DNA of 40,086 nucleotides, taken from positions 1 to 40,086 of the forward strand of contig JAFTQT010000052.1 in assembly GCA_017462615.1 (NCBI GenBank). Reading direction: 5' to 3'. Position numbers and translations under genes: made by a program. The notes beneath the pieces were generated by a model, which was not told where the DNA came from, searched no databases, and was given only the letters and a program-made list of their open reading frames with translations. This DNA is from Clostridia bacterium. Lineage in GTDB: Bacteria > Bacillota > Clostridia > Oscillospirales > CAG-272. Within the stretch, counting starts at the first letter, position 1, and every line of letters starts with the position of its first letter. Positions 1 through 40,086 of this stretch are shown piece by piece.

Positions 1-24
1 AACGCGATTTTGAGGATCGCTGTT

Positions 25-47
25 TATACCGCCGCTTTTGCGGTATA
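25..47 (+). other. 8-bp hairpin upstream of first gene
   Basis: TATACCGC (25-32) pairs perfectly with GCGGTATA (40-47) around a 7-base loop. No T-tract follows, so it is not a convincing terminator. It could be the end of the preceding transcript or a leader structure of the small membrane-protein gene that starts at 74. Confidence 0.3.
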
Positions 48-73
48 ATAATGAAAAAGGAAGGGAAGGGAGG

Positions 74-334
74 ATGACCGTGCTGGATCTGCAATTTTTT
101 ATCGATCTTGCCTATGCGTCGCTGGCGGTGCTGGTGGCGGTGCTGGCCATTTACCTGGCGCTGCGGCTGTTGGGGAAATTCGCCAAGTGGCTGATTACCG
201 TGGTGGTGATCGTGCTGGTGCTTTGGTTTCTCTTTTCCAATCACAGTATTCTGCAATATTTGCTGGATGCGTTGCGAGATCTGCGGGCGCAGTTTGGCGG
301 ATTCAAGCTGCCCGATCTTGGACTTTTGAAATGA
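74..334 (+). CDS. small two-helix membrane protein, unknown
   Basis: This 86-residue protein has two hydrophobic segments (about residues 10-35 and 38-56), separated by a short basic turn (GKFAKW), and then an amphipathic tail. I do not recognise the family. I chose ATG 74 because purine-rich GGAAGGGAAGGGAGG lies directly upstream; a TTG at 38 in the same frame would put the preceding hairpin inside the gene. Its TGA stop (332-334) overlaps an ATG at 331 that is in the miaA frame, so the two genes are probably cotranscribed and perhaps translationally coupled. It is likely an inner-membrane protein of unknown role. Confidence 0.6.
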   Translation: MTVLDLQFFIDLAYASLAVLVAVLAIYLALRLLGKFAKWLITVVVIVLVLWFLFSNHSILQYLLDALRDLRAQFGGFKLPDLGLLK

Positions 335-408
335 TTTTTGGCGCTGTTGCCCTCTGGCAGGCTGTCGGGTGGCAACAGCGATTTTTTGAGAAAAGTGGTG
401 AAACGGTA

Positions 409-1368
409 TTGAAAAAAACGAGATTGATTGCTGTGGTCGGTGCCACGGCCAGCGGCAAATCCGCTTTGGCGGAGGCCTTGGCGCTTCGGCTTGGCGGTGA
501 GGTGGTTTCCTGCGATTCCATGCAGGTCTATCGCGGCATGGATATCGGCACGGCGAAGCCCTCGGCCGCCGAGCGGGAACGGGTACCTTATCACCTCATT
601 GACGTGGTGGATCCAACGGTGGATTTTTCCATGGTAGACTACGTGCGCGCCGCCGATGCCGCCATTGCGGATATCAGCGCCCGTGGGCATTTGCCCATCC
701 TGTGCGGCGGCACGGGACTGTATCTGGATGCCGTTCTGCGTGGGGAGCCGGCCTCTCCCGGCGGTGACGCCGCCTTGCGAGCCGAGCTGCAGCATATCGC
801 GGAGGAGCGGGGGGGCGACGCGCTCTATCAGATGCTGACGGAGGCCGATCCGGAGAGCGCTGCCGCCATTCACCCCGCCAACGTCCGGCGGGTGATCCGC
901 GCTTTGGAGATCTACCGCGCCACGGGGGTGCCCAAAAGCGAATGGGACAGGAAAAGCCGTGAGGCGCCGCCTCGTTACGAGGCTACGGTATTGGGACTTT
1001 GCTATGGAAATAGGGAGCTGCTTTACCGGCGCATCGAGGAGCGTGTAGACGCGATGCTGGAGGCCGGGCTGGTAGCGGAGACCAAACGCCTTCTGGAGGC
1101 GGGTGTGTTTGCCGCTTCGCGGACGGCTTCCGCTGCCATTGGCTATAAGGAGCTGCTGCCCTATCTTACGGGCGATGTAACGCTGGAGGAGGCCGTCGCG
1201 GAGCTGAAAACTGCCACCCGGCGCTATGCAAAGCGACAGATCACCTGGTTTTCTGCCAAGGATTACGTTGTTCCGCTGCCGGCAGACGACGAAAATGGGC
1301 CGCTTAAATTTGAACAAATTGTAAACAATGCCTTGATGCTGCTCAAACAAAGCAATAATATGTTATAA
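409..1368 (+). CDS. miaA: tRNA dimethylallyltransferase MiaA
   Basis: The enzyme transfers a dimethylallyl group to N6 of A37 in tRNAs that read UNN codons. The sequence shows the P-loop GATASGKS near the N-terminus, then SCDSMQVYRGMDIGTAKP, PYHLIDVVDP and GGTGLYLDAV, all classic MiaA motifs, and a C-terminal RYAKRQITWF segment. The TTG start at 409 gives 319 residues beginning MKKTRLIAVVG, the usual family length and start. An in-frame ATG at 331 overlaps the upstream stop (ATGA) and would add 26 residues not typical of MiaA, so the start is uncertain. The product acts in the cytoplasm. Confidence 0.93.
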   Translation: MKKTRLIAVVGATASGKSALAEALALRLGGEVVSCDSMQVYRGMDIGTAKPSAAERERVPYHLIDVVDPTVDFSMVDYVRAADAAIADISARGHLPILCGGTGLYLDAVLRGEPASPGGDAALRAELQHIAEERGGDALYQMLTEADPESAAAIHPANVRRVIRALEIYRATGVPKSEWDRKSREAPPRYEATVLGLCYGNRELLYRRIEERVDAMLEAGLVAETKRLLEAGVFAASRTASAAIGYKELLPYLTGDVTLEEAVAELKTATRRYAKRQITWFSAKDYVVPLPADDENGPLKFEQIVNNALMLLKQSNNML

Positions 1369-1369
1369 T
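1364..1369 (+). promoter_or_regulatory. possible -10 box upstream of HlyD-like gene
   Basis: A perfect TATAAT sits at the end of miaA, about 47 bases before the next ATG. No good -35 hexamer is present 16-18 bases upstream, so this is weak support for an internal promoter driving the 1416-9304 run. Confidence 0.3.
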
Positions 1370-1415
1370 AAAATATCACGCCTGCGCGTTGTGCGCGCGG
1401 AGAAGGAGGGGAGCC

Positions 1416-2594
1416 ATGCCTGAAGACGGCGCAAAAAAGTCCTATCGGCTGGCCTTGCAGATCACTGCCATTGTCCTGCTGCTGGCCGTGCTTGCCGGCA
1501 TCCTCGTTTCCGAGCACTGGCGTATGGCATCGGATCTTACCCTCGTTCGGGCAGAGAGCGTAACGGTTGAGGAGCGTTTTACCGCCGCCGGGTACGTATT
1601 TCGTGCCGAAACGGTATTGAAAAGCGAAAAAAGCGGTGTTCTGCGCTATGCTCAGCGGAGCGGAACGCAGGTGGCCGCGGGCGATCTGCTGTTTACCGCC
1701 TGGGATGGCGAAAGAGATGATCGCATCGTGGGCGACATCCTGGGCGCGGAGCTGGATTTTTGGCGCGAGCTTGCTGCGGCAGAGGAGCCGTGGCAGGAGG
1801 CGTATTTCGAGGCGTATGAGTCCTTGATGGCTGCTTGCACCGCAAACGGTGCGGAAAACCTGACCGAGGAGGCGCGGGCGCTCCTGGCTGCGCTGGAGCG
1901 CAAGGAGGCTGATAAGGATGCGATGGCGTTGCGTATCGCGGCGTTGGAGCGTGAGCTTGATGCGCTGATCGCCGTCTCCGACGGTGCCCCCGCATCGATG
2001 TACGCGCCGACAGACGGCATGTTTTACCGTGAGCTTGACGGCTTCGAGGAGGTGCTGACGCTTTCGGCGCTGGAGGGATTGACTCCTGCGGCCCTGCAAG
2101 CCTTGCTGGCCACGCCGACCGCGGATGCCTCGCGGGTCGGAAAGCTTGTTGCGGATGAAGCGACTCTGGCGGTGGCGGTTCCCTCGGAGATGGCAGAAGC
2201 GTTCGCGATCGGCCAGGCCTATTCCTTGCTTTTCAACGACGAATCGCTTACGCTCCCATTAACGGGTCGTTCCGCAGTTGACGAGGCGGGCGAGGTACTG
2301 CTCTCCTTCGCACTTCCCGCGTTGTATGCCGGCAGCCGTCGGGTCAGCGTTTCCTTCCCGAGTGGATCGCACACGGGCATCCGCGTGCCGATGGCAGCGG
2401 TGGAGCGCGAGGGCGAGGAATGGTTTGTTTACGTGGCTGTCGAGGGGAAAGCAACACGCCGAAGCTTTGTTCCCGTGCTGTATCGGGATGGCCATTGCCT
2501 TGCCGCAATGCCCACCGGAGAGGGAGAGCTTTCCGTCGGAGACGACATTGTGCTGACGTCCCGTCGCATCTATGAGGGAAAGGTGCTGAAATGA
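1416..2594 (+). CDS. HlyD-like single-pass membrane protein
   Basis: This 392-residue protein has a short cytoplasmic N-terminus, one transmembrane helix (about 13-32), a biotinyl-lipoyl-like half (about 50-95, with LKSEKSGVLRYAQRSGTQVAAGDLLF), an Ala/Glu-rich helical stretch (about 145-190) and a second beta-rich half. This is the architecture of HlyD/membrane-fusion-like proteins. The ATG at 1416 has a strong AAGGAGG site, and in-frame starts further upstream lack one. Its stop overlaps the yggS start (ATGA), which places it in the division-gene operon. No transporter partner is adjacent, so export function is not supported; a role in envelope or division is an inference from position only. 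Confidence 0.65.
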   Translation: MPEDGAKKSYRLALQITAIVLLLAVLAGILVSEHWRMASDLTLVRAESVTVEERFTAAGYVFRAETVLKSEKSGVLRYAQRSGTQVAAGDLLFTAWDGERDDRIVGDILGAELDFWRELAAAEEPWQEAYFEAYESLMAACTANGAENLTEEARALLAALERKEADKDAMALRIAALERELDALIAVSDGAPASMYAPTDGMFYRELDGFEEVLTLSALEGLTPAALQALLATPTADASRVGKLVADEATLAVAVPSEMAEAFAIGQAYSLLFNDESLTLPLTGRSAVDEAGEVLLSFALPALYAGSRRVSVSFPSGSHTGIRVPMAAVEREGEEWFVYVAVEGKATRRSFVPVLYRDGHCLAAMPTGEGELSVGDDIVLTSRRIYEGKVLK

Positions 2595-3313
2595 CAGAAA
2601 CCGAAATGAAGGATATTGTGCCGCTTGCGTATATGCGCGAGAATCTGCAGGCTGTAAGAGCGGCGTTAGCCGCGGCGGAGACGGCGGCCGGGCGTTCCGG
2701 TAGCACACGCATGGTAGCGGCGGTAAAATACGCCGAGGATCGAGAGCTTGCGGAGCTTCTGCGGCTGGGTGTTGACGAGGTGGGCGAAAACCGGGTACAG
2801 CAGCTACTGGCCCATTGGCCGCTTTATGAAAAGAGCAACGTGAAGGTCCACTTCATTGGTCACTTGCAAAAAAACAAGGTCAAGTATATCGTGGATAAGG
2901 TGGCACTGATCCACTCTGTGGATTCTGCGGAGCTGGCCGGAGAGATCTCTCGCCGGGCCGTTGCCCTGGGGCTGACGGTGTCCGTGCTGGTGGAGATCAA
3001 CAGCGGCCGTGAGGCAGCAAAAAGCGGCGTTTTGCCGGAGGAGGCGGAGGCGCTTTGCCGGGCGATCCTCGCCCTGCCGGGGCTTTCCCTTTGTGGCTTT
3101 ATGACCATGGCACCCCGCTGCGAGAATAAAACCGCTTACCACACCTATTTTGCGGCGACCCGCGTGCTGGCGGAGGGACTTTGGCAGGCGTTGTGTCTGC
3201 CGGGCAAGCCGCTGCTTTCCATGGGCATGTCGGAGAGCTTTGAGGCTGCAGTAGCCGAGGGTGCCGATCTGGTGCGCGTGGGACGGCGTCTGTTTCAGAA
3301 GGACGCGCAATAA
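2591..3313 (+). CDS. yggS: PLP homeostasis protein YggS/PLPBP
   Basis: This pyridoxal-phosphate-binding protein of the YggS/PROSC family controls PLP availability and amino-acid homeostasis; it has no known enzymatic activity. Key signs are the PLP-lysine motif VAAVKYA (K46), GENRVQQL, HFIGHLQKNKVK, LVEINSGREAAKSG, GFMTMAP and the phosphate-binding SMGMSESFEAA end. The 240-residue length is normal. ATG 2591 overlaps the upstream stop. In Bacillota this gene is ylmE, usually directly upstream of sepF, as here. Confidence 0.93.
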   Translation: MTETEMKDIVPLAYMRENLQAVRAALAAAETAAGRSGSTRMVAAVKYAEDRELAELLRLGVDEVGENRVQQLLAHWPLYEKSNVKVHFIGHLQKNKVKYIVDKVALIHSVDSAELAGEISRRAVALGLTVSVLVEINSGREAAKSGVLPEEAEALCRAILALPGLSLCGFMTMAPRCENKTAYHTYFAATRVLAEGLWQALCLPGKPLLSMGMSESFEAAVAEGADLVRVGRRLFQKDAQ

Positions 3314-3362
3314 AGAAAAAACCAAAGAATTAAAAATACAAAACATAACGGAGGTACAACTT

Positions 3363-3812
3363 ATGAAATCCTTTGGCAAGAAAACGAGAAACGAGTACGG
3401 ATACGACGAAAGCTACGAGGGCGGCTTCTACAACCCCGAGCAGCAGGATGAGGATGAGGGCGTGGTAGAAAGCTTTGAGACCGCCGAGCCCGCCGTTGAG
3501 GAGGAGACGCAGGCTCCCGCTCCCAAGGCTCCCCAGAATCCTGCCAGCAGCGGCATGCTGAAGGTGCTGGCTCCCCGCAGCTATGACGACGCTCCCAGCA
3601 TTGTCAAGCACCTGCGCGCCGGCTACACCGTCGTGCTGAATATCGAGGGCATGGAGCGCGCTTCCGCAATGCGTCTGATCGACTTCCTGCTGGGTGCCAT
3701 CGAGGTGCTGGAGGGTGATTTCCGCCCTGTGACCAAGACCACGCTGGTGTTCTCTCCCAGCGGTGCCGTTTCCTCTGACGACGACGAGTACGACGAGGAA
3801 GGCGACAACTGA
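3363..3812 (+). CDS. sepF: cell division protein SepF
   Basis: SepF binds FtsZ and the membrane and helps organise the division ring. The 149-residue product has a charged N-terminal part (KSFGKKTRNEYGYDE) and an acidic, Pro/Ala-rich linker (about 20-62). The conserved SepF domain (about 64-130) includes MLKVLAPRSYDDA, GYTVVLNIEGM and RLIDFLLGA. An acidic tail follows. ATG 3363 has CGGAGGT upstream. The position between yggS and yggT is the standard Bacillota arrangement. Confidence 0.92.
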   Translation: MKSFGKKTRNEYGYDESYEGGFYNPEQQDEDEGVVESFETAEPAVEEETQAPAPKAPQNPASSGMLKVLAPRSYDDAPSIVKHLRAGYTVVLNIEGMERASAMRLIDFLLGAIEVLEGDFRPVTKTTLVFSPSGAVSSDDDEYDEEGDN

Positions 3813-3862
3813 TCCTCTGCGTGTAACGCATAACATTCAACGAATCGGGAAAGGAGTATGGT

Positions 3863-4129
3863 ATGGAGCTGTTTATGGTTGTTTTGGCGTTGATGGCGCA
3901 AATGATGCTGTCTGTGCTGGAGCTATGCTTTTTCCTGCACGCCATACTCTCCTGGTTCGTGGATGAGGATAACGCCTTCTACCGCTTCACCGGTCTTGTG
4001 GTGGAGCCCGTGGTGCGTCCCGTGCGCCTTTTGCTTTACAAGATGAACTGGCTTCAGGGCGGCCCCATGGATTTTTCCTACTTGATCGCCTTTTTGCTGG
4101 TGAGTTTGGTGGGGCTCTTTTTCCTGTGA
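3863..4129 (+). CDS. yggT: YggT family membrane protein
   Basis: This 88-residue integral membrane protein has two hydrophobic helices separated by the conserved YggT stretch (LSWFVDEDNAFYRFTGLVVEP followed by VRPVRLLL). It corresponds to YlmG of Bacillus subtilis, which lies in the same division-gene cluster; YggT proteins are linked to envelope or division functions, but the mechanism is not established. The start follows GGAAAGGAG. The stop overlaps the next gene's ATG (TGATG at 4127-4131). Confidence 0.85.
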   Translation: MELFMVVLALMAQMMLSVLELCFFLHAILSWFVDEDNAFYRFTGLVVEPVVRPVRLLLYKMNWLQGGPMDFSYLIAFLLVSLVGLFFL

Positions 4130-4920
4130 TGGGAGGAGAGGACAAGGCGCTGCTGCAGCTGTACGCTCATGGCGAGGAGCTGCTGCGCCGCGCGCGAGAC
4201 GGCGAGATCACCGCTACCACATATCTGACGCCGCGGGAGCAGCGTCGACTTGCCGCTCATCTTGCCTTTGCCAGAGAGGAGCTGCTGCTCTTCGGTGGCT
4301 ATGAGGGGGCGGAACGGTGTCGGATGTTCTTTTTGCCCGACTACGTGCGGGAGGCAGACGAGTCCCTGCGCGAAGCGCTGCTGGAGGAGCCCTTTCGCGA
4401 GCGTGCGTATCCGCTGCAGGTGGAGGGGAGCGGCTTTGTGACGCTTACCCACCGGGACTACCTGGGAGCATTGCTGAATCTGGGCGTGGAGCGGGATGCG
4501 GTTGGTGATATCTGCGTGCTTTCTTCCCATCGGGCGGTGCTGTTTTGTGATAGCCTGATGGCAACCTTTTTTACGGAAAATCTGACCCGCGTGGCGCGGG
4601 ATGCCGTGCGGGTGACCCCCGCGCAGCTGCCACCGGATTTTGACGGTGGACGCTGCTTTCAGGCGGTGAGTGACACGGTGGCCTCTCCAAGAGCTGACGC
4701 CGTGGTAGCCGCCCTTTGCAACCTTTCACGTGAACGTGCCCGTGCCCTGTTTGCCGAGGGGCGCGTGGAGCTGGATTACGAGCCCGCAGATAAGCCCGAC
4801 CGGGAAATTCCCGAGGGGATGGTGATCACCGTGCGGGGTTATGGCAAATTCATCGTCCGTTCCCTTTCGGACAAGACCAAAAAGGGACGGTATCGTTTGC
4901 TTTGCGATCGATATGCTTGA
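4129..4920 (+). CDS. ylmH: S4-domain RNA-binding protein YlmH
   Basis: This 263-residue protein of the YlmH family ends in an S4 RNA-binding domain (about 180-245), with the pattern RADAVVAALCNLSRERAR and VRGYGKFIV. YlmH proteins belong to the sepF-yggT-ylmH-divIVA-ileS cluster of Bacillota, and related S4 proteins bind ribosomal or tRNA-like RNA. I chose ATG 4129, which overlaps the yggT stop; GTG at 4126 is an alternative that adds one residue. In many relatives divIVA comes next, but here only a 48-base gap separates ylmH from ileS. Confidence 0.85.
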   Translation: MGGEDKALLQLYAHGEELLRRARDGEITATTYLTPREQRRLAAHLAFAREELLLFGGYEGAERCRMFFLPDYVREADESLREALLEEPFRERAYPLQVEGSGFVTLTHRDYLGALLNLGVERDAVGDICVLSSHRAVLFCDSLMATFFTENLTRVARDAVRVTPAQLPPDFDGGRCFQAVSDTVASPRADAVVAALCNLSRERARALFAEGRVELDYEPADKPDREIPEGMVITVRGYGKFIVRSLSDKTKKGRYRLLCDRYA

Positions 4921-4968
4921 TATTGACTAAGAAAGTAATTTCATTGAACATACAGGAGTTTTAAGATT

Positions 4969-7758
4969 ATGGCAAAAGATTACAGTGCATCTCTAAACCT
5001 GCCCAGCACCTCCTTCGCGATGCGTGCGGAGCTGCCCAAGCGCGAGCCTCAGATGCTTGACTATTGGCAGGGAATGAAGCTTTATGACCGTATGCAGGAG
5101 CACAGAGCCGGCAAGCCCACCTTTGTGCTGCACGACGGCCCTCCCTTCTCCAATGGCAATATCCATATGGGGACGGCTCTCAATAAGATTCTCAAGGATT
5201 TTATCAATAAGTCCAAGACCATGATGGGATACGCCGTGCCCTATATTCCCGGCTGGGATAACCATGGTATGCCCATTGAGAACGCCATAATCAAGAAGAA
5301 TAAGATCAACCGCAAGAAAATGTCCGTGACGGAATTCCGCTCCGCCTGCCACAAGTTTGCGCAGGATTTTGTGGATATTCAGATGGGCCAGTTCAAGCGC
5401 TTGGGTGTCACCGCAGACTGGGAGCACCCCTACCTTACCATGTCTCCCTCCTACGAGGCAAGAGAGGTACGCGTATTTGGCGAAATGTACCGCAAGGGAT
5501 ATATCTACAAGGGCCTGAAGCCGGTTTACTGGTGCCCCAAGGACGAAACGGCTTTGGCCGAGGCGGAGATCGAGTACCGCACCGATACTTGCACCTCCAT
5601 CTTTGTGAAGTTTAAGCTGAAGGACGACAAGGGCAAGTTGCCCCGCAGCTGTGATCTTTCCCGCACCTACGTCATCATCTGGACCACCACCACCTGGACG
5701 CTGCCTGGCAACCTTGCCATCGCGCTCAATCCTATAGAAAAGTACGTGGTCGTCAAGGCCGGGGAGGAATTCTATATCGTTGCCAAGGAGCTGCTGGAGA
5801 AGACCATGCAGGCCGGCGGCGTGGAGCAGTACAAGGTGGTTGCTACCATGGCGGGCAAGGAATTTGAGTATATGACCGCACAGCATCCCTTCCTTGACCG
5901 GGACTCTCTGCTGGTGAATGCAGACTACGTCACCATGGATAGCGGTACTGGTTGCGTGCACACCGCTCCCGGCTTTGGCGCGGATGACTACCAGACCTGC
6001 CGCCGCTACAATATGGATATTATCGTGCCCGTGGATGACCGCGGCTACCAGACTGCAGACGCGGGCAAATACGCAGGAATGTTCTATGCTGAGTCCGGTG
6101 ATGCCATTCTTGCCGACATGAAGGAGTCCGGCGCTCTGTTCGCCTCCTCTGTCATGGAGCATGAGTATCCCCACTGCGACCGCTGCAAGAACCCCATTAT
6201 CTTCCGCGCCACCCCGCAGTGGTTCTGCTCGGTAGATGCCTTCAAGGAGGAGGCTGCCGCTGCCTGTGATAAGGTAGAATGGCTGCCCGAGTGGGGCGGA
6301 GAGCGCATCAAGTCCATGGTGCGTGATCGTGCCGACTGGTGCATTTCCCGTCAGCGCCATTGGGGTCTGCCGATTCCTGTGTTCTACTGCGAGGACTGCG
6401 ACAAGCCTGTTTGTACCCAGGAGACCATTGAGGCCGTTGCCACGCTCTTTGGTGAGAAGGGCTCCAACACCTGGTTTGATATGGAGGCCGCAGACATTCT
6501 GCCTGCAGACTTTGCCTGCCCCCACTGCCAGGGCAAGCGCTTCACCAAGGAGACCAATACCCTTGATTGATGGTTTGACTCCGGCTCCAGCCATTTCAAC
6601 GTGCTGGATGGCGAGGGCGGTCGCCACTTCCCCGCAGACGTGTATCTGGAGGGTGCCGACCAGTATCGCGGTTGGTTCCAGTCCTCCCTGCTCACCGCTG
6701 TGGGCGCCAAGGGAGAGGGCGCGCCCTATAAGACCGTGCTGACTCACGGTTGGGTAGTAGACGGCGAGGGTAAGGCTATGCACAAGTCTCTCGGCAACTC
6801 CATCGCGCCCGAGGAAATGATCGTGAAATACGGTGCGGATCTGGTGCGTCTGTGGGTCGCCTCCAGCGACTACCACGTGGACGTGCGCGTGTCCGACCCC
6901 ATTTTCAAGCAGCTGTCCGACGCTTACCGTAAGATCCGTAACACCGCCCGCTTCCTGCTTGCAGACCTGTATGATTTCGATCCCGACAAGGATGCGTTGC
7001 CTATGGAGGAACTCTACGAGATCGATCAGTGGATCGTGGCCGGCATGAATGAGCTGGTGGTGAATGCCCGTGACGCCTACAACCGTTACGAGTTCCATAC
7101 CATTTACCACGATGTGAACAATTTCTGCACCACCGAGCTTTCCAAGCTCTATATCGATATCACCAAGGATCGTGTGTACGCCGAGGGTGCTGATTCTCAC
7201 GCCCGCCGCTCCGCGCAAACGGCCATGTATTATATCATCAGTAGTCTGACGCGCTTGATCGCGCCTCTGCTTTCCTTTACGGCAGAGGAGATCTGGCAGG
7301 CCATGCCTCACCGCGAGAGCGACGTGGCCGAGAGCGTATTCCTCAATGATATGCCCGACTATGACGAGGCTCTGACCTTCCCTCGCATCGTTTCTCGCTG
7401 GAATGAGCTCTTTGCGCTGCGCGAGGACGTGATGAAGGCCCTGGAGCTGGCCCGCGCCGAAAAGCGCATTGGCAAATCCTTGGATGCCAAGGTAACGGTC
7501 TATGCGCCCGACGACAAGACCTATGCTCTGCTGGATACCTTCCGTGAGGAGCTGCCCACCGTCTTTATCGTTTCCGGTGTGGAGCTGCAGAAGGGTATTC
7601 CCGCTGAGGTGACCCTTGCCGAGGGTGCCACCATTGGTGTAGTGGTCAGCGCCGCCGATGGCGAAAAGTGCGACCGCTGCTGGAATTACACCACCACCCC
7701 CTTCCACGACGAGGACGGGTGCCTGTGCCCCCGCTGCCGCGCCGTGCTGGGTAAATAA
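4969..7758 (+). CDS. ileS: isoleucyl-tRNA synthetase, interrupted by in-frame UGA
   Basis: This class Ia synthetase charges tRNA-Ile in the cytoplasm. The open frame is continuous for 930 codons except for one TGA at 6568-6570 (codon 534). Before it lie the HIGH-box equivalent GNIHMGTALNK (HMGT, 66-69), the editing domain and the SRQRHWGLPIP block. After it come WFDSGSSHFN, the KMSKS equivalent AMHKS (603-607), the anticodon-binding domain and a C-terminal zinc site (C901, C904, C920, C923; C918 nearby). The TGA falls between TLD and WFDSG, a spot usually filled by one variable residue such as Val. No frameshift is needed, and conservation resumes at once on both sides. Neighbouring genes end with TGA, so UGA is a normal stop here. 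Possible explanations are a sequencing error, a recent nonsense mutation, or readthrough. ATG 4969 has an AGGAG site. I see no T-box leader in the 48-base upstream gap. Confidence 0.9.
6568..6570 (+). other. in-frame UGA codon inside ileS
   Basis: The codon order is ACC CTT GAT TGA TGG TTT GAC, giving TLD-stop-WFDSG. Codon phase is the same before and after. The nearest downstream in-frame start-like codon (GTG 6601) has no Shine-Dalgarno sequence and would begin in the middle of the catalytic domain, so a separately translated second half is unlikely to be functional on its own. Confidence 0.95.
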
Positions 7759-7768
7759 TCGTGTTGCT

Positions 7769-7810
7769 GGTGCCGCAAATGTCGGGTTCGACCGTTTGCG
7801 GCACCTTTTT
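7769..7810 (+). terminator. intrinsic terminator between ileS and lspA
   Basis: GGTGCCGCAAA (7769-7779) pairs perfectly with TTTGCGGCACC (7795-7805) and is followed by TTTTT. The lspA Shine-Dalgarno (GAAAGGA) begins one or two bases after the T-tract, leaving no room for a separate lspA promoter downstream of the hairpin. Confidence 0.85.
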
Positions 7811-7823
7811 GAAAGGATTTTCT

Positions 7824-8354
7824 ATGCTTTGGATATGGATCGTTGCAGGGATCGTGGCCGCTGTCGTCGCGGTGGATCAGATCAGCAAGGTGCTGGTGCT
7901 GACGTACCTTTACCAGGGACAGGTGGAGGTGATCCCCGGCATACTGAATTTTACCTACGTGGAAAACGATGGTATGGCTTTCGGGCTTCTTTCGGAGCAC
8001 CGTTGGGTGTTTTTGGTCTTTTCCGTGGTGGGCATTGCGCTGATGGGCTTTTATCTTTGGCGCTTTGTGACCCGTTGGAAAAGCCGTGTGGCGCTGTCGC
8101 TGATCATCGGCGGTGGCATTGGCAATATGATCGACCGGCTTTCTCTTGGCTTCGTGGTGGACTTTATTGATTTTTGCGCGTTCCCGGAGATTTGGTACTG
8201 GGTCTTCAACGTGGCAGACGCTGCGGTTTGCGTAGGCGCGGGGCTTTTCATCCTCGACCTGCTTTTGGAGATCGTTGCCGATGCCAAAAAGGCCAAAACG
8301 GCGGCAAACGGTGCGGAAAACACATCGGATAGCCGCGATAGCGGAGACGTGTGA
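7824..8354 (+). CDS. lspA: lipoprotein signal peptidase LspA
   Basis: This membrane aspartic protease removes signal peptides from diacylglyceryl-modified prolipoproteins. Four transmembrane helices are visible in 176 residues. Motifs are DQISK (18-22), NDGMAFG, GNMIDR and the catalytic aspartates in VVDFID (D113) and FNVADAA (D132). The hydrophilic tail after about residue 150 is longer than usual. ATG 7824 follows GAAAGGA, and the gene overlaps rluD (TGATG). Its likely substrates in this window include the lipobox proteins at 19999, 21867 and 32301. Confidence 0.94.
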   Translation: MLWIWIVAGIVAAVVAVDQISKVLVLTYLYQGQVEVIPGILNFTYVENDGMAFGLLSEHRWVFLVFSVVGIALMGFYLWRFVTRWKSRVALSLIIGGGIGNMIDRLSLGFVVDFIDFCAFPEIWYWVFNVADAAVCVGAGLFILDLLLEIVADAKKAKTAANGAENTSDSRDSGDV

Positions 8355-9304
8355 TGGCAGAGCTTCTGGAATGTACGGTGACGCCCTCTGATGCGGGTAC
8401 GCGCCTCGATAGCTTCTTGTCCACCGCCTTCTCGCTTTCCCGCTCGGCGGCGGAGCGCCTGCTCTCCGAGGGGAGAGTGACGGTTGCAGGGGGCGAGGCC
8501 AATAAAAAATATCGCCTGCGGGGCGGGGAACGGATCACACTGCAATTGCCCGAGCCGACGCCCGCCGAGGCCGAGCCGGAGAATATTCCCCTCCATATTA
8601 TATATGAGGATGAGGACATTGTGGTGGTGAACAAGCCTGCCGGTATGGTGGTGCATCCCGCTGCCGGAAACGAGCGAGGTACCCTGGTCAACGCTCTGCT
8701 CTATCATTGCAAGGGGAGCTTGTCCGGTGTGGGAGGCGTGGAGCGCCCCGGTATTGTGCACCGCATTGATAAGGATACCGCCGGACTCTTGGTGGTGGCA
8801 AAAAACGACGCCGCCCATCAGCATTTGTCGGATCAGCTGAAGGTGCATCGTGTCAGCCGCATTTACAAGGCTATCGTGCTTGGCAATCTCAAGGAGGACG
8901 AGGGCACGGTCAACGCTCCTATCGGAAGGCATCCGGTGGATCGCAAGCGCATGGCCATCATGCGTCGTCCTGGTGAGGGCCGCGAGGCTATTACCCATTA
9001 TCGGGTGCTGCGGCGCTTTGGGCAAATGACGCTGGTGGAATGTCAGCTGGAGACCGGTCGCACCCATCAGATCCGCGTGCATATGGCTTCTCTTGGTCAT
9101 CCGCTTCTTGGGGATCCCGTTTACGGCGGAGACGGTACCAAGTTCGAGGCGCGTCACCGCGCGCTCTTTTGCGGACAGTTTCTGTTTGCAGGAGAGCTGG
9201 CACTGGTGCATCCCCGTACGGGTGAGGAGATGCGTTTTACAGCCCCTATGCCCGATGATTTCGATACCGTTTTGGCACTTCTTGAGAAAGAGAGTTCGAA
9301 ATAA
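8354..9304 (+). CDS. rluD: RluA/RluD-family rRNA pseudouridine synthase
   Basis: This 316-residue enzyme has an N-terminal S4 domain (about 14-60, with RLDSFLSTAF) and a pseudouridine synthase domain. That domain shows NKPAGMVVHPA, the catalytic motif HRIDKDTAGL (D139), ETGRTHQIRVHM and LGDPVYGG. It converts uridines in large-subunit rRNA to pseudouridine. It follows lspA with an overlapping stop/start, as in many Bacillota, where the gene is called ylyB or rluD. The exact target uridines cannot be read from the sequence. Confidence 0.88.
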   Translation: MAELLECTVTPSDAGTRLDSFLSTAFSLSRSAAERLLSEGRVTVAGGEANKKYRLRGGERITLQLPEPTPAEAEPENIPLHIIYEDEDIVVVNKPAGMVVHPAAGNERGTLVNALLYHCKGSLSGVGGVERPGIVHRIDKDTAGLLVVAKNDAAHQHLSDQLKVHRVSRIYKAIVLGNLKEDEGTVNAPIGRHPVDRKRMAIMRRPGEGREAITHYRVLRRFGQMTLVECQLETGRTHQIRVHMASLGHPLLGDPVYGGDGTKFEARHRALFCGQFLFAGELALVHPRTGEEMRFTAPMPDDFDTVLALLEKESSK

Positions 9305-10128
9305 TGCGTTTTTCCGATTATATGATCGTCAGCGATCTGGACGGCACGTTTCTCGGCAATGGCAAACTGGTACCCCGCAACGCGGAGGCGCTGCGGCGCT
9401 TCCGGGAGGGTGGAGGAATGTTTACCGTCGCCACGGGCAGAGCCCATTTGAATTTGCGCTCTGCTATTGGTGATCCCTTGCAGCTGGTAAACGCCCCCGC
9501 CGTTATCTGCGATAACGGCGCGTATTTGCACGATTACGCCAGTGGTGAAAGCTTTGCCAAGGATCTTCTCTCTCCCGATGATGCAACCGAGCTGTTGGAC
9601 TTTACCCTGCGCGAATTTCCCGACGTGCGCTATAGCGTTTCGGCGGTTTCCTGCATCCGCTCCGTGGAGAATGCGGGATTGGTGGCGCTGGATATGGCCA
9701 CCTATGACCCCGAGGCCGTAGAGATCCGCCCGGTGGAGGAGTGGCCGATGGATGATTGGTACAAGCTCCTCTTTTTTGACACCACGGAGCGGCTGCAAGA
9801 GGTGTTCGACGCCGTGAAAAAGCGTTTTGGAGAGCGCGTGGTGCCCACCTTCTCCAATACGTGGATCCTGGAGATCCAATATCCCGGTATTCATAAGGCG
9901 CTGGGGCTGCAAAAGCTCAAAAAGTGCCTTGACGGTATGGAAAAACGAAAAATTATTGCCTGCGGTGACTTTGATAACGATATTGCAATGCTGGAGGAGG
10001 CCGACGTAGCCGTTTGCCCCGAAAATGCCGTGAATGCCGTTAAGGCGGTCTCGGATCACGTTCTTTGTCATTGCACCGAGGGGTTGATCGCCAATGTGAT
10101 CGAGTCCATTGAACAGGGGAGAGTTTGA
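9304..10128 (+). CDS. HAD-IIB (Cof-type) phosphatase, first copy
   Basis: This 274-residue HAD-superfamily hydrolase has motif I SDLDGTFLG near residue 10, motif II VATGR, a C2-type cap (about 85-180) and the C-terminal motif ACGDFDNDIAMLEEA. Such enzymes dephosphorylate sugar phosphates or cofactor intermediates; the substrate is unknown here. The start overlaps the rluD stop by one base (TAATG). The next gene is a close paralogue with the same opening (FSxYMIVxDLDGTFLG), pointing to a tandem duplication. Confidence 0.85.
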   Translation: MRFSDYMIVSDLDGTFLGNGKLVPRNAEALRRFREGGGMFTVATGRAHLNLRSAIGDPLQLVNAPAVICDNGAYLHDYASGESFAKDLLSPDDATELLDFTLREFPDVRYSVSAVSCIRSVENAGLVALDMATYDPEAVEIRPVEEWPMDDWYKLLFFDTTERLQEVFDAVKKRFGERVVPTFSNTWILEIQYPGIHKALGLQKLKKCLDGMEKRKIIACGDFDNDIAMLEEADVAVCPENAVNAVKAVSDHVLCHCTEGLIANVIESIEQGRV

Positions 10129-10157
10129 TGCTGGAAACAAAAAGGAAGGAAAACGGT

Positions 10158-10988
10158 ATGGATTTTTCAAAATATATGATCGTCACCGATCTGGATGGCA
10201 CCTTCCTCGGTAAGGGCGCCCGCATGGTGCCCCGAAACAGAGAGGCTGTGCGCCGTTTTCAAGCAGGCGGCGGACTTTTCACCATTGCTACCGGTCGTTT
10301 GCATCTGAACATTCGCTCGTCCTTGGGTGATCCTGCAACGCTGGTCAATGCACCGATTATCTGCTGTAACGGTGCATACCTTTATGATCCCACCGCTGAT
10401 GTCATTCGCGACGTGGATTTTATCCCCGCGGAGGATGCCCGGGATATTCTCGCCTTTCTGCGCACCCATTACCCTGAGCTGACCTTTCGTGTGTCCAGTG
10501 ATAAAAGCGTACGCGTGGAGGCGCTTGATACGCCTGCCGGTGAGGATACAAAAAGCTTTAATCCCGGCACGGTGGAGGTTCATGCTCCTGCGGAGGAATG
10601 GCCAATGGACGACTGGGTAAAGATCGTCATGCGTGGCGAGGGTGAACGTTTTTTTGAGGCGCGCGACCGTTTCAACGAGCTGTTTGCTCACCGCTTGACC
10701 GCCATCACTTCCGGTACTCGTCTTTGGGAGGTGCAGAAGCCGGAAATTACCAAGGCTTGGGGACTTGAAAAGTTGAAAAAGGCCTATAACGGTATGGGAA
10801 ACGACCGCATCGTCATTGCTTGCGGTGACCAGGAAAACGATCTGGCCATGCTGCAGGCTGCGGACATCGCGGTGGTACCTGCCAACGCCATCGACGCGGT
10901 GAAGGCCGTGTCGAAGCAGGTATTTTCGCACTGCGACGAGGGCATGATCGCCGATGTGATCGAGGCCATCGAGGCCGGAAAACTATAA
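10158..10988 (+). CDS. HAD-IIB (Cof-type) phosphatase, second copy
   Basis: This 276-residue paralogue of the preceding gene has VTDLDGTFLG (motif I), IATGR, a C2 cap and ACGDQENDLAMLQAA. Similarity runs the full length, including the EWPMDDW segment in the cap. I chose ATG 10158 because AAGGAAGGA lies just upstream and the start then matches the paralogue; ATG 10128 overlaps the previous stop and remains possible. The substrate is unknown. Retention of two copies suggests divergence of substrate preference, which is an inference. Confidence 0.83.
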   Translation: MDFSKYMIVTDLDGTFLGKGARMVPRNREAVRRFQAGGGLFTIATGRLHLNIRSSLGDPATLVNAPIICCNGAYLYDPTADVIRDVDFIPAEDARDILAFLRTHYPELTFRVSSDKSVRVEALDTPAGEDTKSFNPGTVEVHAPAEEWPMDDWVKIVMRGEGERFFEARDRFNELFAHRLTAITSGTRLWEVQKPEITKAWGLEKLKKAYNGMGNDRIVIACGDQENDLAMLQAADIAVVPANAIDAVKAVSKQVFSHCDEGMIADVIEAIEAGKL

Positions 10989-11004
10989 GAAGTGGAGGAA
11001 CGGT

Positions 11005-11661
11005 ATGAGTTATAAGCTTGCGATATTTGATTTGGACGGTACGGTACTGGACACGCTGGAGGATCTTTTCAACAGCTGCAACGTGGCTCTGGAGGCCTGC
11101 GGATACCCTCTGCGCACCTTTGAGGAAATTCGCTCCTTCGTTGGAAACGGTATTCGAAACCTGATGGAGCGCATCGTGCCCGCGGGCACACCTGTTGCGG
11201 AAATTGATCGGGTGCATGCTGCCTTTATGGCACATTACACGGTGCATAGCGCCGATAAAACCGCCCCGTATGCGGGTGTTTTGCAGCTTTTGGCTGATCT
11301 GCGTGCCGCAGGTGTAAAGACGGCAGTAGTCTCCAACAAGGCGCACGCTGCTACGGTGCCTCTTTGCGGTCATTATTTTTCCGGCTTTTTTGACGTGATA
11401 GCCGGTGAGCGGGAAAGTGAGGGGATCCCCAAAAAGCCCGCTCCAGACGGTGTTTTTGATATTCTGAGAACCTTAGGTATGGCTGCTGCCGACGCCGTAT
11501 ATATCGGCGACTCCGAGGTGGACGTGGCTACTGCCCGGAATGCGGGGCTGGATGGCATTTTCGTCACCTGGGGCTTCCGCACCGTGGAGCAGCTCCGTGA
11601 GGCAGGCGCCACCACTATTGTGGATACCACGGACGATGTGAAGCGCTGCGTGCTGCTTTGA
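11005..11661 (+). CDS. HAD-IA hydrolase, phosphoglycolate phosphatase-like
   Basis: This 218-residue HAD hydrolase with a helical C1 cap has motif I FDLDGTVLDT, motif II VVSNK, a conserved lysine in KKPAPDG and motif IV IGDSEVDVATARNAG. This pattern fits Gph/PpaX-like enzymes. It may repair or recycle small phosphomonoesters such as 2-phosphoglycolate; the substrate cannot be fixed from sequence. GTGGAGG precedes ATG 11005. It is the third HAD gene in a row and ends at a strong terminator. Confidence 0.85.
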   Translation: MSYKLAIFDLDGTVLDTLEDLFNSCNVALEACGYPLRTFEEIRSFVGNGIRNLMERIVPAGTPVAEIDRVHAAFMAHYTVHSADKTAPYAGVLQLLADLRAAGVKTAVVSNKAHAATVPLCGHYFSGFFDVIAGERESEGIPKKPAPDGVFDILRTLGMAAADAVYIGDSEVDVATARNAGLDGIFVTWGFRTVEQLREAGATTIVDTTDDVKRCVLL

Positions 11662-11671
11662 TTTGTATACG

Positions 11672-11706
11672 GAAAAAGGACGGACACAAGGTTCCCGTCC
11701 TTTTTC
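11672..11706. terminator. bidirectional terminator between convergent genes
   Basis: GAAAAAGGACGG (11672-11683) pairs with CCGTCCTTTTTC (11695-11706). The A-run and T-run on the two sides let it work for the plus-strand HAD gene and for the minus-strand DUF1934 gene. Confidence 0.85.
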
Positions 11707-11722
11707 TGTACCGTTTTGGCAC

Positions 11723-12232
11723 TTATTGGCCCAATGGCCGTTGATAATCCGGCAAAAGCTTCATTTCAAATCGGGTATGCTCCGCATTGGCACCACGCAG
11801 CTCCACGGTGTAGTCCAAGTGTAATCTGCCGGCGACCTCGATATCGTTTTGCACCACGCGCGTCTCCACCGAAACGTCAAAGGGCATGATCGGCGTTTCG
11901 TATATGCAATGGTGGCGGTGCCCCGCCTCAAATACAAGGGCGGTGCGTACCGTTCCGGTGCGCGTCATGGTGATGAGCCCCGGCTCGTTTTTCTGGAAGA
12001 AAAGAGTGGTGGTGGCGCCCTCCATGCCGGTAGCCTCGCTTTCCTTATAGGAGATCGAGACCCTTGTGCCGTCGTCGTGGTAGCGACCCTCCATCAGTAG
12101 CTCCAGGCGCTCCGGTGCCTCCTCGGACGGCTGCGCTCCGGTGGGCAGGAATTGCCCCATTGGCGTCTCGAAAAGCGAACCCTTGATTTCACACCGCTCT
12201 GTGGTGATCTGTATGCGAACCTTTTTTAGCAT
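11723..12232 (-). CDS. DUF1934 (YwiB-like) protein
   Basis: This 169-residue predicted beta-barrel protein has alternating strands, as in the DUF1934/YwiB family: opening LKKVRIQITTERCEIKG, then LELLMEGRYHDDGTRVSISYKESEATGMEG and the end YTVELRGANAEHTRFEMKLLP. The family function is unknown. It starts within the last codons of the GDPD gene, so the two are cotranscribed. No signal peptide is visible, so it is probably cytoplasmic. Confidence 0.75.
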   Translation of the reverse strand: MLKKVRIQITTERCEIKGSLFETPMGQFLPTGAQPSEEAPERLELLMEGRYHDDGTRVSISYKESEATGMEGATTTLFFQKNEPGLITMTRTGTVRTALVFEAGHRHHCIYETPIMPFDVSVETRVVQNDIEVAGRLHLDYTVELRGANAEHTRFEMKLLPDYQRPLGQ

Positions 12233-13065
12233 ACCGTTCTCTTTCTGCGCCCGGTTTTATCGAGGAACAGGGCGGACTCCAGCACGTGGTCGGTCTGCAT
12301 CAGATCAAAGCCTCGGTCTGCGATCCAGCCCCAACTGCCCTCGGGGTCACCGAGGAAGGCGCGGTCATCGGAGTGGCCACCGGCCAGCACGGCGCGGTAG
12401 TTATAAACGATGGCGTTGCACCAAAGGAGGTTGCCCTCCTTGTGCTGTGCTTCAATAAATTCCGGAGAACAGAGGGGGGAGGTATCCTCGCGGAAAATAA
12501 CCTCCGTGCCCACGAAGTTGATCTTTCTCGCCTTGGCACGCTCAATGTCCGCCTCGTTGCCTGCCACCACCATATAGGGAATATCGGGGCAATGCTCCTC
12601 CACGATGTCGAGATATTCGGGCTTGGAAGCGGTTTTGGCCAGGATCTGATCGATCATGCCGTGGCGGCGCACCATTTCGGTGACCTCCTTCGGCTTGAGC
12701 CAAAATTTATCGATATTGATGTAACAGCGCCCCTTAAACTGCTCCAGCACCTCCTCCAGCGTGTTGATGCCAAACTGGGTGGGGTCGTTGTCCATATTGA
12801 TATACCGCAGCTGCTTTACAAAGTCCCAGTTACAGTTGGTGAGACGCTCGGAAAAGCCCAGCTGCACCCGTTCCATGCCGGGGTGGAATACGATGAGCTT
12901 GCCGTCAGCAGTGTAATCGACGTCGATCTCGATCATATCAGCGCCCTGGCGAAGGGCGGCTTCATAGGCGGCGATGGTATTGCAGGGAATGTTGCCTGCC
13001 CAAACGCCGCGGTGGGCGACCAGCAAAAGACGCTCACGGGCGTCTGCACGAAGATCAAAGGACAT
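12226..13065 (-). CDS. glycerophosphodiester phosphodiesterase
   Basis: GDPD enzymes hydrolyse glycerophosphodiesters to glycerol phosphate and an alcohol. The 279-residue product shows the TIM-barrel signature: HRG (H18, R19), EIDVD (E46, D48) and FHPG (H61), then NTLEEVLEQFKG. There is no signal peptide, so it is probably cytoplasmic. ATG 13065 follows AAAAGGAGG. It has its own promoter (13096-13124) and is divergent from a glycerol-1-phosphate dehydrogenase-like gene, so both neighbours act on glycerol-phosphate chemistry. Confidence 0.88.
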   Translation of the reverse strand: MSFDLRADARERLLLVAHRGVWAGNIPCNTIAAYEAALRQGADMIEIDVDYTADGKLIVFHPGMERVQLGFSERLTNCNWDFVKQLRYINMDNDPTQFGINTLEEVLEQFKGRCYINIDKFWLKPKEVTEMVRRHGMIDQILAKTASKPEYLDIVEEHCPDIPYMVVAGNEADIERAKARKINFVGTEVIFREDTSPLCSPEFIEAQHKEGNLLWCNAIVYNYRAVLAGGHSDDRAFLGDPEGSWGWIADRGFDLMQTDHVLESALFLDKTGRRKRTVC

Positions 13066-13095
13066 AATGATGCCTCCTTTTCGGTTATTTTCCCC

Positions 13096-13124
13096 ATTAT
13101 AGCACAATGCGCAAAAAAAAGCAA
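13096..13124 (-). promoter_or_regulatory. promoter of GDPD gene
   Basis: Read on the minus strand: TTGCTT (13119-13124), a 17-base spacer, then a perfect TATAAT (13096-13101), about 30 bases before the start codon. Confidence 0.65.
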
Positions 13125-13156
13125 GGGGAAAGGGCGGGGTGTGGGAATTTTTTGCC

Positions 13157-13185
13157 TTGACAAGTGATGTGCTCTGCGGTATAAT
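13157..13185 (+). promoter_or_regulatory. promoter of glycerol-1-P dehydrogenase-like gene
   Basis: Perfect TTGACA (13157-13162), a 17-base spacer and perfect TATAAT (13180-13185), 34 bases before ATG 13220. This is a consensus housekeeping sigma promoter. Confidence 0.9.
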
Positions 13186-13219
13186 ATAAGATGTTGAATT
13201 TTTATGTGAGGTGACTCTG

Positions 13220-14500
13220 ATGGATCTGAAAAAGATATTACATTCCCTGGAAAATTGCCCTTGCGGCAAAAAGCATACCTTTGCCACCGAGTTGGTGGAG
13301 ATTGAAAGCGGCCTTACTGCCAAAACGGGTGCGATTCTCGCCGATTTTGGCTTTCCCAAAAAGGTGCTGGTGGTGTCTGATGAGCCTGCACTCCGTGCTG
13401 CTGACGGCGTGCTGGAAAGCCTTTCTGTAGCCGGCTTTGAGGTGACCCGATTGGTTTATCCCAAGATGACCTACGCCCGCGTGGAGCAGGTGCGTGAGGT
13501 AGAGGCGCTGGCCGACAACATAGAGGGAATCATTGCCGTGGGCACTGGCTCCATCAACGATATTTGCCGCGTGGCTTCCTTTGAAAAGGGCAAAAAGTTC
13601 TGCATTTTTGCCACCGCTCCCTCCATGGATGGCTTTGCCTCGGATACTGCGCCCATTATCGAAAACAATTTCAAAAACTCCTGGAAGGCGGAGCAGCCCT
13701 CCGTTATTCTGGCAGATACCAAGATTCTTGCCAAGGCTCCCCTGGAGCTGAAGGCCGCCGGCTTTGGCGACATGGTGGCCAAGTATATCGGTATTTTCGA
13801 TTGGCGTCTTGCCAACCTCCTTATTGACGAATACTACTGCCCCGCCGTGGCTGAGTTGACCATGCAGGGCGTGGAGAAGGTGATGTCCCTTGCCGAAAAG
13901 GTTGCGGGAGAGGACGAGGAGGCCGCCGGTAGCATTATGGAGGGACTCATTCTTTCCGGCCTCGGCATGAAGCTGGCCATGAGCTCCCGCCCTGCATCGG
14001 GTGCCGAGCACGTGGTCTCCCACTACTGGGAGTGCTACAAGCTGGCACGCGGCATCTGGCCGGAGTTCCACGGCAAAAAGGTGGGCGTGGCATCGGTGCT
14101 GATCAACCGCATCTATCACAACATTGCTGACCGTGTGGAGGAGATCGACCCCATCGCAGATCCTACGGATTGGGATGCCGTACGCGCTGCCTTTGACGAA
14201 ACTCAGCACGAGGAGCTGATGAAGCTGAATACCCCCACCATCACCGACAAGGTAGATCCTGCCCGCCTCAAGGATATTTGGCCGGAGGTGCGCCGTCTTG
14301 TAAAGGAGATCCTGCCTACGGATGCCGAAATGATGCGTCTGATGCAGGCAGCGGGCGCTGTGACCGAGCCCGCCGACGTGCACGTTTCAAAGGAGCTACT
14401 GGAAAAGGGCCTTCGTTACCACAGCTATATGCGCTATCGTATTCTGCTGACGCGCTTGCTGCCTATGATGCAGCTGGATGTGATGGATTTTGTAGAATAA
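13220..14500 (+). CDS. sn-glycerol-1-phosphate dehydrogenase family (AraM/EgsA-like)
   Basis: This 426-residue member of the iron-containing alcohol dehydrogenase fold closely fits the AraM/EgsA/G1PDH family. It has an N-terminal CPCGKKH segment, the nucleotide-binding VGTGSINDICR, FATAPSMDGFASDTAPI, AGFGDMVAKY and metal ligands in GAEHVVSHYWE and EFHGKKVGVA. The family reduces dihydroxyacetone phosphate to sn-glycerol-1-phosphate, the unusual backbone used by Bacillus for heptaprenylglyceryl lipids. ATG 13220 follows a GAGGTG site; GTG 13211 is an alternative. Whether this organism makes G1P lipids cannot be decided here. Confidence 0.82.
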   Translation: MDLKKILHSLENCPCGKKHTFATELVEIESGLTAKTGAILADFGFPKKVLVVSDEPALRAADGVLESLSVAGFEVTRLVYPKMTYARVEQVREVEALADNIEGIIAVGTGSINDICRVASFEKGKKFCIFATAPSMDGFASDTAPIIENNFKNSWKAEQPSVILADTKILAKAPLELKAAGFGDMVAKYIGIFDWRLANLLIDEYYCPAVAELTMQGVEKVMSLAEKVAGEDEEAAGSIMEGLILSGLGMKLAMSSRPASGAEHVVSHYWECYKLARGIWPEFHGKKVGVASVLINRIYHNIADRVEEIDPIADPTDWDAVRAAFDETQHEELMKLNTPTITDKVDPARLKDIWPEVRRLVKEILPTDAEMMRLMQAAGAVTEPADVHVSKELLEKGLRYHSYMRYRILLTRLLPMMQLDVMDFVE

Positions 14501-14510
14501 TGGTGGCGCG

Positions 14511-15728
14511 ATGAAGTATTTGTTTTTTGATATCGAATGTGCCAACTGCTATAATAACTGTGCCAAAATTTTCAGCCTTGGATACGTGATCACCGATGAA
14601 AATTTCAACATTCTCCACGATAAGGAGGACGTGTTGATCAATCCCAAGGATCGCTTCGACTGGTACGTGGCGAAAAAAATGATGGCCTATCCTCGCAGCA
14701 TTTTTGCGGATCTGCCTCCGTTCCCCGATTTCTACGACCGTTTTCGGGAAATGTTCGAGGACGAGGAGACCATCGTGATCGGTTATGCCGTCACCAACGA
14801 CGTGCACTTTCTGCAGGATGATTGCAAGCGCTATGATCTCACGCCCTTCACCTATCGCTTTTACGACGTGCAGCAGATCTACGCCCGTCAGCCCGAAAAT
14901 AACACCGCCAAGAACTTGGAGGACTCTCTCCTTTCCTGGTGCGGCATTGAGGCAGAGAATCTGCACCGCAGCGACGAGGATGCTTACAACACCATGCTGA
15001 TCCTCAAGGCCATTGCCGCCTATCACGGCAAGAATCTGCCGGAGCTGCTGGAGATGTATCCCGACTGCGGCGGTGAGACCCACGATTTTGTCATTGATTA
15101 TGCCTGGAAGAAGCCGGAGGAGGCCAAAGCGAAAAAGCGTCGGCACCGGGGCGGCAAAAAGAAAAAGGGCGAGGCTGAGGCCGCGACCGAGGAGGCTGCG
15201 GTAAACGAGGCCAATCTGATGGAACGCGGCTCCCGGAACGCGGAGCTTTTCGTAAAGTATCTGGATGCCGTTCGTCCCAAAAAGACCCGCAAGCCTCCGT
15301 TGCTTTCCGGTCATACGGTAACGGTAAGCCTTGGATACCAGCGGTATCACTTCAACGAGATGCTGTATCTGGTGCAGATGATCACTAACGCCGGCGGCCG
15401 CTATACCCTGTCAAGCAGGGATGCTGATACCCTGTATACCTACGATTGCGGCGAGGAGGGAGACAGCCGTCTTGCCGTGATGGAGGAGCGCCGGGAGGCC
15501 GGCGAGGAGGTAGAGATCTATCCCATCAAGCTGCTCTTTGACCTGCTGGAAACCAGTGAGGCGCGCCTCGCAAATAAGCCCCGGATGGATCTTTCCTATC
15601 TGGAGCCGGAGGCAGAAGAGCCCATAACGGGTACGGAAAACGAGGAAAGCGATGCCGAGGCTGCACCTGTGGACGACGTGGCTATCGACGGCTTTCTTGA
15701 TATGAGCGACGATATCCTGCCTGTTTGA
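14511..15728 (+). CDS. DnaQ-like 3'-5' exonuclease with BRCT-like C-terminus
   Basis: The N-terminal part (about 1-175) is a DEDDh exonuclease: FDIECAN (D7, E9), an aspartate in GYAVTNDVHFL, and HRSDEDAYNTM (His plus the last Asp). A lysine/arginine-rich linker (about 205-222, KKRRHRGGKKKKG) follows. Residues about 260-350 (LLSGHTVTVSL, then ITNAGGRYTLSSRDADTLYTYD, then IKLLFDLL) resemble a BRCT domain. The tail is acidic. Such a protein could trim DNA or RNA ends; the substrate is unknown. It lies 10 bases after the dehydrogenase and is probably cotranscribed with it. The BRCT reading is my inference. Confidence 0.78.
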   Translation: MKYLFFDIECANCYNNCAKIFSLGYVITDENFNILHDKEDVLINPKDRFDWYVAKKMMAYPRSIFADLPPFPDFYDRFREMFEDEETIVIGYAVTNDVHFLQDDCKRYDLTPFTYRFYDVQQIYARQPENNTAKNLEDSLLSWCGIEAENLHRSDEDAYNTMLILKAIAAYHGKNLPELLEMYPDCGGETHDFVIDYAWKKPEEAKAKKRRHRGGKKKKGEAEAATEEAAVNEANLMERGSRNAELFVKYLDAVRPKKTRKPPLLSGHTVTVSLGYQRYHFNEMLYLVQMITNAGGRYTLSSRDADTLYTYDCGEEGDSRLAVMEERREAGEEVEIYPIKLLFDLLETSEARLANKPRMDLSYLEPEAEEPITGTENEESDAEAAPVDDVAIDGFLDMSDDILPV

Positions 15729-15746
15729 AACCCTTGATTCAAGAAG

Positions 15747-15787
15747 AAAGCCCGAGGGCGCACGAAAGGTGCGCCCTCGGGCTTTTT
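15747..15787. terminator. bidirectional terminator, exonuclease / rlmH
   Basis: AAAGCCCGAGGGCGCAC (15747-15763) pairs perfectly with GTGCGCCCTCGGGCTTT (15769-15785) and runs into a T-tract on both strands. A second short hairpin, TTTACCCCG/CGGGGTAAA, at 15795-15816 has no T-tract after it. Confidence 0.9.
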
Positions 15788-15821
15788 ATGGCTTTTTACC
15801 CCGTTTGCGGGGTAAATGCGA

Positions 15822-16301
15822 TTATTTGTGATATTTGGTGCCGTGGAGAATGGAAAGGCTGCGGTAGACAGTCTCCAGTAGCAGCACGCGCATCAGCTGA
15901 TGGGGGAAGGTGAGCTTTGATACCGAAAGGCGCAGATCGGCGGCGGCCTTTACACGGGGAGAGAGCCCATGGGAGCTACCGATGATGAGGGTGACGCTGC
16001 CGCTTTCCTGCATGACGGCAGAAAGCTTTGTGGCCAGCTCCTCGGAGGAGAGCTGCTTGCCCTCCACGCAGAGCGCTACCACGAAGGCGCGGGGCGGTAT
16101 GGCGGCCAAAACTGCCTCCGCCTCCTTTTCAAGCGCTGCTTCGATCTCGGCAGCACCGGGGGCATCGGGCAGACGATGCTCCTTTAGTTCAACAATCTCC
16201 ACCTTGGCAAAGGCGCCAAGGCGTTTTTCGTATTCCGCAACGGCCTCGCGCCAATAGGCTTCCTTGAGGCTGCCCAGGGTGATAAGTCTGATGTGCAGCA
16301 T
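15822..16301 (-). CDS. rlmH: 23S rRNA pseudouridine-1915 methyltransferase RlmH
   Basis: This SPOUT-fold methyltransferase methylates N3 of pseudouridine 1915 in helix 69 of 23S rRNA. The 159-residue product has the family start MLHIRLITLGSLKEAYW, LCVEGKQLSSEELA, LIIGSSHGLS and the knot-forming C-terminal end (LTFPHQLMRVLLLETVYR, then HGTKYHK). It is the last gene of the hprK-galK run. Its place downstream of a walJ/yycJ-like hydrolase resembles the yycJ...yydA order known in Bacillus. Confidence 0.95.
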   Translation of the reverse strand: MLHIRLITLGSLKEAYWREAVAEYEKRLGAFAKVEIVELKEHRLPDAPGAAEIEAALEKEAEAVLAAIPPRAFVVALCVEGKQLSSEELATKLSAVMQESGSVTLIIGSSHGLSPRVKAAADLRLSVSKLTFPHQLMRVLLLETVYRSLSILHGTKYHK

Positions 16302-16355
16302 ATAATTTCACAGTCCTTTTGAAATTTAAGGTGCAAACGGGGTGAGTTTTGATCG

Positions 16356-17141
16356 TCACAGCTCGGTAACATGATCTGGGGCGGCGGCCTCCACGTGGAC
16401 GGCAAAGCCCGCAAGGGCTGCACGCACCTCCGAGAGCGCCAGCTCCGGCAGATTGTTGGTTTCGGACAAATGAGCCAACAAAAGGCGGCGGGTGCCGGTA
16501 GCGGCAAGACGAGCGCAGAACGCGGCACAATCGCCGTTGGAGAGGTGGCCGTTTCGGGAAGCGATACGGCGTTTCAAATCGTAAGGGTAAGGGCCATCGG
16601 CCAGCATTTCCGGGTCGTGGTTACATTCTATCACCACCGCTTCGCACCCAAGGAGGCCTTCCTCCACGGCGGGCGTGATGCAGCCAAGGTCAGTGGCGTA
16701 GCCGATTTCGTGCACCGTTTGGCCACTAAATTGAATACGGTACCCCACGCTGCAGCAACTGTCATGAGGTGTGGGGAAGGAGCGAAGGGTGAAGGGACCT
16801 ACCGTTTCGGTAAAAAGGGGCGGGTGGATCACCAGCCGCTCCCGTAGTGCGTCGCTTGCCGTGCGGCAAAGCCGTTCGGCCGAGGCGCGCACAATATGTA
16901 CCGGAACGGTACGGTTTTTGAGAAACACCTCCAGGGCGGAGGTGTGGTCCCGGTGCTCGTGGGTGAGGAAAATAGCAGAAAGCTGCTCCGGTACGACGCC
17001 TGCCGCATCAAGGGCCGCCGTCAAGGCCTTGGCGGAGCGTCCCGCGTCGATCAAAACCGCGGTATTGCCGGCGGTGAGCAGAGCTGCGTTGCCTGTGGAG
17101 CCGGAATAGAGCAGCTTCAGCGTGTAGGGATATTCCATCAT
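16356..17141 (-). CDS. metallo-beta-lactamase-fold hydrolase (WalJ/YycJ-like)
   Basis: This 261-residue metallo-beta-lactamase-fold protein has the metal-binding motif THEHRDH and downstream ligands in PTPHDSCCSVGY, the YATDLGC segment and HLSETNN. It fits the YycJ/WalJ group, proposed to act on nucleic acids or in coordinating wall metabolism with division. The start lies one base after the stop of the upstream membrane protein, so the two are cotranscribed. ATG 17138 is an equally possible start. Confidence 0.82.
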   Translation of the reverse strand: MMEYPYTLKLLYSGSTGNAALLTAGNTAVLIDAGRSAKALTAALDAAGVVPEQLSAIFLTHEHRDHTSALEVFLKNRTVPVHIVRASAERLCRTASDALRERLVIHPPLFTETVGPFTLRSFPTPHDSCCSVGYRIQFSGQTVHEIGYATDLGCITPAVEEGLLGCEAVVIECNHDPEMLADGPYPYDLKRRIASRNGHLSNGDCAAFCARLAATGTRRLLLAHLSETNNLPELALSEVRAALAGFAVHVEAAAPDHVTEL

Positions 17142-17142
17142 A

Positions 17143-17574
17143 TCAGCCTCGCAGAAAGGGGTCGATGATAAAAAGATCTACCGCGTCAATGAAAAAGGTG
17201 AAGATCAAGGGGAAGATGATGGTCAGCATCCATTTGGATTTCTCAACCCGTATCCGGGCATCCTCCAGAAATGCCGCCTTTTGCTCCTCTGGCCATTCGG
17301 ACGGGAGCTGCTCGGGCATCACGCCGTTGCGGTAGAAAAAGCGGTTATAAATGAGATAGGCAAGGCCGAAGCCCAGGAGCAGAGCCATATACAGCACCAT
17401 TAAAAGGAAGGAGCCGAAGGTCTGATCGGTGAGCTCGGCATAGGCCAACAGAATACGATAGAGCATAAAAAACAGCAGGGTATTGAGAGCAAGCAGCAGA
17501 AGATAGCGGCGGTTTTGTCGCTTCTTTTCCGGAGAAAGCTCCTTCCTCTCCCGAGGCTCGCGGGGGTACGGCAT
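17143..17574 (-). CDS. three-helix membrane protein, unknown
   Basis: This 143-residue protein has a basic N-terminus (ERKELSPEKKRQNRRY) and three hydrophobic segments (about 25-41, 54-77 and 115-140), the last ending DAVDLFIIDPFLRG. I do not recognise a characterised family. Similar small membrane proteins often sit beside the yycJ-like hydrolase in Clostridia, but I cannot name it. I chose ATG 17574, five bases after the galK stop, because an upstream in-frame ATG would lie deep inside galK. Confidence 0.65.
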   Translation of the reverse strand: MPYPREPRERKELSPEKKRQNRRYLLLLALNTLLFFMLYRILLAYAELTDQTFGSFLLMVLYMALLLGFGLAYLIYNRFFYRNGVMPEQLPSEWPEEQKAAFLEDARIRVEKSKWMLTIIFPLIFTFFIDAVDLFIIDPFLRG

Positions 17575-17579
17575 AGGCT

Positions 17580-18866
17580 TCAGCAAACGCGGGTAGCACC
17601 CTCGGCGCGAATGGAGAGGGGCATGCAAGCGCCCTTGCCAAATACGCCGTCCATCAGGGCACAGTAGCCGGCAACGTCCTCGGTGGGCACGTAGGCTTGA
17701 ATGGTGCCGGCAAAGCCACCGCCATGGACGCGGAAGGCTGCTTTTTTACTGCCAAGGTAACGCTCGGAAAGGCACAGTGCAAGGGAAAGACCCTGCTCCG
17801 CCACGTTTTTGGTGGTATAGACGTTCTGCAGATAGTTGAAGGAGGAGCGGCCGGAGGCCAGCACCTCGGCAAAGAAGGCGTCAAGATCGCCGGAGAGCAA
17901 GGCGTCCTTTCCGGCAGAAACGCGGCGGTTTTCTGCAAAGAAATGCAACGCGCGCAAAATGGCGCGGTCGCCCACCTGCTCTCGCAGAGCCGGAATGGCG
18001 GCGATGAGCGCTTCCTCGTCGGACTCCCGAAGCACGCTCTTACCCAGCGCCGCGGCCACGGCCTTCATCTCGGCGGGAACGGCGGCGTAATCCGGGGTGA
18101 GATCGGCATGGTTGCCGCCGGTGTTTACGATGCAGAGGCTGTAGCCGGCTGCCGTAATGTCAAACTGCACCTGTTCAATGACGGGAGCCGCGTTATCGGC
18201 GAAATCAATGGCAATGATGCCGCCAACGGCGCAGGCCATCTGATCCATCAATCCGCAAGGCTTGCCGAAGAAGGCGTTTTCAGCGTATTGAGCGATCTTG
18301 GCGATCTCCACGTTGCTGACGGTGCCCTCGTTATAGAAATGGTTCTCGATATTGCCGATCATCACCTCAAAGGCGGCGGAGGAGGAAAGGCCGGAGCCCT
18401 TCAGCACGCTGGAGGTGGTGTAGGCCACGAAGCCGCCGGCCTTGTGGCCGTTGCGGCAAAGTCCCGCGCACATACCTGCCACGATGGCGTCGGATTTGGA
18501 AAAGCGCGCCTCGCGGGGCGTGTCGAAGTCCGCGATGTCCACCACGTCCTCGGGGAAGCCCTCAGACTTCACCCGCACGATGCTGTCGGTGGTGGGGGAG
18601 GCAACGGCGATGATATCCAGATCAATGGAGGCGGCAATGACACAGCCCCGATTGTGGTCGGTATGGTTGCCGGCGAGCTCGCTGCGGCCGGATACGGAAA
18701 AGAGAGAGACTTCGCGATCGGCGCCGTACAGGGCAGCAAATTCACCGATGGCGGCAAGATAGCGCTCTTTTTGCTTGCCCAGTGCAGCAGCACCACCGTA
18801 CAGGGCGGTGAGGCGGGTGTCCAATGCGCCTTCCTTGATGGCGCTGCAAAGTGCTATGGTGTTCAT
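17580..18866 (-). CDS. galK: galactokinase
   Basis: This GHMP kinase phosphorylates galactose at C1 in the Leloir pathway. The 428-residue product shows the galactokinase signature GRSELAGNHTDHNRG, the GHMP ATP-binding motif LKGSGLSSSAAFE, PCGLMDQMAC and a C-terminal VHGGGFAGTIQAYVP. AGGAGGAAAA precedes ATG 18866. It is 15 bases downstream of hprK and must share its promoter, unlike the usual galK-galT pairing. Specificity for galactose rather than another sugar is likely but inferred from motifs. Confidence 0.9.
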   Translation of the reverse strand: MNTIALCSAIKEGALDTRLTALYGGAAALGKQKERYLAAIGEFAALYGADREVSLFSVSGRSELAGNHTDHNRGCVIAASIDLDIIAVASPTTDSIVRVKSEGFPEDVVDIADFDTPREARFSKSDAIVAGMCAGLCRNGHKAGGFVAYTTSSVLKGSGLSSSAAFEVMIGNIENHFYNEGTVSNVEIAKIAQYAENAFFGKPCGLMDQMACAVGGIIAIDFADNAAPVIEQVQFDITAAGYSLCIVNTGGNHADLTPDYAAVPAEMKAVAAALGKSVLRESDEEALIAAIPALREQVGDRAILRALHFFAENRRVSAGKDALLSGDLDAFFAEVLASGRSSFNYLQNVYTTKNVAEQGLSLALCLSERYLGSKKAAFRVHGGGFAGTIQAYVPTEDVAGYCALMDGVFGKGACMPLSIRAEGATRVC

Positions 18867-18881
18867 GTGATTTTCCTCCTG

Positions 18882-19814
18882 TTATTCAAGGCCCATCTGG
18901 CCCATCAGCTTGCGGTTGAATTCCTCCGCAGTATTGTAGCCCATTTTTTTCTGGCGGTTGTTCATGGCGGCGATCTCCAGAATAATGGCCAGGTTGCGGC
19001 CGGGCTTGACGGGAATGGTGATACTGGGCACCTCGATGCCGAGAATGTCCATGGTCTGCTTGTCAAGGCCGAGGCGGTCGTACATCTTCCCCTGGATCCA
19101 GGGCTCCAGATTGATGACCAGATCGATGCTTTGGGTATCCTTGACGGCACCCATTCCGAAGATGCGGCGCACGTCCACAATGCCGATGCCCCGCAGCTCT
19201 ACGTAGTGGCGGATAATGGGGGGCGCGGTGTCCACCAGACGGATGGCAGATACCTTTTTGATCTCCACCGCGTCATCAGCGATCAGACGGTGACCGCGCT
19301 TGACCAGCTCGATGGCGGTTTCACTTTTACCAACGCCGGAGTCGCCCAGCAGCAAAAGACCCTCGCCGTACACCTCCACCAGTACACCGTGACGGGTGAT
19401 ACGGGGCGCCAGCTCCACGTTCAGAAAGGCGATGAGCGCTGCCGTGAAGGCGCTGGTGCGCTCCTTGGTAACCAGCAGTGGCACGCCGTAGCGGGCAGCG
19501 GCATCCTTCATGTGGGGAAAGGCGGGCAGACTGGTGGTCAGAATGATGGCCGCAGAGCGATGACGGAAGAGATCCTCGATCTTCGCGTTGCGGGTGGCCT
19601 CCTCCCGCTGCTCCAGATACAGATGCTCAGCCTTGCCCATGATCTGAATACGAGAGGGCTCAAACATATCGAAAAAGCCCGCCAGCGCAAGACCCGGGCG
19701 GTTGACCTCGGTGTTGGAGATCATGATTTTTTCGGCCTCGTCCGGCAGATAGATCGGCTCCAGAGCGAATTTTTCAATCAAGGTAGCAAGGGAAATGCTA
19801 TATGTTTCTTGCAT
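18882..19814 (-). CDS. hprK: HPr kinase/phosphorylase
   Basis: This bifunctional enzyme phosphorylates and dephosphorylates Ser46 of HPr, the central switch of carbon catabolite repression in Bacillota. The 310-residue product has an N-terminal Hpr_K_N-type domain and Walker A GDSGVGKS (157-164). It also has RLIADDAV, the family signature VELRGIGIVDVRRIFGMGA and the C-terminal KPGRNLAIILEIAAMNNR. AAAGGAGAAGAG precedes the start. In many relatives lgt follows hprK; here galK does. Confidence 0.96.
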   Translation of the reverse strand: MQETYSISLATLIEKFALEPIYLPDEAEKIMISNTEVNRPGLALAGFFDMFEPSRIQIMGKAEHLYLEQREEATRNAKIEDLFRHRSAAIILTTSLPAFPHMKDAAARYGVPLLVTKERTSAFTAALIAFLNVELAPRITRHGVLVEVYGEGLLLLGDSGVGKSETAIELVKRGHRLIADDAVEIKKVSAIRLVDTAPPIIRHYVELRGIGIVDVRRIFGMGAVKDTQSIDLVINLEPWIQGKMYDRLGLDKQTMDILGIEVPSITIPVKPGRNLAIILEIAAMNNRQKKMGYNTAEEFNRKLMGQMGLE

Positions 19815-19854
19815 AGCTCTTCTCCTTTACACAATGTATTTTCTGTTAAGTAGT

Positions 19855-19883
19855 ATTATAGCATAAAACGCCGCGGTTTGAAA
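19855..19883 (-). promoter_or_regulatory. promoter of hprK-galK operon
   Basis: Minus strand: TTTCAA (19878-19883), a 17-base spacer, perfect TATAAT (19855-19860), about 40 bases before hprK. The -35 is weak. I did not find a convincing catabolite-responsive element. Confidence 0.55.
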
Positions 19884-19957
19884 GAGGAAATTTTGATTTT
19901 TTTCAAAAAGTATTGAGGAATGTGGCAGGAGTTCATATTTTCGTCACAACTATAAAT

Positions 19958-19963
19958 TATAAT
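19958..19963 (+). promoter_or_regulatory. possible -10 box of parvulin-like lipoprotein gene
   Basis: Perfect TATAAT in an AT-rich stretch 36 bases before ATG 19999. No good -35 hexamer is seen at the expected spacing. Confidence 0.35.
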
Positions 19964-19998
19964 TAAGAAAAGCGCAACGACAAAAAAGGAGTTTTGAT

Positions 19999-21162
19999 AT
20001 GAAAAAAGGTTTCATTCTGCGCACAGTCACATTGCTGTTGACGATGACCCTGTTGGCATTGACGCTGACGGCCTGCTCCGGTCCCGTGCCTACGCCCCGC
20101 GCGGGCAAGGTGGTGGCAACGGCCGGCGGTGAGGATATTTATTACGACGAGCTGTATTTTCTCGCGAAGAACCATATTGAGGATATGGAGAAGCTGAAGG
20201 GCGAGGATTATCTGCAGCAGGAGGGTGCCGTTGCCGAGGTGGCGGACTTTGTGTGGAAAAATCTGGTCACTCGTGATCACGCCCTGATCTCCGTCGGTCG
20301 GGATTACGGCATTGACATCACCGAGGGGGAGATCGCCGAGGAGGTGGAAAAGCACCTGGATGGATTGATCACCGATTCCTTTGAGGGTGGCTACGACGAA
20401 TATGTTGCCGTCCTCGACAAGCAGCACATGACCGACCGTTACGTGCGCACCTATCTTGCGGTGGAGAATTATCTTGCCACGGCCATCGTCAAGGAAATGA
20501 TGAAGCGGGGGGAGCTGGATACCTCCGATGCGGCAGCCGAGGCGCATATTTACGGCGAGGATCTCATTCGTACCGTGCACGTGTTTATCAGCAACACCAA
20601 TGACCTCTACACCAAGGAGGAAAATGCCACCCATGCAGCAGAGATCCAAAAGGAGCTTTCTGCCATCACCGATGATGCGAAGCGCTATGAGGCCATGCGT
20701 GAGGCTATTGGCGGCAAGTATAACAATGATTTTTCCGATCTCGCAGGGAATGGCTTCTATTTCTCCCGCGGTGAGATGAACGACTTCTATGAGGATGCAG
20801 CCTTTGCGCTGAAGGAATACGGCGTCAGCGACGTGGTGGAGACTGCCGAGGGCTACTACGTCATTATGCGTATGCCCAAGAGCGAGACGTATATCAAGGA
20901 GCATTTCCAGGAGCTGAAGGAAAAAACCTATTTTATTATTCTCAACGGCATGGTAGAAAAGCGGTTTTCGGAAATGAAGCTGGAGAAAACGAGCTTTGGC
21001 GGTGGGTTGGACGTAACCGATCTGCCCGTCATCCACGCGGACGGCGGCTTGTGGATCTACGTCAGCTCGGGCATCGTTGTAGGTGCCATCGTGCTCGTGG
21101 TAGGCTCTATGCTGTTCGGTCGTGTCCTGAAGGGTCGAAAGGGCAAGCACGGCTCAAAATAA
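19999..21162 (+). CDS. parvulin-like foldase lipoprotein with C-terminal helix
   Basis: This 387-residue exported protein has a lipoprotein signal peptide with lipobox LTAC (C26). A SurA/PrsA-like N-terminal chaperone region covers about 35-190. A rotamase-like region (about 190-305) carries HVFISN, GNGFYFSRGEMNDFYEDAAF and the closing ETAEGYYVIMRM. It may help fold exported proteins at the outer face of the membrane. Unusually, it ends with a second membrane helix (about 352-372) and a basic tail (GRKGKHGSK), so it may be anchored at both ends. AAAAGGAG precedes ATG 19999. Catalytic activity is uncertain. Confidence 0.8.
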   Translation: MKKGFILRTVTLLLTMTLLALTLTACSGPVPTPRAGKVVATAGGEDIYYDELYFLAKNHIEDMEKLKGEDYLQQEGAVAEVADFVWKNLVTRDHALISVGRDYGIDITEGEIAEEVEKHLDGLITDSFEGGYDEYVAVLDKQHMTDRYVRTYLAVENYLATAIVKEMMKRGELDTSDAAAEAHIYGEDLIRTVHVFISNTNDLYTKEENATHAAEIQKELSAITDDAKRYEAMREAIGGKYNNDFSDLAGNGFYFSRGEMNDFYEDAAFALKEYGVSDVVETAEGYYVIMRMPKSETYIKEHFQELKEKTYFIILNGMVEKRFSEMKLEKTSFGGGLDVTDLPVIHADGGLWIYVSSGIVVGAIVLVVGSMLFGRVLKGRKGKHGSK

Positions 21163-21228
21163 ATCATAATTAAAAATAATCCATACCGTTTGGGTGCTTT
21201 TTGTGAAAAACGGTGATTTTGCCTGGTT

Positions 21229-21268
21229 GGGCAGCGCAAGAATTTCTTGCGCTGCCCTTGCTTTTTTT
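21229..21268 (+). terminator. terminator of parvulin-like gene
   Basis: GGGCAGCGCAAGA (21229-21241) pairs perfectly with TCTTGCGCTGCCC (21245-21257), followed by TTGCTTTTTTT. Confidence 0.9.
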
Positions 21269-21280
21269 GCGTTGGGACGC

Positions 21281-21309
21281 TTGATTTTTGTATTTTTATA
21301 TGTTATACT
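21281..21309 (+). promoter_or_regulatory. promoter of dCMP deaminase operon
   Basis: TTGATT (21281-21286), a 17-base spacer and TATACT (21304-21309), about 65 bases before ATG 21375. It lies just after the preceding terminator. Confidence 0.7.
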
Positions 21310-21374
21310 ATATTCTGTATAATTATATTCTCTTAAAATAAGAGAATGGGGCGAGGCCCCGGAAAGGATGCCTT

Positions 21375-21863
21375 ATGGATCGTGTTTCCAAAACCAACTA
21401 CTATCTGGACATTGCCCAAACGGTGGCCGAGCGCGCCACGTGCCTGCGCCGCAAATTCGGTGCCATCATCGTGAAAAACGACGTGATCGTTTCCACGGGC
21501 TACAACGGTGCTCCCCGCGGCCGTAAAAACTGCAACGATCTTGCCTTTTGCCAGCGAGAGAAGCTGGGGATTCCCCGTGGTGAGCGCTACGAGCTGTGTC
21601 GTTCGGTGCACGCGGAGCAGAACGCCATCATTGCCGCGCCTCGCGAGCAGATGCTGGGCGCCACTCTTTACATGGCCTGCGTGAACCCTGAGGACGGCTC
21701 TCTTTACGCTGGCTGCAACAGCTGCATGATGTGCAAGCGCGTGATCCTCAACGCAGGCATTGAGACCGTGGTGGTACGGGATACGCCTACCGAGTATCGG
21801 GTCATCCGCACGGCGGATTGGATCGAGGATGATGATTCCCTCACCGGAAAGCTGGGGTATTGA
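21375..21863 (+). CDS. deoxycytidylate (dCMP) deaminase
   Basis: This zinc enzyme converts dCMP to dUMP for thymidylate synthesis; in Bacillus it corresponds to ComEB. The 162-residue product shows GYNGAPRG, the zinc/catalytic motif HAEQNAI (H79, E81), and further zinc cysteines in the CNSCMMC region (C117, C120). The N-terminal YYLDIAQTVAERATC is typical. The start follows GGAAAGGA. It heads a run of closely spaced genes ending in tsaD. Confidence 0.92.
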   Translation: MDRVSKTNYYLDIAQTVAERATCLRRKFGAIIVKNDVIVSTGYNGAPRGRKNCNDLAFCQREKLGIPRGERYELCRSVHAEQNAIIAAPREQMLGATLYMACVNPEDGSLYAGCNSCMMCKRVILNAGIETVVVRDTPTEYRVIRTADWIEDDDSLTGKLGY

Positions 21864-21866
21864 TCT

Positions 21867-22508
21867 GTGAAGCGAAGCGTTCTTTTGCTTTTGCTGCTTT
21901 CCCTGCTGCTTGCAGGCTGCAAGCAGGGCTTGCCTGTCTTTACGGTGGATGCAGATGGCAATGGTTATACCAATAAGGAGACCGGCGTGCATTATGCGGC
22001 GCTGGATTTCCACTACGAGGCTGTCAAGCGTGGTACCGCTGTGGGCGCCTATACCAATAAAAAATTGGACTATACACGCAGCTTCTACAGTATTCCGGGC
22101 GTGGATGCATCCCTGTTTCTCACCGACGATGATCTGACGGTCTGGTATGCGGGAGACGCGGTGATCGATGCCGCCACGTGGGAGCTTTCCGGCGTTTTGA
22201 TCTGTCAGGAGGAGGCCATTTCCGTGGAGCTTTTTGGCCTTTTGCCCGGCGAGGAGGATGCGGCCATTGCGGAAATTCAGACCCTGTGGTTTTCCGGCGA
22301 GGCTACCGAGCTGCCGGAGGGCACCGCCATGCTGTGCCGCACCGTGAAGCTTTCTACCAAGGCCTGGCCGGGGCTTTACTACTCCTTCTATTTTTACCTG
22401 TACGAAAGCGGCGAGGCTTACTTCTACGCGCCCGTTCCCAGTCGCGCGGTGGCTGTACCCGAGGCGCTTGTTGAGAAATTCCTACCGGACGAGGAGGCTG
22501 AGGCATGA
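21867..22508 (+). CDS. putative lipoprotein, unknown
   Basis: This 213-residue protein has a signal peptide of leucines and lipobox LLAGC (C18). The mature part has no motif I recognise; it is rich in aromatic residues and acidic patches and probably beta-structured. GTG 21867 is the only start that keeps the signal peptide; it lies three bases after the dCMP deaminase stop, with no strong Shine-Dalgarno, so translation may be coupled. Its stop overlaps the phosphatase start (ATGA). Confidence 0.7.
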   Translation: MKRSVLLLLLLSLLLAGCKQGLPVFTVDADGNGYTNKETGVHYAALDFHYEAVKRGTAVGAYTNKKLDYTRSFYSIPGVDASLFLTDDDLTVWYAGDAVIDAATWELSGVLICQEEAISVELFGLLPGEEDAAIAEIQTLWFSGEATELPEGTAMLCRTVKLSTKAWPGLYYSFYFYLYESGEAYFYAPVPSRAVAVPEALVEKFLPDEEAEA

Positions 22509-23044
22509 TCGCTACCGAAATGAAGCCGAGGATCGCCACGGACGGTACCTGCCCCGAGGAAGGGCTTCGAGTGCTCTTTGTTTGCACCGGTAACACCTGC
22601 CGTTCCCCTATGGCAGCGGCCTTGCTCAATCATTTCGCCCGCCCCCGCGAGGTCTGCTCCGTGGGATGCGAAGCGGCGCCACGGCGCTTTATTGCCACCT
22701 CTGCCGGACTTTACGCCAACGAGGGGGCGCCTATCACACCCACCGCTGCCGAGGCCCTGTCGGAATTTGGTATTCCGGCGCTGCCCGGCAACGACTATAC
22801 CGCTCATCGGGCGAGAGGGGTGACGGAGGAGTTGCTTTCCGCTGCGGATATCGTGGTGGGCATCAGCGCTGCCCACGCCATGGAGCTGATGATGCGCTAT
22901 CCCGATCAGGCCTCCAAGATCACGACCTTTGAGACCGATATTCCCGATCCCTTCGGCGGTACGGCGGAGGTTTACCGCGCCTGTCTGTTGCAGCTCTCCC
23001 ATTGCGTGAAGCGGCTGTTTTTCAGCGGGGAGGGTGCACAGTGA
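22505..23044 (+). CDS. low-molecular-weight protein tyrosine phosphatase family
   Basis: This 179-residue cytoplasmic protein has the LMW-PTP P-loop CTGNTCRS (C27 to R33, the CX5R signature), SAGLYANEGAPITP and the general-acid loop DIPDPFGG. Relatives dephosphorylate phosphotyrosine or phosphoarginine (YwlE-like) proteins; the target cannot be inferred. The N-terminus is about 20 residues longer than usual. Start and stop overlap its neighbours, so it sits in the same operon as rimI and tsaD. Confidence 0.85.
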   Translation: MIATEMKPRIATDGTCPEEGLRVLFVCTGNTCRSPMAAALLNHFARPREVCSVGCEAAPRRFIATSAGLYANEGAPITPTAAEALSEFGIPALPGNDYTAHRARGVTEELLSAADIVVGISAAHAMELMMRYPDQASKITTFETDIPDPFGGTAEVYRACLLQLSHCVKRLFFSGEGAQ

Positions 23045-23475
23045 CCGTCGCGCTGCTGACCTCGGCGCATCTTCCGGAGGTGGCCGCGCTGGAGGCTCTT
23101 TGCTTTCACGCTCCTTGGAGCGAGCAGTCCCTCCGGATGCTTTGCGGTGAGCAGGGCTTTGGGCTTGTGTGTCTTACGGAGGATGGCAGCGTTGCCGCCT
23201 ACGTGGGCGTTTTAACGGTGCTGGACGAGGGACAGATCACCAACGTGGCCACGCATCCGGATTTCAGACGCCGCGGCTGTGCCAATGCCGTTTTAGCGGC
23301 GCTGCTTGATGCGTGCCGCAAAAGAAGCATCCGCAGCCTGTCGCTGGAGGTGCGGGAAAGCAACGCCCCTGCCATTGCACTTTATGAGAAGCACGGCTTT
23401 CAGACGGCCGGTAAGCGCCCCGGCTTTTATAGCCACCCACGCGAAGCCGCGCTGGTCATGGTGGCGGAGATTTGA
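23041..23475 (+). CDS. rimI: ribosomal-protein N-acetyltransferase RimI-like
   Basis: This 144-residue GNAT acetyltransferase has LTSAHLPEVAALEALCF, the APWSEQSL motif typical of RimI, the acetyl-CoA loop THPDFRRRGCANAVL (a variant of RRxGxG/A) and LEVRESNAPAIALYEKHGF. It probably acetylates the N-terminus of a ribosomal protein such as S18, or another substrate. The GTG start at 23041 overlaps the previous stop. Position upstream of tsaD matches the common rimI-tsaD order. Confidence 0.88.
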   Translation: MTVALLTSAHLPEVAALEALCFHAPWSEQSLRMLCGEQGFGLVCLTEDGSVAAYVGVLTVLDEGQITNVATHPDFRRRGCANAVLAALLDACRKRSIRSLSLEVRESNAPAIALYEKHGFQTAGKRPGFYSHPREAALVMVAEI

Positions 23476-23514
23476 TGATATAAGATTCGCGCGCAAGCGC
23501 AAAAAGGTGACGTT

Positions 23515-24552
23515 ATGTATATTCTTGGAATGGAAAGCTCTTGCGATGAGACCTCCGCAGCGGTGCTGCGGGTGGAGGAGGGAAAACTCGCCATCGCTTC
23601 TAATATTGTGGCCTCCCAGGTGGAGACCCATCGGCTTTATGGCGGTGTGGTGCCGGAAATTGCCAGCCGCGCCCATATCGAGGCCGTCAGCGGCATTACC
23701 CGCGAGGCGCTGGATGCTGCCGGCATCGCGCCACAGGATCTCTCTGCCGTGGCTGTAACTGCTTTTCCGGGCTTGATCGGTGCCCTTTTGGTGGGCGTGA
23801 ATTTTGCCAAATCCTTTGCCTTTGCAAACGACATCCCTCTGGTGGCGGTGAACCACATCAAGGCTCACGTGGCGGCGGCATATCTCTCCGAGGTGACGCT
23901 GAAGCCCCCATTTCTTGCGTTGGTGGTATCCGGTGGCCATACCTCGCTGTTTGACGTGGCCGCTCCCACGGATTTCCGGGAGATCGGCGCCACCCGCGAC
24001 GATGCGGCGGGCGAGGCCTTTGATAAGATCGGCCGCGTGATCGGACTGCCCTATCCCGGCGGTGCCGCGCTGGATAAGCTGGCCTATGAGGGTGACGCCC
24101 ACGCTGTGCGGCTCCCCTCGCCCGCTTTGCAGGGCGATACTCTGGATTTCTCCTTCAGCGGCCTCAAAACCGCCGCTCTCAATACCATCAACACCTGCCG
24201 CCAAAGCGGTATGGAGGTGCCCAGAGCCGATCTTGCCGCCTCCTTTACCGAGGCGGTGGTCAGCGGCCTTGCCGTTAAGACCGAGGAGGCTCTGCTCCGC
24301 ACCGGCAGAAAAACGCTGGTTCTGGCCGGCGGCGTTGCTGCCAACTCCCACTTGCGTCGACGTCTGACGGAGACCTGTGACCGTCTCGGTGTACGGTTCG
24401 TGGTGCCGCCCATCTCTCTTTGCGGCGATAACGGTGCTATGGTAGCCGCTGCCGGATACTACGAATTTATGGAGGGGCGCTTTGCCGACGTATCCCTCAA
24501 CGCCTCCGCCCTCGACGAGCCGGAGACTGTGTATTCTAAAAAACAAGGCTAA
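23515..24552 (+). CDS. tsaD: tRNA N6-threonylcarbamoyladenosine transferase TsaD
   Basis: TsaD is the catalytic subunit that adds the threonylcarbamoyl group to A37 of ANN-decoding tRNAs, working with TsaB and TsaE. The 345-residue ASKHA-fold protein shows GMESSCDETS, GGVVPEIASRAH, the metal-binding NHIKAHV (H114, H118), VSGGHTSL, the DDAAGEAFDKIGR block and LAGGVAANSHLR. AAAAAGGTG precedes ATG. tsaB and tsaE are not in this window, although they are often adjacent. The gene was formerly called gcp or ygjD. Confidence 0.96.
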   Translation: MYILGMESSCDETSAAVLRVEEGKLAIASNIVASQVETHRLYGGVVPEIASRAHIEAVSGITREALDAAGIAPQDLSAVAVTAFPGLIGALLVGVNFAKSFAFANDIPLVAVNHIKAHVAAAYLSEVTLKPPFLALVVSGGHTSLFDVAAPTDFREIGATRDDAAGEAFDKIGRVIGLPYPGGAALDKLAYEGDAHAVRLPSPALQGDTLDFSFSGLKTAALNTINTCRQSGMEVPRADLAASFTEAVVSGLAVKTEEALLRTGRKTLVLAGGVAANSHLRRRLTETCDRLGVRFVVPPISLCGDNGAMVAAAGYYEFMEGRFADVSLNASALDEPETVYSKKQG

Positions 24553-24644
24553 TTTTTTGTCAAGCCCTTTTTTGAAAAAAGTGCAAATTCGGCATTTTCG
24601 ATAAAGTTTGCGAAAAATGTCAGCAAAGCAGTTTTCAACAGAAC

Positions 24645-24818
24645 TTTTCCACAACTTTGTGGAAAAGTCCGCAAAACGGGATTTTATGTATGGAAATTCA
24701 TAGAAAAACAGAATACTTTTTCACAAAAATTCCTTGGATTCATTGGAAACAAGCCCTTTTCTGTGGAAAAGTCTGTTGGAAGTGTGGATAACTTTTCTTC
24801 GCTTTTCGCTGTGGAAAA
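24645..24818. promoter_or_regulatory. cluster of five DnaA-box-like 9-mers
   Basis: In the 379-base gap between tsaD and rex I find one perfect DnaA box, TGTGGATAA (24783-24791, complement of TTATCCACA), and four one-mismatch boxes TGTGGAAAA: 24645-24653 (minus orientation), 24658-24666, 24762-24770 and 24810-24818. The first two form a perfect 12-base inverted repeat with a 2-base centre (24643-24668). AT-rich DNA follows. Four boxes share one orientation. The cluster probably binds DnaA as a regulatory or titration site. No dnaA or dnaN is near, so an origin is unlikely. Confidence 0.7.
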
Positions 24819-24853
24819 GTCTAATATGGAAAATTTTTCCCTTTCGTAACCTG

Positions 24854-24873
24854 CCCCTTTTTGGGAAAAGGGG
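24854..24873 (+). other. 8-bp hairpin in rex leader
   Basis: CCCCTTTT (24854-24861) pairs perfectly with AAAAGGGG (24866-24873) around TGGG. No T-tract follows. It lies between the DnaA-box cluster and the rex start and may be a leader structure or protein site. Confidence 0.4.
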
Positions 24874-24874
24874 A

Positions 24875-24890
24875 TTGTGCAATGTTACAA
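24875..24890. promoter_or_regulatory. possible Rex-type operator
   Basis: TTGTGCAATGTTACAA has matching TTGT/ACAA ends, reminiscent of Rex operators (TTGTGAAnnnnTTCACAA), but it is 16 rather than 18 bases long and the inner arms do not match. Autoregulation by Rex is common; this site is only suggestive. Confidence 0.3.
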
Positions 24891-24931
24891 AAATGACGAT
24901 TTTGAAAAATTTTTTAGGAGTAAAAACTCAA

Positions 24932-25609
24932 ATGGATAAGAAAAAAACACGCTACACGGTAGAGGGCTACGGCGAGGTCAGCCCCGCGGTCATCAAACGT
25001 CTCCCTCGCTATTTTCGCTATCTGCGAGAGCTGATCCGTAACGGAAAGCTTCGCATCAGCTCCGGTGAGCTGTCGGAAATGATGCACGTGACTGCCTCCC
25101 AAATCCGCCAGGATCTGAATTGCTTTGGTGGCTTCGGTCAACAGGGCTATGGCTACAACGTGAATTATCTCTACGCCAAAATTTGTGAGATCCTCGGCGT
25201 CGGTGAGGGCTTTCGCGCGGTGGTGATCGGTACCGGCAATTTGGGCCGTGCCCTGGTGCGCAGTCCCATGTTCGAAAAGCGAGGCGTGGATATTGTCGCC
25301 ATGTTTGACGTAGCGGAAAATCTGGTGGGTACCACGGTAGCGGGCGTTGAGGTGCTCCATATGGATGCGTTGGAGCACTTTTGTACGGAAAACGTAGTGG
25401 ATATTGCCGTGCTGACACTGCCGAAGGAATATGCCGCCGAGGTGGCAGAGCGCTTGGTGAAGGCCGGCGTCTCCGGCATTTGGAATTTTACCAGCAAGGA
25501 GCTGATCTGCCCCGCTTCCGTGATCGTGGAAAACGTACATATTGGCGACTCCCTCATGACCCTCTGCTACGAGCTGCGCTGTCTGAACCTGCAGGAGGAT
25601 GAAAAATGA
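24932..25609 (+). CDS. rex: redox-sensing transcriptional repressor Rex
   Basis: Rex senses the NADH/NAD+ ratio and releases its operators when NADH is high, inducing fermentation and respiration genes. The 225-residue product has an N-terminal winged helix (about 15-80, with KRLPRYFRYL and VTASQIRQDLNCFGGFGQQGYGYNV). A Rossmann domain follows (IGTGNLGRAL at 99-108), ending in a dimerising helix (LMTLCYELRCLNLQ). I chose ATG 24932 because it gives the family-standard start and length; AGGAG lies 11 bases upstream, a rather long spacing. Its stop overlaps the dnaD-like start. Confidence 0.94.
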   Translation: MDKKKTRYTVEGYGEVSPAVIKRLPRYFRYLRELIRNGKLRISSGELSEMMHVTASQIRQDLNCFGGFGQQGYGYNVNYLYAKICEILGVGEGFRAVVIGTGNLGRALVRSPMFEKRGVDIVAMFDVAENLVGTTVAGVEVLHMDALEHFCTENVVDIAVLTLPKEYAAEVAERLVKAGVSGIWNFTSKELICPASVIVENVHIGDSLMTLCYELRCLNLQEDEK

Positions 25610-26562
25610 TGCTGCACTTTTCTTACGGCACCGGCGTGCTGACGCTGCCTGCCGCCGTGCTCGCTCATATTGACAAGGCCGGCAAGCGGGAGCTGCGGGT
25701 GCTGTTGGCTCTTTCTGCTACGCTGCCTGCTGAAGAGGAGGCCCTTGCCGCTGACGTTGCTGCCCGCACCGGGCTTCCCGCATCAGAGGTGAGTAGTGCC
25801 ATTGCCTTTTGGCGTGGAACGGGGGTGTTGCTTGCGGGAGAGGGCAACGGAGCCTCTACCCAAGCACCCGTGACCCAGCCCGTTGCCCGCGCGGAGCGTA
25901 AGCCCCTACCGGACAAGGGATTGCCCTCTTATTCGACGGACGAGCTTTCCCGTGTGCTGGAAACAAGGCAGGAGTTCGCCTCGTTGATCGACGCCTGTCA
26001 GCAGACCTTTGGCAAAATATTTAACGCTGCGGAGGTGGGAATCATTGCCGGCATGGTGGATTATCTCGGTGTGGATGGCGAATACGTGCTGCTGCTCCTT
26101 TCCCATTGTGTACGGATGGAAAAGAAATCGCTGCGATATGCGGAAAAAACCGCCATCAGCCTTTTTGACGAGGGTGTTACCGATGCCGCTGCCCTGGAGG
26201 AGCGGCTCAACCGCATCGAGACGCTGAATACGGCCGTGGGGCAGATTCGTGCCATGTTTGGAGCCGGCTCGCGCGCTCTCAGCACCAAGGAAAAGCGGAT
26301 GATCGAGCAATGGGTGTGCGTGATGCAGTACGGCATGGACGTGCTGAGGCTGGCCTACGATGCCACGGTAGATGCCATCCACGAGCCCTCCTTTGCCTAC
26401 GCCAACACCATTCTGGAGCGCTGGCATGCGGCAGGATACCGTACCACCGAGGACGTAGAGCGTGCCTTGGCCGATTACCGTCGCCAGAAGGCGGGCGGCG
26501 GCAGCTTTGACGTGGACGACTTCTTTGAGGCCGCGTTGAAAAAAACCTACGGAGAACAGTAA
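25606..26562 (+). CDS. DnaD/DnaB-type replication initiation protein
   Basis: This 318-residue protein has an N-terminal winged-helix-like region (about 1-75), a Pro/Ala linker and two DnaD-type (DnaB_2) domains. The first (about 115-200) carries QQTFGKIFNAAEVGIIAGMV, and the second (about 230-310) carries the hallmark AYDATVDAIHEPSFAYANTI followed by ILERWHAAG. DnaD and DnaB of Bacillota remodel DNA and recruit the helicase loader to DnaA-bound origins or to restart sites. GGAGG lies upstream; ATG 25606 overlaps the rex stop. The next gene is a DnaI-like loader, which supports the role. Confidence 0.88.
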   Translation: MMLHFSYGTGVLTLPAAVLAHIDKAGKRELRVLLALSATLPAEEEALAADVAARTGLPASEVSSAIAFWRGTGVLLAGEGNGASTQAPVTQPVARAERKPLPDKGLPSYSTDELSRVLETRQEFASLIDACQQTFGKIFNAAEVGIIAGMVDYLGVDGEYVLLLLSHCVRMEKKSLRYAEKTAISLFDEGVTDAAALEERLNRIETLNTAVGQIRAMFGAGSRALSTKEKRMIEQWVCVMQYGMDVLRLAYDATVDAIHEPSFAYANTILERWHAAGYRTTEDVERALADYRRQKAGGGSFDVDDFFEAALKKTYGEQ

Positions 26563-26563
26563 T

Positions 26564-27535
26564 ATGGGATATAATCAAGAGAATTATCGCCGCGTGCGGT
26601 TGGCCTATCAAACCAAATTTCTGAAGGCTGAGGAGGCGGCAGATCGCCGCCGTGATGAGCTGCACGCCTTGTCGCCTGCCCTTGCCAATATTGATCGTCA
26701 GCTCTCCGCTACGGGAGCGGAGATCGCGATGGCTGCCATCGGCGCGGGAGAGCGCTGGAAAGAGAATCTTGCCGCGGTGGAGGCGAAAAATCTGCGGCTG
26801 CAAGCAGAGCGCCGCGCGTTGATCGAGAGCCTCGGTTACCCCGCCGATTATGCGGATCCGCACTATGATTGTCCTCATTGCCATGACACCGGCTTTGTAG
26901 ATGCCAAAATGTGCAGCTGCATGCGCAGGGAGCTGATTTTAGCGGGATATGAAAGCTCCGGCCTTGGAAATCTGATGCGTACGCAGACCTTTGAAAGCTT
27001 TGATCTTTCTTATTATCAGAAGCAAAACGGTGACCGGGCAAAAATGAGCCGGAATCTTGAACTGCTGCGGCGCTATGCGGAGGACTTTGGTAAGCTCTCT
27101 CCCAATTTGCTGCTTGTCGGTGATACGGGGCTTGGCAAGACGCATCTTTCCACCGCTCTGGCCCGTCGGGTGATCGATCGCGGTTTTGACGTATATTATA
27201 CCAGCGCCGTGGGGATGTTTGCGGATTTTGAAAGCGTGCGCTTCGGTCAAAGCACCGAGGAGGCGGCGGAGAATCCCAGACGCTACACCACCTGCGATCT
27301 GCTGATCCTGGACGACCTGGGCACGGAGGTGACCAACCAGTTTACCAATTCCTGCCTCTATACGGTCCTGAACAATCGGATCAATCTGAACCGCCCTACC
27401 ATCATCAGCACCAATCTGACTGCCAAGGAGCTGCGGGAGCGGTATTCCGACCGCATTACCAGCCGCTTGATCGGTGAATTTTTGACGATGCGGTTTTACG
27501 GTACGGACGTTCGCCGCCAAAAGCTGGGTCGCTGA
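26564..27535 (+). CDS. DnaI/DnaC-like helicase loader ATPase
   Basis: This 323-residue AAA+ protein has an N-terminal helical region (1-98), a zinc-knuckle-like set (C103, C106, C117, C119), Walker A GDTGLGKT (186-193), Walker B LLILDDLGTE and sensor STNL. DnaI-type proteins load the replicative helicase DnaC/DnaB onto DNA; the N-terminal zinc domain normally contacts the helicase. It lies one base after the dnaD-like stop. A strong terminator follows, closing the rex-dnaD-dnaI unit. Confidence 0.9.
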   Translation: MGYNQENYRRVRLAYQTKFLKAEEAADRRRDELHALSPALANIDRQLSATGAEIAMAAIGAGERWKENLAAVEAKNLRLQAERRALIESLGYPADYADPHYDCPHCHDTGFVDAKMCSCMRRELILAGYESSGLGNLMRTQTFESFDLSYYQKQNGDRAKMSRNLELLRRYAEDFGKLSPNLLLVGDTGLGKTHLSTALARRVIDRGFDVYYTSAVGMFADFESVRFGQSTEEAAENPRRYTTCDLLILDDLGTEVTNQFTNSCLYTVLNNRINLNRPTIISTNLTAKELRERYSDRITSRLIGEFLTMRFYGTDVRRQKLGR

Positions 27536-27554
27536 AATCCTTTGTATAAAAAAC

Positions 27555-27593
27555 GTAGGACACGGGCATAATAGCCGTGTCCTACATTTTTTT
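27555..27593 (+). terminator. terminator ending rex-dnaD-dnaI unit
   Basis: GTAGGACACGG (27555-27565) pairs perfectly with CCGTGTCCTAC (27575-27585), followed by ATTTTTTT. The next gene's Shine-Dalgarno GGAGGTG starts directly after the T-tract. Confidence 0.9.
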
Positions 27594-27606
27594 GGAGGTG
27601 AAGCGG

Positions 27607-28062
27607 ATGAATACGGTAAAGGAGCTGCTGACGGAGGAGGATTTTTTCTCTACCGTCTATAAAAGCGCTAAAATGGGAGCGGACGCGATCATCAATCTGC
27701 TGCCAAAGGTAAAAAACGACGGTCTGCGCAGCCAGATGACACGCCAGCTGGATGGTTATGAGCGCTACGCTGCCTCGGCACGACGGGAGCTGGAGCGCAT
27801 AGGGAGCGCTGTCAAGGAGGAAAATCTGCTGCTGCGGGTCTCTGCCCGGATGGGGATGGCCTTTCATACCATGGTGGATGCCAGCGCGGGGCACATCGCG
27901 GAAATGCTGATTGAGGGGTCAAACATGAATATTACCGACATGACGCGGCTCCTCAACAATTACGCGGGAGATCGGGAGGAGGCAGAGGATGCGATACGGC
28001 TTGCCCGTGATGTGATCGATTTTGAAGGCTGCAACGTGGAAGCGTTGAAGCGCTATCTGTGA
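27607..28062 (+). CDS. all-helical protein, unknown
   Basis: This 151-residue protein is predicted to be almost entirely helical, with alternating charged and hydrophobic residues (AKMGADAIINLLPKV, then SARRELERIGSAVKEE, then HIAEMLIEGSNMNITDM). It could form a ferritin-like bundle, but no metal-binding EXXH pattern is clear. I do not recognise a named family. It has a very strong GGAGGTG site at ideal spacing before ATG 27607, yet lies right behind a terminator. No signal peptide or membrane helix is visible. Confidence 0.65.
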   Translation: MNTVKELLTEEDFFSTVYKSAKMGADAIINLLPKVKNDGLRSQMTRQLDGYERYAASARRELERIGSAVKEENLLLRVSARMGMAFHTMVDASAGHIAEMLIEGSNMNITDMTRLLNNYAGDREEAEDAIRLARDVIDFEGCNVEALKRYL

Positions 28063-28103
28063 GTGAAATGCTGTTTTTTACGCACCGTTACTGGGTTAAA
28101 TGC

Positions 28104-28147
28104 CAAATAATAAAATTACAGCCGCACGCCAAGCGTGCGGCTGTAAT
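28104..28147 (-). terminator. terminator of repeat-rich anchored protein gene
   Basis: A perfect 15-base stem ATTACAGCCGCACGC (28115-28129) / GCGTGCGGCTGTAAT (28133-28147) with a 3-base loop. Read on the minus strand it is followed by a T-rich tail (TTTTATTATTT); on the plus strand no T-tract follows. Confidence 0.75.
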
Positions 28148-28158
28148 GCTATGTTTGC

Positions 28159-29226
28159 TTATTGAGCCTTCTTAACAAGACCCTTTTCGAGCAGAGCCTC
28201 ATCGGACTCGTACTCACATACGTACTTCTCGGCGGTGAACTTGGGATCGGGTACCAGCTGATTCTTGGAGGCCAGCAGAGCGATCAGCTCCAGACCCCAC
28301 TTTACGCTACGCTTGGAGGTCAGGCGCAGGCAGCAGGGCACGGTGTCGTATTTCTTGGAGGAGCCGACGTCGGTTACGTTGTACTTGGAGGCCTCCAGCT
28401 CGTTGGGATCGAGGGCAAGCAGCAGGCACAGGGTCTTGCCGCGTACGGCGAACTTGGCCAGCTGATCGCGGCCACTCTTGAAGGACTCGTAGCCCCAGCT
28501 GGTGCGTGCGGCAACCTTCTTGTAGGAAAGCAGGGCGTTCTTCAGCTCCTCATAGCGCTCCTGTACCTCAACGGGGGCCTGGATCATACGAGCGGTAAAG
28601 GATCTCTTGTACTCGGAATAGGAACCGCTGGTGGCACCATCCTCGCCGTCTGCTTCGGCAGCGGGCTCCTCGGCAACGGGCTCGGCGGGAGCTTCAGCGA
28701 CAGGCTCCTCGGCAACGGGCTCGGCGGGGGCTTCAACGACAGGCTCCTCGGCAACAGGCTCGGCGGGAGCTTCAGCGACAGGCTCCTCGGCAACAGGCTC
28801 GGCGGGAGCTTCAGCGACAGGCTCCTCGGCAACGGGCTCGGCGGGAGCTTCAGCGACAGGCTCCTCGGCAACGGGCTCAGCGGGAGTCTCAGCAACGGGC
28901 TCCTCGGCAACGGGCTCGGCAGCAGCCTTCTCAGCGGCAGCCTTCTCAGCGGCAGCCTTCTCTGCAGCGGCCTTTTCAGCAGCAGCAGCCTCTACGGCAG
29001 CAACGCGGGCAGCACGAGCCTCGGCAGCAGCCTTCTGGGCGTCGGTCAAGGGCGCCTCGGGCTTTTTGCTGGGCGCGGGAGCAGCCTTACCAACCTTCTT
29101 TTTGGCGCTGGCATGCTTGGCGATGAGGGCGATGATCACTACGGCCAGCACGGCGGCTACAGCAACCAACGCGATGGATTTGGTCTGATCCAGACCAAAC
29201 AGCGAGAATGCAAGAATGTTTTTCAT
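28159..29226 (-). CDS. membrane-anchored repeat-rich protein, unknown
   Basis: This 355-residue protein has an N-terminal membrane helix (about 18-37), a basic stretch (AKKKVGKAA), an Ala-rich coiled region with EKAAA repeats (84-103), about seven 13-residue units EPVAEEPVAEAPA (104-192) and a folded C-terminal domain (about 205-345). That domain contains YKRSFTARMIQAPVEVQERY, WGYESF and VRGKTLCLLLALDPNE. I have the impression of having seen this C-terminal domain in other Clostridia, but cannot name it. The Pro/Glu repeats likely act as a spacer that holds the domain away from the membrane. GAGGAAGAG precedes the start. It is cotranscribed with the beta-helix-like gene 22 bases upstream. Confidence 0.7.
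   Translation of the reverse strand: MKNILAFSLFGLDQTKSIALVAVAAVLAVVIIALIAKHASAKKKVGKAAPAPSKKPEAPLTDAQKAAAEARAARVAAVEAAAAEKAAAEKAAAEKAAAEKAAAEPVAEEPVAETPAEPVAEEPVAEAPAEPVAEEPVAEAPAEPVAEEPVAEAPAEPVAEEPVVEAPAEPVAEEPVAEAPAEPVAEEPAAEADGEDGATSGSYSEYKRSFTARMIQAPVEVQERYEELKNALLSYKKVAARTSWGYESFKSGRDQLAKFAVRGKTLCLLLALDPNELEASKYNVTDVGSSKKYDTVPCCLRLTSKRSVKWGLELIALLASKNQLVPDPKFTAEKYVCEYESDEALLEKGLVKKAQ
28651..28917. repeat. 39-bp coding minisatellite (EPVAEEPVAEAPA)n
   Basis: Six to seven tandem 39-base units encode 13-residue repeats with only one or two substitutions (a Thr for Ala in the first, a Val for Ala in the fifth). The high DNA-level identity suggests recent expansion and potential length variation. 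Confidence 0.9.
28918..28977. repeat. 15-bp repeats encoding EKAAA
   Basis: Four consecutive 15-base units encode AEKAA, directly before the 13-residue repeats in the same gene. A likely helical linker. Confidence 0.8.
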
Positions 29227-29248
29227 AATTTCTCTTCCTCTTCTTTTT

Positions 29249-31135
29249 TTATTTTTTAGCGGCTTTCCGCAATTTTTTTGACAGGATAAAGGTGAGGATC
29301 AGGAGCGCGAGAGCGGTGATGGTCGCAGTAGCAAAGATCATCGCGGAATTTGAGTGAGCGGCGGTTTTGCTGACTACCAGCCCACCCTCGGATTCCACCA
29401 CGGAGGTACCGGGTGGCAGCTGCTGCAGCTCGTATTCCTTCAGCGTAGCATTTTGGGCTACGATATCACCCTCCGAAAGGTTCCAGCCGCAAACCAGCGC
29501 AACGGGGCCGGCGCCTACGTATTCGGTATCGCCGGACGGTACGGGACCGCCGCCAACGAGGCAATTGGCGTAGCGCAGATAAATATCTGCCGCGCCGCCT
29601 ATGATCTGCGGATTGGTGGGAAGCTGTAGCGTGCCGATGCCGTCGCAGCGGATGGCATAATCGCTATTGGATACGATAGTGCCCGCCAATATGCGTAACG
29701 AGCCGCCTGTGAGGCGTACGGCGTCGTTGTCCGGTGCCAGCAGCTTGCCGGCGGGATGATCGGTGGGGGCCGTATCGGTGAGTGTTACAATGCCGCCCTT
29801 GATCAGCAGCGGTGTCAGTAGGGTGACGGTGTAGCCGTTCAGATCCAGCGTGTAGGTGCCGGAAATATCACCGCCCATATCGGTCACGTGGTCAAACAGC
29901 CGGACGGTGGCACCGGAGCTGCACATGCTGGCAGCGTTCGCCAGGCTTCCCGCGCCGAATACGGTTTCGCCCTCGGTGACAATAGCAACGGTGGGAGAAG
30001 TGCCGATTCCGGGATAGTCACTGCCGCGCTGCCAAGGATGGCAGAGGGCGCGTATCCGCGGGGAGGTGAGGTGAAAGGTGTTCATTTCAATGACCAGCAC
30101 CAGACTTTTCAGCTGCTGCTCGGTCTTGGGAGCGGTAAGCGCCGGATCATTTGCTGCGGTGCCGCCAATGCCGCGATCCGAGGTGTCTTCCTTATAATAG
30201 CAGCCCGCCACGGTAGCATCCGCTGCCACCTTGCCTACAATGGCTCCTTTTTGCTCGTTTCCGGCAAGATAAGCCACGTTCAGACTGTTTTGCAGCGTGG
30301 TGCCGCTTGAAAGCCTTGCTGCGATGCCGCCGGTAATGCTGGGGCAGCGCACTACCTGCATGTTGGAGGCTGTGTAGATCTCCGTGCCCGCAGCGGCCAG
30401 CGCTACAATGCCGCCGGCATAGTCACCGCCGGTGATCCAGCCCTCGTTGCTGCAGTTGGCCAGCGTGGTGTAGTGGGCAGTTCCCACAACGCCGCCTGCG
30501 GCGCCGTCTGTTTCTACGTGGCTCATGTTACGACAGCCGTCGATCAGCACAGGGGCGTCCGGGGTGCCCTCTGCTCTGCCGGCCAGTACGCCGACCGTCG
30601 GCGCGCTGCTGCCTACGTAACCGTTACGGAAGGAAAGATCGCGCAGCACGGCACCGGGACCCAGAAGAGCGAAGAAGCCAAGGCTTTTCGCTTCCATATC
30701 AATATAAAGACCGTTGATGTGATATCCGTTGCCATCCAGGATGCCAAGAAAGGGAATGGGCTCCCCTCCGGTATGGCCAATGGGCACGAATGGGGAGGGA
30801 TCTCCTTTTTTCTGCGTGGCACCGTCCAGCTCAAACCAACGCCCGTCGGTGTTGAATTTCCCTTTGTTAAGGGTGATGGTGGCCTCCAGTCGGAAGAGAA
30901 TACCGGCGGTCGGCTTGCCGCTGCTTACGTAAGCGGCAAAGGCCAGCAGCTCCTCTGTGGTGGAGATGGTCACGGTTTCCTCGCCGCGCAGCACGATGCC
31001 GGGGGCAGTGGATACCTGGGTCATCGTATAAATGGCGGGGGGATCCTCGTCGGGCTGGGTAGCGCCGACACCGAGGGGAACGAGCAGGGAAATGGATAGG
31101 CAAAGGAATAGGAGAAGTGCGATCAAGCGTTTCAT
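29249..31135 (-). CDS. secreted beta-helix-like surface protein with C-terminal anchor
   Basis: This 628-residue protein has a signal peptide (MKRLIALLLFLCLSISLLVP, cleavage near residue 25) and then repeated short beta-strand turns. These are rich in G-N-G and GG-V/I patterns (LDGNGYHINGLYID, ITGGDYAGGIVAL, TLDLNGYTVTLL, GGIVTLTD), like GLUG-motif or parallel beta-helix proteins. It ends in a membrane helix (about 600-619) and a basic tail (KKLRKAAKK), so it is probably anchored in the membrane and exposed outside. AGGAGC precedes ATG 31135. The function is unknown; adhesion or polysaccharide binding is speculation. Confidence 0.72.
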   Translation of the reverse strand: MKRLIALLLFLCLSISLLVPLGVGATQPDEDPPAIYTMTQVSTAPGIVLRGEETVTISTTEELLAFAAYVSSGKPTAGILFRLEATITLNKGKFNTDGRWFELDGATQKKGDPSPFVPIGHTGGEPIPFLGILDGNGYHINGLYIDMEAKSLGFFALLGPGAVLRDLSFRNGYVGSSAPTVGVLAGRAEGTPDAPVLIDGCRNMSHVETDGAAGGVVGTAHYTTLANCSNEGWITGGDYAGGIVALAAAGTEIYTASNMQVVRCPSITGGIAARLSSGTTLQNSLNVAYLAGNEQKGAIVGKVAADATVAGCYYKEDTSDRGIGGTAANDPALTAPKTEQQLKSLVLVIEMNTFHLTSPRIRALCHPWQRGSDYPGIGTSPTVAIVTEGETVFGAGSLANAASMCSSGATVRLFDHVTDMGGDISGTYTLDLNGYTVTLLTPLLIKGGIVTLTDTAPTDHPAGKLLAPDNDAVRLTGGSLRILAGTIVSNSDYAIRCDGIGTLQLPTNPQIIGGAADIYLRYANCLVGGGPVPSGDTEYVGAGPVALVCGWNLSEGDIVAQNATLKEYELQQLPPGTSVVESEGGLVVSKTAAHSNSAMIFATATITALALLILTFILSKKLRKAAKK

Positions 31136-31242
31136 CCTGGAGCTCCTTTGTTGGTTTGAGGCGCAGTTTTTTGAATTGGGAGAAAACTCGCCCCGCTCTT
31201 GCAGTAAATGCGAAAAATCACACACCTACTACAGGCATTTCC

Positions 31243-31248
31243 ATTATA
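31243..31248 (-). promoter_or_regulatory. possible -10 box of beta-helix gene
   Basis: Minus-strand TATAAT about 110 bases before the beta-helix start codon, with no good -35 hexamer at standard spacing. Confidence 0.3.
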
Positions 31249-31530
31249 ACACAAAAATTGCAAAAAGGGAAGAGTTTTTGCAAAAAAATATGAACATTTT
31301 GTTAAAAAATTGAAAACGAATTGTGTCACTTGGCAAAAAACTCATTTTTTAGCCGTAAAAAAAACTGCAAAAAGTGAAAAAAGGGTGGGATACGTGGCTT
31401 TGTTTTTTCAAAAACGCTTTTTTTTGAAAAAATAGCGCAAGTCACCGATTTTGGTGTCAGAAAGAGGACAAAATCATCGCTTTTTATTCAGAAAAGCGGC
31501 AAACGGTGTAAAAATGAAGAAATCGTGAAC
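31249..31530. other. AT-rich intergenic stretch with A/T hairpin
   Basis: No supported gene. The stretch is much richer in A- and T-runs than its surroundings. It contains a perfect 12-base hairpin, TTTTTTCAAAAA (31403-31414) / TTTTTGAAAAAA (31421-31432), and a small CACC/GGTG hairpin near 31443-31456. It lies between the minus-strand beta-helix promoter region and the terminator of the DUF4830 gene, so it may be an unusually long untranslated or regulatory region. Confidence 0.5.
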
Positions 31531-31533
31531 CCA

Positions 31534-31579
31534 AAAAAGCCACCCCGTTTGCGGCCTAATGCAAACGGGGTGGCTTTTT
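31534..31579. terminator. terminator of DUF4830 gene
   Basis: A perfect 19-base stem AAAAAGCCACCCCGTTTGC (31534-31552) / GCAAACGGGGTGGCTTTTT (31561-31579), with T-runs on either strand. It lies just downstream of the minus-strand DUF4830 gene. Confidence 0.9.
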
Positions 31580-31589
31580 GGAAAGATAC

Positions 31590-32063
31590 TTAGGGCTTTG
31601 TGAGGCCGTGCATAAAGCCGGCGCTGTCGGCCGAGGAAATGTCACCGCCAATGACCCTGCCGCGAAACACCAAAAGGTTGGCAAGCACGGTTCCCTCGTA
31701 CCCTTCGTAATTTTGCACCCGATAGGTGTAGCGCTCTACCGTGCGGCCGCCGTAATCCGATAGATTCAGCCCCTCCCTTCGCTGCAGCTCGTTATAGGCC
31801 GCAAAAACCTTGTCGAATTCCCGAGGAATGGTGACGGTGGTGCTCTCCAGGGGCATTGTCTCTACCTGCCACCCAAGCTGGGCAAGGAGCGCCACTCTGT
31901 CCTCGTTACTGCGAATGCCTTCAAAATTCACGCCTTCATCCGCCGCGGCCGCTGTCGGCTGCAGCTCCGGCACAAAGGCGATCAACGTGATCAGTGCCGC
32001 CAGCGCCACACATAAGACGGCAATAAAGCGTACCGTTCCCGCCCGCATAGAATAAATGAACAT
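31590..32063 (-). CDS. DUF4830 domain protein, membrane-anchored
   Basis: This 157-residue protein has a signal-anchor helix (about 12-28, VRFIAVLCVALAALITLIAFV), then a DUF4830-like domain: NEDRVALLAQLGWQVE, TVTIPREFDKVFAAYNELQ, and RYTYRVQNY...VLANLLVFRGRVIGGDI. The family is of unknown function and is exported or membrane-bound in Clostridia. I chose ATG 32063 because AGGAGG lies just upstream; an ATG at 32168 would add 35 unlikely residues. Divergent from the cysteine-rich lipoprotein gene. Confidence 0.75.
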   Translation of the reverse strand: MFIYSMRAGTVRFIAVLCVALAALITLIAFVPELQPTAAAADEGVNFEGIRSNEDRVALLAQLGWQVETMPLESTTVTIPREFDKVFAAYNELQRREGLNLSDYGGRTVERYTYRVQNYEGYEGTVLANLLVFRGRVIGGDISSADSAGFMHGLTKP

Positions 32064-32220
32064 AACAAACCTCCTTTGGTGGTTTCCCATACCAATATAC
32101 GCAGGGGCGGTGAGGATTATGACAGAGAAGGCAAGCGCGTTGGCGCGGATCCTCGCGCGGACGGTCACACTTCAGCGAAATATTTACATGTTACGTAGAT
32201 GAAGAAAACACGCAAAAGCG

Positions 32221-32249
32221 TTGACAAGGAGGGCGGGAAGTGCTAAACT
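32221..32249 (+). promoter_or_regulatory. promoter of cysteine-rich lipoprotein gene
   Basis: Perfect TTGACA (32221-32226), a 17-base spacer and TAAACT (32244-32249), about 50 bases before ATG 32301. The -10 is imperfect. Another TTGACA at 32278-32283 has no matching -10. Confidence 0.55.
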
Positions 32250-32300
32250 AATGGTATCAGAATCAAGGCTTCATTCCTTGACAAGTGAGAGAGGGCGCAT

Positions 32301-35300
32301 ATGACGACAAAGATTTGCAGATTATTAGAGCTGCTGCTGGTGCTGCTGTTGGCGGTGACGGTGTGCCTGGTCACCGTTTCCTGTGATACCACACCGCAGG
32401 TCCCCGGAGAGGATCCCGGAATGGAGAATCCCGGCGAGCCCGGCGGCAACGAGCCCGGCGGCAACGAGCCCGGCGGCAATGAGCCCGGCGGCAACGAGCC
32501 CGAGGGCGGCGGTAATCAAGGCGGCAACGTGATCATTGGCCCTGGTGGTGTCGAAGGGATCCCCTCCATTCCCGGAGGCGGCAGCCAGGAGGAGCCTAAG
32601 CCGGATACGCATCGGCACGTTTTCGTAGTGAAGAAGGACGTACCCGCTACCTGCCTTGTGAACGGATGGCTTCTTGAAGCGTGCGACTGCGGTGAAGAGC
32701 TTCGGACGGAGCGCCAGGCCACGGGTCACGCATATCAAAACGGTATCTGCGGTGTGTGCGGATGGAGAGATGAGTCGCTGCATCTGCATGGTCAGGATGT
32801 GGTGGAGGAGCAGCCCGCTACCTGCGTGCAGGATGGCTGGCGCTTGGTGCGGTGCGGTGAGTGCGGCTTTGAGGAGCGGATCCCGCTGTTTTCGCCGGGC
32901 CATTCCTATAACAGCACGGGAAGCTGCACCGTGTGTGGATATGCCAAGGTGCATCAGTGCCATTGGGCCGAGGTCTCGCGTCGGGAGTCCTGCGCGGAAA
33001 GCGGAACCCGTCAACTGCGCTGCTATGGCTGCGGCCTTGAAAAAACAGAGATGATCCCGCCCACGGGCAAGCACGATCAATCCTACGACAGCGTGGGTGT
33101 CTGCGGCCTTTGCGGTACGCGCAACAATGCCGTTTGCACGGTTTGCAGCTGGGTGCTTTCCGATCTGGAGACGCTGCCCGGTTGCGTCACCAAGGGCAGG
33201 GCCGTCTACACCTGCGCCGGCTGCCATCGTACCTGTCGTATTCCTGTGCCTGCGCTTGGTCACAGCTACGCGGGCGGCACCTGTACGCAATGCGGCGCTA
33301 CGGAAGCGCACGATTGCCAAAATCATCTCAGTCAGCTGTACCGAAAGAACAGCTGCGCGGATAGGGTGATTGTGCTTTCGGAATGCACCGTTTGCGGCAA
33401 GATCCTTGCGGAGGAGCGGCCACCCACAGGGCACGCCATCACCCCCAACTGTGAATGCTTTATTTGTGGCATGGAGCTGCACGCCTATACCGTGCTTTCA
33501 GAAGAGAGCGCCGGCTGCGTTGAGGTTGGTGTCAAGCGCCTGCAATGTGACATTTGCGGCCATATCAAGGAGCAGATCGTGGCTCCGCAGGAGCACGACA
33601 TAGGCGAGGACGGCCGCTGTCTGAACTGCGATTTTGTGCGTGTCGGCACGCACGACTGCGATTTTTATCTGGCCCATGCAACCGCGGAGAATTGTGACGC
33701 CTTCGGTTGGCAGATCTGGGTCTGCCGCATTTGTGAGGGCGTGAAATGGGAGCAGCCCCTTCCCACGCCTCACCACTACAAGCTGGTGCAGGAAATTGTG
33801 AGCACAAAGGGCTACGTGGTGCGCGAGGAGTGCTGTGTGGATTGTGACGCGCTGAGCGTCACCTATGGTGATTCCCTGTCTCACGCCCACGTCTCTGTGA
33901 CCGTTTCCGATGTGTTGGGCGGCGCAAAACGGTTGGTTTGTCTTTGGTGCGGAGCGGAGCTGGAGGCGCCGGATACGACCGATCACGAGCATTCCTACCG
34001 CACCTCGCGTGTGGAGCCCGAATGTGAGGCACCAGGCACCTTGACGACCTATTGCGTTATCTGCGGTTACGCTGTTACCGAGTCCATTCCGGCTCCCGGT
34101 CATCAGCAGATCACCGTTCCGCGCAAGGATGCCACCTGTGAGGAAAACGGCCACGAGGCCTATATCGCTTGCGCGACCTGCGGCGAGGCTCTGGAGGAGG
34201 TCGTGATCATCTTTGGCAGACATCTCTACGAAAATGAGGTTTGCATCCGCTGTGGCGCGGAGGAACCCAGCGACCACACCCACGAATACGAAGAATACTG
34301 GAAAATGGATGCCACGTGTACAAAGCCCGGCACGCTGACGGAGCGGTGCGTGCATTGCTGGAAGCAGCGCCAGAGCGTGCTGCCCGCCACCGGGCATAGC
34401 TATGAAAAGGGTGTTTGCACCGCTTGTGGCGCGGTGGACGAGACCACCCACGTTCACGAATACGAGGAGATAGGGTACAGTATCCTTCCCACTTGTGAAA
34501 GGCCCGGCGAAATGCTGGAGCAATGCGTGCTTTGCGGCGCGGAGCGCTTTGTTCCCGTGCCCGCTCTCGGGCACGATTATGACGAGCGTGATGTCTGCAA
34601 GCATTGCGGCGCAGTGAACGAGAAGCACGAGCACATGTGGGTGACCCTCAGCGAGATACCCGCCTCCTGCGAAAAGAGCGGCAAGATCAGGGAAGGCTGC
34701 GTGCAATGCGGAGCTGAGCGCGAGGAGCTTTTGCCCGCCCTTGGTCATCATTATTTGGATGGGATCTGCGGCAATTGCGGTGACGTCCGGCAGCATCGCT
34801 GCTTGTGGATAGAAATATCCAGAACCGAGGCCTGCACCGGACAGGGCACGCGTACCCTTTGCTGCTATGGCTGCGGCGAGGAGGTCATCGAGCCTCTTGC
34901 GCCCCTTTCCCACGACGATAATTACTTTTTCTACGGCACCTGTGGTCGCTGCTCGGCAACAAACGACGCCTTCTGCCAGCATCATTTGCCGGTATTTTCC
35001 GAAGTCATACGGGAGGCCACCTGCACGGAGCGCGGCGTTTCCGCTTACAGCTGTATGAATTGCCTCCAGATCGTTCAGCTGCCCACGCCTGCCCTTGGCC
35101 ACGATTTTGCGGGCGCAAACTGTTCCCGCTGTGGCGTTGCCCTTGAGCACGATTGCAGGGAGCACCTACGGGAGCTGCCCTACTACCATAGCTGCACGGA
35201 GGAATATACGCAGATCTGGGAATGCATGCTGTGCGGCATGATCGATCAACGGATTTGCTCGCCCGGGCACGTAATGAATCTGTGTAAGTGTGAATATTGC

Positions 35301-36026
35301 GATTACGAGAACCACGGATGGCTGGAGAGGCTTCCTCAGGATCTGACCACAGGCTGTACCGATGCTGTTGTTACAAAGTGGGAGTGCCACGAATGTGGGA
35401 AGATCGTCGATGAGGTGCGGCAGCCGGTGGGGCATAGCTACGCAAGCGGCGCGTGTACCGCCTGCGGTATGGCGCAGCCTGGCGCGCATGAATGCGACTA
35501 CGTACTGCTATACCACACGGAGGCAAGCTGCACCGAGTACGGTACACAGCTTTGGAGCTGCGCGATCTGCGCTGGATCCGTATGGGCGGACATCGAGCCG
35601 CAGGGGCATACCTTTGAGGAAATGCATCGGGAGTTCACCCAGCAGGGTCTTGTTTTGATCGTATCCCGCTGTGAAAAATGCTCCCTTTGGAGATCCGAGG
35701 TGGGCGAAAATGCCCACGTGACCGTTACCGTGGCAGACGCGAGCTACGGCTGCACGGATGAGCGGGCTTTGCGGGATATTTGCGCCATTTGCGGTACGGA
35801 GCTGAGAGCTTATTCCTCCTTGGCACCGGGTCATACCGTGGAGATCGATCACGCGGATGCTACCTGCTATACCGAAGGCTATCATCGCGAGCTGTGCGTG
35901 GCTTGCGGCGAGGTGCTGTCAGAGGAGATCTATCCCACCGTAGAGCATCAGTATGAAAACGGCAATTGCTGGATGTGCGGTGCTGCCGAGAAGCCCGACA
36001 TCGAGCTGCCGAAGGCAAAATTTTAG
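32301..36026 (+). CDS. 1241-residue cysteine-rich repeat lipoprotein, unknown
   Basis: The N-terminus is a signal peptide with a probable lipobox (VTVSC, C28; the -3 Thr is atypical), then a Pro/Gly linker with four GGNEP repeats (48-67). From residue 104 to the end the protein consists of about 20 units of 50-60 residues. Each has the plan: His near the start, a single Cys, C-x2-C, then P-x-x-GH-x-Y-x(2-3)-G-x-C-x2-CG. I count about 111 cysteines. The CxxCG pairs look like zinc knuckles or disulfide-capped loops. Only one CxxCH (305-309) is present, so it is not a multihaem cytochrome. Units 104-600 and 718-1229 match each other in order, showing a large internal duplication. No enzyme motif is seen. 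GAGAGAGG precedes ATG 32301. Probably extracellular and membrane-tethered. Confidence 0.8.
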   Translation: MTTKICRLLELLLVLLLAVTVCLVTVSCDTTPQVPGEDPGMENPGEPGGNEPGGNEPGGNEPGGNEPEGGGNQGGNVIIGPGGVEGIPSIPGGGSQEEPKPDTHRHVFVVKKDVPATCLVNGWLLEACDCGEELRTERQATGHAYQNGICGVCGWRDESLHLHGQDVVEEQPATCVQDGWRLVRCGECGFEERIPLFSPGHSYNSTGSCTVCGYAKVHQCHWAEVSRRESCAESGTRQLRCYGCGLEKTEMIPPTGKHDQSYDSVGVCGLCGTRNNAVCTVCSWVLSDLETLPGCVTKGRAVYTCAGCHRTCRIPVPALGHSYAGGTCTQCGATEAHDCQNHLSQLYRKNSCADRVIVLSECTVCGKILAEERPPTGHAITPNCECFICGMELHAYTVLSEESAGCVEVGVKRLQCDICGHIKEQIVAPQEHDIGEDGRCLNCDFVRVGTHDCDFYLAHATAENCDAFGWQIWVCRICEGVKWEQPLPTPHHYKLVQEIVSTKGYVVREECCVDCDALSVTYGDSLSHAHVSVTVSDVLGGAKRLVCLWCGAELEAPDTTDHEHSYRTSRVEPECEAPGTLTTYCVICGYAVTESIPAPGHQQITVPRKDATCEENGHEAYIACATCGEALEEVVIIFGRHLYENEVCIRCGAEEPSDHTHEYEEYWKMDATCTKPGTLTERCVHCWKQRQSVLPATGHSYEKGVCTACGAVDETTHVHEYEEIGYSILPTCERPGEMLEQCVLCGAERFVPVPALGHDYDERDVCKHCGAVNEKHEHMWVTLSEIPASCEKSGKIREGCVQCGAEREELLPALGHHYLDGICGNCGDVRQHRCLWIEISRTEACTGQGTRTLCCYGCGEEVIEPLAPLSHDDNYFFYGTCGRCSATNDAFCQHHLPVFSEVIREATCTERGVSAYSCMNCLQIVQLPTPALGHDFAGANCSRCGVALEHDCREHLRELPYYHSCTEEYTQIWECMLCGMIDQRICSPGHVMNLCKCEYCDYENHGWLERLPQDLTTGCTDAVVTKWECHECGKIVDEVRQPVGHSYASGACTACGMAQPGAHECDYVLLYHTEASCTEYGTQLWSCAICAGSVWADIEPQGHTFEEMHREFTQQGLVLIVSRCEKCSLWRSEVGENAHVTVTVADASYGCTDERALRDICAICGTELRAYSSLAPGHTVEIDHADATCYTEGYHRELCVACGEVLSEEIYPTVEHQYENGNCWMCGAAEKPDIELPKAKF
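32442..32501. repeat. four 15-bp GGNEP repeats
   Basis: Four consecutive near-identical 15-base units encode GGNEP in the linker after the lipobox of the cysteine-rich protein. Only one synonymous change is seen (AAC to AAT). Confidence 0.9.
32610..34100 (+). repeat. super-repeat block A of cysteine-rich protein
   Basis: Residues 104-600. Unit by unit, it aligns with block B at a constant offset of about 609-615 residues: HQCHWAEVSRRESC with HRCLWIEISRTEAC, EAHDCQNHL with LEHDCREHL, and AHVSVTVSD with AHVTVTVAD. Confidence 0.8.
34452..35987 (+). repeat. super-repeat block B of cysteine-rich protein
   Basis: Residues 718-1229, the partner of block A. Irregular units are copied too, for example the short HxxCKC/NCEC unit (384-389 and 995-1000) and the long insertion ending in AHVTVTV. 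This argues for duplication of an already diversified array, not independent expansion. Confidence 0.8.
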
Positions 36027-36033
36027 ATAAACC

Positions 36034-36073
36034 AAAAAGAGAACGAAGCGACTTGCCGCTTCGTTCTCTTTTT
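36034..36073 (+). terminator. terminator of cysteine-rich protein gene
   Basis: AAAAAGAGAACGAAGCG (36034-36050) pairs perfectly with CGCTTCGTTCTCTTTTT (36057-36073), followed by a further T. Confidence 0.9.
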
Positions 36074-36097
36074 TAGCGGAGAGGCTTACAGGCTCTC

Positions 36098-36129
36098 AAT
36101 AAATAAAGAGGGAGCCCTCGGGCTCCCTC
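36098..36129 (-). terminator. terminator of proS
   Basis: GAGGGAGCCC (36108-36117) pairs with GGGCTCCCTC (36120-36129). On the minus strand it is followed by TTTATTTATT. Confidence 0.75.
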
Positions 36130-36139
36130 CGTTTGTGAA

Positions 36140-37579
36140 TCAATACTGTCTGCCCCAGACCACCATATGCTTGGCGGGCTTGCCGCAGCAAACGCAGGTG
36201 TCGGAGAGCTTTTCCTCGGTGAAGGGGATGCAGCGGGACTTGACGCCGCCGGTCTTATCCTTCAGCGCGTCCTCACACGCCACGTCGCCGCACCACATGG
36301 CCTTGATATAGCCGGGCTTGTTCTCGGCAATCTCCAGGAACTCCTCCAGATTCTTTGCAACGTGGGTCTTCTCCGCAAGATTCTTGCGGGCGCGCTCCAC
36401 CAGCTCGTCGTGTACCTGCCGGAGCATAGCGGCCACCTCGGCCTCTACGTTATCAAGGGAGACGAACTTCTTCTCGCGGGTCACGCGGCTGACCAGCACG
36501 CAGGAATTGTTTTCGATATCCTTGGGGCCGATCTCCAGACGAACCGGAACGCCCTTCATCTCGTATTGGCTGAACTTCCAGCCGGTGGACTGATCGCTGT
36601 CGTCCAGCTTGACGCGCAGGGTCTCGGCAAGGCGGGCCTTCAGCTCGTTTGCCTTTTCGAGAACGCCCTCCTTGTGCTGGGCAACGGGAATGATAACCAC
36701 CTGAATGGGTGCTACGGCAGGGGGCAGGATCAGGCCGTTGTCGTCGCCGTGGGTCATAATGATGGCACCGATGGAGCGCGTAGAAACGCCCCAGGAGGTC
36801 TGGAAGGGATACTTGACGGTATTATCTCTTGCGGTGAAGGTGATGTCAAAGGCCTTGGCGAAGCCGTCACCGAAGAAGTGAGAGGTGCCGCCCTGCAGGG
36901 CAACGCCGTTGTGCATCATGGGTTCGATGGTGTAGGTTGCCTCAGCACCGGCAAACTTTTCCTTGTCGGTCTTGCGGCCGGTGATGGCGGGAATGGCCAG
37001 CGCCTCCAGGTAGAAGTCCTCGTAGACCTTCAGCATCTGCTGGGTCTCGGCCTCGGCCTCCTCGCGGGTTTCGTGCATGGTATGTCCCTCCTGCCACAGG
37101 AACTCGGACGTGCGCAGGAACGGACGGGTGGTCTTTTCCCAGCGAACCACGGAGCACCACTGGTTATAGAGCTTGGGCAGGTCGCGGTAGGACTGGATCA
37201 CATTCTTGAAATGCTCGCAGAAAAGCGTTTCCGAGGTGGGGCGGACGGCCAGACGCTCGGTGAGCTTGTTCTCGCCGCCGAAGGTGACCCAGGCGCACTC
37301 GGGAGCAAAACCCTCCACGTGATCCTTCTCCTTGGTCAGCAGGCTTTCGGGGATGAACATGGGCATATATACGTTTTCGTGTCCGGTCTTCTTAAAGCGG
37401 GCGTCCAGATCCTTCTGGATGTTTTCCCAAATGGCGTAGCCGTAAGGACGGAAGATCATACAGCCCTTGACGCTGGAGTAATCCATCAGCTCTGCCTTTT
37501 TTACGACGTCGGTATACCACTGGGCAAAATCAACCTCCATCGAGGTGATCTGCTCCACCAATTTCTTTTCTTTTGCCAT
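36140..37579 (-). CDS. proS: prolyl-tRNA synthetase, archaeal/eukaryotic type
   Basis: This class II synthetase charges tRNA-Pro. At 479 residues it lacks the inserted editing domain of the classical bacterial form. Signs include [21 protein letters not shown], the motif 2 region [29 protein letters not shown] (motif 3) and a C-terminal extension with CxxC pairs (TCVCCGKPA) ending in Tyr, typical of the Thermus/archaeal group. AAAGGAA precedes ATG 37579. This form occurs in many Clostridia and likely reflects old transfer. Confidence 0.94.
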
Positions 37580-37622
37580 TGTCGGTTCCTTTCTCTTGAA
37601 ACGGATAGATAGATACCATTCT

Positions 37623-37651
37623 ATTATAATCCCAACGGCGGCGATTGTCAA
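37623..37651 (-). promoter_or_regulatory. promoter of proS
   Basis: Minus strand: perfect TTGACA (37646-37651), a 17-base spacer, perfect TATAAT (37623-37628), 43 bases before the start codon. No T-box-like leader fits in that space. Confidence 0.9.
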
Positions 37652-37703
37652 GTCGGGTGAGGGGTACTTTTTGAAAAAACTGCAGGCTTTTTGCAAAATT
37701 CCA

Positions 37704-37732
37704 TTGATTGCGACACCAAAATATGGTATACT
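37704..37732 (+). promoter_or_regulatory. promoter of phosphohexomutase gene
   Basis: TTGATT (37704-37709), a 17-base spacer, TATACT (37727-37732), 53 bases before ATG 37786. It matches the dCMP deaminase promoter hexamers exactly. Confidence 0.75.
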
Positions 37733-37785
37733 ATATATGTTATGTTGTTTGAACAGTTTTCTTCAAGTGCTTGAAAGGAGCAGAT

Positions 37786-39465
37786 ATGGAACAGTACAAG
37801 GAGCTTTATTTGAAATGGAAGGAGAGCCCCCTCTGTGACGAGGAGACCAAAAGAGAGCTTTCCTCCATCGCAGAGGACGAAAACGAAATTTACGATCGCT
37901 TTTATACTGCCATGGCCTTTGGCACGGCAGGCATGCGCGGTCTCATTGGCGCGGGTATCAATCGCATGAATCGCTATACCGTCCGCAAGGCCACCCTTGG
38001 CTTTGCACAGTATTTGAAGCAGTACGGCGGCGCAGAGACCGCAAAGAAGGGTGTGGTGATCGCCCACGATAACCGCCGCATGAGCCGCGAGTTTTGTCTG
38101 GAAACTGCCGGTGTTCTTGCCGCCGAGGGCATTCAGACCTATATTTTTGACGATCTGCGCACCACCCCTCAGCTTTCCTTTACCGTGCGGCATCTTGGCG
38201 CGGCGGGCGGCGTGGTCATCACCGCCTCTCACAATCCTCCCGAATACAACGGCTATAAGCTTTACGATGCCGAGGGCTGTCAGCTGATGCCCCGTTACAC
38301 CGATGTGCTGAGCGGTATGATCGACAGGATCGAGGATCCCCTCGCCATCCGCTCCCTTACCGTAGAGGAGGCAGGCGATCTCATTCGCGTGCTGGGTGCT
38401 GACGTAGATGAGGCCTACTATGCGGCTGTTATGGGCATCCGCCTGCGTCCCGAGGCTGCCAAAACGCCCCTCACCGTGGTATATTCTCCCCAACACGGTA
38501 CGGGAAACGTGCCGGTGCGCACCGTCCTTGACCGTTGCGGCTATCGGGTAGTGCCGGTGGAGGAGCAGTGCTTCCCCGATAAGGATTTCATCAACACCAA
38601 AAACCCCAATCCCGAAACGAAGGAGGCCTTCGAGCTGATCCTTGACTACGCCCGTCGTGTGGATGCGGATATTGCCATTACCACCGACCCCGACTGTGAC
38701 CGTCTGGGCGTGGCAGTCAAGAACGGTGAGGACTACACGCTGCTCAGCGGCAACCAATCCGGTGCTATTCTGCTGGAGTATATCCTCTCCACCAAAAAGG
38801 CAGAGGGCACTCTGCCCGCAAACGCCGTGATGTGCAATACCATTGTTACCTCCACCCTCGGTGACCGCATTTGTGAAAAATACGGCGTGGCGGTGGAAAA
38901 GACCCTCACCGGCTTCAAGTTTATCGGTGATAAGATCCACACCTGGGAGGAAAACGGCGCTCACACCTACGTATTTGGCTACGAGGAGAGCTACGGCTGC
39001 CTGATTGCGGATTTCGCCAGGGACAAGGACGGCGTGCAGGCATCCCTCATGCTCTGCGAGGCCGCCGCCTACTACAAGGCAAAGGGAAAGACTCTCCTTG
39101 ACGTGCTGGAGGGGCTGTACGCTGAGCACGGCTTCTACCTTGACGCCATTACCAATGCGGTGCACAAGGGTGCGGCGGGCGTGGCTAAGATCGCCGCACT
39201 GCTGGAGGGCTTGCGGAGCGATCCCCCGAAGGAGGCCGGCGGCATTGCTGTTACCGGCGTGGAGGATTACCTTTCTGCTGACATGATGGCAAAGGGCTTC
39301 CCTCCCTCCAACGTATTGCGCTATACCTTTGCCGATGGCAGCTGGCTGGCCGTACGCCCCAGCGGCACCGAGCCCAAGTGTAAGTATTACTACTGCGTAG
39401 TAGGCAAGGATCGCACCGAGGCCGCCGCAAAGCACGCCGCGATGAAGGCTGCGTTTGAAAAATAA
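37786..39465 (+). CDS. phospho-sugar mutase (phosphoglucomutase/phosphomannomutase)
   Basis: This 559-residue alpha-D-phosphohexomutase, of the PgcA-like class, interconverts hexose 1- and 6-phosphates. Motifs are FGTAGMRGLIGAG, the catalytic serine loop ITASHNPPEYNGYK (S148), metal-binding TDPDCDRLG, the sugar-binding GYEESYGC and the phosphate-binding RPSGTEPK near the C-terminus. AAAGGAG precedes ATG 37786. It may supply glucose-1-phosphate for glycan synthesis and take the product of galactose catabolism; sugar preference is not visible. Confidence 0.93.
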   Translation: MEQYKELYLKWKESPLCDEETKRELSSIAEDENEIYDRFYTAMAFGTAGMRGLIGAGINRMNRYTVRKATLGFAQYLKQYGGAETAKKGVVIAHDNRRMSREFCLETAGVLAAEGIQTYIFDDLRTTPQLSFTVRHLGAAGGVVITASHNPPEYNGYKLYDAEGCQLMPRYTDVLSGMIDRIEDPLAIRSLTVEEAGDLIRVLGADVDEAYYAAVMGIRLRPEAAKTPLTVVYSPQHGTGNVPVRTVLDRCGYRVVPVEEQCFPDKDFINTKNPNPETKEAFELILDYARRVDADIAITTDPDCDRLGVAVKNGEDYTLLSGNQSGAILLEYILSTKKAEGTLPANAVMCNTIVTSTLGDRICEKYGVAVEKTLTGFKFIGDKIHTWEENGAHTYVFGYEESYGCLIADFARDKDGVQASLMLCEAAAYYKAKGKTLLDVLEGLYAEHGFYLDAITNAVHKGAAGVAKIAALLEGLRSDPPKEAGGIAVTGVEDYLSADMMAKGFPPSNVLRYTFADGSWLAVRPSGTEPKCKYYYCVVGKDRTEAAAKHAAMKAAFEK

Positions 39466-39547
39466 GGCAAAATTTGACAAAAAAGCCGCCGCGAAAACCG
39501 CTCGATATGACAGATTGCGAAAAAATGATGAATTTTTCACAAACCCC

Positions 39548-39576
39548 TTGTCAAGAAGCGAAAAATGCGGTACAAT
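39548..39576 (+). promoter_or_regulatory. promoter of gap
   Basis: TTGTCA (39548-39553), a 17-base spacer, TACAAT (39571-39576), about 70 bases before ATG 39648. A short hairpin GGTCCC/GGGGCC at about 39584-39598 lies in the leader. Confidence 0.75.
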
Positions 39577-39647
39577 GTATGATGGTCCCATAGGGGCCGA
39601 AAACAAGTTGTCCAAAAAATATACTATAAAAACGGAGGATTTTTACA

Positions 39648-40086
39648 ATGTCTGTAAAAGTTGCTATCAACGGCTTCGGCCGTATCGGCCGTCTCGCGTT
39701 CCGTCAGATGTTCGGCGCAGAGGGCTACGAAGTAGTTGCCATCAATGACCTGACCAGCCCCAAGATGCTGGCTCACCTGCTAAAGTACGACACCGCTCAG
39801 GGCTCTTACTGCGGCAAGATCGGCGAGAACGCTCACACTGTTGAGGCTACCGAGGATTCCATCATTGTTGACGGCAAGGAGATCAAGATCTACGCCGAGA
39901 AGAACGCTGCTGACTGCCCTTGGGCTAAGCTGGACGTTGACGTAGTTCTGGAGTGCACCGGCTTCTACACCTCCAAGGAGAAGTCCATGGCTCACATCAC
40001 CGCTGGCGCCAAGAAGGTCGTCATTTCTGCCCCCGCCGGCAACGACCTGAAGACCCTCGTGTACAACGTGAACAACGAGACTCTGA
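39648..40086 (+). CDS. gap: glyceraldehyde-3-phosphate dehydrogenase, 5' part
   Basis: The window ends inside this gene, after 146 codons. The N-terminal NAD-binding domain is clear: [51 protein letters not shown] and the start of the [11 protein letters not shown] segment. The catalytic Cys lies beyond the window edge. It catalyses the NAD-dependent oxidation of glyceraldehyde 3-phosphate in glycolysis. CGGAGG precedes ATG 39648. Codons are strongly biased to frequent ones, as expected for a highly expressed gene. Confidence 0.95.

Follow-up and report, generated by a model that had tools for sequence, protein, structure and literature searches.

A giant cysteine-rich, lipoprotein-like protein of about 20 tandem repeat units with putative zinc-type sites in a Clostridia bacterium

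The window, the whole 40,086-nt stretch of DNA analyzed, comes from a Clostridia bacterium of the gut, with a herbivore as the probable host animal, and carries a gene for a giant protein made almost wholly of about 20 tandem units. Profile matches mark the unit as a homologue of the ZBD modules in the Thomasclavelia ramosa IgA protease, zinc-binding spacers predicted in 2025 with putative sites (PMC12237041, in the portion of that report used here). The best explanation overall, with slightly better than even confidence, is a secreted, lipid-anchored surface protein whose units would form one long zinc-stapled beta rod; zinc-type sites in the units are likely, and a structural role as stalk or coat is an evenly balanced call. 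No protein made of these units was described in the literature searched, where the unit is found only as a prediction in that one enzyme. Feature coordinates are given in Table 1.

Table 1. Positions in the window of the giant gene, its parts, and the edges of its slot
Feature	Position	Strand	Basis or content
DUF4830 gene, edge of slot, outside the system	31590..32168	-	Pfam, locus comparison
Shine-Dalgarno-like GAGAGAGGG, 5 nt upstream of ATG	32287..32295	+	From sequence
Giant Cys-rich lipoprotein-like gene, 1,241 aa, 111 Cys	32301..36026	+	ATG start, single intact frame
Signal peptide and lipobox-like VTVSC, putative lipidated Cys28	32301..32384	+	Pattern match
Gly/Pro/Glu-rich linker with EPGGN pentads	32385..32609	+	15-nt DNA repeats at 32435-32502
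Internal duplication, first copy, residues 103-556	32607..33968	+	34% identity to second copy, E 2e-86
Units 1-6, residues 104-450, long type	32610..33650	+	[HC]x[HC] start, Cys, CxxC, His, second CxxC
Unit 7 and degenerate unit 7b, residues 451-560	33651..33980	+	Unit/ligand assignment
Unit 8 (short type, without second CxxC) and unit 9	33981..34271	+	Unit/ligand assignment
Units 10-16, residues 658-1062, long type	34272..35486	+	Unit/ligand assignment
Internal duplication, second copy, residues 716-1170	34446..35810	+	34% identity to first copy, E 2e-86
Two-unit AlphaFold2 fragment, residues 716-842	34446..34826	+	Mean pLDDT 92.0, pTM 0.50, six strands
Units 17-19 and C-terminal tail, residues 1063-1241	35487..36023	+	Unit/ligand assignment
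proS, opposite slot edge, convergent	36140..37582	-	Pfam, locus comparison

Gene, export signals, and locus

The original prediction of a giant Cys-rich lipoprotein-like protein of about 20 repeat units (111 Cys in 1,241 residues) with a signal peptide was confirmed, and a lipobox-like Cys28 was found in addition. The ORF translation also contains 61 His and 37 overlapping CxxC motifs, and Cys makes up 8.94% of the protein vs. a mean of 1.67% (147 of 8,796 residues) in the 24 other window ORFs tallied. Residues 101-1241 hold 37 CxxC, vs. a mean of 10.1 and a maximum of 21 in 2,000 composition shuffles. Residues 8-27 have a mean Kyte-Doolittle value of 2.69, and the signal peptide ending at lipobox Cys28 is a match to a PS00013-like pattern; the Thr at -3 of VTVSC is a less usual lipobox residue. 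The protein is probably exported and extracellular, and probably lipid-anchored at the cell surface. Among the unit-bearing frames checked in the same genome, the lipobox pattern was found in L150 and L151, and by eye in L152.

Scans of the giant against Pfam and NCBIfam gave nothing above cut-off, and its single sequence gave no PDB match at E 1. The absence of a known catalytic motif, as predicted, agrees with the Pfam and NCBIfam scans, in which no catalytic domain and no peptidase match was found, the M64 catalytic domain (zinc-binding HExxHxxxGxxD) included. No head domain was found. The Pfam family GRP was rejected as the identity of the protein (17.7 bits vs. a cut-off of 30; a Gly-rich artifact).

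The giant was found in none of the 80 proS loci compared, 21 of which show the slot's other edge, and it is lineage-specific cargo within a variable slot beside proS. A mobile element was considered and rejected: the window has no tRNA or Rfam match, and its Pfam-matched neighbors are mostly housekeeping genes.

Repeat units and four-ligand sets

The pattern GHxYxxGxCxxCG was originally assigned to about 20 units; the strict motif GHxYxxGxCxxC is present in 5 units only. With a wider definition of the unit (a Cys, a CxxC knuckle, a His, and in most cases another CxxC), the array divides into 19 segments, and the total comes to about 20 when the degenerate unit within segment 7 is included; unit 7b keeps HAH and CxxC and is missing the unit Cys. 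Within units 1-6, the deviations are CxC in unit 1, a CxxC start in unit 4, and a single-His start in unit 6. The units are 19-42% identical to the first. Between the two copies of the internal duplication, 42 of 45 aligned Cys are kept vs. 69 identical residues of 339 other than Cys, His, and Gly. Origin by tandem DNA slippage was rejected, since Tandem Repeats Finder reported only the 15-nt linker repeat within the gene and the remaining DNA repeats are short and diverged (longest, 74 nt at 70%).

Ligand bookkeeping gave 37 four-ligand Cys/His sets in the giant, 34 complete and 3 short of a ligand; most are Cys3His or Cys2His2, and the majority have three Cys and one His. A following knuckle was found in 322 of 325 units having the unit Cys vs. 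6 of 27 without it, counted by regular expressions on the giant and 68 relatives' frames chosen for good matches, with repeats and related proteins that are not independent of each other. With frames L175-L186 excluded, the coupling was 179/195 vs. 5/16 (p 5e-8, strict CxxC); decay at array ends could mimic part of it. Start motif and end knuckle were not associated among 136 arrays when the narrow start H.[HC] was used (22/41 vs. 48/95, p 0.85), and an association emerged once Cys was allowed at the first start position, a choice made post hoc because many starts read CxH. Own knuckles with neither a detected preceding unit nor a start motif numbered 67 of 352. The ligand counts fit four-ligand Cys/His sites that would join neighboring units.

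Zinc-type sites are favored over disulfides because each short unit has an odd number of Cys together with a conserved His, because His and Cys swap at the unit start, because the four-ligand sets are mostly complete, and because DsbA, VKOR, and DsbB were each found in 0 of 146 genomes of the family (a search limited to these three; the genome of the giant itself is 78% complete). The genome encodes a thioredoxin-like predicted lipoprotein (L005), and some thiol chemistry outside the cell is therefore possible. Where the original prediction had placed zinc ribbons and a disulfide ladder side by side, zinc-type sites are now better supported and disulfides less so; metal storage or sensing, also offered there, was neither backed nor rejected.

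Homology, distribution, and predicted fold

A profile search with the unit, a count per genome, and the above search for disulfide-forming enzymes had been proposed with the original prediction. A unit profile made from relatives only, with no rows from the giant, matches the giant at E 1e-65 (control: best of 500 shuffled copies, E 0.043; reversed copy not listed). Its parent profile A2 matches the IgA protease sequence (PDB 9qa6) at 3.3e-10, and the giant-free profile A4 matches it at 4.7e-7; the link between the giant and 9qa6 runs through profiles. A clear match to a characterized family with known function would have refuted the original prediction; what this match gives is homology and no known function, since the ZBDs are themselves predictions.

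Units were found in 125 of the 146 family genomes. An initial search of the genome contigs with the giant itself gave no relative, the other 145 family genomes gave no match to it at E 1e-20 (at most four candidates per genome among the matches listed), and no orthologue was found. Its coverage by unit profile A1, which was built from the giant, is 88%, the highest of 70 frames scanned, followed by an 810-aa frame at 84%. The units had been thought of as C-terminal modules, and they are not merely that; relatives also carry them near N-termini, mid-protein, and in long arrays. Pfam partners in other proteins are amidase, subtilase, LRR, and SLH domains, with LRR_5 and PA14/GLEYA frequent and a dockerin also seen. 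AlphaFold2 predicts confidently that the units fold, contrary to the outcome that would have refuted the original prediction, both in the two-unit fragment of the giant, whose two long units hold four complete ligand sets, and in a three-unit relative, with three strands per unit in each (strand count only).

The T. ramosa enzyme (igalysin, M64; PMC12237041) shares with the giant the homologous unit in ZBD1 and ZBD2, a three-stranded subdomain (in the giant, from the AlphaFold2 strand count only), Cys/His four-ligand sites (predicted in the enzyme, from ligand bookkeeping in the giant), surface anchoring, and a proposed spacer role. The enzyme has two to three subdomains per ZBD behind a protease and is sortase-anchored, and its sites 4-6 have two His and two Cys, whereas the giant is a predicted lipoprotein of about 20 units in which no catalytic domain was found, and its sets mostly consist of three Cys and one His; most of its units belong to the long type, which has an [HC]x[HC] start and a second knuckle. 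Similarity to zinc ribbons of the classical kind, such as NrdR and the RNA polymerase I zinc subunit, is too weak to decide on membership, and the giant differs from them in being exported and tandem with His-containing sites. One or several units of this kind also occur in BspA-type LRR_5, SLH, and amidase proteins from the same bacterial family, but as an accessory to a recognizable domain, whereas they make up almost all of the giant. No sequence homology was shown to the staphylococcal stalks SasG/Aap, whose G5-E modules are not known to be Cys-rich, and near-identical DNA repeat arrays of the SasG type are absent from the giant.

Proposed explanation and alternatives

Each unit would be a small three-stranded sheet. 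In one type of site, a unit would supply its unit Cys and its GH histidine, and the next CxxC knuckle would complete the set; in the other, the [HC]x[HC] at a unit start would pair with the same unit's own knuckle. Up to 37 such sites, with zinc as the metal that we infer, would stitch adjacent segments with no disulfides needed, which suits an anaerobe without known disulfide-forming enzymes. As a spacer, stalk, or coat, the resulting rod would project from the membrane and traverse the wall. At the published dimension of 110 Angstrom per 129 residues, residues 104-1226 would make a rod roughly 95 nm long. Neither an orthologue nor a head domain was found, which makes a spacer odd, as it would have nothing to display.

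So many sets on one probably lipid-anchored chain with no effector domain found (Pfam, NCBIfam) could instead make a surface reservoir or buffer for zinc or another soft metal, with selection acting on how much metal the sites can take up (as many as about 37 ions per chain) and not on stiffness. We consider this unlikely. Structural Cys3His and Cys2His2 sites usually hold metal too tightly for exchange, and most assigned sets are of these poorly suited types; amidase, subtilase, LRR, and SLH partners elsewhere fit structure better than storage, and no metal transporter was found among 30 neighbor ORFs scanned with Pfam. An adhesin or receptor whose units bind host, plant-fiber, or microbial ligands, with metal sites serving folding only, has the same low probability; it agrees with the probable surface display, the variable accessory locus, and the LRR_5, PA14/GLEYA, and dockerin partners, but no ligand-binding motif was identified, and the internal copies share little beyond metal-type ligands, which does not look like conservation of a binding face.

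A gene enlarged by duplication with no selected role is the least probable reading; the lack of relatives at E 1e-20 and at the compared proS loci would be consistent with such decay, but the 1,241-codon frame is intact, and Cys is kept between the internal copies far beyond the other residues. Paired Cys giving a rigid oxidized stalk is only a little less improbable. An exported protein with many Cys, in a genome with the thioredoxin-fold L005, might suggest it, but it is at odds with the three Cys and single His of each short unit, with the swapping of His and Cys where a unit begins, with the spacing of the CxxC knuckles, and with the lack of DsbA, VKOR, and DsbB in the family genomes searched. 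The portions of two reports used here point the same way, as obligate anaerobes tend to leave Cys out of exported proteins (PMC12453122), and no disulfides were seen in the related IgA protease (PMC12237041).

Extending the zinc-stitched rod beyond the giant, we suggest tentatively, and at somewhat less than even confidence, that Clostridia without disulfide machinery build long surface proteins by inter-unit zinc stitches, with the giant as a near-pure fiber of about 37 stitches and the unit as an extracellular module that is very widespread and has hardly been named. Should the units bind zinc extracellularly, exported proteins of gut Clostridia would have a substitute for disulfides that is independent of redox state, with a bearing on surface-protein stabilization in anaerobes, gut zinc demand, and the annotation of many surface proteins. 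Pfam and NCBIfam scans recognized the unit in one relative only, and barely: DUF7836 (PF25206), which has no match in the giant or the other unit-bearing frames scanned, gave a whole-protein match in L118 (28.2 bits vs. a cut-off of 26.7), where no single stretch passes alone and the best one, residues 1485-1520, lies within a unit.

Layout of the giant protein and its unit

Feature coordinates are collected in the table. The giant protein starts with a signal peptide, a lipobox-like Cys28, and a linker of Gly, Pro, and Glu that contains EPGGN pentads; units fill it from the linker nearly to the C-terminal end. Its Cys share is 8.94% vs 1.67% in 24 other tallied ORFs of the window, and its CxxC count is far above that of shuffled sequences. 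The array was divided into 19 segments. The long unit opens with an [HC]x[HC] start. The unit Cys comes next, in a turn resembling 'ATCxxxG', and after it a CxxC knuckle, the GH histidine, and a second CxxC knuckle; six columns (five Cys, one His) were invariant in an alignment of 14 long units. There is no second knuckle in unit 8, and an additional unit without the unit Cys lies inside segment 7. Short units have three Cys and one His; the second knuckle occurred in 0 of 238 short gaps. Cys was absent from 233 of these gaps, and 183 carried a single His. The giant protein also carries an internal duplication, two blocks of about 450 residues with 34% identity. Because 42/45 Cys and 17/23 His are retained between these copies, against 69/339 of the residues outside Cys, His, and Gly, we read the ligand-type residues as apparently under selection.

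Features of the window and of unit-bearing or related loci (coordinates within the window or the named locus)
Feature	Location	Coordinates	Strand	Description
Giant cysteine-rich lipoprotein-like frame	Window	32301-36026	+	Intact; 1241 residues, 111 Cys, 61 His, 37 CxxC
Slot between proS and DUF4830 gene	Window	31590-36140		Small variable locus
IleS in two frames	Window	4969-6570 and 6601-7758	+	Pfam tRNA-synt_1 positions 1-300 and 325-414
355-aa protein	Window	28159-29226	-	39-nt tandem repeats encoding AEPVAEEPVAE-type stretches
Lipoprotein-like frame	L005, own genome	1486-3168		AhpC-TSA/thioredoxin domain, CDPC motif
1471-aa unit-bearing frame	L188, own genome	819-5231		Weak, sub-cut-off cohesin match
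2645-aa frame	L118	2950-10884		150 Cys, lipoprotein-like N-terminus
Frame with long units	L120	1552-5397		DxDxxG-type loops between GH histidine and second knuckle
810-aa frame	L184, more distant genome	315-2744		84% unit-profile coverage

Disulfide machinery and probable metal ligands

The unit sites are probably of the zinc type. Cys/His exchange is normal for metal ligands and impossible for a disulfide; of the 27 arrays with both a second knuckle and the start motif, 16 had Cys and 11 had His at the first start position. Over 82 array starts, the second knuckle tended to accompany the [HC]x[HC] start (27/37 vs 18/45), as it did in isolated single units (24/26 vs 7/25); when the start pattern was drawn more narrowly, 136 arrays gave no association. 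A following knuckle was found in 322 of 325 units with the unit Cys vs 6 of 27 without it (strict CxxC, 303/325 vs 6/27), units within one protein not being independent in these counts. The coupling persisted without the related loci L175-L186 (179/195 vs 5/16), and array-end decay could be partly behind it. The unit Cys was also associated with the His. Since the unit Cys goes with both the following knuckle and the His, the sequences suggest that four-ligand-type sites lie between units. In the giant protein, 37 ligand sets were assigned by hand, of which 34 were complete, using 102 of the 108 mature Cys; knuckles without a detected upstream partner set numbered 67 of 352. Array-end units without the unit Cys often had a His at the third position ahead of the knuckle (9/25 vs 7/329, all loci), possibly a capping variant; eight of the nine came from L175-L186, leaving few independent cases.

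None of the 146 family genomes had a match to DsbA, VKOR, or DsbB; the controls were positive. In the own genome, one candidate for thiol-redox chemistry outside the cell was seen, the L005 frame, a thioredoxin-like predicted lipoprotein.

Spread of the unit and its known relative

The unit profile built from the giant protein (A1) matched 125/146 family genomes and 64/71 genera, and a second unit profile (A2) matched 94/291 genomes of the class and 14/299 of the phylum sample (8 of the 14 outside the class), tallies that include the window's own genome and samples that share some genomes. The own genome had 65 unit matches in 17 open frames including the giant one, three of them by a single weak match. 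Among 70 frames, unit-profile coverage was highest in the giant protein (88%, with the profile built from it), followed by the 810-aa frame of L184. Partner domains in unit-bearing relatives included LRR_5, SLH, Amidase_3, a prepilin motif, subtilase, PA14/GLEYA, DUF6273, and a dockerin. Pfam scans recognised the unit in one relative only, L118 (DUF7836, 28.2 bits for the whole protein vs a cut-off of 26.7), with no individually significant stretch and the best stretch inside a unit; other unit-bearing relatives gave a few eukaryotic zinc-finger models below cut-off. Units in L118 alternate with another short module. The loops of L120 look like calcium loops in sequence, and its protein also carries DUF6273, a domain placed at the N-terminal end of the IgA protease by PMC12402451. 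The C-terminal end of L188 reads as dockerin-like.

Against PDB sequences, A2 matched the Thomasclavelia ramosa IgA protease (9qa6) at E 3.3e-10 in three stretches. Its remaining matches, which began at E 9.3e-7, were to rubredoxins and zinc fingers. The profile without rows from the giant protein (A4) matched 9qa6 at 4.7e-7 over 118/119 positions and nothing else at 0.01. According to PMC12237041, the resolved cryo-EM chain (S32-N876) stops short of the predicted zinc-binding modules ZBD1 and ZBD2, the enzyme has 24 Cys yet no disulfides were seen, and its model likewise puts sites between units. The unit module is thus already in print, as a prediction, in one enzyme. No protein composed as an array of such units was found in the literature searched. 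The giant protein is an array-only, long-unit form of that module. The chances that its role is that of a structural stalk or coat are about even. The interest lies in the wide and barely annotated spread of the unit, the missing disulfide enzymes, and a testable logic of proposed inter-unit metal sites.

Genomic setting and other window features

The window is an entire contig of an assembly of 2.13 Mb in 172 contigs (78% complete). The Pfam-matched neighbours of the giant gene are chromosomal, e.g., miaA, tsaD, rex, hprK, proS, and pgm, and it sits between proS and a DUF4830 gene. ProS relatives were compared in 80 of 593 loci and put the window among Clostridia that are probably of the Oscillospirales type; the nearest was SIG683 (98%). 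Most of the closest named records were metagenome assemblies, and several of them came from the gut of deer, sheep, and horse, so that a herbivore host is likely. The DUF4830 gene lay downstream of proS in 21 of the 80, the others ending or differing earlier. None had a relative of the giant protein at E 1e-8, and one had a different unit-bearing frame near proS. In SIG683 the gene in the slot matched GNAT weakly, below the cut-off; in L044 and L047 the slot held an FtsW/RodA gene, and in L041 an oxidoreductase. Slot cargo differs among relatives, and the giant gene is therefore accessory cargo. Among the best candidates (up to four per genome) in 145 other family genomes, three of the same genus, no match to it was found at E 1e-20.

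IleS is divided over two frames, and therefore a stop or frameshift near 6570-6600 splits it, through either an assembly error or a broken gene.
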